Source: Acidobacteriota bacterium | Lineage (GTDB): Bacteria > Acidobacteriota > Terriglobia > Terriglobales > Acidobacteriaceae | Assembly: GCA_021780315.1 (NCBI GenBank) | Contig: JAJXYY010000018.1 | Coordinates: forward strand, 1 to 64,000 | DNA length: 64,000 nt | Direction of reading: 5' to 3' | Shown: positions 1 through 64,000 of the stretch, one piece after another | Numbering within the stretch: position 1 is the first letter of the stretch | Layout: each line of letters starts with the position of its first letter | Translations under genes and position numbers: made by a program | Notes under the pieces: model-generated | Told to the model about the DNA's origin: nothing | Database searches by the model: none | What the model saw: the letters and a program-made list of their open reading frames with translations, nothing else

Positions 1-1
1 C

Positions 2-670
2 ATCCGGCAGGAGAAGCCCAGCACGAAGGAAGAGGCCGTCCGACCGGAGTACAAGACATGCAAGTACACCACCGAGGCCATCGTTACCGAGGGCAGCGAG
101 AAGGGCGAGATACACAAAGTGTGTGCACAGCCGGATTGCCCCATCCATCACCCGAAGAAGCAGCGCGAATCCAGCGACGACAAGGGTAAGGCGGAAGAGC
201 GGAAGCGCCGCCACGAAGAGGCACTCGCGCAGACCACCGGCATCCGCACCCTTGCCGCTATCGTCGCAGCGGTTCCCGTCCGGCTAATGAAGCGCGACCT
301 GCTGTTTGTGGTCGAGCGGCTGACTGTCATGCTGGACGAGCGCCGTTTGGAGATCGTCGCCCGTCAACGCGGCATCAAGCAAGCCAATGACAGCAACTCC
401 CGCGAGAGTGTTGCAAAGCTGTTTGTCGCCTACCTGCGCCGTGCCGAGGAAAGCGAGCTTGGTCGCTTGCTCGTCGAACTGACGATACTGCATTCTGCCA
501 CCCGGCAGAATGCAGCTCAAGTCCTACGCGATGCGGCCACCACCTACAAGGTGGACGTGGACGCCATCGTGCAGCAGGTCAAGCAGGAGTTTGCCACGAA
601 AGAGAAGGCGAAGATGGCGAAGAAGCCCGCCGAAAAGCCGGTTCAGCCAAAGGTCAGAAAATCTGCCTAA
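2..670 (+). CDS. ParB-like partition protein, C-terminal part (5' end outside window)
   Basis: The frame is open from base 2, so the gene starts left of the window; 222 codons are visible. A Cys/His cluster (KTCKYTTEAI near residue 20, then VCAQPDCPIHHPKK) matches my memory of the C-terminal region of long ParB/RepB/Spo0J-family proteins carried by acidobacterial plasmids and integrated elements. The rest is helical and charged and ends in a Lys/Ala/Pro-rich tail typical of a flexible C-terminus. The ParB nuclease and HTH domains would lie upstream and cannot be seen, so the family call is an inference. A terminator follows within 20 bases. Its position beside defence genes and integration scars suggests it belongs to the same mobile region. 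Confidence 0.6.
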   Translation: MRQEKPSTKEEAVRPEYKTCKYTTEAIVTEGSEKGEIHKVCAQPDCPIHHPKKQRESSDDKGKAEERKRRHEEALAQTTGIRTLAAIVAAVPVRLMKRDLLFVVERLTVMLDERRLEIVARQRGIKQANDSNSRESVAKLFVAYLRRAEESELGRLLVELTILHSATRQNAAQVLRDAATTYKVDVDAIVQQVKQEFATKEKAKMAKKPAEKPVQPKVRKSA

Positions 671-688
671 CAGCCAAGAATCGTTTTT

Positions 689-715
689 GGGGTCTGCTTC
701 GGCAGGCCCCTTTTT
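689..715 (+). terminator. Rho-independent terminator after the ParB-like gene
   Basis: A 9-bp stem (GGGGTCTGC / GCAGGCCCC, one G-T pair) closes a TTCG tetraloop and is followed directly by TTTTT. It begins 19 bases after the TAA stop and separates the ParB-like gene from the restriction operon. Confidence 0.85.
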
Positions 716-921
716 CGTGCGCCCGTCTTCCCACCCTTGGGCGTTGCTCCTGCAGAATCAGCAGGAGCGCCATGCCCGCCCACCCGACGGGCTTGAATCT
801 GACGAAGAACGACTCTGATTCTTTCTAACTTGTTCCGAAGTGAGACTTTATGGCTATAGGTGCTTCAATGGAATAAAGTAGTGTTGTCAACATTTTGCAT
901 CTTGATTCGCCTTGAGTTCCT

Positions 922-3765
922 GTGCCTGAGACTCCCGAGCAGAAAGCTCGCCTGGAAATCGACGATGACCTTGTAGCCGCCGGTTGGCTGGTACAGAGTC
1001 GTGACGAACTCGACCTTACCGCTGGTCGGGGCGTCGCCGTGCGCGAGTTCCCCATGAAGCAAGGGTTTGGCTTCGCAGACTATCTCCTTTATGTGGACCG
1101 GAAAGCCATCGGCGCGGTCGAAGCAAAAGCCGAAGGCACTTTGACTGGAGTGGAGGCGCAATCGGCCAAGTATGCCGCCGGTCTGCCGGATAATCTACCT
1201 GCCCATCGGAGGCCGCTACCATTCCTGTTCGAATCGAATGGCGCGGTCACCTACTTCACCAACGGCCTTGATCCCGCTCCGCGCAGCCGCCAGGTGTTCA
1301 ATTTTCCCCGGCCTGAAACGCTCGCAACCTGGGTTGCACAGGACCGGCAACTTCGCGCCCGCTTGCAGGCACTCCCCGAACTGGACCCGGCTCATCTATG
1401 GAGCGTCCAGGCCCGCGCCATCGCCAGTTTGGAAGAGTCCTTTGCCAAAGCCAACCCTCGCGCATTGATTCAAATGGCGACTGGCTCCGGCAAAACCTTC
1501 ACCGCCGTCAATATCGCGTATCGACTACTCAAGTTCGGCAACGCCAAGCGCATTCTCTTTTTGGTGGACCGCGCCAACCTCGGCAAGCAGGCCGAGGACG
1601 AGTTCGCCAACTTCGAGCCGCCAGACGACCCACGAAAGTTTCCGCAGCTCTACACCGTTCAGCGGCTCAAGACGAACTCGATCAACCCTGCCGCGAAGGT
1701 GGTCATTACCACCATCCAGCGCCTCTACTCCATGCTGAAGGGGGAGACCGAGTTCGACGCCGGCAATGAGGAAGGCTCCGGCTTCGATACGGCGAAGCCA
1801 TGGGAGGGCGAACCGCCCGACGTGGTCTACAACTCCGCCATTCCACCAGAGTTCTTCGACTTCATCGTCGTCGATGAGTGCCACCGCTCCATCTATGAAC
1901 TTTGGAGCCAGGTACTGCTTTACTTCGATTCGTTCCTCGTTGGCCTCACCGCCACGCCCAGCGGCAAGACCATCGGCTTCTTCAATCAAAATATGGTCAT
2001 GCAGTATGGCCACTCCGAGGCTGTCACTGATGGTGTGAACGTGGACTTCGATGTCTACCGCATCCGTACGCGCATCACGGAGCAGGGCGCGACCATCGAA
2101 GCCGGAGACGCTGGGGTCTACGTGGACAAGCGCCACAAGCTCACTCGCGCCGAACGGCTCGAACTGCTCAACCAGGATTTGACCTACACCGCCACCAAGC
2201 TCGACCGCGATGTCGTCAGCGAGAGCCAGATTCGCACCGTCCTCCAGCAGTTCCGCGACAAGGTGCTGCCGGAAGCCTTCCCCGGACGCACCGAAGTTCC
2301 GAAGACCCTCATCTTTGCCAAAGACGACTCACACGCCGACGACATCGTCCGCATTGCCCGCGAAGTCTTCGCCGAAGGCAACGATTTCTGCCAGAAGATC
2401 ACCTACCGCACTGGCTTTACCAAGCGGACTCAGACCGTCAAGAACAGCGATGGCACGGAATCCGAGGTCACCGACTGGGTCAGGACATCGACGCTCACAC
2501 CGGATGAAATCCTTACCAACTTCCGCAACAGCTTCTATCCCCGCATCGCCGTCACCGTGGACATGATCTCCACCGGCACCGACGTTAAACCCATCGAGTG
2601 CGTTGTCTTCATGCGCAACGTCAAGTCGGCTGGCTTCTTTGAGCAGATGAAGGGTCGCGGCGTCCGCGTCATCTCCCCGGACAAGCTCCGCGTCGTCACG
2701 CCCAGCGCCCGCTCCAAGGAGCGCTTCATCATCGTCGATGCCGTCGGCGTCTGCGAGCAGGACAAGACCGAGTCGCAGACCCTCAATCGCAAGCCCGCCG
2801 CCACGCTGCCGGAGCTGCTGGAATATGTTGCTCAGGGCGGCACCGATTCCGACGCCCTCATCACGCTCGCCGGGCGGCTCTCCCGGCTCCAGCGCGACTT
2901 CGCTCCGGCCCAGCTCGCCGAGCTGCGCGACCTTGCCGGTGGCAAGTCCATCGCAGACATCTCCCACGACCTGCTCACTGCCTGCGATCCGGACACCCAG
3001 ATCGCCGCCGCTCAGGCCATTGCTGGCCCCGGCAATCCGCCAACAGAGGCCCATCTGCAAACCGCAGCCGAGCAGCTTGCGCAGCAGGCCGTCACGCCAT
3101 TGCATAAAGCCGCCCTGCGCCGCCGCATTCTTGAGATTCGTGCGCACAACGAGCAGACCATCGACCGCCACAATCTCGATGAGGTGCTCTACTCCGGCTT
3201 CGATGCCGTCGCTGTCGAGCGGGCGCAGTCCAAGGTGCAGGACTTCCGCCGTTGGATTGAAGAACACCACAACGAGCTAACCGCGTTGCAGATTCTCTAT
3301 GCTGGAACGCGCCCGCTGCGGCTTTCACTCGCAGACCTGCGGCAGCTCCGCGACGCGCTCGCCCGTCCGCCGCTGACGGCCACACCTACACAGCTCTGGT
3401 CGGCCTTTCAGGCCGTCGAGGCAGACAGAGTCAAAGGCAACGGCGGCAGCCAGCTCGCCGATCTCGTCATGCTCGTCCGCCACGCGCTCATTCCGGCGCT
3501 CACGCTCGTGCCCTACCGCGAAGAACTGCGTACGCGCTATGAGGCATGGCTCCAGGAGCGCAACGCCGAGCAGACCTTTACCCCGGAGCAGCGCGAGTGG
3601 CTCGACCGCATGGCCGAGCACATTGCCAACAGTCTCAGCATCGAGCCTGACGACTTTGAGATGGGATGGTTCGCCCAGCATGGCAGCATCGGCAAGGCCC
3701 ACGCGCTCTTTGGCGCGCAGTTGGCGCAGTTGCTCGCCGAAATGAATGAGAGGCTGGTCGCTTGA
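922..3765 (+). CDS. hsdR: Type I restriction endonuclease subunit R (HsdR)
   Basis: 947 aa. ATP-driven DNA translocase and nuclease subunit of a type I restriction-modification complex. A PD-(D/E)xK-type nuclease signature lies near residues 53-70 (ADYLLY then EAKAEG). The superfamily 2 helicase core follows: MATGSGKT (about 186-193), VVDECH (about 316-321) and LTATPS (about 342-347). The last 250 residues look like the EcoEI-type R C-terminal domain. An in-frame stop at 913-915 leaves GTG at 922 as the first usable start; no clear ribosome binding site precedes it. It overlaps hsdS by 4 bases, so R, S and M are probably one transcript. Confidence 0.93.
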   Translation: MPETPEQKARLEIDDDLVAAGWLVQSRDELDLTAGRGVAVREFPMKQGFGFADYLLYVDRKAIGAVEAKAEGTLTGVEAQSAKYAAGLPDNLPAHRRPLPFLFESNGAVTYFTNGLDPAPRSRQVFNFPRPETLATWVAQDRQLRARLQALPELDPAHLWSVQARAIASLEESFAKANPRALIQMATGSGKTFTAVNIAYRLLKFGNAKRILFLVDRANLGKQAEDEFANFEPPDDPRKFPQLYTVQRLKTNSINPAAKVVITTIQRLYSMLKGETEFDAGNEEGSGFDTAKPWEGEPPDVVYNSAIPPEFFDFIVVDECHRSIYELWSQVLLYFDSFLVGLTATPSGKTIGFFNQNMVMQYGHSEAVTDGVNVDFDVYRIRTRITEQGATIEAGDAGVYVDKRHKLTRAERLELLNQDLTYTATKLDRDVVSESQIRTVLQQFRDKVLPEAFPGRTEVPKTLIFAKDDSHADDIVRIAREVFAEGNDFCQKITYRTGFTKRTQTVKNSDGTESEVTDWVRTSTLTPDEILTNFRNSFYPRIAVTVDMISTGTDVKPIECVVFMRNVKSAGFFEQMKGRGVRVISPDKLRVVTPSARSKERFIIVDAVGVCEQDKTESQTLNRKPAATLPELLEYVAQGGTDSDALITLAGRLSRLQRDFAPAQLAELRDLAGGKSIADISHDLLTACDPDTQIAAAQAIAGPGNPPTEAHLQTAAEQLAQQAVTPLHKAALRRRILEIRAHNEQTIDRHNLDEVLYSGFDAVAVERAQSKVQDFRRWIEEHHNELTALQILYAGTRPLRLSLADLRQLRDALARPPLTATPTQLWSAFQAVEADRVKGNGGSQLADLVMLVRHALIPALTLVPYREELRTRYEAWLQERNAEQTFTPEQREWLDRMAEHIANSLSIEPDDFEMGWFAQHGSIGKAHALFGAQLAQLLAEMNERLVA

Positions 3766-5327
3766 GTGAACGTAATACCCAACGATTACCTGAAGGGTGG
3801 GTCATTGCATCGCTGCCAGAGATAGCGGCAATTAACCCTGCTACCGATCGCCTGACCAGCGATGATGCAACGCCGGTCAATTTCGTTCCAATGCGGGCAG
3901 TCGAGCCGGAGGGTGGTGGACTTGCAAATCCTGAGGTTCGCCCCTATGGCGAAGTGAAGAAGGGTTACACCTCATTCCTCAGTGGCGATGTAATCATGGC
4001 CAAGATTACTCCTTGCATGGAGAACGGAAAGACAACCGCCGTTCCTGACTTGCCAGGCAAACTTTGTTTTGGTTCCACGGAGTTTCATGTAATCCGAGCT
4101 GAAGATGGAGTGCAGCCAAAATGGATCTCAAACTTTTTACTTCAGCATGAGGTCCGCCGTGTTGCCCAGCGCCAGATGACCGGTGGAGTCGGCCAGATGC
4201 GCGTGCCAGCTTCGTTCCTGCAAGGTCTGCAGATTCCAGTCGCGCCAATTGCGGAGCAACAGCGCATCTCTGATGCGCTCGATGAATTGCTCTCCGATCT
4301 GGATGCAGGGGTGGAGGCGTTGCGGCGGGCGCAGGCAAAGCTGGCGCTCTATCGCGCCTCTGTGCTGAAGGCTGCCGTGCAGGGCGACCTTACCGCCGAG
4401 TGGCGCAAGCAGCATCCCGATGCCGAACCGGCCCCTGTGCTGCTCCAACGCATCCTCACCGAGCGTCGCCACCGCTGGGAGCAGGAGCAGCTCCGCAAGT
4501 TCAAGGCTGCTGGCAAAACTCCACCCGCCAACTGGAAAGCAAAGTACAAAGAACCCGCAGCCCCCGACACCACCAACCTGCCCCCACTCCCCAAAGGCTG
4601 GTGCTGGGCCTCTATCGACCAGCTCTGCTACGAAGTCCGCAACGGTTATTCCAGTAAACCGGATGCCGCGAATGGTGTCCGGATATTTCGGATCAGTGCT
4701 GTTCGCCCGTTATCGCTCGATTCCGACGACGTACGATTCCTCCCAGGCACAGAAGAGGAATATGCTGATTTTCTCGTATCGAGCGGAGATCTACTATTCA
4801 CAAGGTACAACGGGACAACTTCATTAGTTGCTGTCTGTGCATTAGTTCCGAATAACATCAGCGCTACGGTCCACCCGGACAAGCTAATTCGGGCTCGTCT
4901 CGTTTCCAGCGAGGTCAGCGGAAGCCTTGTTGCACTTGCTGCAAATGTAGGAGCATCGCGCGCTTTCTTGGAAAGTCGGATCAGGACAACGGCTGGACAA
5001 GCTGGGGTCTCAGGCTCTGATATCAAGCAGACGCCAATTCCGTTACCACCGTCTTTCGAACAGCAGTTGATTGTCGATACTACCGATGACCAACTATCCG
5101 TACTGGAACACCTGAAAGCGGATTTAGAGTCCAAGAACATACGCTCACAGTCGATGCGCCAATCCATCCTCCGCCACGCCTTCACCGGCCAACTCGTTCC
5201 GCAAGACCCGAACGACGAACCCGCGAGCGAGCTGCTGAAGCGCATCGCCGCTGAGCGGGAAACTCGCAAGAAGACAAAAGCAACTCCGCGGAAGCAGACG
5301 GCGAAGCGGCAGAAACGAGAGAAATAA
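3762..5327 (+). CDS. hsdS: Type I restriction-modification specificity subunit S (HsdS)
   Basis: 521 aa. Chooses the DNA target for the HsdR/HsdM complex. Two target recognition domains can be made out: residues 1 to about 165, and about 280-430 beginning after LPKGWCWASIDQL. Each is followed by a conserved helical spacer: EQQRISDALDELLSDLD near 165-180, and EQQLIVDTTDDQLSVLEHL near 428-446. Further conserved stretches are VLKAAVQGDLT and ILRHAFTGQLVPQDPNDE. The tail is very basic. The only start compatible with the overlap is TTG at 3762, sharing 4 bases with the end of hsdR. The stop overlaps the hsdM ATG by one base (TAATG), indicating translational coupling. Confidence 0.92.
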   Translation: MSERNTQRLPEGWVIASLPEIAAINPATDRLTSDDATPVNFVPMRAVEPEGGGLANPEVRPYGEVKKGYTSFLSGDVIMAKITPCMENGKTTAVPDLPGKLCFGSTEFHVIRAEDGVQPKWISNFLLQHEVRRVAQRQMTGGVGQMRVPASFLQGLQIPVAPIAEQQRISDALDELLSDLDAGVEALRRAQAKLALYRASVLKAAVQGDLTAEWRKQHPDAEPAPVLLQRILTERRHRWEQEQLRKFKAAGKTPPANWKAKYKEPAAPDTTNLPPLPKGWCWASIDQLCYEVRNGYSSKPDAANGVRIFRISAVRPLSLDSDDVRFLPGTEEEYADFLVSSGDLLFTRYNGTTSLVAVCALVPNNISATVHPDKLIRARLVSSEVSGSLVALAANVGASRAFLESRIRTTAGQAGVSGSDIKQTPIPLPPSFEQQLIVDTTDDQLSVLEHLKADLESKNIRSQSMRQSILRHAFTGQLVPQDPNDEPASELLKRIAAERETRKKTKATPRKQTAKRQKREK

Positions 5328-6832
5328 TGGACGCATCGCAGATTGGAAAACGGGCGTGGAGCTACGCCGGAGTGCTGCAGGACGCGGGGCTGAGCTGCTT
5401 TGAGTATGTCGAGCAGTTGACGCTGCTGCTCTTTCTGAAGATGGACGACCAGCAGACCGAACCGCCCTACAACCGCCAGCCGCTGGTGCCACCGGAGCTG
5501 GGCTGGAAGACGCTGCTGCCGCTCGAAGGCGCATGGCTGGAGGAGAAGTACCGCGAGATTCTGGAGAAGCTCTCCCTGAAGCCGGGGATGCTGGGCGTGA
5601 TCTTCAAGAGCGCCCGCTGCGAGATCAATAGCCCTGCACTGCTGAAGCAGCTCATCGTGAACCTGATCGACAAGGTGGACTGGCTCAGCCTCTCGGTGGA
5701 CGTAAAAGGCACCATCTACGAGGAGTTGCTGCAACGCTCCGCCGCCGAGTCTGCGCGCGGTGCCGGGCAATACTTCACGCCGCGCCCGGTGATCCAGACC
5801 ATGTGCGAGGTGACGCAGCCCACGCCCAACGACCAGATCTGCGATCCCGCCGCCGGAACAGGCGGCTTCCTGTGCAATGCCTACCAGTACGTCCTGGACC
5901 GTTTTGAGAAAGACCTGGACCGCGACCAGAAGCGCGCGCTGAAGGAAAATCTCGTCGAGGGCATGGAGCTATCACCCAAGGTTGGCCGCATGTGTGCCAT
6001 GAACCTTTCGCTGCATGGCATCGGCGGCGATCGGGACAAGATTGTCATCCATCCCGGCCATGACAGCCTGGCCGCGCCGTGGAGCAAGGAATACAGCATG
6101 GTGCTGGCCAATCCTCCGTTCGGCAAAAAGCAGAGCCTGCTCTTTGTGAACGAAGAAGGCGACATGGAGAAGGACGATCAGATCATCGTCCGCGAAGACT
6201 TCTGGACCTCGACGAGCAATAAGCAGCTTAACTTCGTCCAGCACATCTACTCACTGCTGAAGATCGATGGTCGTTGTGCCGTGGTTCTGCCAGACAACGT
6301 GCTCTTCGAAGGCGGAGCGGGTGAGAAGGTCCGACGTAACCTGCTACAGAAGTGCCGCGTGCATACGCTGCTGCGCCTGCCCACAGGCATCTGGTATTCG
6401 CCAGGAGTGAAGGCGAATGTTCTCTTCTTTGACAAGAAAGAAGGCCGTGCCGAGGCATGGACGGATAAGCTGTGGGTTTACGACCTGCGCACGAACATGC
6501 ACTTCACGTTGAAGCAGTCGCCGATCCAGCGAAAAGACTTCGATGAGTTTGTGGAGTGCTACAAGCCCGGCAAGCTGCACAAGCGCAAAGATACCTGGAG
6601 CGAAGAAAACCCCGATGGCCGCTGGCGCGGCTACGATTACGAGGATCTTCTGAAGCGCGACAAGCTGAGCCTCGATCTCTTTTGGATAAAAGACAAGAGC
6701 CTGACAGATACCGACTCGCTCCCCGCGCCAGATGTGCTTGCTCAGGAAGTGGTAGACGACTTGGAAGCTGCGCTGGAACAATTCAGCAAGATTGCAGCCC
6801 GGCTCGCTCCCAAGGTCGAACAGGAAGCATAG
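5327..6832 (+). CDS. hsdM: Type I restriction-modification DNA methyltransferase subunit M (HsdM)
   Basis: 501 aa N6-adenine DNA methyltransferase; modifies the host recognition sequence and is also needed for restriction. The N-terminal helical HsdM domain covers about 1-130. The SAM-binding motif I is DPAAGTGGFL (about 173-182) and the catalytic motif IV is NPPF (about 262-265). GQYFTPRPVI upstream of motif I is typical of the family. It is the last gene of the R-S-M operon and faces the minus-strand defence cluster across a 180-base gap with no gene and no strong terminator hairpin. The order R-S-M is less usual than R-M-S. Confidence 0.95.
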   Translation: MDASQIGKRAWSYAGVLQDAGLSCFEYVEQLTLLLFLKMDDQQTEPPYNRQPLVPPELGWKTLLPLEGAWLEEKYREILEKLSLKPGMLGVIFKSARCEINSPALLKQLIVNLIDKVDWLSLSVDVKGTIYEELLQRSAAESARGAGQYFTPRPVIQTMCEVTQPTPNDQICDPAAGTGGFLCNAYQYVLDRFEKDLDRDQKRALKENLVEGMELSPKVGRMCAMNLSLHGIGGDRDKIVIHPGHDSLAAPWSKEYSMVLANPPFGKKQSLLFVNEEGDMEKDDQIIVREDFWTSTSNKQLNFVQHIYSLLKIDGRCAVVLPDNVLFEGGAGEKVRRNLLQKCRVHTLLRLPTGIWYSPGVKANVLFFDKKEGRAEAWTDKLWVYDLRTNMHFTLKQSPIQRKDFDEFVECYKPGKLHKRKDTWSEENPDGRWRGYDYEDLLKRDKLSLDLFWIKDKSLTDTDSLPAPDVLAQEVVDDLEAALEQFSKIAARLAPKVEQEA

Positions 6833-7012
6833 CGCGGAGTGGAGGAATTGAATGGCGAAGGCGGAAGCGTCTGTTGAAGAGTTAGTTGGCATGATTGAGC
6901 GAGGGAGTTGAGGGTCCCTGAAATGCAACGACGAACGATGCTGTAAGCCTGCCGCAAGCGACGGTATCTGCCGTCATAACCGATTCGGGTGAAGACGTGG
7001 CCACAATTCTGT

Positions 7013-7483
7013 CTACCGGTCTCCTAGCCACCATGGCCATAAGGACCTCAACCATGATCTCTTCGAGGGTATGGGTGAACCCTGTAGCGTCAGGTTCGCC
7101 GGTCGTTCATGAGCTACAGTTTCGTCCGGGGCATCTTCGTTGCTGAAGTACTTTTGCTTTGATCGCCGATCGTAATCTCGGTTGGCGTCGACCCGCTTCT
7201 GTGACCAGTCCTCATCCCAACGCACCCTGTTGTTCCTGATCCAGTAATGTGAACGACATGGAAAGTCCCAGTTGCCGATTGATGGATGGAGCGAAACGGT
7301 CTTACCATCAAACGTGAGCTTCCAGTCTGTCGGCTTCAGAGGGGTGACGACCTTTGTCTTGCAGCCACAGGCGCAAAGGTGTGTGACCGTGGCAAAGCGG
7401 ATCGAGACATAGATCGTCCCCTCCTGAAGTTCCTCGGGAATGAACTGTACGAATTCATGCTTGAAGGTGACGGGCTGTTTCAT
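7013..7483 (-). CDS. DUF6527 family protein, last gene of the ubiquitin-like module
   Basis: 156 aa, cytoplasmic by sequence. N-terminal half: [18 protein letters not shown], then a Cys-rich site CACGC near residue 38, and PCRSHYWI near 75-82. These Cys and His residues suggest a metal site. The combination matches my memory of DUF6527, a family found beside prokaryotic E1-like and multiubiquitin genes; its activity is not established. The C-terminal 50 residues are basic and end in a Trp-rich tail ([11 protein letters not shown]) that might touch membrane. Its ATG overlaps the E1-like gene stop by 4 bases, so the two are probably translated in a coupled way. Confidence 0.7.
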
Positions 7484-8691
7484 TCGTCGGGCGTTTCCTC
7501 CTTCAAGGGTTTGTCTTCGTTAATCAGTTTATTCGTGGCCGTGTGGAACTGGCTGTGGTGCTCAGACTTCATATCGAGATAGAAGCCGAACAGCTTCTTC
7601 CATTTGACGACAGCCAGTGCGGCGTTCAACGCGTTCAGGTCCGCGACCTGGATGTTGCGGTTGTACTCGTTGTTGCCGAGATCCTCGAAGGAAACACGGC
7701 CGCGAAAATGGTCGCGCCTGCCAGGCGTGCTCGTCGTGACGCGCACGGCACCCGCCAGCATCTCGTCGCCGAGACGCACGCCCATCCCGACATCGACGAA
7801 CGGAATGTTGAATTCCTCCAGCTTCCGGATGATGAGTTTCTTGGATTCACCGCTGTCCACACAGACAAAGACGAAGTCCATGCCACGTAGCTCCTCCACG
7901 TTGCTTTCGTCGACGTAAACCGGGTGATCCTTCACCCCGGAATGCATCTTCGAATAGATGCCCTTGAACCATGTCGCTTTCAGCTGCTGGGTTTCAAGCT
8001 CTGCCAGCGTCGGAGCGCCCGGGGACCGGAACGCGTTGTGCTGAAGGAAGACGTCCCCGTCGTAGAGATGGATCTCCCACACAGGCGTCTTTGCGACAAG
8101 GTCGAGCACGTAGGAACCCGTGCCGCCCAAGCCCACTAGAGCGATGCGCTTCAGCTTCTTGAGCTTCGCCGTGACCACGTCGATCTCGGCTCGGCTTGAA
8201 GCCGTATCGAGGTAGTTGAAGGGCGTATCCGGTTGTTCCTTTTCGGCAGCGATGACCTTGTTCGTCTGTGGCCTTGCAGACGGGTCGATGAGCTGGGCCG
8301 GGCCCGCCAGGAGCGCCGCATAGGTTGCCACCTTCTTGTGATAGTTCGGGTAGGCGTCATCCGGCTTTGGCTTCGCCGAGAACGAATGCTGGATGACCAC
8401 GCCGTCGGCGAGCGTGCGTTCGCCGCTAATATGCTTGATCTCCGCGATCTCCGTGCCGTCGGGGTTGCAGGGATGGTCTCCTGCGAAGTACGCCACATGA
8501 TTGTCGGGTTTGGTGGTCATGTCGCCGGCGAGGACCAGCTTCATGACGAGCGTGCCGCGTTGTACTTCCTTGCGGGAGTTCACATACGGCACGCCCTTCA
8601 CCAGCAGAAATCCGGCTTTGATCTCCAACTCATAGCCGTCGTTCTGCAGTTTCTGCAAGTCCCAGCTACGACTTATCAGTTGCCGTGACAT
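7480..8691 (-). CDS. E1-like adenylyltransferase: DUF6791 N-terminal domain plus ThiF domain
   Basis: 403 aa. The C-terminal half is a ThiF/E1 Rossmann domain: [14 protein letters not shown] (about 184-197) binds [12 protein letters not shown] (about 211-219) supplies the conserved Asp and Asn, and [10 protein letters not shown] (about 276-285) carries the Mg-ligand Asp position. E1 enzymes adenylate the C-terminus of a ubiquitin-like protein. The N-terminal 150 residues match my memory of DUF6791 ([31 protein letters not shown]), which accompanies ThiF domains next to multiubiquitin genes; its role is unknown. I cannot point to a clear catalytic Cys loop. It overlaps the multiubiquitin gene by 26 bases and the DUF6527 gene by 4. 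Confidence 0.85.
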
Positions 8692-9127
8692 CGAAGACCA
8701 TCCCGTCTTTGACGTAGACCTTGCCGCCGGGCATCAGGCTTCCCGACGGATTCTTGTGCGGGCCATCCTCGTAGCCCACCGTGTAGCGGATGTTTGGACC
8801 CGTGACCGGCGTCGGAAACGCGAGCTGAACGATCTGCTCATAGGACACAATTTTCGTCGTGACCATCTTCTCCTGGCCGTTCACGTAGATCGTGTAGTCC
8901 TTTGGCTTACCGCTGTGAAAGTGCTCGTCTTCCTTCAAGTGGACCGGTTCCGGCCCGTTAGGTACTTCCGGATCCTCGCGGTCGCCTGTCACCTCGCGAT
9001 ACAGTTCCAGGCCAGGTTCTACCTTGCCCAGCGCATACAAAGCGGCACCCGTTGTGGGGTTCGGCGAATGGTATGCGTGCTGATCGATGAAAATCTTCAC
9101 CTCGTGCTTATGCTCATGCTCGGACAT
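8666..9127 (-). CDS. Multiubiquitin domain protein (two ubiquitin-like repeats)
   Basis: 153 aa with two beta-grasp-like repeats, about residues 8-70 (VKIFIDQHAYHSPNPTTGAA, REVTGDREDP) and 77-150 (YTIYVNGQEKMV, YEQIVQLAFP, YTVGYEDGPHKNPSGSL). This is the multiubiquitin arrangement, a polyubiquitin-like protein encoded beside an E1-like gene. The protein ends TATDKS and has no C-terminal Gly-Gly, so the modification chemistry, if any, is unclear. The ribosome binding site AAGGAG lies 9 bases before the ATG. It is separated from the upstream small gene by 97 bases holding a strong hairpin. The role as tag or scaffold is inferred from the family and neighbours. Confidence 0.85.
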   Translation of the reverse strand: MSEHEHKHEVKIFIDQHAYHSPNPTTGAALYALGKVEPGLELYREVTGDREDPEVPNGPEPVHLKEDEHFHSGKPKDYTIYVNGQEKMVTTKIVSYEQIVQLAFPTPVTGPNIRYTVGYEDGPHKNPSGSLMPGGKVYVKDGMVFDVTATDKS

Positions 9128-9183
9128 TTGTGTTTCTCCTTATGTACAGACACACTTCTAGCGCCCTAGACATCGGTGATAAG

Positions 9184-9215
9184 CTTGGTGGGCCGGGTTG
9201 TTCCGGCCCGCCAAG
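9184..9215. promoter_or_regulatory. Strong hairpin between the YjzC-like and multiubiquitin genes
   Basis: Inverted repeat with 13-base arms (CTTGGTGGGCCGG and CCGGCCCGCCAAG, 12 of 13 paired) and a 6-base loop. It begins 10 bases after the YjzC-like stop on the minus strand. No T run follows in either direction, so it could be a weak or Rho-assisted terminator, an RNA processing or stability element, or a polarity device that sets different levels for the genes on each side. Confidence 0.6.
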
Positions 9216-9224
9216 CGCGCGCCT

Positions 9225-9416
9225 TTACTTCCCGGATTTGTGCTGGGCAGGGTCCACGAGTTTATATGTGGTTCCCTTGACGGGTGCTGGAGGCAACGGT
9301 TCTCCCTTCACGGAAGTCACCTCCGAACCCTTTCCGCCACGGGGTCCGATCTGCTGATACAGGCCGGACACCGGGACGGTCTCACCGGGTCTCAATCCAC
9401 TGGGTCTCTTCGACAT
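9225..9416 (-). CDS. Small YjzC-like protein in the defence cluster
   Basis: 63 aa. The sequence GLRPGETVPVSGLYQQIGP followed by RGGKG resembles the core of the small Bacillus protein YjzC (RPGQ, GIY, then a Gly-rich turn), and I recall such proteins annotated as YjzC family near multiubiquitin loci. Function unknown. It is hydrophilic, with no membrane segment, and ends KSGK. The start is well supported: AAAGGAGGTG lies about 7 bases before the ATG, the best ribosome binding site in the cluster, suggesting high expression. It sits 33 bases after the protease gene. It could be a substrate, an inhibitor or a carrier; nothing in the sequence decides. Confidence 0.6.
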   Translation of the reverse strand: MSKRPSGLRPGETVPVSGLYQQIGPRGGKGSEVTSVKGEPLPPAPVKGTTYKLVDPAQHKSGK

Positions 9417-9449
9417 TGTTTTTCACCTCCTTTCTTTTCTGAACGAAAC

Positions 9450-11789
9450 TCATGTGCGCGCCTTGATCCGCGCCGCCGCGCGAACCGTAAGGTTCTGCGA
9501 CTGGAAGCGGTTGCGGACAAGCTGCGCCATCTCGTCGTAGACGCGAACCTTCTTCTGCGGATCGGCGATCGTCACGATCAGTGAGAACGGCTGCGGCTTA
9601 AATGCGTCCTCGTCTTCAATGCCGTGCCGAGTCAGCAGGCGAAGCATCATGCGCCAACGCTCGCCGCGCTCGCCGTTCTCCATATTGCCGTGATAGGTCC
9701 GCACGGGAGCCCACTTGCGGAGCTTCTCAACCTGGTAGGACTCGTAAAGCTCGCCTGCGTTCTTGTGCTCGGGGGGCACCAGGCCGACGAATTTCAGCTT
9801 CGGCTTGACAAGACCCGTCTCACGAGACTTTTCTTTGCGGTAGACGCCGAAGTGAGCGTCGATATGCGTCTCGCAATACTCCGTTCCCCAGCGCGCGCCG
9901 CGTGCCGGCGCGAATGCCACCGTCATCCAGACCTCGCCATAATATTTACCGTCGCGCTTCAGCGATGGCGGATAAGGAAAATCGTTCCATTCGAGGAAGT
10001 ACCCGGGCCGCAACACGTCGTCAAAGACAAGGGTTGACGTGTAAGGCGTGCATTCGAGGCAGTAAGGCACAGGCTCGGGCAGGCCGAAGCCGAAAAAATT
10101 CTCTTCGCCATCCGGCACCCGCTGTGAAGTCCGGGGATCGCGTGCGTGATGCGTGAGCAGCGCCCGAGCAAGCACGGGTGACGGCGTGGGCGTTACCTGG
10201 TGATAGATCTGCGCCAGCGTTCGCGCAACCAGCGGCGTCGCGAAGCTCGTACCGAGATTTTCTGCCGAGCCGTTTCCATTGACCGAGCGAATGCCGGAGA
10301 TGTGTGAAGCATCCGTCGCGCAAGCGCCGCCGTAGTGAACGAGGTCGGGCTTGATGATGTGATTCGGCCCGGCTCCATGCCGCGAGAACGCTGATGGGTG
10401 ATCCGTCTTCGGTCCTTTGACCTTGTAGTCGACGTGAGACACCGCGCCCACTGTAATGCCAAGAACACTGTCCGCCGGCGCGGTAATGCGCCCGGCGGCC
10501 AATTGTTTGCCGGTACGGGGATAATCCAGCAGTGGCGGCGTGTCGTAGTTACCGGCACTGATAACGAATGAGACTTGATACTTCTCCTGAAGGTTGTCGA
10601 GTTCTTCAGCCAGTTCGGAAAACCGATCGAGCGAGCAAACCGCGTTCGTGCCGAGCGACAAGTTCCAGACCTTGAATTTGTTGGCGTGTTGCTTCAGCGC
10701 CTCGTCGAGCGTTTGAAGAAACTCGGATTCAAACAGTGGCAGGGTGCTTCCTTTGGCCGGATCATCGTTCGGGATGACCTGGAGGTCATAGACCCCGCAA
10801 GGGCCGTCATCCAGGCCCTTGATCGTGGGATTGAGCTGGCTGCCCCAACAGATCAACCCTGCGACGAAGGTGCCGTGATCGGTGTTCCGGTAAGCCGGCG
10901 CAACCTCCGAGTTGCGGCCCGCGACCCAGGCCTCAAGGCCGGGAACACGGCTCTCGATGCCGCTGTCCACAACGACTACCACCGGGAAGTCCCCGGCGAT
11001 GTCCGCCGGCGTCGGTAGCGGGGGCAAAGGCAGCGCGGCAAACATGCGCGGTCGAATTGTGCGGATCAGCGGCATCGGCGCAATCGAGCGCACACCGATG
11101 ACACGAGAGAGAGCCTCGACATCGTCCACTGTCCGGCATTCAGCTTCATAAGTGAAGCTCGATGGTGAATACCCCCGCGTGCGCAAGGCAATGTCGCGTC
11201 GTTTGCAGGCTGCCTGCAAATCCGCGACGAGCCGCGGTTGGTCCTGATCCGGCCCGAAGTTGAACAGTCCCACGCGCGTGATGAAGCCATCCTTTCCGCG
11301 CGGGCTGTTGCGAAGGACGTCGGCGGCGTCAAGGCCGCTGCGCCGGTACGAAGGCGTGACCGGCTCGATCGTCTCCACGCAGGAGAGCTCCTTCGTCATA
11401 CGCTCTGACGTGTTGCGCTCGATCAGATTTGTAAGGCGGTCAAGCCCTTCGGGTGTCGCCTTGACGAACAACTCACCAAGACTTCCTCCGCTCACGATGG
11501 GGCAGGATTGCGCGGAGAAAAGATGCTCGGGTCGGTGGCTCTTGGCGGCCGCCTGCGAGACGAGCTTCACCCTCACCGGGGCGGCGCCGGCCACCTTGAT
11601 CTGCGGAACGATCGCGGCACGGATAGCCGCGACCTGGCTTGAGAGAGACGCACGGTATTTTGAGTCGACGGGGCGGAACGGCTTTGGCGGCGGTCCGCCG
11701 CCGGGCACTTTCCTCTCGACATACTGTTTAGGCATGATCACCTTGATTAAAAGGCGTTCTTGCCGTGGTGGTCTCGGTGTATCAGCCAT
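9450..11789 (-). CDS. Subtilisin-like serine protease of an IetAS-type defence pair
   Basis: 779 aa S8 family peptidase. The catalytic triad is visible: Asp275 in VVVVDSGIES, His305 in DHGTFVAGLI, Ser515 in GTSFATPLVA, with oxyanion Asn413 in SAGN. There is no signal peptide, so it should act in the cytoplasm. About 260 residues precede the catalytic domain and 230 follow it; the N-terminal part is Pro/Lys-rich and may regulate activity or bind the ATPase. A cytoplasmic S8 protease directly downstream of an AAA+ ATPase is the layout of the anti-phage IetAS system. The start overlaps the ATPase end by 8 bases. Assignment to IetS rests on layout and motifs. Confidence 0.88.
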   Translation of the reverse strand: MADTPRPPRQERLLIKVIMPKQYVERKVPGGGPPPKPFRPVDSKYRASLSSQVAAIRAAIVPQIKVAGAAPVRVKLVSQAAAKSHRPEHLFSAQSCPIVSGGSLGELFVKATPEGLDRLTNLIERNTSERMTKELSCVETIEPVTPSYRRSGLDAADVLRNSPRGKDGFITRVGLFNFGPDQDQPRLVADLQAACKRRDIALRTRGYSPSSFTYEAECRTVDDVEALSRVIGVRSIAPMPLIRTIRPRMFAALPLPPLPTPADIAGDFPVVVVVDSGIESRVPGLEAWVAGRNSEVAPAYRNTDHGTFVAGLICWGSQLNPTIKGLDDGPCGVYDLQVIPNDDPAKGSTLPLFESEFLQTLDEALKQHANKFKVWNLSLGTNAVCSLDRFSELAEELDNLQEKYQVSFVISAGNYDTPPLLDYPRTGKQLAAGRITAPADSVLGITVGAVSHVDYKVKGPKTDHPSAFSRHGAGPNHIIKPDLVHYGGACATDASHISGIRSVNGNGSAENLGTSFATPLVARTLAQIYHQVTPTPSPVLARALLTHHARDPRTSQRVPDGEENFFGFGLPEPVPYCLECTPYTSTLVFDDVLRPGYFLEWNDFPYPPSLKRDGKYYGEVWMTVAFAPARGARWGTEYCETHIDAHFGVYRKEKSRETGLVKPKLKFVGLVPPEHKNAGELYESYQVEKLRKWAPVRTYHGNMENGERGERWRMMLRLLTRHGIEDEDAFKPQPFSLIVTIADPQKKVRVYDEMAQLVRNRFQSQNLTVRAAARIKART

Positions 11790-12945
11790 TGGTTTCTATC
11801 TCCGTTCCCGTAGCCCAGCGATGTGCCGTCGCTTTTGAAACGCCGAGCAGATCGGCGAGCGCGGCGTGACTGTACAGCTTGGCGTTTCTCTCGCGCAGTG
11901 AAGCCGCGATGCCCTGAACATCCTTGCTCCGCAAGAGCGACAGGAAGCGGCGGTCCTCTCCCTCGCCAATGCCGATGTTCTGAAGGACCTGGAAAGCATC
12001 CTTCAGCCCGGGATGCTCATGCTTCGTCAGCTGGCGGCGGCGGAGCCGCACGTAGACCTCGCGAATGTCCGAACCGGTAAACCCGTCGGACAGATCAACC
12101 AGGAGAGCGATCTCCCGCTCCGTGAAGTCCAGCGTGCCGCTGAAGGAGGTCCACATCTTCTCGCGCAACTCAGCAGTCGGGAAATCGAGTGCGAGGCGGT
12201 AGCTGAAGCGACGCCACACGGCGGAATCAAGTAACTCCTGGTGGTTCGTCGCCGCGATCACGATCGAGTGACTTCCCAGTGTGTCGAGGTTCTGGATGAA
12301 GCTATTCACAACCCGCTTTAACTCGCCGAGTTCCTGGCTGTCGCCGCGCAGCTTCGCGATGGCGTCGAACTCGTCGAGGAAGAGCACGCAAGGTGTTTTA
12401 GCCGCGAAGTCGAAAAGCGCACGGATGTTCTTCGAGGTGCTCCCGAGAAAGGACGAGATCAACCCGTCCAGGCGCGCCACGTAAAGATCGAGACCGAGTT
12501 CCTTGGCGATGTGCCGCGCGAGGCGGCTCTTCCCGGTCCCAGGAGGACCGTACATCAGCAAGCTCAAGGATGCGGACAGGCCATCGGCATCCGCCAGCGC
12601 GTAACTCTTCGCAATGCTTAGGAACTCGTTGACGGTATCCCACTGGTTTTGGCTGAGGATGACCGGTGCTTCTGACACGGTCTTGATGTTGACCTGTTCA
12701 ATCAGCGGAAACCTGCTATCTTCATCCACTGGCAGCGCCTTCGCAAACGCCGCACCAGCAGGGCGTAACTGCTGGTCACTCTCTTCGAGCATTTTGCGCA
12801 GCCGTGCTGCTGACGACTGATCTCCAGCCTTTTCGAGCTTATCTGCGAGAAATGCCGTATAGTTTCGCACCTTGTCTATATCGAGACGAAGAGCGCCATT
12901 TACGATACGAAATAGCTCGCTCATGAAACTTGTGTCTGCCTTCAT
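11782..12945 (-). CDS. AAA+ ATPase of an IetAS-type pair, with C-terminal HTH-like segment
   Basis: 387 aa. A helical N-terminal region (about 1-90) precedes one AAA+ module: Walker A GPPGTGKS (133-140), Walker B VLFLDEFD (187-194), sensor Asn234 in AATN, and Arg pair 245-246 in VWRRF as likely arginine finger. The last 30 residues (HAALADLLGVSKATAHRWAT) read like a helix-turn-helix, unusual for a protease-partner ATPase. The ATPase probably senses a trigger or unfolds targets for the downstream subtilase. ATG at 12945 lies only 6 bases beyond a candidate -10 box, so the message may be leaderless, or translation may start at ATG 12924 (MSELFRIVNG). First gene of the six-gene run. Confidence 0.88.
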   Translation of the reverse strand: MKADTSFMSELFRIVNGALRLDIDKVRNYTAFLADKLEKAGDQSSAARLRKMLEESDQQLRPAGAAFAKALPVDEDSRFPLIEQVNIKTVSEAPVILSQNQWDTVNEFLSIAKSYALADADGLSASLSLLMYGPPGTGKSRLARHIAKELGLDLYVARLDGLISSFLGSTSKNIRALFDFAAKTPCVLFLDEFDAIAKLRGDSQELGELKRVVNSFIQNLDTLGSHSIVIAATNHQELLDSAVWRRFSYRLALDFPTAELREKMWTSFSGTLDFTEREIALLVDLSDGFTGSDIREVYVRLRRRQLTKHEHPGLKDAFQVLQNIGIGEGEDRRFLSLLRSKDVQGIAASLRERNAKLYSHAALADLLGVSKATAHRWATGTEIETNG

Positions 12946-12951
12946 GAGACG

Positions 12952-12981
12952 ATAATTGCATTATGAGAGACGATATGTCAA
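12952..12981 (-). promoter_or_regulatory. Candidate promoter for the ATPase-protease-ubiquitin cluster
   Basis: On the minus strand a perfect -35 box TTGACA (12976-12981) is followed after 18 bases by AATTAT (12952-12957; 4 of 6 to TATAAT). A transcript would begin around 12945, at or next to the first ATG of the ATPase gene. Confidence 0.5.
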
Positions 12982-13395
12982 GCTGCCGTCCAGCTGGACA
13001 ATTTGGTGAGACGCTAAAGCCTCCCACGAGGTTCATCTCTGCTTTGTGGCCCTGCCATTTTCCCACTTACGACGTGAGTACACGAACCGCGCGTGTTTTG
13101 AACAATCTGGCCATCTTCTACCCGGATTTTGGCAAAGGTCAAAATGAGGAAGGGCAGGTTCGCTTAGATGACACCTAAACATCCCACCTCGAAACTACTG
13201 CAACGGGACTCGTCGAGAGCGTTAGCAAACCGGCTACCTTTGCATTAAGGCAGAGGTCTGGGCAGAGGTCTGAAGGGCAGAGGTCGTGGGTTCGATAAGG
13301 GTCTAATAAGCGTTGCCAAGGGTGTCTCAGGGCGCTCAAACGGGCCATTCGTGCCCCTGATTTCTATAAGTTACGCGTGGTAGGTTTGCTGTCAC
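12982..13395. repeat. Gene-free stretch with tRNA-like fragments and repeated GGCAGAGGTC
   Basis: I see no convincing gene here apart from the 3' end of the integrase remnant. The decamer GGCAGAGGTC occurs at 13249, 13261 and 13276, and again at 13396 inside the full repeat. The third copy continues as GTGGGTTCGA, close to the T-arm sequence GCGGGTTCGA of the full repeat. Just before the first copy, CTACCTTTGCATTAAGGCAG resembles an anticodon arm with extra loop bases. This looks like debris of several integration or recombination events at a tRNA-derived site. Confidence 0.55.
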
Positions 13396-13829
13396 GGCAG
13401 AGGTCGCGGGTTCGAGCCCCGTCGTCCCCGCCATACAAAGCAAAGAACTTAGCTTCGTATGGGACCTAAAGTGACAATCAAATCTGGGTTCGATATGGGT
13501 GCAGTAAGAACGCACCCAAGCTGAACGTGGGTGTGAATTACCCCTTGCTTCACCCAGATTGGGAACCATCATCTCTACAACCTTGCTCTGTGCGGCTCGC
13601 TTATGCGAGTTCACGGCCTGCGTGTATACGTCGAGCGTGATCCTGCTGTTGGCGTGCCGTAGGAGCTCCTGTACCGTCTTCACATCTTCCCCGTTTGCCT
13701 TGAGCAACGTGCCGAAGGAGTGGCGGAAAGTGTGCCAGCCGATGTTTTTGTGGATCTGGCTTTTCGTGCCACCGGCTTGATATAGCGCTTCATGAGATTG
13801 TCCGGCCAGTAGGGTTGCTTGCCTCCCAT
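13336..13829 (-). pseudogene. Tyrosine recombinase (integrase) remnant, frameshifted
   Basis: Only the catalytic C-terminal part is left. Reading on the minus strand, KQPYWPDNLMKRYIKPVARK occurs in one frame, and IHKNIGWHTFRHSFGTLL, then LLRHANSRITLDVYTQA, continue in another. One missing base near 13768-13775 separates them. HTFRHSF carries the catalytic His-x-x-Arg, LLRHA the second His and DVYTQA the tyrosine. The N-terminal domain and first catalytic Arg are missing. Past the catalytic part the frame runs through the tRNA-derived repeat, giving the nonsense tail MAGTTGLEPATSAV, which is simply the reverse complement of a tRNA 3' end. The integrase probably once moved an element into that tRNA gene. 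Confidence 0.85.
13396..13437 (+). repeat. tRNA 3'-end direct repeat, copy 1 (candidate attachment site)
   Basis: 42 bases identical at 41 positions to 16011-16052. They contain a T-arm (GCGGG, loop TTCGAGC, CCCGT) and an acceptor 3' strand CGTCCCC plus GCCA, that is, the 3' part of a tRNA gene. No matching 5' acceptor half (GGGGACG) lies upstream, so this is a fragment, as expected for an att site left by a tRNA-targeting integrase. Confidence 0.8.
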
Positions 13830-13883
13830 TGACGGACCTGATCCAGCCCGCACCCCAGCCGAGAACGCCGGCGCCGAACAGCG

Positions 13884-14799
13884 CACCGAACAAGCCGGGA
13901 ATCGCGTCCTGAAAGCGACCGCTCATCATCCGGATACGGTTCACTAGGAGACGTCTCCCGACTACCAAAAGAGAGAGACGGCCTATCCTCGAAGGGGTCG
14001 GCTTCTCGAACCGCGTAGCCGGCTGCCGTCATTGCCTTCACGATGTCGTCCGCGGTCCGGTCGCGCCCGAGGTTCCGAAACCCTCCAGCCAGCCGTCCCG
14101 CAATAACAGTGCGCCCTACGTCCAAAAGTCTCCGTAGAATGTCCGAAGCGTCTCGAATCGTCAACAAGACAGCCCGAACGTCGGTTGCGCTGCTGGAAAA
14201 GAATTGGACGGATGCCTCGATCAAGGCGAATTCGTGCGAGAAAACCTGGAGGCCTTCGACGTTCTGGTGATCCTGGCTGCGTGGCAGAGCGGCCCGCAAA
14301 TCCACCAGGCTGGTGCCGTGTGGCAGATTAGCGACTTTGTTGCGACCTTTGGGTGCTCGGACAATGAGCTGCTTCGGAACCGTTCGATTCCCAGCATGAA
14401 GCGAGAGAGAATGCTCAGGGGACAGACACCACTGCGTCTTGAAGCGTTCGCGGAGATACACGGCGCAGAACGCCAATACGAGGCATACCAGACAGTGCTC
14501 TCGCCTTCCACATCATCCGGTCGGCCAGGAATCAACCAACCGTTCATGACCCGCAAGAGAAAGCCGTGGGTCAACAATCGGTCCCGGTGTGTGCGGGAAA
14601 TGTCTTTGGCGCGGATCGCCGCTCCATGTTGACGTTGGAGTTTTGCGAGAACCTCCAGGGATTCGGCGAGCTTTTCTGAGGGAGTAGGGATGGTGTGTTC
14701 CGTTAGCTTTTTCGGCTGTTCTCCAGTTAGCTTTTTCTGTTGAACTCCCATTAGCTTGTTTTGTCGATTGGCTCCGAATTCAGCACTGATTCTACTCAC
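13884..14799 (-). pseudogene. Fic-type protein remnant, N-terminal region only, with frameshifts
   Basis: Three reading frames join into one ancestral protein. KLAESLEVLAKLQRQHGAA to STVWYASYW (from 14799) is one; FCAVYLRERF to AAGYAVREADPFEDRPS (from about 14476) is the second; VNRIRMMSGRFQDAIPGLF (to about 13884) is the third. The order and sequence match my memory of the N-terminal, AbiEi-like region of large Fic family proteins. Frameshifts lie near 14470 and near 13960. The Fic catalytic motif HPFxxGNGR is absent because the gene stops where the integrase remnant begins, so a deletion probably joined the two. Not expected to make a working protein. Confidence 0.7.
14702..14773. repeat. 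Three imperfect 24-base tandem repeats at the start of the Fic remnant
   Basis: Units at 14702-14725, 14726-14749 and 14750-14773 share (G/A)TTAGCTT with T-rich continuation and CTCC near the end. On the minus strand they encode the repeated peptide KLTGEQPK, KLMGVQQK and similar. Confidence 0.6.
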
Positions 14800-15023
14800 G
14801 AACGAACAGTGGGTTGGTCGTCAACACGTATGAAGGTCGCAATCCTGAGAATCACGCTCAACCGACGGTCGAAAAGTCCATTGGCCGGTTGACAACACTT
14901 CAATCCTTCAGCTTTGGCAGAAAGTTCATACGTTGTTTCAGCGCGAAGCGCCGGTCTTCTATATGCTTTTCCCGCCGGCTGACTACCCACCAATCGGTAA
15001 CCTGTTGACGTAACGGGGATCGA

Positions 15024-15803
15024 ATGGCGAGATTTGTCCTTGTGCACGGCGCGTTTTCCGGCGCATGGATCTGGGGGCCACTGATGGACCATCTGCAGGC
15101 GGCCGGCCATGAGGTGGCTCCGTTCGATTTGCCCGGGCTCGGAGACGACAAAACGCCAGCGAGCGAAGTCACACTGGATCGCTGCGTGGCCCGCCTCTGT
15201 GAGGTACTGGCTGCCGGCTCCGAGCCAGCGATTGTAGTCGGTAACAGCATGGGTGGCGTAATCGCGACCCAGGCGGCGGCACGCTGTCCGGAACTGGTCG
15301 CGGCGCTCGTTTACGCAACTGCCTTCCTGCCAAAGGACGGTCAGAGTCTTCTCGATCTGACAAAGCTTCCGGAGGGGGCCGGCGATCAGGTGCAGGCAAA
15401 TATCACCATCGAAGGTGATCCACCGGTTGCCACAATGCCAGCCGCGGCGTCGCGTCAGGCATTGTACGGCTCCTGTTTAGACGAGGTCGCGGCGTGGGCC
15501 ATCGCACGGCAGCGCCCCCAGCCAATCGGACCCTTCGTGACAGCAGTATCGATCCCGACCCGGGCGCTCGACGGAATCAACCGATATTTCGTCGTCTGTA
15601 CTCGCGATCAGGCGATTCCCTTGCCACTGCAGCGGCGAATGATCGCCGAGAACGTGTGCGACGATGTTGTTGAGCTCGATACAGACCATACGCCTAACTT
15701 GTCCATGACGGAGAAGTTAGCAGGGGCCCTCAACCAATTCGCGGCGCACTCATCCACGAATGGGAAGAAAGCTCGTGCCTCAATGCAGCGAGTGAATGGG
15801 TAA
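15024..15803 (+). CDS. Alpha/beta hydrolase (esterase-like)
   Basis: 259 aa. Fold markers: oxyanion region LVHGAFSGAW (about 6-15), nucleophile elbow GNSMGG with Ser75, and acid and base candidates Asp195 (CTRDQAIP) and His222 (DTDHTPNLS). These motifs fit the plant-type salicylate/methyl ester hydrolase branch also common in soil bacteria; the substrate cannot be read from sequence. No signal peptide. ATG at 15024 follows GGGGATCGA. The gene is intact although both flanks are decayed and it lies between the two tRNA-derived repeats, so it may have come in as cargo of a small element. A short unrelated-looking tail (residues 240-259) may be an extension created by integration. Confidence 0.85.
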   Translation: MARFVLVHGAFSGAWIWGPLMDHLQAAGHEVAPFDLPGLGDDKTPASEVTLDRCVARLCEVLAAGSEPAIVVGNSMGGVIATQAAARCPELVAALVYATAFLPKDGQSLLDLTKLPEGAGDQVQANITIEGDPPVATMPAAASRQALYGSCLDEVAAWAIARQRPQPIGPFVTAVSIPTRALDGINRYFVVCTRDQAIPLPLQRRMIAENVCDDVVELDTDHTPNLSMTEKLAGALNQFAAHSSTNGKKARASMQRVNG

Positions 15804-16010
15804 CGCCTGCCGCGCAACGTGAGCAACACACTCCAGGATGGTGGACGTGCGGCCCGGCAGACCGAAACTCTCGGCTGTCCAGGAAGTCAATTGACGCTTT
15901 ATCGCCAATGCGCTCATCGACATCGGATTATTTCCGATATGTCGGTCATTTTAGAAGTGACCGCGGGTTCACGGTCTCAGATAAGATCCACAGGGTTTTA
16001 CTTGCGTTTC

Positions 16011-16052
16011 GGCAGAAGTCGCGGGTTCGAGCCCCGTCGTCCCCGCCATACA
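16011..16052 (+). repeat. tRNA 3'-end direct repeat, copy 2 (candidate attachment site)
   Basis: Second copy of the 42-base sequence at 13396-13437, with one difference (GGCAGAAGTC here, GGCAGAGGTC there). Again only the T-arm and the 3' acceptor strand of a tRNA are present. The pair encloses 2.6 kb with the integrase and Fic remnants and the hydrolase. Confidence 0.8.
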
Positions 16053-16718
16053 TTCCAAAGTATCTACGGGATATACCGCCACCGAGTGACAATCAAATAG
16101 CAACAAATCAATGTCTAACGGACGCACTTCTGCGCGGCTTTATGGAGGTGCCGTTTCTTTTTGGCGTGAACCAGCGTCCTGATGGAATCATGAAATGGGG
16201 CGAAGGTGTTCTTAGGAATATCGGTCCCTCTTGCCCTGGAGCATTTGCATACGACGATTTGGCAGGTGTGTGCCCGGGAGATAGTAACGCCTAATCCTGC
16301 AGGTGTTACGGGGTGTGACTGTGGCATGGGTTCGGTATGGCTGACTAGGCAGATCGGTCTGGCCAGAATACGGTTTAGGTCGTTGTGATGGCGACTGTAT
16401 AGTTGACGGATTTAATCCAGATTGCAAGGCTGATTGTGCGCTGATCAACTGGTTGGAAGAATTGGACACGAAGCTATAAGAGTACCCAACCTCAGCGTTA
16501 GGAGGCACTGGCACGCGGTCGCGATGCCTCGGGGTGGGACGTTGAAACAAGATGGGTTCTTCCTGTTTGTCCTGGTTCCAGCGTGATCCGGTGCGGGATT
16601 TGCGATGTTATTTGTCACGAGGGTCTGTGTCGTCAGGTAGATGAAAACGTTCTGGCTCGTCTGAGTGGTGTCATTCGCTGCGGTAGGGTTTGCGGTTACC
16701 TAGATGCGGTCAGACTCC
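16053..16718. other. No gene recognised between attachment repeat and GDCCVxC gene
   Basis: Open frames here are short, differ between strands and show no family motif or good ribosome binding site. It may be decayed junction DNA between the accessory region and the resident chromosome. Confidence 0.5.
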
Positions 16719-16937
16719 CTATGAGCAACACTGGGCCTGCCGTTGTATTGGTGGACATTTTACCGATCCGTAGGAGCAGAAGACGCAGCAATCTCCGGGA
16801 TGTGGGCGCAACACCTTGTGGCATTTCGTGCATTTGTGGAAGAACTGGCATGCGTCGAGGGGCATCTCTTCCATGGTAGCGTGACCGCAGTGGGGACAGG
16901 TCAGCATAGATTGGAAGATGACTATCGGGGTCGCCAT
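16719..16937 (-). CDS. GDCCVxC-type Cys-rich mini-protein
   Basis: 72 aa with 11 Cys. LTCPHCGHA (about 12-20), DACQFF (28-33), CTKCH (36-40) and the diagnostic GDCCVFCSYG (48-57) followed by VKCPPIQ identify the GDCCVxC domain family, in which some members have selenocysteine in the motif. Here the position is an ordinary Cys codon. The two CxxC pairs probably bind a metal such as zinc. The family is often seen near mercury or other metal resistance genes, but no such gene is visible here. The chosen ATG gives the family-like start MATPIVIFQSMLTCP and has GGAGA about 10 bases upstream. It stands alone beside decayed DNA; real but of unknown function. Confidence 0.8.
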   Translation of the reverse strand: MATPIVIFQSMLTCPHCGHATMEEMPLDACQFFHKCTKCHKVLRPHPGDCCVFCSYGSVKCPPIQRQAQCCS

Positions 16938-17220
16938 GGCTGCTTGTCTCCGGTATAAAGGCTTGCTGGAGGACCAGCGTTCGTGTTCGCTTGCATGAGG
17001 GCGGATGCGTTTGTCTTGTCGGCATCATACGTGACGGATGCCGTCCTGAGGTTATAGTCCCAGTTCGCTTCCATCACTGCGGGCAGATTGCTTATCGGCC
17101 AAGGAATGGTGATCTAACACTTGGATGTCTCGCGGGTAGTTTGATTACGATTGGGCTGTAAGTGGTCGCATTACAACGGAAGTGGTGTGATTGGGACTGA
17201 GGATAGTACACTCCGGCGTG

Positions 17221-19086
17221 ATGGGATTCTTGACTGAGAAAACGTTTTTTGGGCTGGTAGTGCTCTTACTGAGCGCAGGTGCTGGAGCGCAGACGCCGTT
17301 GCCGGTAACGACGCCGGTGCCGCAGGACGATGGTAAGGCTGCCAGCATTGGTGGGATGAGCACGAGCGGGGCGCATGCGGCGGTGCTGGATGAGGAGCAC
17401 CGTCCGATTACGGCAGGGGGCTTTGTGAAGGACGGCCCAGTGATTTTCCAGAATGTCGCGGAGCAGACTGGATTGGCCAAGTGGCAGCACCGGATGGGGA
17501 CGCCGGAGAAGCAGTTCATCCTGGAGACGGTAGGGTCGGGAGTGGGGCTGATTGATTACGACAATGATGGCTGGCTGGATATTTACCTGGTAAACGGCTC
17601 AACGTACGAGGCGGAGAGTGGGAAGGCCGCGGCTCCACATGCGGCGCTGTTCCATAACAATCACGATGGGACGTTTACGGATGTGGCGGCAAAGGCTGGC
17701 GTGTGGAATGATCGCTGGGGCTTTGGGGTGGCGATCGGGGACTATGACAACGATGGCTGGGCAGATATATATGTAACCAATTATGGGAAGAATAGGCTGT
17801 TCCATAACAATCACGATGGGACCTTTACGGATGTTGCCGAGAAGGCCGGAGTGGCGTTGGGGAACTGGTCGACCGGGCCGACGTGGGGTGACTACGATGG
17901 TGACGGCCGGCTGGACCTGTTTGTGCCGGGCTATGTGCACTACGATATTGCGAAGCCACCGATTCCGGGGTCTAGTGCGGTGGCCTTCAGCACCTGCCAA
18001 TTTCGCGGAGTGAAGGTGATGTGTGGGCCGCGAGGGCTGGCGCCGGAACCAGACCATCTATTCCACAACAACGGCGATGGGACATTTACGGATGTGAGCG
18101 TGAAGGCAGGGGTGGCGGACAGCAGTCCGACGTACTACGGACTGGCTTCGTTATTTGTCGATCTGAATGGCGATGGAAAGCTGGATCTGGTCGTGGCAAA
18201 TGATTCGACTCCGAATTATCTGTATCTGAACAAAAGCGGCGGAGTGTTTGAGAATGATAGTTATGCGTCGGGCTATGCTCTGAATGAAAACGGACGTGAG
18301 ACGGCGAGTATGGGTATTGCTGCTGGAGACTATTTGCATAACGGTTTGATTGATCTGTACAACACCGTCTTCTCGGATGACTACAATCCGCTGTACCGGA
18401 ACGATGGTGATGCAAATTTTACGGATGTGAGTTATGCGCAGGGAATCGCCGAGCCCACGATTCCATTTCTGGGTTGGGGTACGGTTTTTCTGGATTATGA
18501 CAATGATGGCTGGCTGGACCTGCTGGTTGCGAATGGACATGTGTATCCGCAGGTGGATGACGTGGGTTGGGGGACCAGTTGGAAGCAACGTCCGCTGCTC
18601 TTTCGGAATGCGGGCGGCAAGTTTGAATTGGTGCCTGCGGTGAAAGGCAGTGGGTTGGCGGAGGTGGCAGCGTCGCGTGGGTTGGCATACGGGGATCTAT
18701 TCAACGACGGTCGTATGGATGCTGTGGTCAATAACATGGACGCAGCGCCATCGCTATTTCGCAACGTGGCTGCGACGGCTAATCATTGGGTGGCATTTCG
18801 GTTGGTGGGAGGGCCCAAGAGCCCGCGGGATGCGATTGGTGCGACGGTATTTGTGACGGCTAATGGATTTCGTCAACGTGCGGATGTGTTGAGCGGAGGT
18901 AGTTTTGCGTCGTCGTCGGATCCGCGGCCGCATTTTGGACTGGGGAGTTCGACCAAGGTGGACAAGGTGGAGATCCATTGGCCGAGTGGCACGGTTGAGT
19001 CGATTGTGGTGCCCCGGGTAGATGCGATCTACAGCGTTACGGAGGGAAAGGGCATTGATGCGGATAAGCATGCTGCCAAGGATTGA
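17221..19086 (+). CDS. CRTAC1 family protein (FG-GAP/VCBS repeats, ASPIC/UnbV C-terminus)
   Basis: 621 aa, exported: hydrophobic signal FFGLVVLLLSAGAGA ending AQT near residue 21. A beta-propeller of FG-GAP/VCBS-type repeats with Asp-rich calcium-like loops follows: DYDNDGWLDIYLVN, DYDNDGWADIYVTN, DYDGDGRLDLFVPG, DLNGDGKLDLVVAN and DYDNDGWLDLLVANG. The C-terminus has the ASPIC/UnbV signature HWPSGTVESIV. Such proteins are thought to bind ligands or proteins outside the cell. A longer frame begins at TTG 17191, but ATG 17221 gives a clean signal peptide. The downstream TPR lipoprotein gene overlaps its end. First gene of a group that runs to the TonB receptor. Confidence 0.88.
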   Translation: MGFLTEKTFFGLVVLLLSAGAGAQTPLPVTTPVPQDDGKAASIGGMSTSGAHAAVLDEEHRPITAGGFVKDGPVIFQNVAEQTGLAKWQHRMGTPEKQFILETVGSGVGLIDYDNDGWLDIYLVNGSTYEAESGKAAAPHAALFHNNHDGTFTDVAAKAGVWNDRWGFGVAIGDYDNDGWADIYVTNYGKNRLFHNNHDGTFTDVAEKAGVALGNWSTGPTWGDYDGDGRLDLFVPGYVHYDIAKPPIPGSSAVAFSTCQFRGVKVMCGPRGLAPEPDHLFHNNGDGTFTDVSVKAGVADSSPTYYGLASLFVDLNGDGKLDLVVANDSTPNYLYLNKSGGVFENDSYASGYALNENGRETASMGIAAGDYLHNGLIDLYNTVFSDDYNPLYRNDGDANFTDVSYAQGIAEPTIPFLGWGTVFLDYDNDGWLDLLVANGHVYPQVDDVGWGTSWKQRPLLFRNAGGKFELVPAVKGSGLAEVAASRGLAYGDLFNDGRMDAVVNNMDAAPSLFRNVAATANHWVAFRLVGGPKSPRDAIGATVFVTANGFRQRADVLSGGSFASSSDPRPHFGLGSSTKVDKVEIHWPSGTVESIVVPRVDAIYSVTEGKGIDADKHAAKD

Positions 19087-20077
19087 GGTCTGGACTCTTG
19101 CGAAGGCAGGTGCGAGGGGGTGGCTGTGCGCGGCGTTTGGGCTGGTGCTGATGGGTTGTGGGCCGTCCGTGATGTTTGGTGCGAGCGGCGTGGGGAGTAA
19201 TCTCTTGCAGGCAGATGCTGTTGCACCGGCTTCGACTCCGAGTGGATTGGTGGCTGCACGTGGACTGGTGGAACGAGGTCATTTGCCAGAGGCGGAGGCT
19301 GCCGTTCGCGGATATCTGCAAGAAAAGGGGGAGTCTGGCGGCGCTGATTTTATGCTGGGATATGTGCTGTTTCGCGAGGGGAAAGCTAAGGAATCGCTTG
19401 GCGCCTACACTCGTGGTGCACGGTTGGCTACGCCGACGGCCCACGCGCTAATGATTGTTGCGTTGGACTATGTTTTGCTTGATGACTACGTGGATGCGCA
19501 GCGGTGGCTTCTGGAGTCGACGCAGCGCGACGGATCGGACGCGGAAGCCTGGTACAGTCTAGGCCGAGTGCAGTACAAACTGAACCGATTTGATGACGCG
19601 GTGCGTTCGCTGCAGCGGTCTCTGGAACTTACTCCGCGCAGCGTGAAGGCAGCTGACAATCTGGGGCTGGCTCTGGCTGCGTTGAACCGAGGAGATGAAG
19701 CTGTCGCAGCGTATCGACAAGCGATTGCATGGCAAGCGGATGCAGTTCACCCGAGCGAACAGCCACTGTTGAATCTTGGTTCTCTGCTGCTGGAGCGGAA
19801 CCAGTTGGCTGAGGCGACGCAACTGCTGGAACGGGCGGTAGCCATAGCGCCGAACGACGCCAAGATTCAGGAGGAACTGGGGCGAGTGTATCTGCTGCAG
19901 AACTGCCTGGAGGTGGCGGCGAGCCATCTGGAGCAGGCAGTAACGTTAGCGCCGGAGGACTCACGGCTACACTTTCAGTTGGGTCAGGTGTATCGCAAGC
20001 TGGGGAGAACGGGCAGAGCGAAGGCTGAGTTTGAACGTACGGCGGAGTTAAATGGAACACACTCGACACCGGAGTGA
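19058..20077 (+). CDS. TPR-repeat lipoprotein
   Basis: 339 aa. The signal peptide ends in a lipobox LMGC (GLVLMGCGPS, about residues 29-38), so it is probably a membrane-anchored lipoprotein. The body is a run of tetratricopeptide repeats from about residue 65 to the end, e.g. AWYSLGRVQYKLNRFDDAV, AADNLGLALAALNRGDEA and LHFQLGQVYRKLGRTGRA. TPRs bind other proteins. ATG 19058 is preferred because GGAGGGAAAGG lies about 11 bases upstream; it overlaps the CRTAC1 gene by 29 bases, suggesting coupling. A longer frame starts at 19022. With its neighbours it probably forms an envelope assembly; the client is unknown. Confidence 0.82.
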   Translation: MRISMLPRIEVWTLAKAGARGWLCAAFGLVLMGCGPSVMFGASGVGSNLLQADAVAPASTPSGLVAARGLVERGHLPEAEAAVRGYLQEKGESGGADFMLGYVLFREGKAKESLGAYTRGARLATPTAHALMIVALDYVLLDDYVDAQRWLLESTQRDGSDAEAWYSLGRVQYKLNRFDDAVRSLQRSLELTPRSVKAADNLGLALAALNRGDEAVAAYRQAIAWQADAVHPSEQPLLNLGSLLLERNQLAEATQLLERAVAIAPNDAKIQEELGRVYLLQNCLEVAASHLEQAVTLAPEDSRLHFQLGQVYRKLGRTGRAKAEFERTAELNGTHSTPE

Positions 20078-21431
20078 TCGGAAGGTTGCAGATGGGCTGC
20101 GAATGACTGGACCATGGAGAGCCGATCACAGAATGAGGGCCGAATTGATGATAGCGGAGGCCGAGAGTCCTGGGCGACGGGGCAGGGCTGCGGTCTTGTG
20201 GGCGGTGTGGTTGTTGACCTTGGTACTGGCGTTCGCGCTGCGCCTATCTGGACAGACGCATGCTTTGGGCGGGCTGCGCAGTGATGGCAAGGGAGATGCC
20301 CATGCGAATACTTACCGGTTGGAGATTCAACGGGCTGTGGACTTGATTGGGAAGCAGGAGTTGGCGGCGGCGCAGGCTGTATTGCAGCATGTGTTGCTGG
20401 AGTCTCCGCGTGAGGCGCGTGCGCTGGACTTGATGGGTGTTATCCGAGCGGAGCAGGGCGAGAGCAGCGGCGCGGAGGAGTTTTTTCGCGAGGCATTAGC
20501 CATCGATCCTAGACTGGTGTCGGCGCACGAGAACCTTGGTCTGCTTCTGCTGCATGGGCAGCAGTCGGAGGAGGCGTTGGATGAGTTTGAACGTGCACTG
20601 GCGCTGGCGCCGACAAGTGTACGGGGCCGAGATGGAGTGGCTAGAATTTTGGAAGATCGCGCGGTTGCCTTACACGGTGCTGGCGATAAAGCTGGCGCTT
20701 TGGCAGCGCTGCAGCGCGCGCACGAGGAGTTGCCGGAGGATGCGCGGGTGGCTACCGATCTGGGGATTCTTGAACTGGAGATGGGTGAACTTCCGGAAGC
20801 TCTGGCGACGCTGGAGCGGGCGCTGCACCTGCAACCGCAGGAGCCACGAATTCTGTACGCGCTGGCGAGGGTTGAACTGGAGCGGCAGCAGATGCCTCAA
20901 GCAGAAGACTATATGCGCCGCTACCTTGCGTTGAAGCCGGAGGATGCGACGGCACACTATGGTTTGGGCCGTATCCTGTCGATGCTGGAACGAACGGCGG
21001 AGGCGAAGGCAGAGTTTGAGCGCTCGATTGCGTTGGCTCCACAGCAGAGTGAGTCGTACTACGAGTTGGGGCAGATGGCGCTTGATCGAGCGCAATATGT
21101 GGAAGCCACGGAGGAGTTTCAAAGAACGTTGGCTTCAGATCCGCACCACGGTGGCGCCCTGGCGGGGCTGGGGATTGCCGCCTACCGGACCAAGGAATAC
21201 TCGAAGGCGATTGAGTACCTCCGGGAGGCGATTCTGAGAGCGCCGGAGTATCAGCCGGGGCACTATTACTTGGGGCTAAGTCTTGCTAAGGCAGGCTTTG
21301 CGGTGGAATCGCGGCAGGAGCTTGGGGTGGCAATGGCGATGTCGGAGCGGCAGGCCGCGGCGGAGCGGTTGCGTCTGCAACATGCTGCTGGACCGGTGCC
21401 GGAGCCAGGTCTGGGAGCGAAGCCTCAGTAA
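20052..21431 (+). CDS. TPR-repeat protein with N-terminal membrane segment
   Basis: 459 aa from the first ATG, overlapping the previous gene by 26 bases with GGAG 4 bases before it; later ATGs at 20103, 20133 and 20148 are also possible. One hydrophobic segment (AAVLWAVWLLTLVLAFAL, about residues 46-63) acts as signal peptide or anchor. The rest is about ten TPR-like helical hairpins (VSAHENLGLLLLHGQQSEEA, YYELGQMALDRAQYVEATEE, LAGLGIAAYRTKEYSKAIEY). The tail is rich in Ala, Gly and Pro. Probably periplasmic and part of the same assembly as the lipoprotein encoded before it. No enzyme motif seen. Confidence 0.8.
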   Translation: MEHTRHRSDRKVADGLRMTGPWRADHRMRAELMIAEAESPGRRGRAAVLWAVWLLTLVLAFALRLSGQTHALGGLRSDGKGDAHANTYRLEIQRAVDLIGKQELAAAQAVLQHVLLESPREARALDLMGVIRAEQGESSGAEEFFREALAIDPRLVSAHENLGLLLLHGQQSEEALDEFERALALAPTSVRGRDGVARILEDRAVALHGAGDKAGALAALQRAHEELPEDARVATDLGILELEMGELPEALATLERALHLQPQEPRILYALARVELERQQMPQAEDYMRRYLALKPEDATAHYGLGRILSMLERTAEAKAEFERSIALAPQQSESYYELGQMALDRAQYVEATEEFQRTLASDPHHGGALAGLGIAAYRTKEYSKAIEYLREAILRAPEYQPGHYYLGLSLAKAGFAVESRQELGVAMAMSERQAAAERLRLQHAAGPVPEPGLGAKPQ

Positions 21432-21440
21432 ACGTTCTCC
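21430..21440 (+). promoter_or_regulatory. AAACGTT motif, copy 1
   Basis: AAACGTTCTCC at the end of the second TPR gene, a one-base variant of the AAACGTTATCC found at 21652 and 23119. The AACGTT core is palindromic, as in many LacI-family operators; this is inference. Confidence 0.35.
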
Positions 21441-21509
21441 GAAAGAACGGTCGGGTGAGAGAAACTAACGTGCAAATTATGGGGAGTTTCCTCATTTCGT
21501 AAATATTTC

Positions 21510-21539
21510 TTGACAGTGCTGTTCTTGTCCCTGTAAATA
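21510..21539 (+). promoter_or_regulatory. Candidate promoter between two 11-base repeats
   Basis: TTGACA (21510-21515) is followed after 18 bases by TAAATA (21534-21539). The direct repeat GTAAATATTTC occurs at 21499-21509 and 21533-21543, so one copy touches the -35 box and the other covers the -10 region, as for a repressor or activator pair of sites. Would drive the third TPR gene and perhaps the TonB receptor. Confidence 0.45.
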
Positions 21540-21651
21540 TTTCGTTCACTAAACACTTTGAGCTATTGGCGTCTCCTCCTAAAGGTTGAGTTCTGGTGAC
21601 TGAAGGGGTGAGGCAGGAGCAAGGAAACTGGTAAGAGCATGGTGGTCGGGA

Positions 21652-21662
21652 AAACGTTATCC
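21652..21662 (+). promoter_or_regulatory. AAACGTT motif, copy 2
   Basis: AAACGTTATCC, identical to the copy at 23119-23129, located 114 bases before the start of the third TPR gene. Confidence 0.4.
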
Positions 21663-21775
21663 GAGTTTAAGTTGGTGAACTTATGACGTACGGGATTTCG
21701 GGTAGGCTTCCGGCGATTGTGAGAAGTGTGGCATCAGGTCTGGTTATGGAACGTGAGTTCTGGAGGAGTAGACGA

Positions 21776-22990
21776 ATGCGGAGACGAGTAGAAGGGAGGC
21801 GCTGGCTGATGGCATCCGGTTTATGGTTGGCGGCTCACAGCCTTCTACTGTTGGCGATGCCAGTGTCAGCCCAGGAGTCGAAGTTCGAGAGCACATTCAA
21901 CGACGGTGTAGCAGCGATGCGAGGTGGCAATCTGGATCAGGCCGCTGGGGATTTTGCACAGTCGGCGCGGCTCAATCCTGGCTTTGCGGAGGCGCAGTTG
22001 AATCTTGGACTGGTGAAGATGCAGCAGGGACACTGGAGCGAGTCGGAGGTGGCGCTGAACAAGAGTCTGGCGCTGAAGCCACGGCTGCGTGGTGCCGGAC
22101 TGTTTCTGGGCATCGACTATTATCGCGAAAATCAGTTTGCCAAGTCGCTGGCGGCGCTGAAGCGTGAGGCCGGGATCGATCCGAAGAATGCGACTGTGCT
22201 GATGTGGCTGGGTATTGTTCAACTTGCGAACGGCGATGCGAATGCGGCAGTCGAGTCTCTGGATAAAGCTGCGATGTTGAAGCCGGACGATGTGGATATT
22301 TTGTACCACCGTGGCCGGGCACACATGCTGGTATCGAAAGAGAGCTACGACCATATGTATCAGGTTGCTCCGGGATCGTGGCGTGTGCATCAGGTGCTGG
22401 CGACGTCGTTTGCGGAGGCGGATCGTCCGGAGGATGCGATTGCGGAGTGTAAGCTGGCGATCCAGATGCGACCGAACGAGCCTGGGCTGCACCAGCAGTT
22501 GGGTGACATTTACTGGTCTGGCAATGAACTGGACAAAGCGGAAGCCGAGTTTCAGAACGAGTTGCAGATTGATCCTCAGAGTTATGAGGCGATGTACAAG
22601 TTGGGTGTTGTAAGCCTGGAGAAGTCGAAGCCTGCGATTGCAGCACAGCTGCTGGCGGAAGCACTGCGGTCGGCTCCTGACTCGCTGGAGACGCACTACC
22701 AGTTGGGCCGGGCGGAGGCGCAGTTAGGGCAGTATGACTCCGCTATTCGGGATTTTTCACGAGTAGTGGCTGATCCTCACGATGTTGAACCTGAGACTGT
22801 TCGGCAGTCTTACTACCAGTTATCCCGTATTTACCAACGTGTTCATGAGCCGGAACAGGCGAAGGTTGCGTTGGATAGTTTTCTGAAGCTTAAACAGCAA
22901 TCGGACACGCAGCAGCAACAGAAGTTGCAGGACAAACTGAAGCGGCAGCATCAAGCAGCGACAGACGATGCCTCGGCCAACAATAACTAA
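21776..22990 (+). CDS. Secreted TPR-repeat protein
   Basis: 404 aa. ATG 21776 is chosen because GGAGGAG lies 7 bases upstream and it yields a clear signal peptide: basic MRRRVEGRRW, then LMASGLWLAAHSLLLLAMPV and VSAQ. The frame is open further up, to 21683, with no good site. TPR repeats fill residues 25-375, e.g. AEAQLNLGLVKMQQGHWSES, ALKREAGIDPKNA and EAMYKLGVVSLEKSKPAI. The C-terminus is Gln/Lys-rich and probably unstructured. It stands directly before the TonB receptor. Genes of this arrangement are common in Terriglobia; a role in handling or binding the TonB substrate is an inference. Confidence 0.82.
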   Translation: MRRRVEGRRWLMASGLWLAAHSLLLLAMPVSAQESKFESTFNDGVAAMRGGNLDQAAGDFAQSARLNPGFAEAQLNLGLVKMQQGHWSESEVALNKSLALKPRLRGAGLFLGIDYYRENQFAKSLAALKREAGIDPKNATVLMWLGIVQLANGDANAAVESLDKAAMLKPDDVDILYHRGRAHMLVSKESYDHMYQVAPGSWRVHQVLATSFAEADRPEDAIAECKLAIQMRPNEPGLHQQLGDIYWSGNELDKAEAEFQNELQIDPQSYEAMYKLGVVSLEKSKPAIAAQLLAEALRSAPDSLETHYQLGRAEAQLGQYDSAIRDFSRVVADPHDVEPETVRQSYYQLSRIYQRVHEPEQAKVALDSFLKLKQQSDTQQQQKLQDKLKRQHQAATDDASANNN

Positions 22991-23118
22991 GATTCCCGGT
23001 CTCCTGAAGGTGTGGCTGATACACGACTTCTCAAGATCCAGTGGTGCCCGGGCATGCGGTTTTTATGCAGCGAAGAAGTATTGATAGCCGTTGCGTTGTG
23101 AAGACTTCGCTATCAAGT

Positions 23119-23129
23119 AAACGTTATCC
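23119..23129 (+). promoter_or_regulatory. AAACGTT motif, copy 3
   Basis: AAACGTTATCC, 29 bases before the TonB receptor ATG; identical to the copy at 21652-21662. Confidence 0.4.
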
Positions 23130-23158
23130 AGAATTTTTAGAGATTTGGAGGCATTACC

Positions 23159-26100
23159 ATGACAAAATCCTCAATTGGTAGCAGCATACGGCGATTTGCG
23201 ATGTTTCTAATGATCGCTTTCGCGGTGGGCACTACGTTTGGTCAGACGAACCAAGGTTCTATTTCAGGAACAATTCTCGATGCCAGTGGAGCGGTTGTTT
23301 CAGGCGCGAGCATTACCGCAAAAGAATCTGCAACCGGCACGACGTACCAGACGCGGTCGAGCAGTTCAGGTTCTTATCGCTTTCCCAACTTACGGCTTGG
23401 CACTTATACGGTGAGCGCGACGTCTGCCGGCTTCAAGACCGGTGTGGAAAGCGGTGTAGTGGTGCAGGTGGGATCGACTGCATCGCTCGACATCAAACTG
23501 CAGGCTGGTGGCGCGAATGAGACGGTGACGGTGAACGCTGATGCGCCGAGTGTACAGGCCGAGACCTCTGACATGGGTACGGTCGTGACGGAGAAGCAGG
23601 TTCTGGATCTGCCTCTGGCTTTGGGCAGTACGGTTCAGGCGATGCGCTCACCAGAGGCTTTTGTGTTTTTGACGCCGGGCGCAGTTGGTCCGGGCACGTC
23701 GAATGGTAACGGCGGTACGTTTGAGTCGAAGATCAGCGGTGGGCAGAACTACGCGACGGAAGTTCTACTGGATGGAGCGAGCACGTATCGCTCAGAGAAC
23801 GGATCGTCCTTTGATGAAGAGGCTCCTTCAGTGGAAGCGCTAACGGAGTTCAAGGTTTCTACTTCAACGATACCGGCTGAGATGGGACGGACCACGGGTG
23901 GAATTGAGAGCTTTAGTACGAAGGCGGGTACGAACCAGTACCACGGCTCGTTGTACGATATTTTCCGCAATGAAGATCTGGACGCGAACACCTGGGCGAA
24001 CAATGCACACTTGGCGACCAACCCTGCTAACCGCGCACCGTTTGGGCGTCCGTTGGATCGTCAGAACGACTACGGAGGGACGCTGGGTGGACCGCTTTCT
24101 ATCCCGAAATTGTACGATGCGAAAGAGCGTAGCTTCTTTTTCTTCTCCTGGGAGCAGTATCGCCAAAACCATGGTGGCCAGAACACGACGCGTGTGCCGA
24201 CAGCATTGGAGCGGCAGGGTAACTTCACTGAGACCCTGACTAACAATGCGTTAGCGGGTGTGTTTGCGTGCGACGGCTCGCAGGTATACCAGGGAGAGAT
24301 ATTCGATCCGACCCATACGGGCACCTTGAACGGACAGCCCTGCCGTTATCCTTTCGCTCAGATGAACATTATTCCAGCGAGTTTGCTGGCCAATCCTGCC
24401 AATCAGACGTTTACGAGCCAGATCCTAAGCTATTACCCCACACCATCGCAGCCTGGCATTGGGCCGAATTACACCTTTGCCTACAGCTATCCGATTCTGG
24501 ATACGAGCACGACGGTGCGTTTAGACCAGAACATTGGTTCTCGGCAGAAGGCGTATTTTACTTACTCCTCGCGGCAAAATGTTCGTACGTCGACGACGCC
24601 AGAGTTCAACAATGCGGCAGGTGCAGGTCGCGCACAGGTATTTACTACTCACTTCATTCGCGGCGGTTATGACTTCACGATTACCCCATCCTTGTTGAAT
24701 CACCTGAATCTGGGTTACAACCGCTCCAACAGCCAGAACATCGGAGCTGGAACTCGGTATGGCGGCGGGTTTGATCAGAAGCTTGGGCTGAATGGCGTAC
24801 CGCCCTCAACGAGCAATACGTTTCCAGTAATCAACGTGGATGGCGTTACTACGATCGGCGACAGTGTGTCGGGCGATACGATCGATAACGGCATTCGAGT
24901 GAACGACAACCTGAACTGGGTGAAAGGAAAGCACGACTTCAAGGTTGGTGTGGACTATCGATACCAGCAGTACTCTCCTATCAACAATGCCAATGATACT
25001 GGTACGTTCAACTTCAACTCCTATTCGACGGCAGTGAACAAGACCGAGGCTGGCTTTACCGGTGCTGGGTTTGCGAGCTTGCTGCTGGGCCAGGTCGGAG
25101 GAGGCAATTTGTCGGTTTATGCTTCGCAGCCACGTTGGCTACAGAGCTACTACGGTGTGTTTTTCCAGGATAACTGGAAGGTAACGCCGACCTTGGTCCT
25201 AAACTACGGATTGCGCTGGGATGTAGATGAGCCGCGGCGTGAAGCCCATGGTAATACCTCAAATATCAGCCTGACGGCGCCAAATCCCGGTGCTGGTGGT
25301 CTACCGGGAGCCCTGGTATTTGCAGGGCAGGGAGCAGGCCGAAACGGGAATGTGGCAGAGCGCTGGGCGAATATCTGGAAGAAGGATTTTGGCCCTCGCT
25401 TTGGATTTTCCTATGCCCCTGCCGCCCTGCAATCGAAGACCGTGTTTCGTGGAGGCGGAGGTATTTATTACGGCTCGCCGGTTTATGCCGAGTTCGGTTC
25501 TGGACTTAGGACAGGCTTCGCAGCCAATCCTCAGTTCAGCAGTCCTGATGGCGGTTTCAACCCAGCGTTTACGATTGCTTCCGGCGCCCCGACGAACTAT
25601 CCTTTGCCGCCAAGCCTGAACCCTTCTCAGTTGAACTTCCAAGGTCCGCAGTATATCGACCCGAAGCATGGGCGGCCTGCGATGATTGAAAACTGGAGTC
25701 TGGAGGTCCAGCATGAACTCGCACAAGATCTGATTCTTGACGTAGCGTATGTAGGGCAGCACTCCACGCACCTGCGTTCCAATATCGATCCCTTCAACCA
25801 GTATGATCCTGCGAACTTCAAGTATGGCAACCTGTTGAGCACCTCGATTGCGAGTCCAGCTGCGCAGGCGGCAGGCTTCAAGCTTCCGTATGCAAGCTAC
25901 CCTGGCAATCTGGATGTAGGGCAGACACTGCGACCGTTTCCGCAGTACTACGGCTTCAACACGGATTGCTGTCTGGAGAATTTGGGCCAGTCCAGCTTTC
26001 ACGCGCTGGAAGCCTCGTTGCAACGGCGGTTCCGCAACGGCTTGAATCTAATGGCGTCATACACATGGTCCAAGACGCTTACCGATGCTGACAGTTCACT

Positions 26101-26848
26101 ACCATTCTTCGCGACGCTGCATGGTGGTGGTAGTGTCCAAAATCCCTTCAATCTGAAGGCCGAAAAGGCAGTCAGCAACCAGGACACTCCTCAGGTGTTA
26201 GTGCTGAGTTATATCTATGAGCTACCGGTCGGGAAGGGCAAGAAGTTCCTCAGCAGCAATCGTGTAGTGGACAAGGTCGTAGGTGGCTGGCAGGTTGGAG
26301 CTGTCCAGCGTTACCAGAGTGGCCAGCCGCTATCGTTTGGTTGCGCGACAGGGGTACCTGACTTCGACAAGTGCATCCGGTACTCACGGGTTGCTGGTCA
26401 ACCTTTGGCGAGCACTGCGGTACGCAATGGAAAGTTCAATCCAGCTCTGCAGCCTGCATTCCTGGGCGGTACGGTGGATGCATTTACTCCAGGAGGTCCA
26501 GATCCATATCGCTACTTCAACTACAACGCATTTCTTGACCAGAATACGCCTTCGGCACGTGGAGCACGCAGCGGTGCTTATGCATTTGGCACCATGCCAC
26601 GTACTACGGGTGAGTTACGAAGCTTCAAATATGCGGGTGAAGACATAAGCATCATCAAGCGAACACACCTGATTGATGGAGCAGATCTTCGGTTCCAGGC
26701 ATCACTGATCGATGCGTTCAATCGACATGTATTCAATCGACCGAACACAGATGGTGCGAATGATGTGATCGGCTTTGGCTATGTTGATCCCAATGCAACG
26801 GTGGTTGGTCCTCGAATTATTCAGTTCGAACTGAGGCTTGAGTTCTAG
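23159..26848 (+). CDS. Oar-like TonB-dependent outer membrane receptor
   Basis: 1229 aa. Signal peptide about residues 1-29 (MFLMIAFAVGTTFGQ). A carboxypeptidase-regulatory-like fold follows (GSISGTILDASGAVVSGASI to about residue 110), then a plug region (VTVNADAPSVQAETSDMG, about 123-250) and a long outer membrane barrel. The last residues FELRLEF end in Phe, as required for barrel insertion. No SusD partner is encoded nearby, which fits the acidobacterial Oar-like type rather than Bacteroidetes SusC. Ribosome binding site TGGAGG lies 8 bases before the ATG. The substrate may be an oligosaccharide, given the GH43 gene downstream, but that is inference. Confidence 0.92.
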   Translation: MTKSSIGSSIRRFAMFLMIAFAVGTTFGQTNQGSISGTILDASGAVVSGASITAKESATGTTYQTRSSSSGSYRFPNLRLGTYTVSATSAGFKTGVESGVVVQVGSTASLDIKLQAGGANETVTVNADAPSVQAETSDMGTVVTEKQVLDLPLALGSTVQAMRSPEAFVFLTPGAVGPGTSNGNGGTFESKISGGQNYATEVLLDGASTYRSENGSSFDEEAPSVEALTEFKVSTSTIPAEMGRTTGGIESFSTKAGTNQYHGSLYDIFRNEDLDANTWANNAHLATNPANRAPFGRPLDRQNDYGGTLGGPLSIPKLYDAKERSFFFFSWEQYRQNHGGQNTTRVPTALERQGNFTETLTNNALAGVFACDGSQVYQGEIFDPTHTGTLNGQPCRYPFAQMNIIPASLLANPANQTFTSQILSYYPTPSQPGIGPNYTFAYSYPILDTSTTVRLDQNIGSRQKAYFTYSSRQNVRTSTTPEFNNAAGAGRAQVFTTHFIRGGYDFTITPSLLNHLNLGYNRSNSQNIGAGTRYGGGFDQKLGLNGVPPSTSNTFPVINVDGVTTIGDSVSGDTIDNGIRVNDNLNWVKGKHDFKVGVDYRYQQYSPINNANDTGTFNFNSYSTAVNKTEAGFTGAGFASLLLGQVGGGNLSVYASQPRWLQSYYGVFFQDNWKVTPTLVLNYGLRWDVDEPRREAHGNTSNISLTAPNPGAGGLPGALVFAGQGAGRNGNVAERWANIWKKDFGPRFGFSYAPAALQSKTVFRGGGGIYYGSPVYAEFGSGLRTGFAANPQFSSPDGGFNPAFTIASGAPTNYPLPPSLNPSQLNFQGPQYIDPKHGRPAMIENWSLEVQHELAQDLILDVAYVGQHSTHLRSNIDPFNQYDPANFKYGNLLSTSIASPAAQAAGFKLPYASYPGNLDVGQTLRPFPQYYGFNTDCCLENLGQSSFHALEASLQRRFRNGLNLMASYTWSKTLTDADSSLPFFATLHGGGSVQNPFNLKAEKAVSNQDTPQVLVLSYIYELPVGKGKKFLSSNRVVDKVVGGWQVGAVQRYQSGQPLSFGCATGVPDFDKCIRYSRVAGQPLASTAVRNGKFNPALQPAFLGGTVDAFTPGGPDPYRYFNYNAFLDQNTPSARGARSGAYAFGTMPRTTGELRSFKYAGEDISIIKRTHLIDGADLRFQASLIDAFNRHVFNRPNTDGANDVIGFGYVDPNATVVGPRIIQFELRLEF

Positions 26849-26871
26849 CTTGCATTCGTTGTATCGCTCCG

Positions 26872-26904
26872 AGGGCCGTCAGAAGTATTTGACGGCCCTT
26901 TTTG
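26872..26904 (+). terminator. Rho-independent terminator after the TonB receptor gene
   Basis: 10-bp stem AGGGCCGTCA / TGACGGCCCT with an 8-base loop, followed by a T run, 23 bases after the stop codon. Confidence 0.88.
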
Positions 26905-27065
26905 TCTCGCTAACGATATTGAATTGCGAGCCAGCCGAGAGAAAGAGAAAGACCAGTATCAATATCATGCAATCGGTGGTTGTACTTTGTGAAACTAAGC
27001 CCTGCCGCTTAGATGCTTCGTATTATTTCCAATCATAGTCACGGTCGTCAGCTATCAAGGAATTT

Positions 27066-30000
27066 ATGGTCTGCTCTTATGATTTGGCTTGCAGAGTGGT
27101 TCGGTGCGGTAGCGTCACGAATCGGAAGATCAGGGTGTTCCTCTTTGCGCTATGCGTTTGCTTTCTCACGAACTGCATGCAGGGATGTAAGAGTGCGACA
27201 AGCTCGCAATCGACAGCACCTGTTGTTCAAGCTGTGCTCACGATCGATACGACAATACTGCCAGCTGCTACGGTGGGCGTTTCGTATTCCAGTGCGCTGG
27301 TGGCCTCGGGGGGAGTGGTACGGGTGAGTCATGGACAATTTCGTCAGGAGCATTGCCGACGGGATTGTCTTTGTCCAACGGTGGGATCATCACAGGAGTG
27401 CCGACGACTGCGGGTACAGTTGCGTTTAGCGCCAAGGTTACTGATTCTGCGGGCAACAGTGCAGCCAGTGGCCTAAGTATGACGATCGCAGCCGAGAGTC
27501 CGCTGACGACGTACGACTTGAAGGGCAACACGTCGCCAGTGCATGATCCAAGCATTATTCGCGAGGGCTCAACCTATTATGTCTTTGCGACGGATGCATT
27601 GCCGCAGAGTGGTTTTATTCCGATTCGATGTTCCAACGACAAAGTGACGTGGAATGCGTGTGGCTCTGTCTTCAGCTCACTTCCACCGTGGATTGCCTCT
27701 GCTGTTCCTACGGCGAAGGGTATATGGGCTCCTGACATCTCGTACTTCAATGGTAGTTATCACCTTTACTATGCTGTATCTACGTTTGGTACGAATGTCT
27801 CTGCGATAGGACTTGCTACCAATGTGACGCTTGATTCTAGCAGTCCTGTGTATCAGTGGGTCGATCAAGGAATGGTCCTACAGTCGACTAGCAGCAGCAA
27901 TTTTAATGCAATCGATCCTAATGTTTTAGTTGATAGTGATGGCGCTGTTTGGCTAAATTACGGGAGCTTTTGGAATGGAATTTTCCAGCAACAGATCGAT
28001 GTAAGTACGGGGAAGTTACAGACGGGAAATACGGTTTATCACTTGGCACAGCGTGCCGCAAATGTTACTTATGATCCCATCGAGGGTGCGTCGTTGATTC
28101 ATAAGGACAGCTATTACTATTTATTTGTCTCGTGGGACTTCTGCTGTAATGCAAATCCTGCACTCAGTACATACAAAATTGTTGTTGGACGATCAGCAAG
28201 TGCTCATGGCCCGTTTCTTGATCAGGCGGGTGTGGATATGGCATCCGGCGGCGGTACAGTCCTATTGCAGGGTGACGGTGTGAGTTGGAGTGGGCCGGGA
28301 GGTCAGACTGCGTATGTGGATCCAGCGATGGGCGATCTGATCGTCTTCCACGCGCTCAATCTGGCGCAGCAGGGATTGGACTATCTCTTTGTGCGGTCGC
28401 TAAGTTTCGGCACGGGTTGGCCGGTGATCGGTAGTTCTAGCGTATCAAGTACGGGACCTCTGGCTGTGAGCACGAGTACGACTTTGACCACTTCTGCTCC
28501 AAGTGTGACTGCCGGGAGTGCAATTACCTTCCAAGCCAAAGTTATTGCATCAAGCGGCGGCATCCCTGCTGGCACGGTCAACTTCTATGCGGATTCCAAT
28601 TTACTAGGAGGCGCGACTCTGGATGGTAGCGGAACAGGAAGCTTCACGACGACTTCGCTGGCAGTAGGGGTGTACACGCTGACGGGAGTCTATATCGGAA
28701 ATAGTAGCGATGCCTCATCTACTTCGAGTGGGGTGAACCTGACGGTTCAGATGCCGAGCGCACCCACGGCTACTAGTACTGCGTTGACTGTTGGGTCGGT
28801 GAGCAGTATGCAAGGGGTGCCACTGAGTCTCTATGCGGCGGTGACTCCTGTGGCTGGAACGGCGGTTGCGACCGGAGTTGTAACGTTTTTGGAGGGATCG
28901 GCGACCTTAGGGACCGGAGTTCTGGATGTGAGTGGGCGGGCAGATCTGACCACACTAAAGCTGTTGCCTGGCACACATCAAATCGTGGCCAGCTATGGCG
29001 GAGATCAAAGTAGCCAAGCGTCCACTTCGAATTCATTGATGATTACGATAACGCAGCCATCGGTATCGACGTTCACGAACCCACTGACGCTAACCGACCC
29101 CATACTTGGTTCCGTGACTAGCTGCCCAGATCCAGCGATCATCAAAAGCCAAGTGAGCGGTGTAGATACCTGGTATCTATATTGCACAGGCGATGCCCAT
29201 AATGGCAGCGATCTGATCGGGTCAGCGACACTAAATAATCGACATGGACTAAGCGTTTACCATTCCAGCGACCTTGTGCATTGGAACTATGACAGGGATG
29301 CGTTTTCTACATTGCCCGTATGGGCTTCTCCGGATGCGTTGATGTGGGCGCCAGCGATCAAGTACTTTAATGGAAAATATTATCTGTACTACACGGTCAC
29401 AGCGACGACCTATCCCGGCGGGGCTTCGGCGATCGGGGTGGGTACCAGCGCAAGCGCCGATGGTCCGTTTATAGATAGTGGTACAGCTGTCGTACAGCCT
29501 GAGACGGTGGCGGCTGGGATGGACTCCAGTGGGTTATATCGATGGTTGTTCGATCCTGACGTGATCGCTGATAGCAATGGACAGCGTTACATATTATTCG
29601 GGAGTTTTATTGGTGGTATATCGATACGTACGTTGTCATCGGACGGGTTGATCTCCGACCCATCGAGTGAACGTCTGATTGCAGCAGATAGCCGCTATGA
29701 AGGCGCAGCGTGGATGCAGCACGGGAGCTATTACTACCTGTTTGTTTCTGCTACAAACTGTTGCGCAGGGCCTTTGACTGGATATGGAGTTTTTACCGGA
29801 AGGTCTACGACTCCACTGGGGCCTTATCTTGATGAGCAGGGGCGGTCATTAAGTGATAGTGGTGTTGGCGGCACGCCGGTGCTCTCGATGAATGGAAATA
29901 GTCTTCTGGGGCCGGGAGGGGGCAATCCGTTTACCGATGAATCTGGACAGGACTATTACCTTTACCACACTGTTACAGCTGCGGCACCGTACTACAGTGG

Positions 30001-30808
30001 CTTTGCCGGCACGACCCAACGACCTGTGGCTATGAATGCATTGGACTGGGTGAATGGTTGGCCTTTGGTACGTGGCGGGTATGGTCCATCGGATGCCGTA
30101 TCGCCACAGCCAATGCCTGCGGCCCAGCCGGGTGCAGCGAACTCCTATACGACGATAGTGCAGGCAAATGATGCGCCGCTGAGAGCCATTACCGCGTTGT
30201 CGGAAGACTTCAACGGAGCGTTGCTTGGTCCCGAATGGAAGGCGATACATAGTATGCCGGTCTACACGTTGACGGGAACATCGCTAAAGATTCCAACAGT
30301 GAACTTTGATACGACCAATGCAATGAGTAATGTTCCGATTCTTGCAGAATATGCACCAATGGGTGACTATCTGGTCGAGACAAGTGTGGAGATGGATATG
30401 TCTACAAGTGGCACTGGCTATAACTATGCGCAGGCAGGACTTTTGTTGTATAGAGATGACCAGAACTATCTGCGCGTGGACCTTTATGCGAATTCGGATA
30501 CACGCCAGATTGAGTTTGTGAAGGCCGAGACTGCGCCTGCTGCGAACTATCCGACGTGGGGAGCGACCGATCTGGGCCCGGCAGCTCTCATGGCAGGACA
30601 CGAGAAGGCGTGGATAAGGGTGGCGAAGCGCACAGTGGACGGGAGCGATGTGTACACGTGTTATTCGAGCATTGATGGTACGACCTGGTTACGCGCCGGC
30701 AGTTGGACGCATCGACTCGGGAACAATGTTTCGATTGGGTTGTATGGAGGGAATCGTGCCGGATATGACGCTATGTTCGATTACATTCATGTTTCGACTC
30801 TAAAGTGA
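27066..30808 (+). CDS. Two-domain GH43 glycosidase lipoprotein, apparent frameshift near 27310
   Basis: A lipoprotein-like N-terminus (VFLFALCVCFLTNCMQGC) starts at 27066. An Ig-like fold is split between two frames: TTILPAATVGVSYSSALVAS is in the first, and SWTISSGALPTGLSLSNGG is two bases over. One extra G in the GGGGGG run at 27308-27313 would join them. The second frame continues unbroken to 30808. It holds a first GH43-type propeller (HDPSIIREGSTYYVFAT, GIWAPDISYFNGSYHLYY, AIDPNVLVDSDGAVWLNYGS), two Ig-like repeats (about 28440-29050), a second GH43 propeller (SCPDPAIIKS, LMWAPAIKYFNGKYYLYY, FDPDVIADSNGQRYILFGS) and a C-terminal lectin-like domain. GH43 enzymes cut arabinan or xylan. The break could be a real mutation, phase variation or a base-calling error. 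Confidence 0.8.
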
Positions 30809-31631
30809 GCTGTATGAGGTCGTCATACGAATGGTCTATAAGTGGGATCTAACGACTGACGATGAAATTCAAACCATGAACGGTCTGAGAGTAATGTTTG
30901 TAAGACATCGTTCTTCGCTGAGTAACTTGTTAATGTAAGTTGCAGGTGGCGTGGAGTTCAACTGTGGGTATGCGCCTAGAGGTTGAACAGGCCTAACCCA
31001 AAAGACTTTGTAGTTGAAGCTTGAGTTGTCACTTCCCGGGAGGGGGCAGGTGATTGCGAATCCGCTCCTTCGCAAGATGCTATTCGTATCTCCAGAAGGC
31101 CTGAGTACATGCCGGATCGTTCTGCCTAGCCCACGAGTGAGATCTGTACTGGATTTGATCTCTTGAGCCCAGCATCGGGCCACATGCCGAGTTCTTACCG
31201 AGGTAGACGACATGGCGATGTTACGACTCCTCGCTTTTGGCAGGGGTGCAACAGCGCTGGTTCCCGCAGTTGTGTCGCAAGATGAGTTGTGGCCAGGATA
31301 ACTCGTGGAGTGTTGAGCAGCCTTGCAACACTTTGAGGACTTTAAGCGATCATGCCAAGAGGCACTTTCAATCGCCAATTCTAAGGTCTCTCCTGAAACG
31401 CAGGGATCAGGCTGTTGGGGGGGGTATCTACGTGACTTTCGGTGACACATGCGCTGGTCGCGATTCTGTTCGATACGGTGCGCTTCCTTGACGAACGCAC
31501 GGATACGGGACGCTAGTACATCGCCAGATGTAACTATTTGTAGGTCCAGCAGAGGGCCGTGTCGGGTTGAGTTTGAAGATCTTTGTCCGCTCCAGCCCTT
31601 GTGGGACTGGAGCGTGACTTGGTATGCGGAT
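30809..31631. other. Gene-free stretch downstream of GH43
   Basis: No convincing gene. A long minus-strand open frame over 30869-31708 has odd composition, no recognised motif and overlaps the aldo/keto reductase end. Parts of the minus strand faintly recall the C-terminus of a regulator, with many stops, but not enough to name it. A run of eight G lies near 31420. Confidence 0.5.
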
Positions 31632-32624
<993 letters not shown>

Positions 32625-32800
32625 TCATGTAAATCTGGATGAAAGTCTAATTCGATTTATGGATTAGCTGGCTGCTGCACTGAGGTTGGCTTCACGCCAG
32701 TGTTTTGGAGGTATCCCTTCCCAGCCGCTGAAGGCAGAATGACGCGGTCCGCTTCTATGGTACAGTCGGCGGGGCGTCAAGAGTTTGGGCGGGAGTAAGA

Positions 32801-32832
32801 CGGTCGTCCTGCGTGCGATGCCCACATATCAG
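32801..32832 (+). repeat. Palindromic-repeat family element near the toxin gene
   Basis: CGGTCGTCCT, then CGATGCCCACATATCAG; 28 of 32 bases match 33669-33700. The two copies flank the toxin-antitoxin pair. Confidence 0.6.
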
Positions 32833-32864
32833 GGGCGTTGTGTGAGGCAGCCGGTAGTCGGTCG

Positions 32865-33287
32865 TCAGCGAAGCAAGTGAGGTGCTGAGAGTTCTACGAA
32901 TTCTCGGCTGGTGATGACCTTGGTCTTCTTCCAAAAGGTGGGAAAGTGACGCCTGTTGCCGGTGATGAGGTAGTCGGCTCGGGCAGCGTCTGAGCATTCC
33001 AGGAATTTGTTGTCGTCGGGGTCGGTGGCAATTTCCAGCCTGTGGGATGGGACGATGATGTGGCTCTGGTTCTTGATGAGTTGAAGGAGTTGCAGGCGTA
33101 GCCCCTTGCGGATTTTCAGCTCCGGGCGGGCGAGAACTTCGGAGTATTCGTCGAGGATGGGTTGGGAGATGTAAAGGCGGGCTGGTTTTGTGATTGCCAG
33201 CAGGAAGGTGGTGCGTTGCAGGCTGGAGGGCTTCAGCGCCGCAGAGACAAGGATGTTGGTGTCAAGGACGATGCGGAGCGGCAGCAT
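32865..33287 (-). CDS. PIN-domain toxin (VapC-like ribonuclease)
   Basis: 140 aa. PIN fold with acidic metal ligands: Asp9 in VLDTNILVSA, Glu47 in DEYSEVL, Asp91/92 and Glu97 in TDPDDNKFLECSDAA, Asp105 in ADYLITGNRRHF. These fit the subgroup annotated as putative toxin-antitoxin system toxin component, PIN family, expected to cut RNA. Start ATG lies 5 bases after the stop of the Phd-type gene upstream, so the two are co-transcribed with the antitoxin first, the usual order. All acidic residues are present, so the toxin should be active. Confidence 0.88.
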   Translation of the reverse strand: MLPLRIVLDTNILVSAALKPSSLQRTTFLLAITKPARLYISQPILDEYSEVLARPELKIRKGLRLQLLQLIKNQSHIIVPSHRLEIATDPDDNKFLECSDAARADYLITGNRRHFPTFWKKTKVITSREFVELSAPHLLR

Positions 33288-33292
33288 GGAGA

Positions 33293-33598
33293 CTACTTCT
33301 TCTTTTTCTTTTGTGCCCGGGTGGTGCGGATGAGCTGGTCGATCTGGCGGGAGCTAAGCGAGCTGGTCTGGTTGCGCTCGGACTCTTGACCGATGATTTT
33401 CAGAACTTCGGGCTCGGGCGCGGCAAGCCTGACGTAGTCGTGGATGCTGAGCAGGATAGCGCGCGGGGTGCCGTGCTTCTCAATGATCAGGGAGCGGCGC
33501 TCGGTATCGACGCGAGTGAGGAGCTTGCCGAGGTTAGTGCGGGCGTCGATGGGGGACACGACAAGTGGGGTGTTTTTTAGGGTGGGGGAGGTTGCCAT
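33293..33598 (-). CDS. Phd/YefM-like antitoxin
   Basis: 101 aa. VVSPIDARTNLGKLLTRVDT then SLIIEKHGTPRAILLSIHDY is the Phd/YefM fold that binds DNA as a dimer; the C-terminal 45 residues would wrap the toxin and end in a run of six Lys after RAQ. The gene precedes the PIN toxin by 5 bases. Ribosome binding site GGAGC is 7 bases before the ATG. A perfect palindrome 24 bases upstream is a likely binding site for autorepression. Confidence 0.82.
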   Translation of the reverse strand: MATSPTLKNTPLVVSPIDARTNLGKLLTRVDTERRSLIIEKHGTPRAILLSIHDYVRLAAPEPEVLKIIGQESERNQTSSLSSRQIDQLIRTTRAQKKKKK

Positions 33599-33621
33599 AC
33601 AAGCTCCAGTTTAACTGATTG

Positions 33622-33633
33622 AACTGTACAGTT
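33622..33633. promoter_or_regulatory. Palindromic candidate operator of the toxin-antitoxin operon
   Basis: AACTGTACAGTT is a perfect 12-base palindrome 24 bases upstream of the antitoxin start; AACTG also occurs at 33613, so two half-sites repeat 9 bases apart. Autoregulation is the rule for Phd-type antitoxins. Confidence 0.5.
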
Positions 33634-33668
33634 TGATCTTGGGGGAGTCAATGAAAGTGATGGGAGTG

Positions 33669-33720
33669 CGGTCGTCCTTCGGACGATGCCCACACATCAG
33701 AATCGATGTATGGGGCACCC
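33669..33720 (+). repeat. Palindromic-repeat family element upstream of a membrane protein gene
   Basis: CGGTCGTCCT then CGATGCCCACACATCAG (as at 32801), continuing into CGATGTATGGGGCACCC, which is shared with the element inside holA (35724-35740). GTCGTCCTTCGGACGAT within it can fold on itself. Confidence 0.6.
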
Positions 33721-33749
33721 GGCTATACTTGCGTTCAACGGAGGAACGT

Positions 33750-34502
33750 ATGGTAAGGCGTGTAGTTCTTTTCATTGCCCTTTTCGTCGCAGTCGCGCTC
33801 GTTTGCTCGATCCGAGTTCCCGTGGTGGTTACCGGGGTTGCGTACGAGAATGGTGGCACTCGGGCGTACTCGAATGCGGCTAGCGACTATACCTACAAAT
33901 TGATCCGCAACTGGGTACGTCCTCCTACGTCAAAGCTACCCCCTAACGATGAGAGCTATTGGAGTTCGACGCCGCCCGCGAAAGCTGCGCCTGCTCCTCC
34001 AGGGGCCGCTTCGGAAAAGGGGCCATGGAATGACTACGTGCCAACCGCGCAGCAGGAATACTCCGCTGATGAAGTGGAGTATGCACCCTCGGAGGCTGCG
34101 CCTGCACTGGACGTAAATCGGTACTTTACTCGGATCTGGATAATCTTTGTTGGTCTCGGTGTGCTCTGGTTCGGCGTTATTCCCTACTACTCACAACTCA
34201 AACGGATTGGATGGCTCCTGCCGCTGTTCTTATATGTCTTGGCGGCGATATGGAGGCTTCTATATGTGCCTTGCGAATGGCTAGTTCGTGCTCGCTATTA
34301 CGCAATACCTGAAGAAATAGACGCAGAAACTCGCCCGCTATGGGATATTGGCACAGCTCGAGTGCGCTACGGTCTGGTGTTTTTCGAGGAATTAGTTCTG
34401 CTGGTTATCGTTGCTGTTAGTTACGGCTGTGCGTTTGTGGCGATTAGGTATCTTAGACCAGGTAAACGGGTCTTTCCGTTTCCCGGCCGAGGCGATGCTT
34501 GA
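33750..34502 (+). CDS. Membrane protein of unknown function
   Basis: 250 aa. One N-terminal hydrophobic segment (VVLFIALFVAVALVC), then about 110 mostly hydrophilic, Pro/Ala-rich residues, then three hydrophobic segments (IWIIFVGLGVLWFGVIPYY; WLLPLFLYVLAAIWRLLYV; ELVLLVIVAVSYGCAFVAI). I recognise no family. ATG 33750 is chosen because GGAGGAA lies 4 bases upstream; the frame is open back to 33633 but that part is the repeat element, not protein. The region between the segments probably faces the periplasm. Convergent with the next gene. Confidence 0.65.
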   Translation: MVRRVVLFIALFVAVALVCSIRVPVVVTGVAYENGGTRAYSNAASDYTYKLIRNWVRPPTSKLPPNDESYWSSTPPAKAAPAPPGAASEKGPWNDYVPTAQQEYSADEVEYAPSEAAPALDVNRYFTRIWIIFVGLGVLWFGVIPYYSQLKRIGWLLPLFLYVLAAIWRLLYVPCEWLVRARYYAIPEEIDAETRPLWDIGTARVRYGLVFFEELVLLVIVAVSYGCAFVAIRYLRPGKRVFPFPGRGDA

Positions 34503-34575
34503 GTCTTGCTCGTACTTTCAGAGAGCGACGCCAATATCTCAGAATCACAGTATCGGGGGACCGCTCTTAGTGGCT

Positions 34576-35175
34576 CTACCTAGTTTTTAAACGGTGGCGG
34601 AGACGGTGATAGCGCTGCTTCCACGGTTTGATGAAATACTTCGCTCGCACTGAGAATGGCATTCCTTTAGTGCAGTAGCAAACATTCAAGACTGGGATGC
34701 TGTAATACCGAAGAACAGTCTCTTTGCTGAGGTCTGATGCGACAACCTCCAGACCGTAGCCTGCCGATATCGGACGGATGCGATAAGTGGCTTTGTCGAA
34801 CTCGTGCATAAAGCTAAAAGTTGGTGTCAAGGACTCTCCGGGCGAAAGGATGTGTTCGTCCCAGAGTTTGAAGCGGTGCGCGAGTCTTATTGAATCAACT
34901 GAGCAACTCAGCTTTATGTCGAGCAGAAGGAGCGGTTGAGTGCCGACGTTCTTGATCAAGACATGCCCTTCAGGGTGATACTTCTCCTTCTCCCAGCGGA
35001 AGTCAAACACAAGAAGAGGCTGTGTCATTGCCCTGGTCTGTCGGGCAATTGCTTTCGTCATCCGGTTCGTCAGGATGGCATACCAAATGGTTACGAAGAC
35101 AAGTACAGCGCTCGAATGAGCGGCGTCTCTCACCAACCAGTCCCATACACGTCTCAGATATTCAAATAGAAGCAT
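34576..35175 (-). CDS. Single-pass membrane protein of unknown function
   Basis: 199 aa. One membrane segment near the N-terminus (SSAVLVFVTIWYAIL), then a soluble domain that looks mostly beta: PLLVFDFRWEKEKYHPEG, VLIKNVGTQPLLLLDIKL, SPGESLTPTFSF. The tail is basic. This pattern resembles unnamed bacterial proteins with a small immunoglobulin-like cytoplasmic or periplasmic domain; I do not know the family. The ATG shares its A with the holA stop (TGATG), so it is translationally coupled to holA. The frame extends further upstream inside holA, but only as an antiparallel-frame artefact. Confidence 0.6.
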   Translation of the reverse strand: MLLFEYLRRVWDWLVRDAAHSSAVLVFVTIWYAILTNRMTKAIARQTRAMTQPLLVFDFRWEKEKYHPEGHVLIKNVGTQPLLLLDIKLSCSVDSIRLAHRFKLWDEHILSPGESLTPTFSFMHEFDKATYRIRPISAGYGLEVVASDLSKETVLRYYSIPVLNVCYCTKGMPFSVRAKYFIKPWKQRYHRLRHRLKTR

Positions 35176-36482
35176 CACAGTTCCATGGCGAATTGGTGGG
35201 TGGGGTCTTGGTGGTGGGGTTTGGGTTCGGTGGAGAGGTCCAGGATGAGGCGTTCTAGGACGAGGAGTTTGTTGGCGGGGCTGGAGCGGAGTTCGAGGTC
35301 GGCGCGGGCTACGAGGCGGATGGCGCGAGTGAGTTCGCGGCGGGATTTGTAGCGGCGGGCTTGTTTGATGAGGTCTTCGGCGGCGAAGGGGGGCATGCGG
35401 AAGCCCTGCCAGAGGACCTGCCAGATGGCGCGGGAGTCGCGGACGTTCTTCTCGGAGATGATGAGCATCTGGCGGAAGGTGCGGGCGAGCATGTAGAGAT
35501 GGCCGATGGCGGCGTCTTCGCCACCGTCGGAGGCGTTGAGGAGGCCGTGGAGGAGGAGGAGGGCGCGGGGGCGGTCCTTGGCGGAGATGGCGTCGGTGAG
35601 TTCGTAGAGGGAGCGCTGTTTGGCGGCGAGGACCATGGTTTCTACGTCGCCGAGGGTGATGCGGTTTTTGGCGAGGACGGAGGCTTCGGGCTTTGTCGAA
35701 TCCCACTCATCGCGGTGAGGCTGCGATGAATGGGGCACCCGGGGTTCAGTGGCTGCGTGAGGGGAAGGCAACAGCGGGTATTCCGCTTCACCTGGGATGA
35801 CACTGTTTTTGGAGATGGCTTTGGCGGGGGCGGTGACGTAGAGGATGAGCTTGTCGAGTTCGCTGGCGATGAGCATCATGTCGGCGCCGAGGGCGTCGAC
35901 CAGTTCGCGGGCGGCGTCGGGGTCGATGCGGACGGGTGGGTTGGCGGACTCGGCGGTGTGGGTGACCCACTTGATGGCATCGGACTCTTCTACGCGAGCC
36001 AGTTCGACCATGCCACACCAGTCGCCGAGGGTTTCGCGGATTTTTTCGTAGCGCTCTTTGTCCTGGTAGTCCATCTTGCGGAGGTCGGTGGGGATGCGGA
36101 GATGGTCGGCGACGAAGAGTATCAGGGCGGAGGGGTTGGGGGAGCGGAAGTAGCTGTCGATTGCGGCGAATTCTTCTTTTTTGGAGCCGCGGCCGTAGAG
36201 TGCCTTGAGGCCGCGGACGAAGATGACCTGAAAGGGGGCCATGAGGGAGGGGGTTTGGGCGCGGTCGAGGATCTCGAAGATGGAGGTTTCGGCGAGGTCG
36301 AGGTCGTGGAGGCAGAAGTCGCGGGTGTCGGGGGGGGCTAGGGCTTCGAGGACGGCGCGGCGGCAGCGGTCGTAGAGGAAGATCTCGTCGCCGAGGAGGA
36401 CGTAGCCGGGCTTGATCGCGGGGGTGACGATCTCGGCGAGGAAGCGGTCGGTGCTAGCGAAGCTGCGGAGCGGGGCGGCCAT
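35175..36482 (-). CDS. holA: DNA polymerase III delta subunit, with repeat-derived insertion
   Basis: 435 aa, longer than the usual 330-350. HolA opens the sliding clamp within the clamp loader. Family pattern: YVLLGDEIFLYDRCR (about 27-41), APFQVIFVRGLKAL (about 82-95), ADMMLIASELDKLILY (about 199-214), RSLYELTDAI (about 288-297), and the collar domain to the end. Residues about 225-270 (from SVIPGEAEYP to KPEASVLAKN) are not family sequence: they are the translation of a palindromic repeat element at 35702-35740 and its flanks, inserted in frame between domains II and III. Start overlaps the lptE stop by one base (TAATG). Confidence 0.88.
   Translation of the reverse strand: MAAPLRSFASTDRFLAEIVTPAIKPGYVLLGDEIFLYDRCRRAVLEALAPPDTRDFCLHDLDLAETSIFEILDRAQTPSLMAPFQVIFVRGLKALYGRGSKKEEFAAIDSYFRSPNPSALILFVADHLRIPTDLRKMDYQDKERYEKIRETLGDWCGMVELARVEESDAIKWVTHTAESANPPVRIDPDAARELVDALGADMMLIASELDKLILYVTAPAKAISKNSVIPGEAEYPLLPSPHAATEPRVPHSSQPHRDEWDSTKPEASVLAKNRITLGDVETMVLAAKQRSLYELTDAISAKDRPRALLLLHGLLNASDGGEDAAIGHLYMLARTFRQMLIISEKNVRDSRAIWQVLWQGFRMPPFAAEDLIKQARRYKSRRELTRAIRLVARADLELRSSPANKLLVLERLILDLSTEPKPHHQDPTHQFAMEL
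35702..35740. repeat. Palindromic repeat element inside holA
   Basis: Arms CCCACTCATCGC (35702-35713) and GCGATGAATGGG (35723-35734), 11 of 12 paired, 9-base loop, followed by GCACCC. The part CGATGAATGGGGCACCC also occurs, with one change, at 33704-33720, and partly at 62844-62857. Confidence 0.75.
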
Positions 36483-36997
36483 TAGAAGGACTCCAGCATA
36501 TCGCTAACGACAGCGGTGGCAAAGGAGCGGGCGATGCGGAGGACGGCGGGGGAGTCTTCCTGGATGAAGCCGTTGAGATCGATGGTGGACTGGTACTGCT
36601 CGTGGTAGAGGAGGTTGTCGTTCTGGTAGAGGATGTGGCCGTCGTGGGCGGTGAGGAGGACTTTGGCGGTGATGGTGATGAGGTAGCTGGAGGTCTGTCC
36701 GCTGGTGGCGTCGTAGGTGAGGGGGGCGACGGTCTGGGTGAGAATGGTGCCGTGTAGGGTGGCGTCGGCATCGGTGTTGTCGGAGTTCAGGATGCGGTAG
36801 CGGGTGCGGGTGTTTAGTTCGCGGATGACAGCCTGGGTGAACGCCATTTCCGTGTGGTACGCCTGGACGTGGGTGGTGAAGATGGGGACGGCAAGGGTGC
36901 GGACGCTGGAAGAAAGATGAGCCGCGCTGCCGGCTTGATGGTAACCGCAGCCAGTGAGGGCGAAGAGAAGCGGCAGGATGAGATGGCGTCGGGTCAT
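36482..36997 (-). CDS. lptE: LPS-assembly lipoprotein LptE-like
   Basis: 171 aa. Signal peptide with lipobox LTGC (Cys17 in LLFALTGCGYHQAG); the GCGYH sequence right after the lipidated Cys is typical of LptE. The mature part shows VRTLAVPIFTTHVQAYHTE, TQAVIRELNTRTRYRIL and DATLHGTILTQ, matching the LptE fold that plugs the LptD barrel during lipopolysaccharide export. Its place directly before holA is the conserved lptE-holA order in many bacteria. The stop shares a base with the holA start. Confidence 0.87.
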   Translation of the reverse strand: MTRRHLILPLLFALTGCGYHQAGSAAHLSSSVRTLAVPIFTTHVQAYHTEMAFTQAVIRELNTRTRYRILNSDNTDADATLHGTILTQTVAPLTYDATSGQTSSYLITITAKVLLTAHDGHILYQNDNLLYHEQYQSTIDLNGFIQEDSPAVLRIARSFATAVVSDMLESF

Positions 36998-37100
36998 GCG
37001 GTCTACCTTTATTGTCGCATTGCCGGGGGGATGAGGTTGGGTGGATTTTGTGTGGGTATCGAGGTGGGGAGGGAATTGGACAGGGAGGGGATGGAGGAGG

Positions 37101-37134
37101 CAAAAGAAAACGGCAGCCTTGGCAGGCTGCCGTT
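37101..37134 (-). terminator. Rho-independent terminator after ftsH
   Basis: 10-bp stem AACGGCAGCC / GGCTGCCGTT with a 6-base loop (37109-37134). On the minus strand it is followed by TTTTCTTTTG. It begins 19 bases after the ftsH stop. Confidence 0.85.
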
Positions 37135-37152
37135 ATGGTCCATGCTGCGGAG

Positions 37153-39075
37153 TTATGCGGGTGAGGGTTGGCCTTCGCCGAAGCCGGGCTTACGTCCGGA
37201 CTCAGGTTTGAGAATCTTCTGGGTCTCGCCTGAATCGGGTGGGCCTGCCTGAGCGAGTGGGGATTTGAGGGCAGGGAGTTCCTTGCCTTCGATGATGAGT
37301 TTGATCTCGGCTGCGTCCAGGGTCTCACGCTCCAGCAGGGCAGTCGCCATGCGGTGCATGATGTCCTGATTGGACTCGAGGATGGTGTAGGCGGACTTGT
37401 AACCCGCATCGACGAAGCTGCGAACTTCGGCGTCGATCTGCTTGGCGGTATCGTCGGAGAAGTCGCGGGACTGACCGATCTCGCGGCCAAGGAAGACCTC
37501 CTGCTCCTTCTTGCCGAAGGTCATGGGGCCCATCCTGCTCATGCCATACTCGCAGACCATTTTGCGGGCGAGTTCGGTGGCGCGTTCGATGTCATTACCG
37601 GCACCGGTCGTCATCTTCTTGAGGAAGATCTCTTCGGCGCAGCGTCCGCCCATCAGGGTGGCCATGCGTGTTTCGAGATAGTCCTTGGTAACGGTGTGCT
37701 GGTCTTCCTCGGGTAGGTAGACGGTGACGCCGAGCGCCATTCCGCGGGGAATGATGGTGACCTTGTGGAGGGGGTCAGAGTGCTCGCGAAGTGCGGAGAC
37801 GAGGGTATGACCGGCTTCGTGGTAGGCGGTAACCTTCTTCTCTTCGTCGGTGAGCAGCATGGATTTGCGCTCTGCGCCCATCATGACCTTGTCCTTGGCG
37901 ACTTCGAAGTCGTACATGTGGACGGCCTTGCGGTTGAAACGTGCAGCAGTGAGGGCTGCTTCGTTGACCATGTTGGCCAGGTCCGCGCCGGAGAAGCCCG
38001 GTGTCCCACGAGCGAGGACGTTGAGATCAACATCTTCGGCCATGGGGACTTTCTTGGAGTGGACCTTGAGCACTTCTTCGCGACCACGGATGTCGGGGCG
38101 ATCGACGATGACGCGGCGATCGAAACGGCCCGGGCGGAGGAGTGCCGGGTCGAGAACGTCGGGGCGGTTGGTCGCGGCGACGAGGATGACCCCATCGTTG
38201 GACTCAAAACCGTCCATCTCTACGAGCAACTGGTTGAGGGTTTGTTCGCGCTCGTCGTGTCCGCCGCCGAGGCCTGCGCCACGGTGACGACCGACGGCGT
38301 CAATCTCGTCGATGAAGATGATGCAGGGAGCGTTCTTTTTTCCCTGTTCGAAGAGGTCGCGGACGCGCGATGCGCCTACACCGACGAACATTTCGACGAA
38401 GTCCGAGCCGGAGATGGAGAAGAATGGTACGTTGGCTTCTCCTGCGACTGCGCGGGCGAGGAGGGTTTTGCCGGTTCCAGGAGGCCCGACTAGCAGAACA
38501 CCCTTGGGAATGCGGCCACCGAGGCGCTGGAACTTCTGAGCCTCGCGAAGGAACTCGATGATCTCCTTCAACTCTTCCTTGGCTTCATCTACGCCAGCAA
38601 CATCCTTGAAGGTGATCTTCTTCTGCTGCATGGAGAGCAGGCGGGCGCGGGACTTGCCGAAGCTCATGGCCTTGTTGCCGCCGGACTGCATCTGGCGGAG
38701 GAGGAAGAACCAGAGTCCGAGGAGCAGGGCGAAGGGCGCAAGCTGGATGAGGAAGCCAAGCCATGCGTTGGAGTTCTGATCCTTGATGGTGATGTTGACG
38801 CCATGGTCGCGGAGCGTCTTGTACATGTCGGGATAGTTGCCCGGAATGGTGGTGTGGAACTGGGTTTTATCGTCGCCGCGATACTTGCCTGTGACCTCTG
38901 CTCCGTTGACGTTGACTTCGGCGATCTTACCCTGATCGGCGTCGTTGAGGAGCTGGGTGAGGCTAATGGGTTTGTCGGGACCTGCACCGGTGCCCTTGAC
39001 GACGAACTGCCACAAGAAGACGAGGCAGGTGATCATGAAAACCCAAATCAGAATTTGTTTGACGGTCGAGTTCAA
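37153..39075 (-). CDS. ftsH: ATP-dependent zinc metalloprotease FtsH
   Basis: 640 aa membrane-anchored AAA+ protease that removes misfolded membrane proteins and short-lived regulators. Two membrane segments (about 7-25 and 106-127) flank a small periplasmic domain. AAA+ core: Walker A GPPGTGKT (197-204), Walker [11 protein letters not shown] (251-260), second region of homology with ATNRPDVLD (301-309) and RPGRFDR (314-320). Zinc site HEAGH (419-423). TTG at 39075 is preferred over the ATG at 39165 because it gives the family N-terminus ([10 protein letters not shown]) and has GAGGAAAT about 6 bases upstream. A strong terminator follows. Confidence 0.95.
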
Positions 39076-39362
39076 GCGAATTTCCTCATTTTTCCGGTCT
39101 GGCAACTGTCTTTCGCTACTGTGATGCTTGTCAGGACCAAGCATGCGGTCTGTGATGGTGCGCATGCTTAACTGTTTGACGATATCGTTTCAGGAAAGTT
39201 CCATGGGGTGGGTTGTGGCTCAGGCCCCCGGTGACGTTCCTACCCCGTCAGATAATTCGATTCTACTCTTTGGCAGGACGATTCACAGGGGGGTAACAGG
39301 AATGTTGATGCAACTAACGAGGAAGACCTCGGTTGGAACGGATGCGCTGCTGGGGAGTGGTT

Positions 39363-40460
39363 TTACGGCTTGGTGGGGCGTAGGGTGAGGCGGAGTTCGC
39401 GGGCGGAGCGCTCGGCGTGGAGATTTCCGGCTAACTGTAAGGTTGCGCTGGGCTTGGAGGCTACGGTTCGCAAGGTGAGGAAGCCGCAGAGGGCGAGCAG
39501 CCGGGAGGTTTCGTCGAAGCTGAGGCGCGCCCCGAGCTGACGGGCAGCGGCGCGGAGTACCCGGCGGCGGAGGGCGGGGTCAAGGGCGCGGAGGCGTTCC
39601 AGCTCGACGGCGACGGTGGCGTTGGATTGTCCGGCGGCTGTACTGACGGCTCGTCCGCCGCCCCGAACGGGTTTGCCGGGGAGCAGAAGCTGGGGTAAAA
39701 GGCGGCTGAGCTCGGCCTGCCAACGGGACTCCTCTTCGCGTGCCAGCTCGGCGAGGTTGGCCAGGGTGTGGTCCAACGAGGGGTTGAACAGGCGGAGCTG
39801 GGGGAGCAGTTCGTGGCGGACTCGGTTGCGCGTGAAGGCGGTGTCTGTGTTGGAGGAGTCTTCACGCCAGGGTTGATTGAGGCTTTGGAGGAATGATTCG
39901 ACTTCGTGACGGCGCGTGTGGAGGAGCGGGCGGAGGATTTTTCCGGAGCGGGAGGTGGTGTTGACCAGGACGATGGGGTGGATGCCGCCCAGACCCTCGG
40001 TCCAGGCTCCGCGGAGCAACTTGATTAGAACGGTTTCGGCCTGATCGTCGAGGGTGTGGGCGGTGAGTACGGAATCCGCCTGGCCGGATGCGATGAGGGA
40101 AGAGAAGAAGTCGTAACGGGCTGCGCGGGCTGCCTCCTCGATGGTCTCGGGTGTACCTGCGGCCCGAGTTTCGGCGACGCGTTCGGGGATGCTCACATGA
40201 TGGAGGTGCAGGGGAACCTCCAGGTGCGCACAGAGCTCCTGCACGAAGCGCTGGTCGGTGTCTGCTTCTTCGCCACGGAGTCCGTGGTGGACGTGGACGG
40301 CGGAGAGGCCAATGCCGAGGGCGTCACGCCGGGTGGTGTTGGCGGCATGAAGGGTGAGCAGCAGGGCTACGGAGTCCGCACCACCGGAGATAGCGACGCA
40401 GAGGCGGTCTCCCGGGTGGAGATGGGTACGGTCGAAGGCGAGGGCGTTTGGTGGCGGCAT
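39363..40460 (-). CDS. tilS: tRNA(Ile)-lysidine synthetase TilS
   Basis: 365 aa. Converts C34 of the CAU anticodon tRNA to lysidine so that it reads AUA. The PP-loop ATP motif SGGADS lies at residues 25-30; AVHVHHGLRGEEAD (about 54-67) and TAHTLDDQAETVLIKLLRG (about 133-151) are family signatures. The C-terminal domain is short and Ala/Leu-rich. Its placement upstream of ftsH on the same strand recalls the common tilS-ftsH order, although 287 bases separate them here and ftsH may have its own promoter. Confidence 0.93.
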   Translation of the reverse strand: MPPPNALAFDRTHLHPGDRLCVAISGGADSVALLLTLHAANTTRRDALGIGLSAVHVHHGLRGEEADTDQRFVQELCAHLEVPLHLHHVSIPERVAETRAAGTPETIEEAARAARYDFFSSLIASGQADSVLTAHTLDDQAETVLIKLLRGAWTEGLGGIHPIVLVNTTSRSGKILRPLLHTRRHEVESFLQSLNQPWREDSSNTDTAFTRNRVRHELLPQLRLFNPSLDHTLANLAELAREEESRWQAELSRLLPQLLLPGKPVRGGGRAVSTAAGQSNATVAVELERLRALDPALRRRVLRAAARQLGARLSFDETSRLLALCGFLTLRTVASKPSATLQLAGNLHAERSARELRLTLRPTKP

Positions 40461-40487
40461 GGTTTTCTCTGGTAGTGGTGGGAGAGG

Positions 40488-42314
40488 TTAGACGTCGAGG
40501 CCGATGAGTCGCATGAGTTCGATTCCATTGCTTTTGGTAACGACCCCTTCGCGTAACTGGTAGTCGAACTTCATCTTGCCAGCTTCGATCTGGTCCTGCA
40601 GGTGCATGTTGTGGAGATGCTGGGCGATGGTTCCGCCGAGGTGGGTGAGGGCGAGGTCGTGGGTGCTGATGATCCCGATGGCGCCGCGCTCGATGAGGGT
40701 GCGGACGACACCTTCGGCGCCGGTTAGGCGGTCTTTGGAGTTGGTGCCCTGGAGCAGTTCGTCGAGAAGGAAGAGCAGGGGCGGGGTCTGGGTCGCTAGA
40801 TCGCAGATCTGTCGCAGGCGGGTGATCTCGGCGTAGAAACGGGAGCTGCCCTGCTGGAGGGAGTCGTTGATAAGGATGCTGGCACCGACCCGGAGCGGTG
40901 TTAGTTGGAGGGCATGGGCACGCACGGGTGCTCCGGCCATGGCGAGAACAGTGTTGATGCCGACGGCACGCATCAGGGTGCTTTTGCCGGACATATTGGA
41001 ACCGCTGATGAGCAGGACGGAGCTTTGTTGCGGGTTGGCTCCGTGCTGTCCGATGGTGACGTCGTTGCGGACGCAGCGGGCGTCTGGCAGCAGTGGGTGG
41101 CCTAGTTGCCGGGCGTGAAAGGCGGGCGGACCGGAGAGGAACTCAGGGAAGTGATCGTCAGGGTGCTCGTAGGTGTAGGTGGCAAGAGCGAGGAGCGCTT
41201 CAAGTTGGCCGAGGGTATCGAGCCATGGGCGGACACTGGTTCCGTGTTCGCTGCGCCAGGCCTCGGCGGCATAAGCGGCCTGAATGGAGTAAAGGAGTGG
41301 GATGTCCAGAAGGCGGACGAAGAAGTTATCGAGCGAGTAGATGTGCTGGACGATGGAGTCCAGCTGGGTGATGGCCCGGGAGACGGGCAGGTGGTGGGAG
41401 GAGAGTTTCTGCTGGAGTGCTTGCAAGGGCGCTGCTTCGAAGCTCTCCTGCTGGAGGCGGGCGAAGAGCGAGGAGAGCAACTGGAGATCCTGGAGGGCAT
41501 GTTCGGTGCCGTGGAAGACCTGCTGGACACGGCGGTGGAGGAGTGCGACGATGGCGCCTTCCAGAAGCAGGATGAGGAAGAAGGGGATGCGGATGCCGAG
41601 GGTTGCCCAGAGGATAGCGGTAGAGATCGCCAGCAATGCGAGGGCCAAGGCGAGCCAGCGGTACCGAGGGTGCTCGAGCAGGCGAGGCGACTCTGCCCAG
41701 GCGGTGAGTGCTTCGGGATGCACCCCGGGGTTGAGATCTGCGCCGAGGATGGCCATGTCTTCGCGGAGGTCGAGACGGTCGCGAAGATCGGCGATCGCGG
41801 CATGGCGCTGAAGGAGATCGGTGACGGGTGCGGGGGCGAGCAGCCAGCGGGCGAGCGTGTCTTCTCCCATGCGGGTGCGGGCGGTGGAGAGTAGTTGGAA
41901 GAGGCTGGCGTGACCGAAGAGATCCAGGTCAGTGGCGTAGAGGTGGGGGGTGGCGGCGAAGCGCTCTCCTTGCGGTCCTGTGCCGATCCAGCGGTCTTCG
42001 ACGCGGGCGAGGCCGCGACGGTAGACTTCGGCAGCGCGGTCTGCCTGAGCGCGCTGCCGCAGCAGGCTGGCGTGATAGATGATCAGGGAGAGAAAGAGCA
42101 GAACAGGAAGCGGCAGCCAGAGCACGGATACGCCGGAGCCAGTGAAGAACCACCAGAGTAGGATGAGGCCGAATCCGATGGTGAGCAGGCGCAGGTATCC
42201 GAGACGGATGTGGCGCTGGTTCAGTTGGGCTACGCGTCGCTCTCGGGCTTGCTGGCGTTGGCTGTATTCAGCTGCGGGGGTGGTGGAGGATTGCACGTGA
42301 TGATTATCGCGCAC
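40488..42314 (-). CDS. MutS-like ATPase with membrane segments
   Basis: About 608 aa from GTG 42314; the start is uncertain, since no good ribosome binding site is visible and the frame runs up to 42620 across the ispD start. The C-terminal third is a MutS-type ABC ATPase: Walker A GSNMSGKST (about 436-444), LFLLDELLQGTNSKDR as Walker B and D-loop region, and ISTHDLALT. There is no MutS mismatch-binding domain. Hydrophobic pairs occur near the N-terminus (LLTIGFGLILLWWFF; VLWLPLPVLLFLSLIIY) and in the middle (WLALALALLAISTAILWA; FFLILLLEGAIVALL), so it is membrane-attached. Not a classical mismatch repair protein; substrate unknown. Confidence 0.8.
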   Translation of the reverse strand: MRDNHHVQSSTTPAAEYSQRQQARERRVAQLNQRHIRLGYLRLLTIGFGLILLWWFFTGSGVSVLWLPLPVLLFLSLIIYHASLLRQRAQADRAAEVYRRGLARVEDRWIGTGPQGERFAATPHLYATDLDLFGHASLFQLLSTARTRMGEDTLARWLLAPAPVTDLLQRHAAIADLRDRLDLREDMAILGADLNPGVHPEALTAWAESPRLLEHPRYRWLALALALLAISTAILWATLGIRIPFFLILLLEGAIVALLHRRVQQVFHGTEHALQDLQLLSSLFARLQQESFEAAPLQALQQKLSSHHLPVSRAITQLDSIVQHIYSLDNFFVRLLDIPLLYSIQAAYAAEAWRSEHGTSVRPWLDTLGQLEALLALATYTYEHPDDHFPEFLSGPPAFHARQLGHPLLPDARCVRNDVTIGQHGANPQQSSVLLISGSNMSGKSTLMRAVGINTVLAMAGAPVRAHALQLTPLRVGASILINDSLQQGSSRFYAEITRLRQICDLATQTPPLLFLLDELLQGTNSKDRLTGAEGVVRTLIERGAIGIISTHDLALTHLGGTIAQHLHNMHLQDQIEAGKMKFDYQLREGVVTKSNGIELMRLIGLDV

Positions 42315-42399
42315 CGTTGGCAGGGGAGGGTGCTGCGTTGAGTCCTGCTGTGGGGAAGATGCGTAGGTGTGGGCTGCGATCTTGTATACTCCGGTGGTT

Positions 42400-43110
42400 A
42401 TGCGAGTATTTGTGATTCTTCCAGCAGCAGGTATCGGTACGCGGATGTCCGCAGGGACTCCGGGCGGAGTTGCGCCAAAGCAGTTTCTTGAGATTGGCGG
42501 TGTGCCGATCCTAATTCGGTCGCTGCGGGCGTTTCTGGCAGTGCCACGTGTGGATGCCGTGTGCGTGGCGGTACGGGCCAGTGAACGTGAGCGTGTTGAG
42601 GCCCAGGTGATCGAGTACAAGCTGGGTGCCCGGGTGCATATGGTGGAAGGCGGCGATAACCGTCAGGCCTCGGTGGGCAATGCGCTGGCGGCGCTGCACT
42701 GTGAGGACGACGACGTGGTGTTGGTACATGATGCTGTGCGCCCCCTGATCGATCCCGCGACGATTGAGCGGACGATTGATGCGGTGGTGAAGCATGGCGC
42801 GGCGATCGTGGGACTCCCTGCGGTGGATACGATCAAGCAGGTGGAACGCACGGCAGATGGAGCGATTGTTACCGCGACCATTCCGCGGGAACGGGTGGTC
42901 CATGCCCAGACGCCGCAGGGAGCACTGTTTGGGCTGCTGCGCCGGGCGTTTATGGAGGCGGAGGCCGATGAGTTTGCCGGAACGGACGAGGCGAGTGTGT
43001 TGGAACGGGCAGGCATCGAGGTTGCTGTCGTTCCGGGGTCGGCGAGAAATTTCAAGATAACCCAGCCAGGTGATATCGAACTGGCAGAGTTTTATTTAGG
43101 TGGCGACTAG
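42400..43110 (+). CDS. ispD: 2-C-methyl-D-erythritol 4-phosphate cytidylyltransferase
   Basis: 236 aa; third step of the MEP pathway to isoprenoids. N-terminal nucleotide-binding loop ILPAAGIGTRM (about 6-16), followed by PKQFLEIGGVPIL. Other conserved parts: VLVHDAVRPLI, and VHAQTPQGALFGLLRRA near residue 170, with TDEASVLERAG. ATG 42400 is the family start; the frame is open to 42367. The stop overlaps the ispF start, giving an ispDF operon. Divergent from the MutS-like gene. Confidence 0.95.
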   Translation: MRVFVILPAAGIGTRMSAGTPGGVAPKQFLEIGGVPILIRSLRAFLAVPRVDAVCVAVRASERERVEAQVIEYKLGARVHMVEGGDNRQASVGNALAALHCEDDDVVLVHDAVRPLIDPATIERTIDAVVKHGAAIVGLPAVDTIKQVERTADGAIVTATIPRERVVHAQTPQGALFGLLRRAFMEAEADEFAGTDEASVLERAGIEVAVVPGSARNFKITQPGDIELAEFYLGGD

Positions 43111-43724
43111 TGGGAATGCGTATTGGATATGGATTTGACTCGCACGCCTTCAAGGCCGGTGTGCCGCTGGTGATTGGCGGATTGAAGATCGAGCATACTG
43201 AAGGGCTGGCAGGGCACTCGGATGGTGATGTGCTGCTACACGCGATCACGGATGCGTTGCTGGGCGCGGTGTCGGCGGGTGATATTGGGACGTTTTTTCC
43301 GCCGAGCGATCCGCGCTGGAAGGGCGCCGATTCGACCGTCTTTCTGCAAACGGCGCTGGAGGAGATTGCCACGGCAGGATACAAGATTGTGAACATCGAT
43401 ACGGTTTTGATTATGGCGCGGCCCAAGATCGTACCGATCGCAGGTGAGTTGCGGGAGCGGGTGGCGGAGTTGCTGGGGGTAAAGCCGGGCGAGGTTGGTA
43501 TCAAGGCAAAGACCCCTGAAGGCATGGGTATGGACCACATGGCGATGGCGCATGTGACCGTACTGCTGGAGAGCCTGGCAATTCCGGAGTCGATGGGCAG
43601 GATGGTTGCGAGTGCAGACGCGGACGACATGGATGCGGTAGTGAAGGGACTGGTCGGCGGAGCGAGGGATGTGTCTGCGCTGGGACGGAAGGTGACACCC
43701 TTTGATACGGAAGATCTGACTTAG
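43110..43724 (+). CDS. ispF: 2-C-methyl-D-erythritol 2,4-cyclodiphosphate synthase, extended C-terminus
   Basis: 204 aa, against a usual 155-165. Makes the cyclic diphosphate in the MEP pathway, as a trimer. Zinc ligands Asp10 and His12 (GYGFDSHAF) and His44 (HSDGDVLLH) are present, as is AGDIGTFFPPSDPRWKGADS. The enzyme core should end near residue 160 (KAKTPEGMGMDHMAMAHVTV); the last 40 residues are an extra acidic tail of unknown role. GTG 43110 overlaps the ispD stop; ATG 43116 is an alternative. Confidence 0.93.
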   Translation: MGMRIGYGFDSHAFKAGVPLVIGGLKIEHTEGLAGHSDGDVLLHAITDALLGAVSAGDIGTFFPPSDPRWKGADSTVFLQTALEEIATAGYKIVNIDTVLIMARPKIVPIAGELRERVAELLGVKPGEVGIKAKTPEGMGMDHMAMAHVTVLLESLAIPESMGRMVASADADDMDAVVKGLVGGARDVSALGRKVTPFDTEDLT

Positions 43725-43781
43725 CAGTACAGCAGAAAGACCGGTCCGCTGCTGCCAATGAGTGCTGCATCAGGGGGATAA

Positions 43782-45665
43782 ATGAGAGTTGCGTTTGGGG
43801 TATTGCTGGCTTTGGCAGGCGGGGTAGCACAGGCGCAGACGGTGGGGGATGCGAGTTTGCAGCCTCAGGTGAAAGCGGTGGGTGCTTGTGTGCCGGTTGG
43901 GGATGCCCAGTGGCTTACTCCAGCGGAGAAGAGCTGCTACGCGACGACGCCGGATTATGACGAGACGATGGCATATTTGCGGCATGTGCAGGGGGCTGCG
44001 GCGAGTCAGGTAAAGATTGAGGCGTTTGGGAAGACGGGTGAGGGACGCGAACTGGATGTGGTGGTGGTGTCGAAGGATGGGGTGTTCGATCCTGTAGCGT
44101 TACATTCAGCGAAGCGCCCGATTGTGCTGGTGCAGAACTCGATCCACGCAGGTGAAATGGATGGCAAGGACGCTTGTCTGGCGTTGCTGCGGGACATGGT
44201 GATTTCGAAGACGAAGGCTGCTCTGCTGGAGCGCGCGGTGTTTGTATTTATTCCGATGTACAACGCGGATGGACATGAGCGGCGCAGCGCGTACAACCGC
44301 ATCAACCAGGATGGGCCAGCGGAGATGGGGTGGCGGGGCAACGGAACCAATCTGAATTTGAACCGTGATTATCTGAAGCTGGATACGCCGGAGGCGCGGG
44401 CGTTTATGGCGATGTTTCACCGCTGGCTGCCGGACTTTTTTGTAGATGACCATGTAACGGATGGTGCGGACTATCAGTACGATGTCACGTTCACGATTGA
44501 CGATGGACCGAACGTTCCGGTGGGTACGGCGAAGTGGGTGGATGAGGTGGTGACGCCGGGGCTGGAGAAGTATGTGGATGCGCATGGGCATCTGGCTTCG
44601 CCGACGTATATCAATCTGGTGAACGACAATGATCTGGCGCAGGGGTTGGGGTTCAACGACGATCCGCCACGGTTCTCGACCGGATATGTGGTGCTGGAGG
44701 GACGTCCGGGCATGCTGGTCGAGATGCACATGCTGAAGGACTACAAGACAAGGGTGACGGGGAACTACGAGATTCTGGCGGGGTTGATGGAGTTGATGAA
44801 TCGCGATGCGGACAAGGTGATTGCGCTGAACGCCGCGGCCGACAAGGAGGCGGAGGCCATGGGTGCGCATCCGCTGAACAATGTGAAGTATCCGCTGGCG
44901 CTGGGGTGGGGTGGGCAGACGACGCCGTTTCTGTTTCGTGGATATGCGTACAAGCGGGAGTTGAGTGCGGTTTCGGGGGCGATGTGGGTGAAGTACTCGC
45001 ATGAGCCGTGGAATGTCTCACTACCGTTTCAGACGGGTTTCAAGGTAACGGCGGAGACAACGCTGCCTGCGGCTTACATCATTCCGGCGCCGTGGGTGAA
45101 GGTGATTGATGTGCTGGCGGCGCACCAGGTGGAGATGGAGCGGACGACGGCAGAGTGGACGGGTGAGGTGGAGACGTATCAGTGTGCGGGGATGACGTGG
45201 CAGGATCAACCGTTTGAGGGACGGCATCCGACGTTCAATGGCGAGGCGCTGCATGATCCTGGGAAGTACGGAAGCTGCGTACCAGTGCGTGAGAAGGTGA
45301 CCTATCCGGCAGGGTCGGCAGTGGTGCGGTTGAATCAGAGGCTGTCGAAGGTGGCGGTAGCATGGCTGGAGCCTGCGGCACCGGACTCGGCACTGCAGTG
45401 GGGATTCTTCGACTCGATCTTTGAGCAGAAGGAGTACGGCGAGGCGTATGTGCTGGAGCAGTTGGCGCGGGAGATGATGGCCAAAGACCCCAAGCTGAAG
45501 GCGGAGTTCGAGAAGAAAGTGGCGAGCGATCCGGTGTTTGCAGGCAATGCTGCAGCGCGCCTGGAGTTTTTCTACGAGCGGTCACCGTGGTTTGCTGCGA
45601 ATCGGGTAGGGAAGTATCCCGTAGGGCGATTGATGGGGCTGGATGGAGTTCCCGTAGGACGCTAG
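43782..45665 (+). CDS. Secreted M14 family metallocarboxypeptidase
   Basis: 627 aa. Signal peptide MRVAFGVLLALAGGVAQAQ. Zinc ligands His122 and Glu125 in IHAGEMDGK, and His224 in VDDHVTDG as the likely third; NLNLNRDYLKLD (about 191-202) carries the substrate-binding Asn-Arg pair. The catalytic domain covers about 55-330. The rest has no recognised domain. Large secreted M14 proteins like this are frequent in Terriglobia and probably digest peptides or cell wall material. Ribosome binding site AGGGGG lies 4 bases before the ATG. Confidence 0.88.
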   Translation: MRVAFGVLLALAGGVAQAQTVGDASLQPQVKAVGACVPVGDAQWLTPAEKSCYATTPDYDETMAYLRHVQGAAASQVKIEAFGKTGEGRELDVVVVSKDGVFDPVALHSAKRPIVLVQNSIHAGEMDGKDACLALLRDMVISKTKAALLERAVFVFIPMYNADGHERRSAYNRINQDGPAEMGWRGNGTNLNLNRDYLKLDTPEARAFMAMFHRWLPDFFVDDHVTDGADYQYDVTFTIDDGPNVPVGTAKWVDEVVTPGLEKYVDAHGHLASPTYINLVNDNDLAQGLGFNDDPPRFSTGYVVLEGRPGMLVEMHMLKDYKTRVTGNYEILAGLMELMNRDADKVIALNAAADKEAEAMGAHPLNNVKYPLALGWGGQTTPFLFRGYAYKRELSAVSGAMWVKYSHEPWNVSLPFQTGFKVTAETTLPAAYIIPAPWVKVIDVLAAHQVEMERTTAEWTGEVETYQCAGMTWQDQPFEGRHPTFNGEALHDPGKYGSCVPVREKVTYPAGSAVVRLNQRLSKVAVAWLEPAAPDSALQWGFFDSIFEQKEYGEAYVLEQLAREMMAKDPKLKAEFEKKVASDPVFAGNAAARLEFFYERSPWFAANRVGKYPVGRLMGLDGVPVGR

Positions 45666-45690
45666 GTGAGTCGTTTGGTGCTGGGTGAAG

Positions 45691-45736
45691 ATGCCCTCTT
45701 CAGCGAGTACAAATCTTCGCTGAAGGGGCATTTATT
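45691..45736. terminator. Bidirectional terminator between M14 and M13 genes
   Basis: Arms ATGCCCTCTTCAGCGA (45691-45706) and TTCGCTGAAGGGGCAT (45716-45731) pair almost fully and are followed by TTATTT. It sits between convergent genes and can serve both. Confidence 0.75.
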
Positions 45737-45750
45737 TGCGGCTCGAGTGT

Positions 45751-47853
45751 CTACCAGATTTTGACGCGGTCTTTGGGTGACAGGTAGAGCTTATCGGTGG
45801 GCTGGACTTTGAAATCGGTGTACCAAGCGTCGATGTTGCGGACAGTTGCGGCGCGAAATTGTCCGGGTGCGTGGGGATCGCCGAGGATCTGTTGACGAAG
45901 AGCAGCCTCACGAGTGACGCTGCCCCAGTTCTGCGCGAAGGCCAGAAAGAACTGCTGGTCGGGAGTGAATCCGCCAAGGGCAGGTTGCGTGGTGCCCTGG
46001 GTGGCGGCGTGGAAGCCGTCGAGCGCGGCGGCAATTCCTGCAACATCAGCGATATTTTCTCCAAGGGTTTGTTTGCCGTTGACGGCAAGGTCGGGGAAGG
46101 GTTTGTAGGTGTCGTACTGAGCTGCGAGTGCTGCGGTTACGGCGTCGAAGTGGGCGAGATCGTCCGGGGTCCACCAGTTGCGGACACGGCCCTGGGAGTC
46201 GAATGCGGCCCCTTCGGAGTCGAAGGTGTGGCTGATCTCATGGCCGATGACGGTACCAATTGCGCCGTAGTTGGCTGCTGCGGGTGCCTTGGGATCGAAG
46301 AATGGCGGTTGAAGAATTGCGGCTGGAAAGTTGAGACCGTTGTCTAGCGGCAGGTTGACGGCGTTGACGGTCTGGGGCTCCATGGTCCACTCCTTGCGGT
46401 CGACCGGGGTGCCGATGCGGCTGAGGCTGTCGTGATACTCGAACAGGCTGGCGCGCTGCATGTTGCCGAGCAGGTCGTCGGGTTTGATTTCGAGTGCGGC
46501 ATAGCTGCGCCAGTGGTCGGGATAACCGACGCCGACCTGGAGGGTGGCTAGTTTGGCGAGGGCTTCTTTTTTGGTCGTGGGAGCCATCCAGGTGAGGTTT
46601 TCGAGGCGGATCTTGAAAGCGGCAAGCAGGTTGGCTACGAGGGCCTGGGCCTGAGCTTTTGCCTCGGGGGAGAAGAAGCGCTGAGCATAGATCTGGCCAA
46701 CGGCGTCGCCAAGTGTGGTGGAGACGAAGGCATCGCCGCGGAAGTCACGGGGCCGCTGGGCAGGAGTTCCGGAGAGGGTTTTGCCGAAGAAGGCGAAGCG
46801 TTCCTCTGCGAGATCTTTGGAGGTACCGATCGCACTGGCTTCGATGAGGTGATATGCGAGCAGATCTTTCCAGGAGTCGAGGTCGCGGAAGATGACGATG
46901 CCCGCCTCTCCAATAACTGCAGAGGGCTGCCAGACGATGAAGGTGGGCTGCTTGCCGTTGGGATTGGTAAGGCCGGCGGCGAGGAAGAACTCAGTCCAAT
47001 CGAGGCCGGGGGCTTTGGTAGAGAAGTCGGCCATGGTCCAGGGATTATTTGCGGTGTGGATGTTTTCGCTGTCAGCTAAGGAGATGTGCTGGCGCGCAAT
47101 CGAAGTCTCCAGGTCAAGAACAAGGGCGGCGCGGGTGTCGGCGTCGGAGAAACCGGCCAGGCGGAACATGGCGGCGATGTGTGCCAGGTATTTGGTCCGA
47201 ATCTCGCGCATGTGGGGGCTATCGAGAAGGTAGTAGTCACGGCTGGGGAGTTGGAGGCCGCCCTGTAGGAGGTAGGGAGCGTAGTGGTCTGGGTCGTTGA
47301 AGCCGGGAGCGACCCAGAGTCCGAAGATATTAGCGGTGTGGAAGTTGGTGTTGTTGAGGGCATCAACGTCGGCGCGAAGAGACAGACCGAGAGCGTGGGC
47401 CAGATCGTGACGATCCTTGATGGCGGCTATGACGGCGAGTTGGGTGTGTAGCGTGGATAGACCGTGGGACTCGATGGCCGACTCGTCCATGTAGGAGCGG
47501 TAGAGGTCAGCTATCCTGCGTTGGTCGGAGCCTGCGGGTGCATTGGCCTTGGTGGCGTCGTCGATGATGCTGGCAACTTGTTTGAAGCTGTTATCGCTGA
47601 GGGAACTGAAGACTCCGATTGCGGCACGGTCTGCTGGAAGCGGGGTGTTCCGCGCGATGAAGCCGCCGTTGGCGAAGTGGTAGAAGTCGTCGCCTGGGCG
47701 GATGGCTGGATCCATGTTAGCCAACGAGATGCCCTGATGGGGCGCGTTGGCCGGGGGGACTGCCGGAGTCTGCGCCTGGGCGAGTGCCAAGGTAGTGGCG
47801 GCGAGAGAGAGCGCTAGGAGGCGGGCGGCAGACGATGGCAGGTAACTGATCAT
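45751..47853 (-). CDS. Secreted M13 family (neprilysin-like) metallopeptidase
   Basis: 700 aa. Signal peptide about 1-28 (LLALSLAATTLALAQAQ). The N-terminal M13 domain starts with DFYHFANGGFIARNTPLPAD. The zinc site is HEISH (about 536-540) and the third ligand lies in GENIADVAG (near 597). The gene ends TDKLYLSPKDRVKIW; the C-terminal Trp is the family rule. Cleaves peptides outside the cytoplasm. Convergent with the M14 peptidase gene; the two share a terminator. Confidence 0.93.
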   Translation of the reverse strand: MISYLPSSAARLLALSLAATTLALAQAQTPAVPPANAPHQGISLANMDPAIRPGDDFYHFANGGFIARNTPLPADRAAIGVFSSLSDNSFKQVASIIDDATKANAPAGSDQRRIADLYRSYMDESAIESHGLSTLHTQLAVIAAIKDRHDLAHALGLSLRADVDALNNTNFHTANIFGLWVAPGFNDPDHYAPYLLQGGLQLPSRDYYLLDSPHMREIRTKYLAHIAAMFRLAGFSDADTRAALVLDLETSIARQHISLADSENIHTANNPWTMADFSTKAPGLDWTEFFLAAGLTNPNGKQPTFIVWQPSAVIGEAGIVIFRDLDSWKDLLAYHLIEASAIGTSKDLAEERFAFFGKTLSGTPAQRPRDFRGDAFVSTTLGDAVGQIYAQRFFSPEAKAQAQALVANLLAAFKIRLENLTWMAPTTKKEALAKLATLQVGVGYPDHWRSYAALEIKPDDLLGNMQRASLFEYHDSLSRIGTPVDRKEWTMEPQTVNAVNLPLDNGLNFPAAILQPPFFDPKAPAAANYGAIGTVIGHEISHTFDSEGAAFDSQGRVRNWWTPDDLAHFDAVTAALAAQYDTYKPFPDLAVNGKQTLGENIADVAGIAAALDGFHAATQGTTQPALGGFTPDQQFFLAFAQNWGSVTREAALRQQILGDPHAPGQFRAATVRNIDAWYTDFKVQPTDKLYLSPKDRVKIW

Positions 47854-47910
47854 TACGGAAGCTCCGAGAATTCTGAAGATGAGGGTATGCGATTGACGCG
47901 AGGTTGTCGA

Positions 47911-48216
47911 TCAGGTGGTGGCGAAGGGGACTTCGAGCGATGGACTTTGGGGCGTAAAGAGGCGGGCTCCGTCGGGCGTCATGTGCATGTCGTCTTCTAA
48001 ACGCACGCCGAATTCAGCGGGGAGGTAGAGGCCGGGTTCGTTGGAGAAGCACATATTGGGTTCGAGTTGTTGGGCGTTGCCGCGGACAAGATAGAGCCAT
48101 TCGTGTCTATCCATGCCGATACCGTGGCCGACGCGATGGGTAAAGAACTGGTAGTCGGGGCTGACGCCTGCATCGGTAATGATCTTGCGTGTGGCTGCGT
48201 GCGGTCTGGCAGAGCA
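47911..48216 (-). pseudogene. Remnant of an M24 (Xaa-Pro) peptidase gene
   Basis: About 100 codons remain, from roughly ATRKIITDAGVSPDYQFF to the stop at 47911. HRVGHGIGMDRHEWLYLVRG carries the conserved His of the M24 fold, CFSNEPGLYLPAEFGVRLED holds the catalytic Glu pair, and FTPQSPSLEVPF is the family C-terminus. The N-terminal three quarters are missing; further upstream the frame runs over the fbp start and is not family sequence. A broken gene. Confidence 0.78.
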
Positions 48217-48400
48217 CACAGGGGCTGGCAGCGGCGGCTGAGCGTGATTCCAGTGATTGTAGCGAGGTGGGTGAGCGGTAATCGTACTGATCTCACGAAT
48301 TTCGCACAAAGGGTCTTGTTGGGGGATATTTGACGATGCTAGAGTTGGCATCTGTCCGGGTTGAAACGCTGACAAATCTGAGTGGCGAAGGGTTGTGACG

Positions 48401-49405
48401 ATGGCGATGATCACGACGGTGCAGCAGCATATTTTGCAACAGCAGCAGGCGGCACTGAAGGCTACAGGGCGCGAGGCCTCGGGGACATTCAGCTGGCTGC
48501 TGAGCGGCATTACGCTGGCGGCCAAGATGGTGGAGGCGCGGATTCGTTCGGCTGGGCTGAGCGACGTGTATGGCTCGTTTGGCGCGGAGAATGTGCAGGG
48601 CGAGCAGCAGCAGAAGCTGGATGTGTATGCGAACCAGGCTCTGCTGCATTGCCTGGGGCTGCGGGACAGCGTGGCGGCGCTGGTGAGCGAGGAAGATGAG
48701 CAGCCGGTGACGTTCAATCGGGATGCGGAGACGGGCAAGTACATTATTGTGTTCGATCCGTTGGATGGGTCGTCGAACATTGATGTGAATGTGAACGTGG
48801 GCACGATCTTCAGCGTGCTGCGGCGTATGCCGGCGGAGTTGGGGACGCTGGAAGAGTCGATTTTGCAGCCGGGATTTCGGCAGGTGGCGGCTGGGTATGT
48901 TGTCTATGGGCCTTCGACGGTGCTGGTGTACACGACGGGCAATGGGGTACATGGATTTACGCTGGACCCGACGATCGGTGCGTTTGTGTTGAGTAACGAG
49001 CAGATGATGATGCCGGAGCAGGGCAGCTACTATAGCGTGAACGAGGCCAATGCGGCGGGCTGGCCGGAGGAGTACCGGGCGTATGTCGACGGGCTGCGGA
49101 GGGGTGACCTGGGGAAGGATTACAGCTCACGGTATATCGGGAGCCTGGTGGCGGACTTTCATCGGACGCTGTTGAAGGGCGGGGTGTTTCTGTATCCTCC
49201 GACGACCAAGCAGCCGAAGGGGAAGCTGCGGTTGTTGTATGAGGCCAATCCGCTGGCGATGATTGCGGAGCAGGCTGGCGGGATGGCGACGAATGGGGTG
49301 GGGCGGATTCTGGATATCAAGCCGGAAGGGATTCATCAGCGAACGCCGTTCTGCGTGGGCAGCGTGCGCGAGATGGAAGCACTGGTGAAGGCGGTGGCAC
49401 GATGA
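48401..49405 (+). CDS. fbp: Class I fructose-1,6-bisphosphatase
   Basis: 334 aa. Hydrolyses fructose 1,6-bisphosphate in gluconeogenesis. Active site FDPLDGSSNID (118-128) binds the metals and phosphate; SEEDE (96-100) and YIGSLVADFHRTLLKGGVFL match the family. Complete length. ATG 48401 is preferred over GTG 48395 because GAAGGG lies 8 bases before it. Overlaps the next small gene by 4 bases. Confidence 0.94.
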   Translation: MAMITTVQQHILQQQQAALKATGREASGTFSWLLSGITLAAKMVEARIRSAGLSDVYGSFGAENVQGEQQQKLDVYANQALLHCLGLRDSVAALVSEEDEQPVTFNRDAETGKYIIVFDPLDGSSNIDVNVNVGTIFSVLRRMPAELGTLEESILQPGFRQVAAGYVVYGPSTVLVYTTGNGVHGFTLDPTIGAFVLSNEQMMMPEQGSYYSVNEANAAGWPEEYRAYVDGLRRGDLGKDYSSRYIGSLVADFHRTLLKGGVFLYPPTTKQPKGKLRLLYEANPLAMIAEQAGGMATNGVGRILDIKPEGIHQRTPFCVGSVREMEALVKAVAR

Positions 49406-49698
49406 AGCAGTTTGAAGGCGTGGTGATGGATATCCGGTTGGAGTCGCGGGTACAGGCGACGGCGCGGTGGCAGATATTGCTGGACCGGACGGAGTTTGGC
49501 CGCGGCGCTGAGACCGGGGCGCTGGAGGCGGTGGCGCGCAGTGGTGCGCGGTTGACGGTTCCGGTGCTGGGGGTGGAGGTCGATGCTACGGGCGAAGTGT
49601 GGCATGTGGTGGAGAAGCCGCTGACGGAGGGAACGGTGGTGACTGGGTGTGTGGGCACTGATGCTGGACCTGATGCTGCGAGCGGCGCGAAGGGTTGA
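49402..49698 (+). CDS. Small conserved-type protein of unknown function, coupled to fbp
   Basis: 98 aa. The ATG overlaps the fbp stop (ATGA), which supports translation. The sequence contains [20 protein letters not shown] and [20 protein letters not shown], which looks like a small soluble alpha/beta protein. No family recognised, no signal or membrane segment. Any tie to sugar metabolism is only by position. Confidence 0.55.
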
Positions 49699-49783
49699 GC
49701 GAAGTGCTGGCTGCTGGTACACTCGAAGAGTTGATTGACATGGCGTTCGCCTGTAGTTCGGGTGCGTTGGCTGTGTCTGGTGG

Positions 49784-49859
49784 GGGGCTGTAGCTCAGCT
49801 GGGAGAGCGCCTCGTTCGCAACGAGGAGGTCAGCGGTTCGATCCCGCTCAGCTCCACCA
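49784..49859 (+). tRNA. tRNA-Ala(CGC)
   Basis: 76 bases including an encoded CCA. Acceptor arms GGGGCTG and CAGCTCC pair (one G-T), D-arm GCTCAGCTGGGAGAGC, anticodon arm CCTCG-TTCGCAA-CGAGG with anticodon CGC (Ala), T-arm with GGTTCGATCC. Intact, with no sign of integration next to it. Confidence 0.97.
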
Positions 49860-49982
49860 AAGAATCAACTCTCCTACATTATTTCCCTGAGAACACAAGG
49901 CGAACGCAACGTGCTGAGAAGCATTTGCTGCTGCGTTGCCGACCATCCGTGCTGGTGGCGGAGGTCTTTGGTGCGGGTTGCG

Positions 49983-51482
49983 TTAGCGGGAGGCGACGAG
50001 GTCTACGGCGTGGCGTAGCCAGTGGAGCAGCAGGTTGGGGGTGCAGCCCAGCAGTACGAGGCTGGCTGCGATGAGGCCAAAGACGAGATTGTGCACGAAG
50101 GGAGTGCGGATGGGGGCTGCGTCTGCGGGTGGGTCGGTGACGTAGATGGCTTTGAGGACGCGGAGGTAGTAGAAGAGGGAGACTGCGCTCATGGCGACGG
50201 CGAGGACGACCAGCCAGATGAGGCCGAGGGTGGGTGCCGGGGTGGAGAGGGCTGCGGAGAAGAGATAGAACTTGCCGAAGAAGCCTGCGAGTGGTGGGAT
50301 TCCGGCGAGGGATAGCAGGAAGATGAACATGCAGAATGAGGCGATGGGGGCGCGGCGGCTGAGTCCGGCGAAGTGGGCGAGGGTGTCTCCGCCGGTGTTG
50401 GCTTCGACGAGTGCGACGACGCCGAATGCACCCAGGACGGTGACGGCGTAGGTGATGGCGTAGTAGAGCAGGGCTGGGAGGGACTGTTCCGAGTGGGCGA
50501 GGATGCCGATCAGCATGTATCCGGCGTGGGCCATGGCGGAGTAGGCGAGCAGGCGGCGGACGCTGGTCTGGCGAATGGCGACGAGGTTACCGAGCACCAT
50601 GGAGAGCACGGCGACGATGGCGAGGACGGGGACCCAGCCGGGGGCGTAGGTGTGCCAGGTTGCGCCACCCTCGGCACCGGCGAGACCGATGACCATGACC
50701 TGGTAGAGGACGTAAAAGGCTGCGACCTTGGAGCCGGATGCGATGAAGGCTGCGCTGGGTGCGGGCGCTCCCTGATAGACGTCGGGTGCCCAGAAGTGGA
50801 AGGGGACTGCGGCGACTTTGAAGCCGAGCCCGACGATGACCATAACGATGGCGACGATCAGCAGTGGGTCCAGAGATGATCCGTGGATGGTGCTGGCAAT
50901 GTGCGTGAGGTTGGTCGAGTTGGAGAAGCCGTAGAGGAGGCTGAAGCCGAAGAGCAGGAAGGCTGCGGAGGTACCGCCGAAGAGGAAGTACTTCAATGCG
51001 GCCTCTGCGGACTGGCCACTGCTCTTGTTGAAGGCAGTGAGGATGTAGAGCGAGAGGCTGAGCATCTCCAGCGCGAGGAAGATGAGCAGAAGATTTTGCG
51101 TGCTGACAAGAAACATCATGCTGACGGTGGCCAGCAGGATGAGGGCGAGGTATTCGCTGACGTGTTGGGTAAAGGAGGAGGAGACGAAGAGCAGAACGGT
51201 CAGCATGGTGAGCAGGAGCAAGACGATTTGGATCTGCTGGACGAGTGGATTAAGGACGATCATGCCATCGAGCAGATTGGCCTGGAGGGGCGTGTGCAAC
51301 GTGCGGGCGATGGTAAGGGTGCAGCCGATGAGCGAGAGCACGACACCTGACTTGATACGGACAGGGGTGTCGGCGGCGCGCAGGAAGAAGGCGTCGGCGG
51401 CGAGAACGGCCAGCGCGGTGAGGACCAGGATGATCTGCGGTACGAGCAGCGAGAACAGCTCTGCGTAGGGAAAGGGGGTCAT
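49983..51482 (-). CDS. nuoN: NADH-quinone oxidoreductase subunit N
   Basis: 499 aa; antiporter-like proton channel subunit of complex I, about 14 membrane helices. Conserved HTYAPGWVPVLAI, YSAMAHAGYMLIG and APSAAFIASGSKVAAFY place the key Lys/His residues. ATG 51482 is chosen (AAGGA 9 bases upstream; overlap ATGA with the second nuoM); a longer frame starts at 51500. Last gene of the operon. Confidence 0.93.
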   Translation of the reverse strand: MTPFPYAELFSLLVPQIILVLTALAVLAADAFFLRAADTPVRIKSGVVLSLIGCTLTIARTLHTPLQANLLDGMIVLNPLVQQIQIVLLLLTMLTVLLFVSSSFTQHVSEYLALILLATVSMMFLVSTQNLLLIFLALEMLSLSLYILTAFNKSSGQSAEAALKYFLFGGTSAAFLLFGFSLLYGFSNSTNLTHIASTIHGSSLDPLLIVAIVMVIVGLGFKVAAVPFHFWAPDVYQGAPAPSAAFIASGSKVAAFYVLYQVMVIGLAGAEGGATWHTYAPGWVPVLAIVAVLSMVLGNLVAIRQTSVRRLLAYSAMAHAGYMLIGILAHSEQSLPALLYYAITYAVTVLGAFGVVALVEANTGGDTLAHFAGLSRRAPIASFCMFIFLLSLAGIPPLAGFFGKFYLFSAALSTPAPTLGLIWLVVLAVAMSAVSLFYYLRVLKAIYVTDPPADAAPIRTPFVHNLVFGLIAASLVLLGCTPNLLLHWLRHAVDLVASR

Positions 51483-52990
51483 TGTTGGGATCCTTTCCAC
51501 AAGCCGTCAAACAGGGGTGAGTGCAAGGCGGGAACGATGATGCGTAAGAGCAGTTGCGGATAGAGTCCGATGAGGACGCTGGTGGCGACGAGCAGGGTGG
51601 TGCCGATGCGTTCGGGCATAGTGATGGGAGGCAGGGGGGCGACGTTTGCGGGCTGGTTGGTGGCGGGTTCGCCGAAGAAGACGACCTGCATGACGCGCCA
51701 GGTGTAGGCGATGCCGATGACGATTCCGAGACCGGCGAGCAGGGTGAACCGCGGGTAGGCGTGCCAGGTGCCGATGAGCACCTGGAGTTCTGCGACGAAG
51801 CCGCTGAAACCCGGCAGGCCGATGGAGGCCATGGATGCGATGACGAAGGTGGCGGCGGCGAAGGGAAGAACTTTGCTGAGTTGCATGGTTTGCAACTGGG
51901 CTAGTTCGCGGGTGTGGGTGCGGTCGTAGACCATGCGTCCGACGACGGCGAAGAGGAGTCCGGCGAGTATGCCGTGGGAGAACATCTGCAGGACGGCTCC
52001 GTCGATACCGATTTGCTGAAGGGTCATGAGTCCGAGCAGGACGAAGCCCATGTGACTGACGCTGGAGTATCCGATGACGAACTTGAAGTCTTTCTGGACG
52101 AGTGCGACGAGTGCGCCGTAGACGATGCCGATGACTGCCATTAGGGCGAATACGTCGCGCCAGGAGCCGAAGCCGAGGAGGTGGAATCCCCAGGCGTCGA
52201 GGCCGCGGGGGAAGAGGGCCATGGCGACGCGGAGACAGCCGTAGGCGCCGAGCTTCATCACGACTCCGGCGAGCAGCATGGAGGCTGCGGTGGGTGCGGC
52301 GACGTGGCCAGTTGGAGCCCAGGTGTGGAAGGGCCACATGCCAGCCAGGATGGCAAAGCCGACGAAGACCAGTGGGAAGACCCACATTTGAAAGTGGACG
52401 GTGAAGGGGAATTGGGCCAACTGCGACAGGTCCATGGTGCGGGCACCAGAGGCGACGTAGGCGGCGATGAGTCCGATGAGGACCATGGCACTGCCGATGA
52501 AGGAGTAGAGCGCAAGCTTCATGGCGGCGTATTCGCGGCGGGTGGAACCCCAGATGGCGATGAGGAAGTACTTGGGGATGATGGCGATCTCGTAGAAGAT
52601 GAAGAGCAGCAGCAGGTCGAAGCTGAGGAAGACGCCGTAGACTCCGCCGATGAGGGCGAGGTAGAAGGCGAAGAACTCGGAGACGCGATGGGTGATGTTC
52701 CAGGAGAAGAGGACACCTGCGATAGCGACGATGCCGGTGAGCAGGAGCAGGGTGAGGCTGATGCCGTCGGCGGCGAGATGGTATTCGAGACCGAGGGAGG
52801 CGACCCAGGGGACACGGGTGATGGTTTGGAGTTCGCCGGAGCGATGCTGCCAAAACGCCGCGAGGGTGACGGCGAAGGCAGCGATGGCCGACAGCAGTGC
52901 GACGCTGCGGGCGGTACGCACCATGCGGTTGGGCAGGAGCAGCAGCACGAACACGGCGCAGAACGAGATGTAGATAGTCCAAGCGAGCAT
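51479..52990 (-). CDS. nuoM: NADH-quinone oxidoreductase subunit M, second copy
   Basis: 503 aa; antiporter-like subunit. IFYEIAIIPKYFLIAIWGS carries the conserved Glu of helix 5, FHTWAPTGHVAAPTAASML the conserved part of the helix 7-8 region, and YSSVSHMGFVLLGLMTL the family signature. It differs clearly from the first nuoM copy, so it is an old duplicate and not a recent one. ATG 52990 gives a start in the first helix; the open frame upstream overlaps nothing useful. Overlaps nuoN by 4 bases. Confidence 0.92.
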   Translation of the reverse strand: MLAWTIYISFCAVFVLLLLPNRMVRTARSVALLSAIAAFAVTLAAFWQHRSGELQTITRVPWVASLGLEYHLAADGISLTLLLLTGIVAIAGVLFSWNITHRVSEFFAFYLALIGGVYGVFLSFDLLLLFIFYEIAIIPKYFLIAIWGSTRREYAAMKLALYSFIGSAMVLIGLIAAYVASGARTMDLSQLAQFPFTVHFQMWVFPLVFVGFAILAGMWPFHTWAPTGHVAAPTAASMLLAGVVMKLGAYGCLRVAMALFPRGLDAWGFHLLGFGSWRDVFALMAVIGIVYGALVALVQKDFKFVIGYSSVSHMGFVLLGLMTLQQIGIDGAVLQMFSHGILAGLLFAVVGRMVYDRTHTRELAQLQTMQLSKVLPFAAATFVIASMASIGLPGFSGFVAELQVLIGTWHAYPRFTLLAGLGIVIGIAYTWRVMQVVFFGEPATNQPANVAPLPPITMPERIGTTLLVATSVLIGLYPQLLLRIIVPALHSPLFDGLWKGSQQ

Positions 52991-53084
52991 AGTTAGACGG
53001 CCATAGCGCCGATGGCGTATCGACCGAGGTCGAGTGGGCATCGCACGATTGTGAATCTGCTGAGATTGGTATCCATGAGGTCGA

Positions 53085-54635
53085 TTACCTGAGTTGCTGC
53101 ACGAGGTGCAGGACGGTGCTGTTGATGACGCCAAGAACAAGCTGAGGGTAGATGCCGAGTGCGACCATCAGGGCGAGAGGGGGAAAGAGGGAGAGGCGCT
53201 CGGCCGTGGTGAGGTCGGGCATGTGGGCGAAGCTGGGGTTGAGTGGGCCAGCGAAGACGCGTTGGATGAGACCCAACAGGAAGATTGCGGTGAGCAGGAG
53301 GCCGAGGGTGGAGAGCGAAGCGGCCCAGCCTGCAAGCGGGAAGACGCCTTTGAAGATGAGGAACTCTCCGATGAAGCCGTTGAGGCCGGGCAGGCCGAGC
53401 GAGGAGAATAGGGCCATCCCCATCAGGCCGGCGAAGACGGTAGCAACCTTGCGGAGGCCTCCGAAGTCATTGAGGCCGCGAAGGCCGCCGCTACGTTTCT
53501 CCAGCAGGGCGACGAACCAGAAAAGGGTTGCGGCGGTCAGGCCGTGGTTGAACATCTGTAGGAAGACTCCGCTGAGCGCGGCGGCCTTCTCGGAGAGCAT
53601 GGCTGGATCGTCTCCGGTGAATTTGAGGATGGAAAAGATGCCGAGCAGGCAGTAGCCGAGGTGATTGATGGAGGAGTAGGCGAAGATGCGCTTGAGGTCT
53701 TTCTGGACCAGGGCGGCGTAGGCGGAGAGGACGATGGTGGCGACGGCGAGCCAGAGCAGGGGAGTTCGCATGGAACGCATCTGCAGATAGAAGATGGGGA
53801 GCAGGATGCGGATGAGGCCGTATAGGCCCATCTTGGACATGGTGCCGGTGAGCAGCATGGTGGTGCCGGTGGGTGCTTCGGCGTAGGTGGCGGGTAGCCA
53901 GGTATGGAAGGGGACGATGGGCACTTTGACGGCGAAGCCCAACAGAGCACCGAGGCAGATAAGCAGGGCGAAGCGGTCTGCGGTTGCGGCAGTGCCGTGG
54001 GGTGCAGTCGCGAGCGATTGGAGCAGGTGGCCGCTGCGGGCCAGTTCGCCAAGGGTGATGAAGTCGAAGATGCCGGTGTAGAGGAACAGGGCAAGGAAGG
54101 AGAGCAGGAGGGTGACGCTGCCGACCATGGTGTAGAGGAAGAACTGGGTGGCGGCGGTGGCGCGCTGCGAGCCTCCCCAGAGACGGATGAGGAAGAACGC
54201 CGGGATCAGGCTTAGCTCCCAGAAGAGAAACCAGTGGAAGAAATTGAGTGCAGTGAAGGTGCCGATGAGGCCAGCTTCGAGCAGGAGGATGAGCGCGAAG
54301 TAGAGGGACGGCTTCTCTTGTATGTTCCATGAGGCCGCCATGGACATGGGGACGACGAGGGTGGAGAGCAGCAGCATCAACAGGCTGAGGCCGTCGGCGC
54401 CGACGTGGTACTGCACTCCGAGGACGGGAATCCATGCGTGGATTTCTTCCAACTGCAGTGTTCCGGATGCAGGGTTGAAGCGATGCCACAGCAGCAGCGT
54501 GAAGATCAGGGCGAGGAAGGCGAAGGCCAGTGCGATACCGCGAGCGAGTTTTCTGTTGGAGCCAAGGGCGAGTACGGCCAGCGCACCGACCAGTGGCACT
54601 ACGGTGAGCGAAGAGATGGAGGGGGTCAAGTTCAT
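53085..54635 (-). CDS. nuoM: NADH-quinone oxidoreductase subunit M, first copy
   Basis: 516 aa. Antiporter-like subunit with FLFWELSLIPAFFLIRLWGG (conserved helix 5 Glu), VPFHTWLPATYAEAPTGTT, and YSSINHLGYCLLGIFSI. ATG 54635 overlaps the nuoL stop by 4 bases (ATGA). A larger open frame to 55487 is an overlap with nuoL, not part of this protein. A 94-base gap separates it from the second nuoM. Confidence 0.93.
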   Translation of the reverse strand: MNLTPSISSLTVVPLVGALAVLALGSNRKLARGIALAFAFLALIFTLLLWHRFNPASGTLQLEEIHAWIPVLGVQYHVGADGLSLLMLLLSTLVVPMSMAASWNIQEKPSLYFALILLLEAGLIGTFTALNFFHWFLFWELSLIPAFFLIRLWGGSQRATAATQFFLYTMVGSVTLLLSFLALFLYTGIFDFITLGELARSGHLLQSLATAPHGTAATADRFALLICLGALLGFAVKVPIVPFHTWLPATYAEAPTGTTMLLTGTMSKMGLYGLIRILLPIFYLQMRSMRTPLLWLAVATIVLSAYAALVQKDLKRIFAYSSINHLGYCLLGIFSILKFTGDDPAMLSEKAAALSGVFLQMFNHGLTAATLFWFVALLEKRSGGLRGLNDFGGLRKVATVFAGLMGMALFSSLGLPGLNGFIGEFLIFKGVFPLAGWAASLSTLGLLLTAIFLLGLIQRVFAGPLNPSFAHMPDLTTAERLSLFPPLALMVALGIYPQLVLGVINSTVLHLVQQLR

Positions 54636-56719
54636 GAACGGGCGCTCCAGATCAGCACGAGGACCAGAGCGGCAAAGGCGATGCCGACCAGCCGGAGATA
54701 GCTTTGAGTGCGACCGCTTTGCAGGCGCGCCAGGAGCTTGCCGCTGGTGGTGACGGTGTTGCAACCCTCGTCGAACGAGGTGTTGACGAGGTAGGTGTCG
54801 GTGGAGCGGGCGAGCCAGGAGAGCCCAAGCACGAGGTTGGAGACGGTCATGACGACTCCGTTCCATACCCAGCGATCCAGCCAGTCGCTGAAGGTCGCGA
54901 GTGCGCTGTTCCAGCGGATGACGGTGTGCTCGTAGAGTTCGTCGACGTAGAACTTGTTTTGGAGCACGCGGAAGATGCCGGGTTGTAACTGTTCGAGTGC
55001 ATCGGGCAGATCGGCGGAGAGGATGGGTTGGCGTCCGTAGAACCACCAGCCGAGAGCCAGACCCAGGAAGACGATGAGGGTGGAGGTGAGCATCACGGGG
55101 AGTATGCCGTGTTCGAGGAATCCGGCGAAGGCGAAGATTGGCGCTTCTCCGCTGAGGAAGGAGTCGAACCAAGGCCAGGCGGGTGTACCGACAGCGCCCA
55201 GCAGGATGGCACAGCTGGCGAGCAGGACGAGCGGAAACGTCATGCTGCTGGGGCTCTCGTGTGGGGTTGGAGGAGCGGTGTGAGCGGCGGGTGTGGCCTC
55301 GTGGTGGGAGGCTAGTCTGGAGGTGCCGAAGAAGACGTAGTAGACCTGACGGGTCATGTAGAAGGCGGTGAGGAGCGCCCCGAGACTGCCGAGGTAGAAC
55401 GGTATGCGGGAGATGCTCCAGCCCATGGCTGCGTGGAGGATGGCGTCCTTGCTCCAGAAGCCGGAGAAGAACAGGGGGAAGCCGCACAATGCCAACATGC
55501 CAACAGCGTAGGTGGCGAAGGTGACGGGCATGAGTTTGGAGAGACCGCCCATACGGCGAATGTCCTGCTCCTCGTGGCAGCCGTGGATGACGGAGCCTGC
55601 GCCCATGAAGAGGAGCGATTTAAAGAAGGCGTGGGTGATGAGGTGGAACATGCCGACTGCGACTCCGCCAACGCCGAGGCCCATCATCATATAGCCGAGT
55701 TGCGATACGGTGGAGTAGGCCAGAATGCGCTTGATATCGTTTTGCGCGACGGCGATGAGGGCGGCGAAGACAGCGGTAATGGCTCCGATCCAGGTGACTA
55801 CCTGAAGAGCCGTGGTGGCGCTGAGGGCTGAGGCGGCATCGCTATGGGCTGCCATGAGCGGGTAGACACGGGCGACGAGAAAGACGCCTGCCGCGACCAT
55901 GGTTGCGGCATGAATGAGCGCGCTGACCGGGGTGGGACCTTCCATGGCATCGGGCAGCCAGACGTGCAGAGGGACCTGTCCGGATTTGCCGACTGCACCT
56001 GCGAAGATGAGCAGGGCGATGCCAGTGGAGGCGGCCATGCCGATGCCGGTGAGGTGGGCGACCATGGCGGTGAGGGCGGAGTGCTCCAGGCAGCCAGCGC
56101 CTTGGTCGTAGAAGAGCAGGGTGCCAGCCTGTGAGAACAGCCAAAGCATTCCAACGAGAAAGGCGAGGTCGCCGATGCGGGTGGTGATGAAAGCTTTTTT
56201 GGCGGCTGCTGCGGCGCTGGGCTTGTGATACCAGAAGCCGATGAGCAGATAGGAGGTGAGGCCTACGAGTTCCCAGCACATGAAGAGCAGGAGCAGACTG
56301 TTCGCGATGATCACGCCCAGCATGGCGGCGGCGAAGAGCGAGAGGAAGCAGAAGAAGCGGGTGAAGTTGTCGTCGTGGGCCATGTAGCCGGTGCTGTAGA
56401 TGAAGATCAGCAGGCCAACAAAGGTGACCATGACCAGCATGATGGCGGTGAGTGGATCGAGCATCCAGCCGAGTTTGAGCCACTGGTTGCCGAACTCGAA
56501 CCACGGGAAGTTGACGACCTGCCGTGATGGCTGCCCATGGGTGATGGCGAGCATGACTTGCGAGAAGGCGCACAGTGAGAGCAGAAACGACAACCCCATG
56601 GCGCCGATTGCAAGCGCTGCGGAGTACCTGCGCTGGTGGCGTTTTGCAAGAGCCGTGAGGCCCGCTGCAAGAGCAGGGAGAGCGGGAATCAGCCAGAGGT
56701 TGCGTACGATCCAGGTCAT
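54632..56719 (-). CDS. nuoL: NADH-quinone oxidoreductase subunit L
   Basis: 695 aa; E. coli NuoL is 613. Distal proton-pumping subunit with the long lateral C-terminal helix. LLLFMCWELVGLTSYLLIGF (conserved Glu), VPLHVWLPDAMEGPTPVSAL and YSTVSQLGYMMMGLGVG are family signatures. The C-terminal 200 residues contain PHESPSSMTFPLVLLASCA, FRVLQNKFYVDELYEH, and two late hydrophobic stretches. The extra length is in this C-terminal part, which bears on the two-NuoM arrangement. Overlaps the following nuoM by 4 bases. Confidence 0.95.
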   Translation of the reverse strand: MTWIVRNLWLIPALPALAAGLTALAKRHQRRYSAALAIGAMGLSFLLSLCAFSQVMLAITHGQPSRQVVNFPWFEFGNQWLKLGWMLDPLTAIMLVMVTFVGLLIFIYSTGYMAHDDNFTRFFCFLSLFAAAMLGVIIANSLLLLFMCWELVGLTSYLLIGFWYHKPSAAAAAKKAFITTRIGDLAFLVGMLWLFSQAGTLLFYDQGAGCLEHSALTAMVAHLTGIGMAASTGIALLIFAGAVGKSGQVPLHVWLPDAMEGPTPVSALIHAATMVAAGVFLVARVYPLMAAHSDAASALSATTALQVVTWIGAITAVFAALIAVAQNDIKRILAYSTVSQLGYMMMGLGVGGVAVGMFHLITHAFFKSLLFMGAGSVIHGCHEEQDIRRMGGLSKLMPVTFATYAVGMLALCGFPLFFSGFWSKDAILHAAMGWSISRIPFYLGSLGALLTAFYMTRQVYYVFFGTSRLASHHEATPAAHTAPPTPHESPSSMTFPLVLLASCAILLGAVGTPAWPWFDSFLSGEAPIFAFAGFLEHGILPVMLTSTLIVFLGLALGWWFYGRQPILSADLPDALEQLQPGIFRVLQNKFYVDELYEHTVIRWNSALATFSDWLDRWVWNGVVMTVSNLVLGLSWLARSTDTYLVNTSFDEGCNTVTTSGKLLARLQSGRTQSYLRLVGIAFAALVLVLIWSARS

Positions 56720-56819
56720 ATGATCTCGAAGGAGGGTTGGTGATGGGAGTCCAGTGCGCCGATTGGTCGGGGTGCTGGATTCCAGGGCCTAGTTGCGTGG
56801 TGTCGCTGCGTATGGGTTG

Positions 56820-57131
56820 TTATCCTCGCATGGAGTTAATCCTGTCGATCTGGGTCGTTTTTCTGTGCCGGTAGATGGAGATGATGAGTGCCAGCCCGAC
56901 GGCTGCTTCTGCAGCGGCCACGCCGATGGAGAAGATAACGAACATGACTCCGGTGAGAGCCTCGGGTGCGGAACCGTAGCGCCAGAAGGCAATGAAGTTA
57001 AGGTTGGCGGCGTTGAGCATCAACTCGATGCCGATGAGAATGAGGATGGCGTTGCGGCGCATGAGGACTCCGGCAAAGCCTACGGAGAACAAGAGCGCGG
57101 AGAGCATCAGGCAACTGGAGAGTGGTGTCAT
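56820..57131 (-). CDS. nuoK: NADH-quinone oxidoreductase subunit K
   Basis: 103 aa, three helices. GIELMLNAANLNFIAF carries the conserved Glu near residue 36, and AAAEAAVGLAL the second near 74, both on the proton path. Start overlaps the nuoJ stop by 4 bases. A 100-base gap leads to nuoL. Confidence 0.94.
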   Translation of the reverse strand: MTPLSSCLMLSALLFSVGFAGVLMRRNAILILIGIELMLNAANLNFIAFWRYGSAPEALTGVMFVIFSIGVAAAEAAVGLALIISIYRHRKTTQIDRINSMRG

Positions 57132-57619
57132 GGTCGCTCCTGCTTCTCGTGCAAGGCAATGGTGGCCGCACCGATGAGGGCCGCTGTGAGCAGCAGGCCG
57201 ATCACCTCCAGCGGGAGGGCAAAGCGAACCATGAGCGCGGTTCCAATCTGCTGCATGGTGGCTTCGGGCTGCGGTGGCAGAGCATGTTGCAGGGCGGCGC
57301 TGGAGTGGATGGTCCAGGCTAATGTGCCAAAGACGGCGATGACGATCAGAGCACCGAGGTTCCAGGAGGCCTGAGATGAGGTGCCGAAGGTGCCGTCGTT
57401 GCGCGTGAGCAGAATGGTGAAGACGATCAGGATCGCCACAGCGCCAACATAAACGAGGATCTGGGCGAAGCCAATGAACTGGGCGCCGAGTAGCAGGTAT
57501 ACCGCAGCCAGTCCGGCGAATGCCAGTATTAGCGACAGGACGGAGTGTACTAGGTTGCGGAGGCTGATGGCCGCCACTGCTCCTGCTATCGTGAGTGCTG
57601 CGAAGATCGTGAACAGCAA
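57128..57619 (-). CDS. nuoJ: NADH-quinone oxidoreductase subunit J
   Basis: 163 aa with five hydrophobic segments. LAGAQFIGFAQILVYVGAVA-like sequence here reads LLGAQFIGFAQILVYVGAVA (about 43-62), the family signature with a pi-bulge helix in known structures. Followed by nuoK with a 4-base overlap. A 134-base gap separates it from nuoH. Confidence 0.94.
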   Translation of the reverse strand: MLFTIFAALTIAGAVAAISLRNLVHSVLSLILAFAGLAAVYLLLGAQFIGFAQILVYVGAVAILIVFTILLTRNDGTFGTSSQASWNLGALIVIAVFGTLAWTIHSSAALQHALPPQPEATMQQIGTALMVRFALPLEVIGLLLTAALIGAATIALHEKQERP

Positions 57620-57753
57620 GATCGTCCTTCCTTGAGAGCCGTTACTGCTGTGACCAGTTCTGCGGAGTGCAGGTGTTGCAAGCGATTGGAATCAAATGCT
57701 CTATTTCATTCTCGCGATCGTGAGCTGCTCGCGATGTGATGCATGTCACAAAG

Positions 57754-58965
57754 TTATTCTGCAAAGCGATAGACGCGTTTCTCCAGGTGGCTTTTGTGCA
57801 TCTGGTTGCGACCCAGCAGGGTGTATGGGACAACGACGAGCACGATGCTGACCAGCCAGCGTACCGGGCCCGAAGGCATGAAGTGCCAGACTGCGGCGGT
57901 GATGAGATTGAGCAGCGCCATGGGCAGCATGAACTTCCAAGCGAAGTTCATCAGTTGATCCATGCGCAGGCGTGGAAGAGTTCCGCGGACCCAGATGAAG
58001 GCAACGATGAGGGTGAGTAGTTTGGCGAAGAACCAGAGGTAAGAGGGGACCCAGGTGAGGAAGGGAAGCGGTGCGTTCCAGCCGCCGAGGAAGAGGGTGA
58101 TGGCCAATCCGCTGATGGCGAACATGCCGAGGTATTCACCCAGGAAGAAGAGGGCGAACTTGAAGCCGGAGTATTCAATGTAGTAGCCGGCGATGATTTC
58201 GGATTCGCCTTCGGGCAGATCGAAGGGCGAGCGATTGGACTCCGCCGTGGCTGCGATCATGAAGAGTACGAAGCCAGCGAATCCCCAGGGGGTGAAGAGG
58301 AACCAGTGCGGGAGGATTCTGCTGAAGCCAGCCTGCTTTTCGACGATGGTTACGGTGGAGAGCGAACCGGTAGCCATGATGACGGTGAGCGACGAGAGGA
58401 TCAGAGGGACCTCGTAGCTGATCATCTGGGCGATAGCCCGCATGGCTCCGAGGAGCGAGTACTTGTTGCGGCTGGACCAGCCTGCCATGAAGACTGCGAC
58501 CTCGGTGACGGAGCCGATGGCAAAGAAGAAGAGGACACCTGCGTCGAGATTGACCAGGACCATGTTGCGGCCTACCGGCAGGACGGCGTAGACGGAGAAG
58601 GCGGCCAAGACGAGCAGGATAGGCGCGAGCAGATGCACGAGTTTGTCGGCCGTCTGGGGGACGATGTCTTCCTTGGTCAGGGATTTGATGGCGTCGGCGA
58701 TGGGTTGCAGCGAGCCGAAGAAGCCTACGCGGTTGGGGCCGTAGCGATTCTGGATGCGGCCCAGACCTTTGCGTTCGAGGATGGTGGTAATGGCAAACAG
58801 CAGGCCGAATCCGCCTACGATGGCGACTACGGAGAGCAGGATAGCCAGGAGGGATTGCAGTCCGGCTGGTGCGTGGCTGACGATCCAGTGCTGAACGATG
58901 AGGAAGATCTGGTCGGCGGCCTGGGGGCTGGCGTGATGCAGCGAGTTGTAGGCGAGGGCTGTCAT
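57754..58965 (-). CDS. nuoH: NADH-quinone oxidoreductase subunit H
   Basis: 403 aa; membrane subunit that forms the quinone entry site with NuoB and NuoD. ERKGLGRIQNRYGPNRVGFF (about 64-83) and AESNRSPFDLPEGESEIIAG (near 245-264) are diagnostic. About eight helices. The first 40 residues are longer than in E. coli. Overlaps nuoI by 4 bases. Confidence 0.95.
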   Translation of the reverse strand: MTALAYNSLHHASPQAADQIFLIVQHWIVSHAPAGLQSLLAILLSVVAIVGGFGLLFAITTILERKGLGRIQNRYGPNRVGFFGSLQPIADAIKSLTKEDIVPQTADKLVHLLAPILLVLAAFSVYAVLPVGRNMVLVNLDAGVLFFFAIGSVTEVAVFMAGWSSRNKYSLLGAMRAIAQMISYEVPLILSSLTVIMATGSLSTVTIVEKQAGFSRILPHWFLFTPWGFAGFVLFMIAATAESNRSPFDLPEGESEIIAGYYIEYSGFKFALFFLGEYLGMFAISGLAITLFLGGWNAPLPFLTWVPSYLWFFAKLLTLIVAFIWVRGTLPRLRMDQLMNFAWKFMLPMALLNLITAAVWHFMPSGPVRWLVSIVLVVVPYTLLGRNQMHKSHLEKRVYRFAE

Positions 58966-59591
58966 GATGTTGAGGAGACCCCTGAATTGGCTGGCGGGGC
59001 AGCAGGTGGTGCGGCGGGTGGTGGTGCGCTGGTCTTGGCTTCGGCGGCGGCCTTGGCTTTGGCGTCTGCTTTGGCTCTTTCTTCGGCCAGGCGTCCGTCA
59101 ACTTCTGCGGCCTCAGTGGGATGAACATGGTGATAGTGCTGGTTGGGTTTGGCGAGCCTGGCTTTATCCCAGAGTAGTCCGCCGAAGCGGTCGACGGTGC
59201 TGAGTTCGAAGGCGGTGTCCATCTTGATGGCGTCGAATGGACAGACTTCGACGCAGATCTGGCAGCTCATGCAGACGGAGATATCGATGTTGAAGACGGC
59301 AGGATAGAACTGGGGCTTGCCTACAGCGTCTGGCTTTTTGTCGGTGCTTTTTTCGATGAAGATGCACTTGGGGGGGCACTCTTTTTCGCAGATCTGGCAG
59401 CCGACGCAGCGCAGGCCTGCTTGCCAGTCCTCGCCGTCGTAGACCAGGAATGGGAAGTCGCGCGTGGCCTCGGCCTGCGGAAGGCGTTGTTCGGGGTATT
59501 GCACGGTCGTCAAACGGTCTTTGTTGACGTAGCTGCCCAGAAAGTTTCTGGCTGTCTCGATCAGACCTTTCGCGATTCCTTCACCAAGCAT
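58962..59591 (-). CDS. nuoI: NADH-quinone oxidoreductase subunit I, with Ala/Pro tail
   Basis: 209 aa. Two [4Fe-4S] motifs: CVGCQICEKECPPKC (about 62-76) and CMSCQICVEVCP (about 107-118), which pass electrons toward NuoB. The last 45 residues (AEERAKADAKAKAAAEAK, then Ala/Pro-rich) are an extension not seen in the core family and probably disordered. Start ATG 59591. A 115-base gap with no gene lies between nuoD and nuoI, the place where nuoE, F and G are often found in other genomes. Confidence 0.94.
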   Translation of the reverse strand: MLGEGIAKGLIETARNFLGSYVNKDRLTTVQYPEQRLPQAEATRDFPFLVYDGEDWQAGLRCVGCQICEKECPPKCIFIEKSTDKKPDAVGKPQFYPAVFNIDISVCMSCQICVEVCPFDAIKMDTAFELSTVDRFGGLLWDKARLAKPNQHYHHVHPTEAAEVDGRLAEERAKADAKAKAAAEAKTSAPPPAAPPAAPPANSGVSSTS

Positions 59592-59706
59592 GATTTCAGC
59601 CCTTCACGTTAGTACTGCACCAATAAAGCTTGACCAGTGTTACTGCTTGCTTGTTTGCTGCGAATGATTGATATCTTGTGACGGCATGGGAGTTAGCCCG
59701 CCCAGT

Positions 59707-60879
59707 CTACCGATCAACCTCCCCTAGAACAATATCGATGGTGCCAAAGATGACGACCGTATCCGCGAGACTGGAGCCGAGGCACATATCTTCGAGAACG
59801 GTGAGATTGATGAGGCTGGGGGGACGGACCCGGTAGCGGTAGGGGTTGGGCGTTCCGTCGCTGATCAGGTAGAAGCCGAGTTCGCCTTTGGGGGATTCGA
59901 TTCGGCCATAGGCCTCACCGGGCTTAGGGCGGAAGCCACGGATCTTGGCCTTGGGATCGATGATGGGGCCGGGGGTAATCTGGTGCAGCGCCTGGTCGAG
60001 AATCTTGAGGGATTCGCGCATTTCGAGCATGCGGATCATGTAGCGGTCGTAGACATCTCCATGTTCGCCGAGTGGAACCTTGAAGTCGAAGCGTTCGTAG
60101 ATGCCGTAGCGGTCGACTTTGCGGATATCGTAGTTGACTCCGGAGGCGCGCAGGATTGGCCCGGTGACTCCACCTTGAATGGCGAGTTTGGGGGGCAACA
60201 CGCCGACGCCCTGAGTCCGGGCGAGCAGGATCTCGTTGCTGGCAAGCAGGCTTTCGAATTCATCGAGGAAGCGGGGATACTCGTCCACGGTCTTGCGGGC
60301 CTGATCGAGCCAGCCTGCGGGGAGATCGACACGGCAGCCGCCGAAGCGCATGTAGTTACACATCATGCGGGAGCCGGTGAGGGCCTCGAAGAGATCGAGA
60401 ATCTTCTCGCGTTCGCGAAAGGCGTACATGAGCGGAGTGCCGCTGGCGCCCATCTCCTGCATGAGGAAGCCGATGGTGGAGGCGTGATTCTGGAGACGTG
60501 TCAGTTCGGCGGCGATGACGCGTATGTACTCTGCCCGCTCCGGCACCTGGAGGCCGGCGAGCTTCTCCACGGACAGGGCGTAGGCCCAGTTGTTGGAGAG
60601 CGAGCACATGTAATCGAGGCGATCGGTGTAGGGGATGGAGGCGAGGTAGGTGGTCGATTCGGCGATCTTCTCGTGGTTGCGATGCAGGTAGCCGAAGACG
60701 GGCTTGAGTTTGACGACACGTTCGCCATCGAGGACGACATCCATGCGGAAGACGCCGTGGGTGGAGGGGTGATGGGGGCCGAGGGAGATCTGCAGCAGGT
60801 CCGATTCGTGATCGATCATGGTCGCGTCGGCGAATCCCTGATGAGCGGCTGGCGTGGATGCTTCCATACTGGTGCTCAT
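59707..60879 (-). CDS. nuoD: NADH-quinone oxidoreductase subunit D
   Basis: 390 aa. Hydrogenase-large-subunit-like protein lining the quinone site. [14 protein letters not shown] (about 33-46) is the N-terminal signature with the quinone-site His; [36 protein letters not shown] and the closing region [20 protein letters not shown] are typical. Overlaps nuoC by 4 bases. The extra 25 N-terminal residues are polar. Confidence 0.95.
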
Positions 60880-61503
60880 GCTCCTTGCCCATCGGGAGTG
60901 CTGATCCGGTTACGGTGTTCGAGGGCCTTTTTCAAGACGGCATCGTGCGGTGTGGGTTCGTACTCGTAGTCGTCGGGTTCCACGTAATCCTTGCGCATGG
61001 GATGGTCTTCAAACTCATCCCACATGAGGATGCGACGTAGGTCGGGGTGGCCGTCGAAGATGATTCCGAAGAGATCGAAGACCTCACGCTCTTGAAACTC
61101 GGCGCTGCGCCAGATGGGGGTGAACGATGGCAGGTGTACGCTGTCGGTTCGATTCTCTGTCCGGAGTCGAACCACCAGCGGCCCATGCTTCTTCTGCATG
61201 GAGTAGAGGTGGTAGACGGCCTCCAGATAGCCGGGTGTGCGGGTCTTGCGAACCTCGTCGACTTCTTTTTCCACGCCATCGACCAACTGCGTGACTTTTA
61301 CTTTTTCACTGGTTTCGGTGTCGAGCCAGTCGAGTCCGGTGACGTTGGAGCAGTAGTCGAGGCAGAGGGTGGGATCGTCGCGGAGAAACATGGCGGCTAC
61401 GAATGCGTGCTCGCGATCGAGCAGGAGCGAGTGCTGGCCGGAGGGGCTGCCGTTGGTCACGATCTGTGGCGAGCAGCCGGGGATGGCAGCTTCCAGCGTC
61501 GAT

Positions 61504-61523
<20 letters not shown>
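60876..61523 (-). CDS. nuoC: NADH-quinone oxidoreductase subunit C
   Basis: 215 aa peripheral-arm subunit. The signature [18 protein letters not shown] (about 143-160), then [18 protein letters not shown], is clear. ATG 61523 ([13 protein letters not shown]) is preferred over 61559 because AGGA lies 5 bases upstream; either way it overlaps the end of nuoB. Separate C and D genes, not fused. Confidence 0.94.
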
Positions 61524-62157
<634 letters not shown>

Positions 62158-62235
62158 GCGGAAGGCCCGTTTCTGCGGAAGACACTCTCGTTCGGTTAGA
62201 AGTGAAACCAGTGGACTTGCTCTGTCACTGGCAGG

Positions 62236-62616
62236 TTATGCCCAGGTAAGTACACCTTTCTGCCATGCCCAGATGAGCCCTTCGACGAGCAGCATGAGGA
62301 AGACGAGCATGGCAAGCGATGCTCCAACGGTAAGACTTGAAAACGCAACGGCAAAGGGTAGTAAGAAGATGGCCTCTACATCGAAGACCAGAAATACGAT
62401 GGCGTAGATGTAGTACTCCGAGCGGAATTGAACCCAGGCATCGCCCTTGGACTCCAGCCCACACTCGTAGGTGGCGTTTTTGACTGCACCGGGCTTGCGA
62501 GGGGAAAACTTTTTGGACCAGAGCCACGCCAGAAGCAGTGGCGTTACGGCAAAGCCAACGGCTGCAATCATCAGGATTGCGATGGGGCGGTAGGTGTCGA
62601 TGAACAGTGAATTCAT
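62236..62616 (-). CDS. nuoA: NADH-quinone oxidoreductase subunit A
   Basis: 126 aa, three helices. KNATYECGLESKGDAWVQFR (about 46-65) is the conserved loop with the Cys, followed by FLVFDVEAIFLLPFAV. First gene of the operon on the minus strand; 226 bases separate it from the next gene upstream, and its promoter is expected there, although I see no near-consensus boxes. A 78-base gap leads to nuoB. Confidence 0.95.
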   Translation of the reverse strand: MNSLFIDTYRPIAILMIAAVGFAVTPLLLAWLWSKKFSPRKPGAVKNATYECGLESKGDAWVQFRSEYYIYAIVFLVFDVEAIFLLPFAVAFSSLTVGASLAMLVFLMLLVEGLIWAWQKGVLTWA

Positions 62617-62842
62617 AGGTGTCCGACTGTGCGGGTTAGTGTCGACTTGGAGTTGAGCCGTTGCGTTAGGTAGAGCATAGAGAGCAGGTTTTGCAGCAGA
62701 ACAACGTGCAACCCATAGTACTGCGAAACCTTAAATATGTTTAGAGCGGTTGGTTTCGAGCGGCTCGGTTGCACTGGTATGCGGTCAGCTTGTGCTGGCG
62801 AGGCATGAGCGGAGCAATGGCTTTGGATGGGTAACACTGTCG

Positions 62843-63856
62843 TCATGAATGGGGCACGCCCGGGCGGAGGGTATAGCTGCTGAGTGTTTTGATGTAGTTT
62901 CCCCGGTCGAAGGGGCTGGTATCAGGAACGGACCGGCGGCTGAGGCTGCCGCGCATCTGGCGAATGGAGCTGTATTCATGCTCTTCCATCCAGCGGATCA
63001 GATCGCTCTGAACGTCGGCAATCCACGGAATTCCCCGGAGATGCAGGGCGGAGGTCATCATGGCAACCTGTGCGCCGGCCATGATGCATTTGAGTACATC
63101 CTCGGCGGTATGGACTCCGCCGGTAATGGCAAGGTCACAACTGGTATTACCGAACAGGATGGCAACCCAATGGAGGCGCAGGAGCAACTCCTCCCTGCTG
63201 CTGAAGACGATTCTAGGGACGACCTCGAGCTTGTCGATATCAAAGTCCGGTTGGTAGAAGCGATTGAAGAGGACGAGGGCGTCGGCGCCTGCCGTTTCCA
63301 GTTGCCGGGCGAGATGCGGAATGGTGGTGAACTGCGGCGAGAGTTTGACGGCAACCGGAATGGTGACGCTGCGCTTGATCTGGGCGACGAGATCAATCAG
63401 TCCTTGCTCCACTTCGCTGCTGGGGATGGTGGGGTCGGTGGCCAGAGAGTAGGTGTTGAGCTCCAAGGCATCTGCACCCGCCGCTTGCAGTTCCTTGGCA
63501 AAGTAGGTCCAGCCGCCGGGAGAGGCTCCGTTGAGGCTGGCGATGACCGGGATGCTGACGTTGCGCTTGGCAGCCTGCAGGTGGGCAACATAGGCTGCCT
63601 GGGTGTAGTGGTAGGTATCCTGCGATGGAAGGTAGCTGAGGGATTCGGCATACGACTCCGACCCACGGGCCAGATCTTGCTCCAGTGCCGCTGCGTCCAG
63701 CGTGAGTTGCTCTTCAAAGAGGGACGGCAGGATGACGGCACCGGCTCCTGCTGCCTCCATGCGCATGAGATTGTCGACTGATTTGCTCAGGGGGGTTGAG
63801 GAGACGACAATAGGCGACTTGAGTTCCAGCCCAAGATAATCGGAGGTCAGATCCAT
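62843..63856 (-). CDS. Dihydroorotate dehydrogenase-like flavoprotein
   Basis: 337 aa TIM-barrel protein. Begins MDLTSDYLGLELKSPIVVSS; ISLNGA-type region reads VIASLNGASPGGW, then ALELNTYSLATDP, VKLSPQFTTIPHLA and TGGVHTAEDVLKCIMAGAQV for FMN phosphate binding. This branch is usually annotated as dihydroorotate dehydrogenase-like and is often found next to nifJ; it is probably not the pyrimidine enzyme. ATG 63856 shares its A with the stop of the upstream gene. The C-terminus PGVPHS is encoded by a half repeat element (62843-62857), which supplies the stop codon. Confidence 0.85.
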   Translation of the reverse strand: MDLTSDYLGLELKSPIVVSSTPLSKSVDNLMRMEAAGAGAVILPSLFEEQLTLDAAALEQDLARGSESYAESLSYLPSQDTYHYTQAAYVAHLQAAKRNVSIPVIASLNGASPGGWTYFAKELQAAGADALELNTYSLATDPTIPSSEVEQGLIDLVAQIKRSVTIPVAVKLSPQFTTIPHLARQLETAGADALVLFNRFYQPDFDIDKLEVVPRIVFSSREELLLRLHWVAILFGNTSCDLAITGGVHTAEDVLKCIMAGAQVAMMTSALHLRGIPWIADVQSDLIRWMEEHEYSSIRQMRGSLSRRSVPDTSPFDRGNYIKTLSSYTLRPGVPHS

Positions 63857-64000
63857 TAGGAATGCCCCTTTGTCAGGATGACTGGAGAAGCGGAAATAGG
63901 TGGCGTAGGCGTGTTGGCGGGCCCTGGCATATCGGCCCTTGCCGCATAGACGCGCCACTGACGGTCAACGTCGTCCTGCGCCTGATGTAGCAGTTTCTCC
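63856..64000 (-). CDS. nifJ: C-terminus of a probable pyruvate:ferredoxin (flavodoxin) oxidoreductase
   Basis: Only 47 codons and the stop are inside the window: EKLLHQAQDDVDRQWRVYAA, then a Pro/Thr-rich end. The helical pattern fits the very end of NifJ, where an amphipathic helix after domain VII closes the protein, and nifJ with a dihydroorotate-dehydrogenase-like gene is a known pairing. The tail after this helix is not conserved. With so little sequence the call rests mainly on context. TAATG overlap with the next gene implies coupling. Confidence 0.5.
   Translation of the reverse strand, partial: EKLLHQAQDDVDRQWRVYAARADMPGPANTPTPPISASPVILTKGHS

Follow-up and report, generated by a model that had tools for sequence, protein, structure and literature searches.

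An IetAS-like ATPase-subtilase pair joined to a multiubiquitin module in an Acidobacteriota bacterium: a possible cassette for tag-guided proteolysis

IetAS (IteA/IteS in the NCBI nomenclature) is an anti-phage pair consisting of an AAA+ ATPase and an S8 peptidase. Among bacterial ubiquitin-like systems, the polyUbl operons of type 6e comprise a ubiquitin-repeat protein, an E1 and a metal-binding protein (termed Y) with the signature C-x(3)-C-x(35-38)-H-x(2)-C; some versions of the E1 carry a beta-rich domain (termed X) instead of a JAB domain, and no IetAS-like partner occurs in the passages that describe these operons (PMC1779556, Iyer, Burroughs and Aravind 2006). According to passages of a 2016 paper (PMC4963859), 70% of PF14452 proteins adjoin HTH plus COG2856/DUF955 loci, which are read there as toxin-antitoxin modules that stabilise the multiubiquitin cassette. 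Bub operons, as portrayed in passages of PMC13373217, adjoin CapW, CapH together with CapP, or CapK together with CapS; the Bil system (BilABCD) consists of separate Ubl, E2, JAB and E1 genes, as set out in parts of PMC11354881; and conjugation to CBASS cyclases is described in parts of PMC10449767.

Here a six-gene run is analysed in which relatives of these systems are joined. It lies within a window (that is, the whole stretch of DNA analysed) of 64,000 nucleotides from an Acidobacteriota bacterium whose assembly comprises 4.06 Mb in 47 contigs. A frame check confirmed six open frames between 7013 and 12945, all on the minus strand (Table 1), with overlaps of 8 nt (IetA/IetS), 26 nt (MUB/ThiF) and 4 nt (ThiF/DUF6527) and with gaps of 33 nt (IetS-YjzC) and 97 nt (YjzC-MUB), exactly as an initial annotation of this DNA had given them. 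The gene identities proposed there were likewise upheld by Pfam, PADLOC and NCBIfam, with the exception of YjzC: Pfam scores of 103.7 bits (AAA), 98.4 (Peptidase_S8), 71 (Multi_ubiq), 181 and 40.5 (DUF6791 and ThiF, within one protein) and 92.4 (DUF6527) are all above cut-off. The predicted products divide the run into two modules: an upstream module of IetA and IetS with the YjzC-like gene, and a downstream module of MUB, DUF6791-ThiF and DUF6527. Type I restriction-modification genes (R, S and M) occupy 922-6832 on the plus strand and end 180 bp before the cassette; upstream of the cassette a frame at 13336-13968 encodes a C-terminal phage-integrase domain and may be the remnant of a mobile element.

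Table 1. Coordinates of the genes and other features of the six-gene run, as positions within the window
Feature	Coordinates	Strand	Description
IetA	11782..12945	-	AAA+ ATPase, 387 aa
IetS	9450..11789	-	S8 subtilase, 779 aa
YjzC-like small protein	9225..9416	-	63 aa; Pfam sub-threshold
MUB, multiubiquitin (Multi_ubiq) protein	8666..9127	-	153 aa, Pfam PF14452
DUF6791-ThiF protein	7480..8691	-	403 aa, Pfam
DUF6527 protein	7013..7483	-	156 aa, Pfam
Overlap of MUB stop and ThiF-gene start, 26 nt	8666..8691	-	
IetA promoter (putative)	12946..12981	-	Motif match, conserved layout
Hairpin between YjzC-like and MUB genes	9183..9216	-	No T-run

One possible reading of this arrangement, favoured here at somewhat less than even confidence, is that the MUB module marks proteins which IetA then feeds to IetS during phage attack. 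The upstream pair has the same two genes as IetAS in the same order (an arrangement that is found on annotated plasmids as well) and matches the PADLOC profiles strongly, with 414.6 bits for IetA and 1387.6 for IetS. It differs from IetAS in that a ubiquitin-like module follows it and in that both proteins fall below the NCBI equivalog cut-offs (IetA against IteA, 383.4 bits with a cut-off of 510; IetS against IteS, 503.1 bits with a cut-off of 900), scores that place the pair in a putative divergent branch outside NCBI's narrow family. The IetA translation contains GPPGTGKS and FLDEFD, which we take to be Walker motifs, and the IetS columns D275, H305 and S515, taken after the S8 family to be the catalytic triad, are invariant in 9 sequences; these predicted Walker motifs and the predicted Ser-His-Asp triad are intact. 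The top PDB matches of IetA are Rix7 and p97/Cdc48, comparison with PDB and NCBIfam gives a resemblance to Cdc48 and to proteasome-activating ATPases, and the C-terminus holds a helix-turn-helix-like segment (weak Pfam HTH matches).

The good candidate promoter that the initial annotation had placed before the run corresponds to a real motif match (TTGACA at 12981-12976, a spacer of 18 and AATTAT at 12957-12952, agreeing with the consensus at 10 of 12 positions), but a scan found 2 such sites where 2.1 are expected by chance. Support for this promoter therefore comes not from the scan score but from a layout conserved in the alignment of seven IetAS loci: TTGnC, a spacer, an AT-rich hexamer, six bases (CGTCTC-like) and the ATG, with TTGACA exact in five of the seven. 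Because the -10 hexamer stands six bases before the ATG in all seven loci, a leaderless IetA mRNA is predicted. The sequence CGTCTC sits directly before the IetA ATG of the window, and GTCTC occurs at both -26 and -5 in the window and in locus L002 (boxes 21 bp apart), at -5 in L004, at -26 in L137 and L138, and at -46 and -5 in L128; among the seven loci compared, the box was not found in the promoter region of L120. From these boxes, together with the HTH-like C-terminus, we infer self-regulation of IetAS, in which IetA would act on its own promoter.

The label of the YjzC-like protein is tentative because its Pfam score (17.1 bits, cut-off 25) and that of its L138 homologue (23.2) are sub-threshold. 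The protein is 95% identical in L002 and 74% identical in L138, where its gene follows IetS and the next gene has no Pfam match; since L138 thus has IetS and YjzC without MUB, assignment of YjzC to the ubiquitin module alone is not upheld. Another locus, L059, has a YjzC-like frame at 2545-2730 (25 bits; no Pfam match) upstream of MUB and no IetAS. The 97-nt gap between the YjzC-like and MUB genes folds with a z of -4.57 in the window, and the same gap in L002 with a z of -0.48. No intrinsic terminator was found by scan at 9184-9215, and a canonical terminator there was rejected for want of a T-run in the hairpin.

When genomes were scanned with an alignment of 27 DUF6791-ThiF proteins, bacterial and archaeal loci were obtained, the best 80 of 569 of which are considered here for the downstream module. 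Within these 80, MUB precedes the ThiF gene in 79, DUF6527 follows it in 78, and both are present in 77, the exceptions being L035 (whose sequence begins inside the ThiF gene), L018 (whose contig ends inside the DUF6527 match) and L022 (where the DUF6527 match is 1.4 kb further on). In 84 of 90 bacterial and archaeal loci (some places being included twice) the MUB and ThiF genes share precisely 26 nt, and in the same set the C-terminal residue of MUB is Ser in 88 and a T-D-K-S tail is present in 55; the MUB of the window ends in TDKS, without a diglycine. This overlap is unusually fixed, and it fixes the MUB C-terminus; as the shared bases encode part of each protein, chemistry cannot be taken as the sole cause of the conserved tail. 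As judged from their sequences, MUB, ThiF and DUF6527 are read as one old, tightly coupled unit.

The adenylation residues of ThiF are invariant in 27 sequences, and a comparison of the ThiF part with the PDB places Citrobacter BubCD first. A model of DUF6791 gives fold matches that are weak but consistently E2/UEV entries, CdnG-E2 among them, and residue C75 is invariant; owing to this E2/UEV-like fold and the invariant cysteine, the protein is probably an E2-E1 fusion, in which an E2-like N-terminal domain (with C75) precedes an E1-like adenylation domain. (A fold search with the full-length protein was filled by BubCD and other E1 entries and says nothing on DUF6791, and the DUF6791 and DUF6527 profiles gave no meaningful match against PDB.) DUF6527 residues C37, C39, C41, C76 and H79 (counting Met as 1), invariant in 28 sequences, are predicted to bind metal; the pattern C-x(3)-C-x(34)-C-x(2)-H is near the type 6e signature as printed in the passages on those operons, with the last two ligands swapped.

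An alternative role for this enzyme is suggested by analogy with the action of Cap2 on CBASS cyclases: it would attach MUB to IetA or IetS themselves, so that tagging primes or restrains the protease. PADLOC E1-E2 profiles match the ThiF part, Cap2 entries are among its fold matches, an E2-like part before an E1 part is presumably the domain order of Cap2, and the CdnG-E2 match of DUF6791 points the same way. Most MUB modules (best 80 of 569), however, have no IetAS to modify, so that regulation of this kind would be a recent adaptation; it is judged improbable.

Viewed against the described ubiquitin-like systems, the downstream module resembles type 6e in that its multiubiquitin protein adjoins an E1-like gene, and, with reference to the passages on type 6e, domain X is taken to correspond to DUF6791, and protein Y to DUF6527, by description only; in contrast to type 6e as these passages present it, the window has neither a JAB domain nor a separate inactive E2/RWD gene. 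A likeness to Bub, to the extent that its source passages describe it, is that relatives of the window's MUB module adjoin WYL, HTH plus M78 or STAS-like genes and that the ThiF part matches BubCD; the differences are that in the window DUF6791 precedes ThiF, that the six genes include no JAB, and that IetAS is attached. The first part of BubCD is presumably a JAB domain, going by entry names and D104A mutants. From Bil the run differs in that, by Pfam, the six genes include neither a JAB nor a separate E2 family.

MUB modules commonly have a regulator-type gene nearby, the classes being M78/IrrE, HTH, WYL and STAS-like (from iterative profiles, with representatives checked by Pfam). Such a gene lies divergently at most 3.5 kb upstream in 49 of the best 80 of 569 loci, or in 46 of the 71 among them that have at least 2.5 kb of sequence upstream of the ThiF gene. 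Those 49 comprise 37 with an M78/IrrE peptidase (27 of these with an HTH gene), six with HTH alone, three with WYL and three with STAS-like genes; eight more loci have a regulator-type gene only in the same direction, and the remaining 23 have none. The association of MUB with HTH/M78 genes was dropped as a new observation, having already been published in the part of PMC4963859 that concerns it. Judged by domain type, the regulator-type genes counted here probably fall into neighbour classes already described in print. Whereas the 2016 cassettes, as these passages describe them, have HTH and M78/IrrE pairs, the window, L002 and L004 have IetAS instead: no upstream regulator gene was found in these three joined modules, which stand behind the IetAS promoter. 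In a few other loci (L049 at 5807-9181, L050, L055 and L061), the gene upstream of MUB joins M78/IrrE, a UvrD helicase and a PD-(D/E)XK nuclease, as determined by Pfam for L049 and by sequence cluster for the others.

Comparison with relatives locates the module edges. L002, from an Acidobacteriaceae assembly, is the nearest ThiF relative of the window among the matches listed; by blastn it aligns in one block (window 12982-7142, 88.3% over 5845 columns, or 5.8 kb), and its 21-kb locus has no second match to the whole window (E <= 1e-5), the restriction-modification genes included. On its upstream side this block stops at the -35 hexamer of the IetA promoter, and the other edge is inside the DUF6527 gene, which (window 7013-7483 versus L002 11206-11646) is 70-75% identical, whereas the five other genes are 93-95% identical; the drop falls in the C-terminal tail and suggests a recombination edge there. 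L004 has IetAS, MUB, ThiF and DUF6527 in the same order and on the same strand, without YjzC and with 40 nt between IetS and MUB, at 65% identity to the window for the ThiF protein and 78% for IetS. The view of the run as one unit is supported; the block is found again in L002, and its order and strand recur in L004. Matches to the window are confined to 12972-9466 in L137, to 12973-9236 in L138, to 9088-7184 in L003, and to 12964-9466 and 8905-7230 in L004; these blastn edges delimit promoter-IetA-IetS, an optional YjzC, and MUB-ThiF-DUF6527 without recourse to any annotation.

These clean edges, with only IetA-IetS in L137, only IetA-IetS-YjzC in L138 and only MUB-ThiF-DUF6527 in L003, suit a second reading, namely that two independent defences are stacked and share a single promoter: the MUB module would have lost its regulator and be co-expressed with IetAS, the two acting against different phages or at different steps. 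Both modules are autonomous elsewhere, defence genes cluster in genomes, and the type I restriction-modification set is next door. Against stacking, order, strand and tight junction recur in rows that are apart on the ThiF tree (obtained by a quick method), and the joined module retains all three genes. Stacking is a serious possibility and, because each module stands alone elsewhere, nearly as good an explanation as tag-guided proteolysis.

Trees, for which only a quick method was used, bear on how the two modules came together. On the ThiF tree the four rows labelled with IetAS need 3 changes, the label of one (P0019) being inferred from size and the context of the other P rows being unread; three loci in whose sequenced stretches no IetAS was seen (L003, L005 and L121) are placed between joined rows. 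For the MUB-linked rows of the IetS tree, 2 changes are required, and L137 is near L004. Such patterns would fit repeated joining of the IetAS and MUB modules; a single join with later losses, or one origin, may also account for them.

The joined arrangement is a minority among relatives of either module. IetAS immediately precedes MUB in 2 of 80 ThiF-gene relatives (L002 and L004; best 80 of 569). Conversely, among seven IetAS contexts (IetS at least 67% identical, from a class draw plus plasmid and viral matches), MUB follows in three (the window, L002 and L004) and is absent from four (L137, L138, L120 and L128). A motif scan for S8 proteins, covering frames of at least 150 aa in ThiF-gene loci, found them only in the window (L001), L002, L004 (= L136, identical core) and L032; the idea that MUB modules generally have a subtilase partner was rejected, S8 proteins being present in few ThiF-gene loci. 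In L032 an M78 gene stands between a distant IetAS (30-36%) and MUB, and the locus was not scored as adjacent; L012 and L016, with remote AAA matches, were left out of the counts. An archaeal (Nitrosopumilus) MUB locus, L065, has at 12220-13896 a Pfam S8 gene downstream of DUF6527 that the motif scan missed, apparently a different MUB-protease pairing.

Within the class draw of 399 genomes (which the ThiF and IetS scans are both taken to cover), IetS occurs in five (E <= 1e-60; one match is distant, at 34%), and the ThiF protein in ten (E <= 1e-40). Both are present in G000 and G615, adjacent each time (hypergeometric P 0.005; 0.09 without the window genome). The DNA of G615, which is that of L004, comes from a different family of the class than the window (f85 versus f1). 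Within the window's genus, neither IetS (E <= 1e-60) nor the ThiF protein (E <= 1e-40) occurs in the other genomes of the draw, G103 of that genus having a remote S8 relative, and the families of G615 (3 of 89) and G320 (1 of 200) gave no IetS contexts beyond those of the class draw. Two metagenome contigs, of 7270 bp (IetS P0126, MUB P0296 and ThiF P0019) and 11175 bp (IetS P0135 and MUB P0299), suggest further linkage, deduced from exact size match rather than read sequence, with a chance expectation for MUB-IetS size matches of about 0.05 (from near-miss pairs). The pairing extends beyond the genus, a point that the initial annotation had proposed to check, but the modules are usually apart, which is one half of what that annotation had named as grounds for a chance meeting.

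A third reading, that the modules are chance neighbours in mobile defence DNA with no selection for the pair, would account for linkage being a minority in both directions, and the window and L002, at 88% DNA identity, may have one recent origin. It is nevertheless very unlikely in view of the recurrence in L004 and, probably, in the two metagenome contigs. A chance meeting in the window genome alone is rejected, six genes being found again in L002 and five in L004; because the pairing recurs in the same order and on the same strand, it is not a single accident.

Tag-guided proteolysis is favoured because the pair is conserved as a unit, because the tagging module shows no regulator gene of its own, and because a Cdc48-like IetA stands beside a protease. 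In outline, MUB would be adenylated at its C-terminus by the ThiF domain and then carried on C75 of DUF6791, the putative E2-like domain, DUF6527 would pick targets as an E3-like adaptor, and IetA would recognise the MUB mark and unload marked proteins into the subtilase IetS during phage attack. As in the eukaryotic route from ubiquitin through p97 to the proteasome, tagging enzymes would thereby adjoin a Cdc48-like ATPase and a protease; this is an analogy only, and the run differs in having a subtilase as its protease and no proteasome gene. A bolder proposal, which we regard as doubtful, is that of a self-contained, proteasome-free tag-and-destroy immunity, assembled more than once from autonomous modules, in which the E2-E1 fusion, using the cysteine of its E2-like domain, would link multiubiquitin by its non-glycine C-terminus to proteins of phage or host, and the Cdc48-like ATPase, coupled to the subtilase, would destroy these.

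To our knowledge, the characterised bacterial ubiquitin-like conjugation systems alter the activity or structure of their targets rather than deliver them to a dedicated ATPase-protease pair. Among the matches listed, no title in the open-access literature was found that joins IetAS to multiubiquitin. Already known are IetAS (PADLOC, NCBI), the module of MUB, E1 and metal protein, which fits polyUbl type 6e as its source passages describe it, and the HTH/M78 neighbours; three points appear to be new, namely that both modules are joined in a single cassette, where their edges lie, and that DUF6791 can be read as E2-like. Should tagging be coupled to proteolysis, the cassette would serve as a testable counterpart, in minimal form, to the ubiquitin-proteasome route; otherwise, the module boundaries are still fixed, and DUF6791, a domain of unknown function, is predicted to be E2-like.
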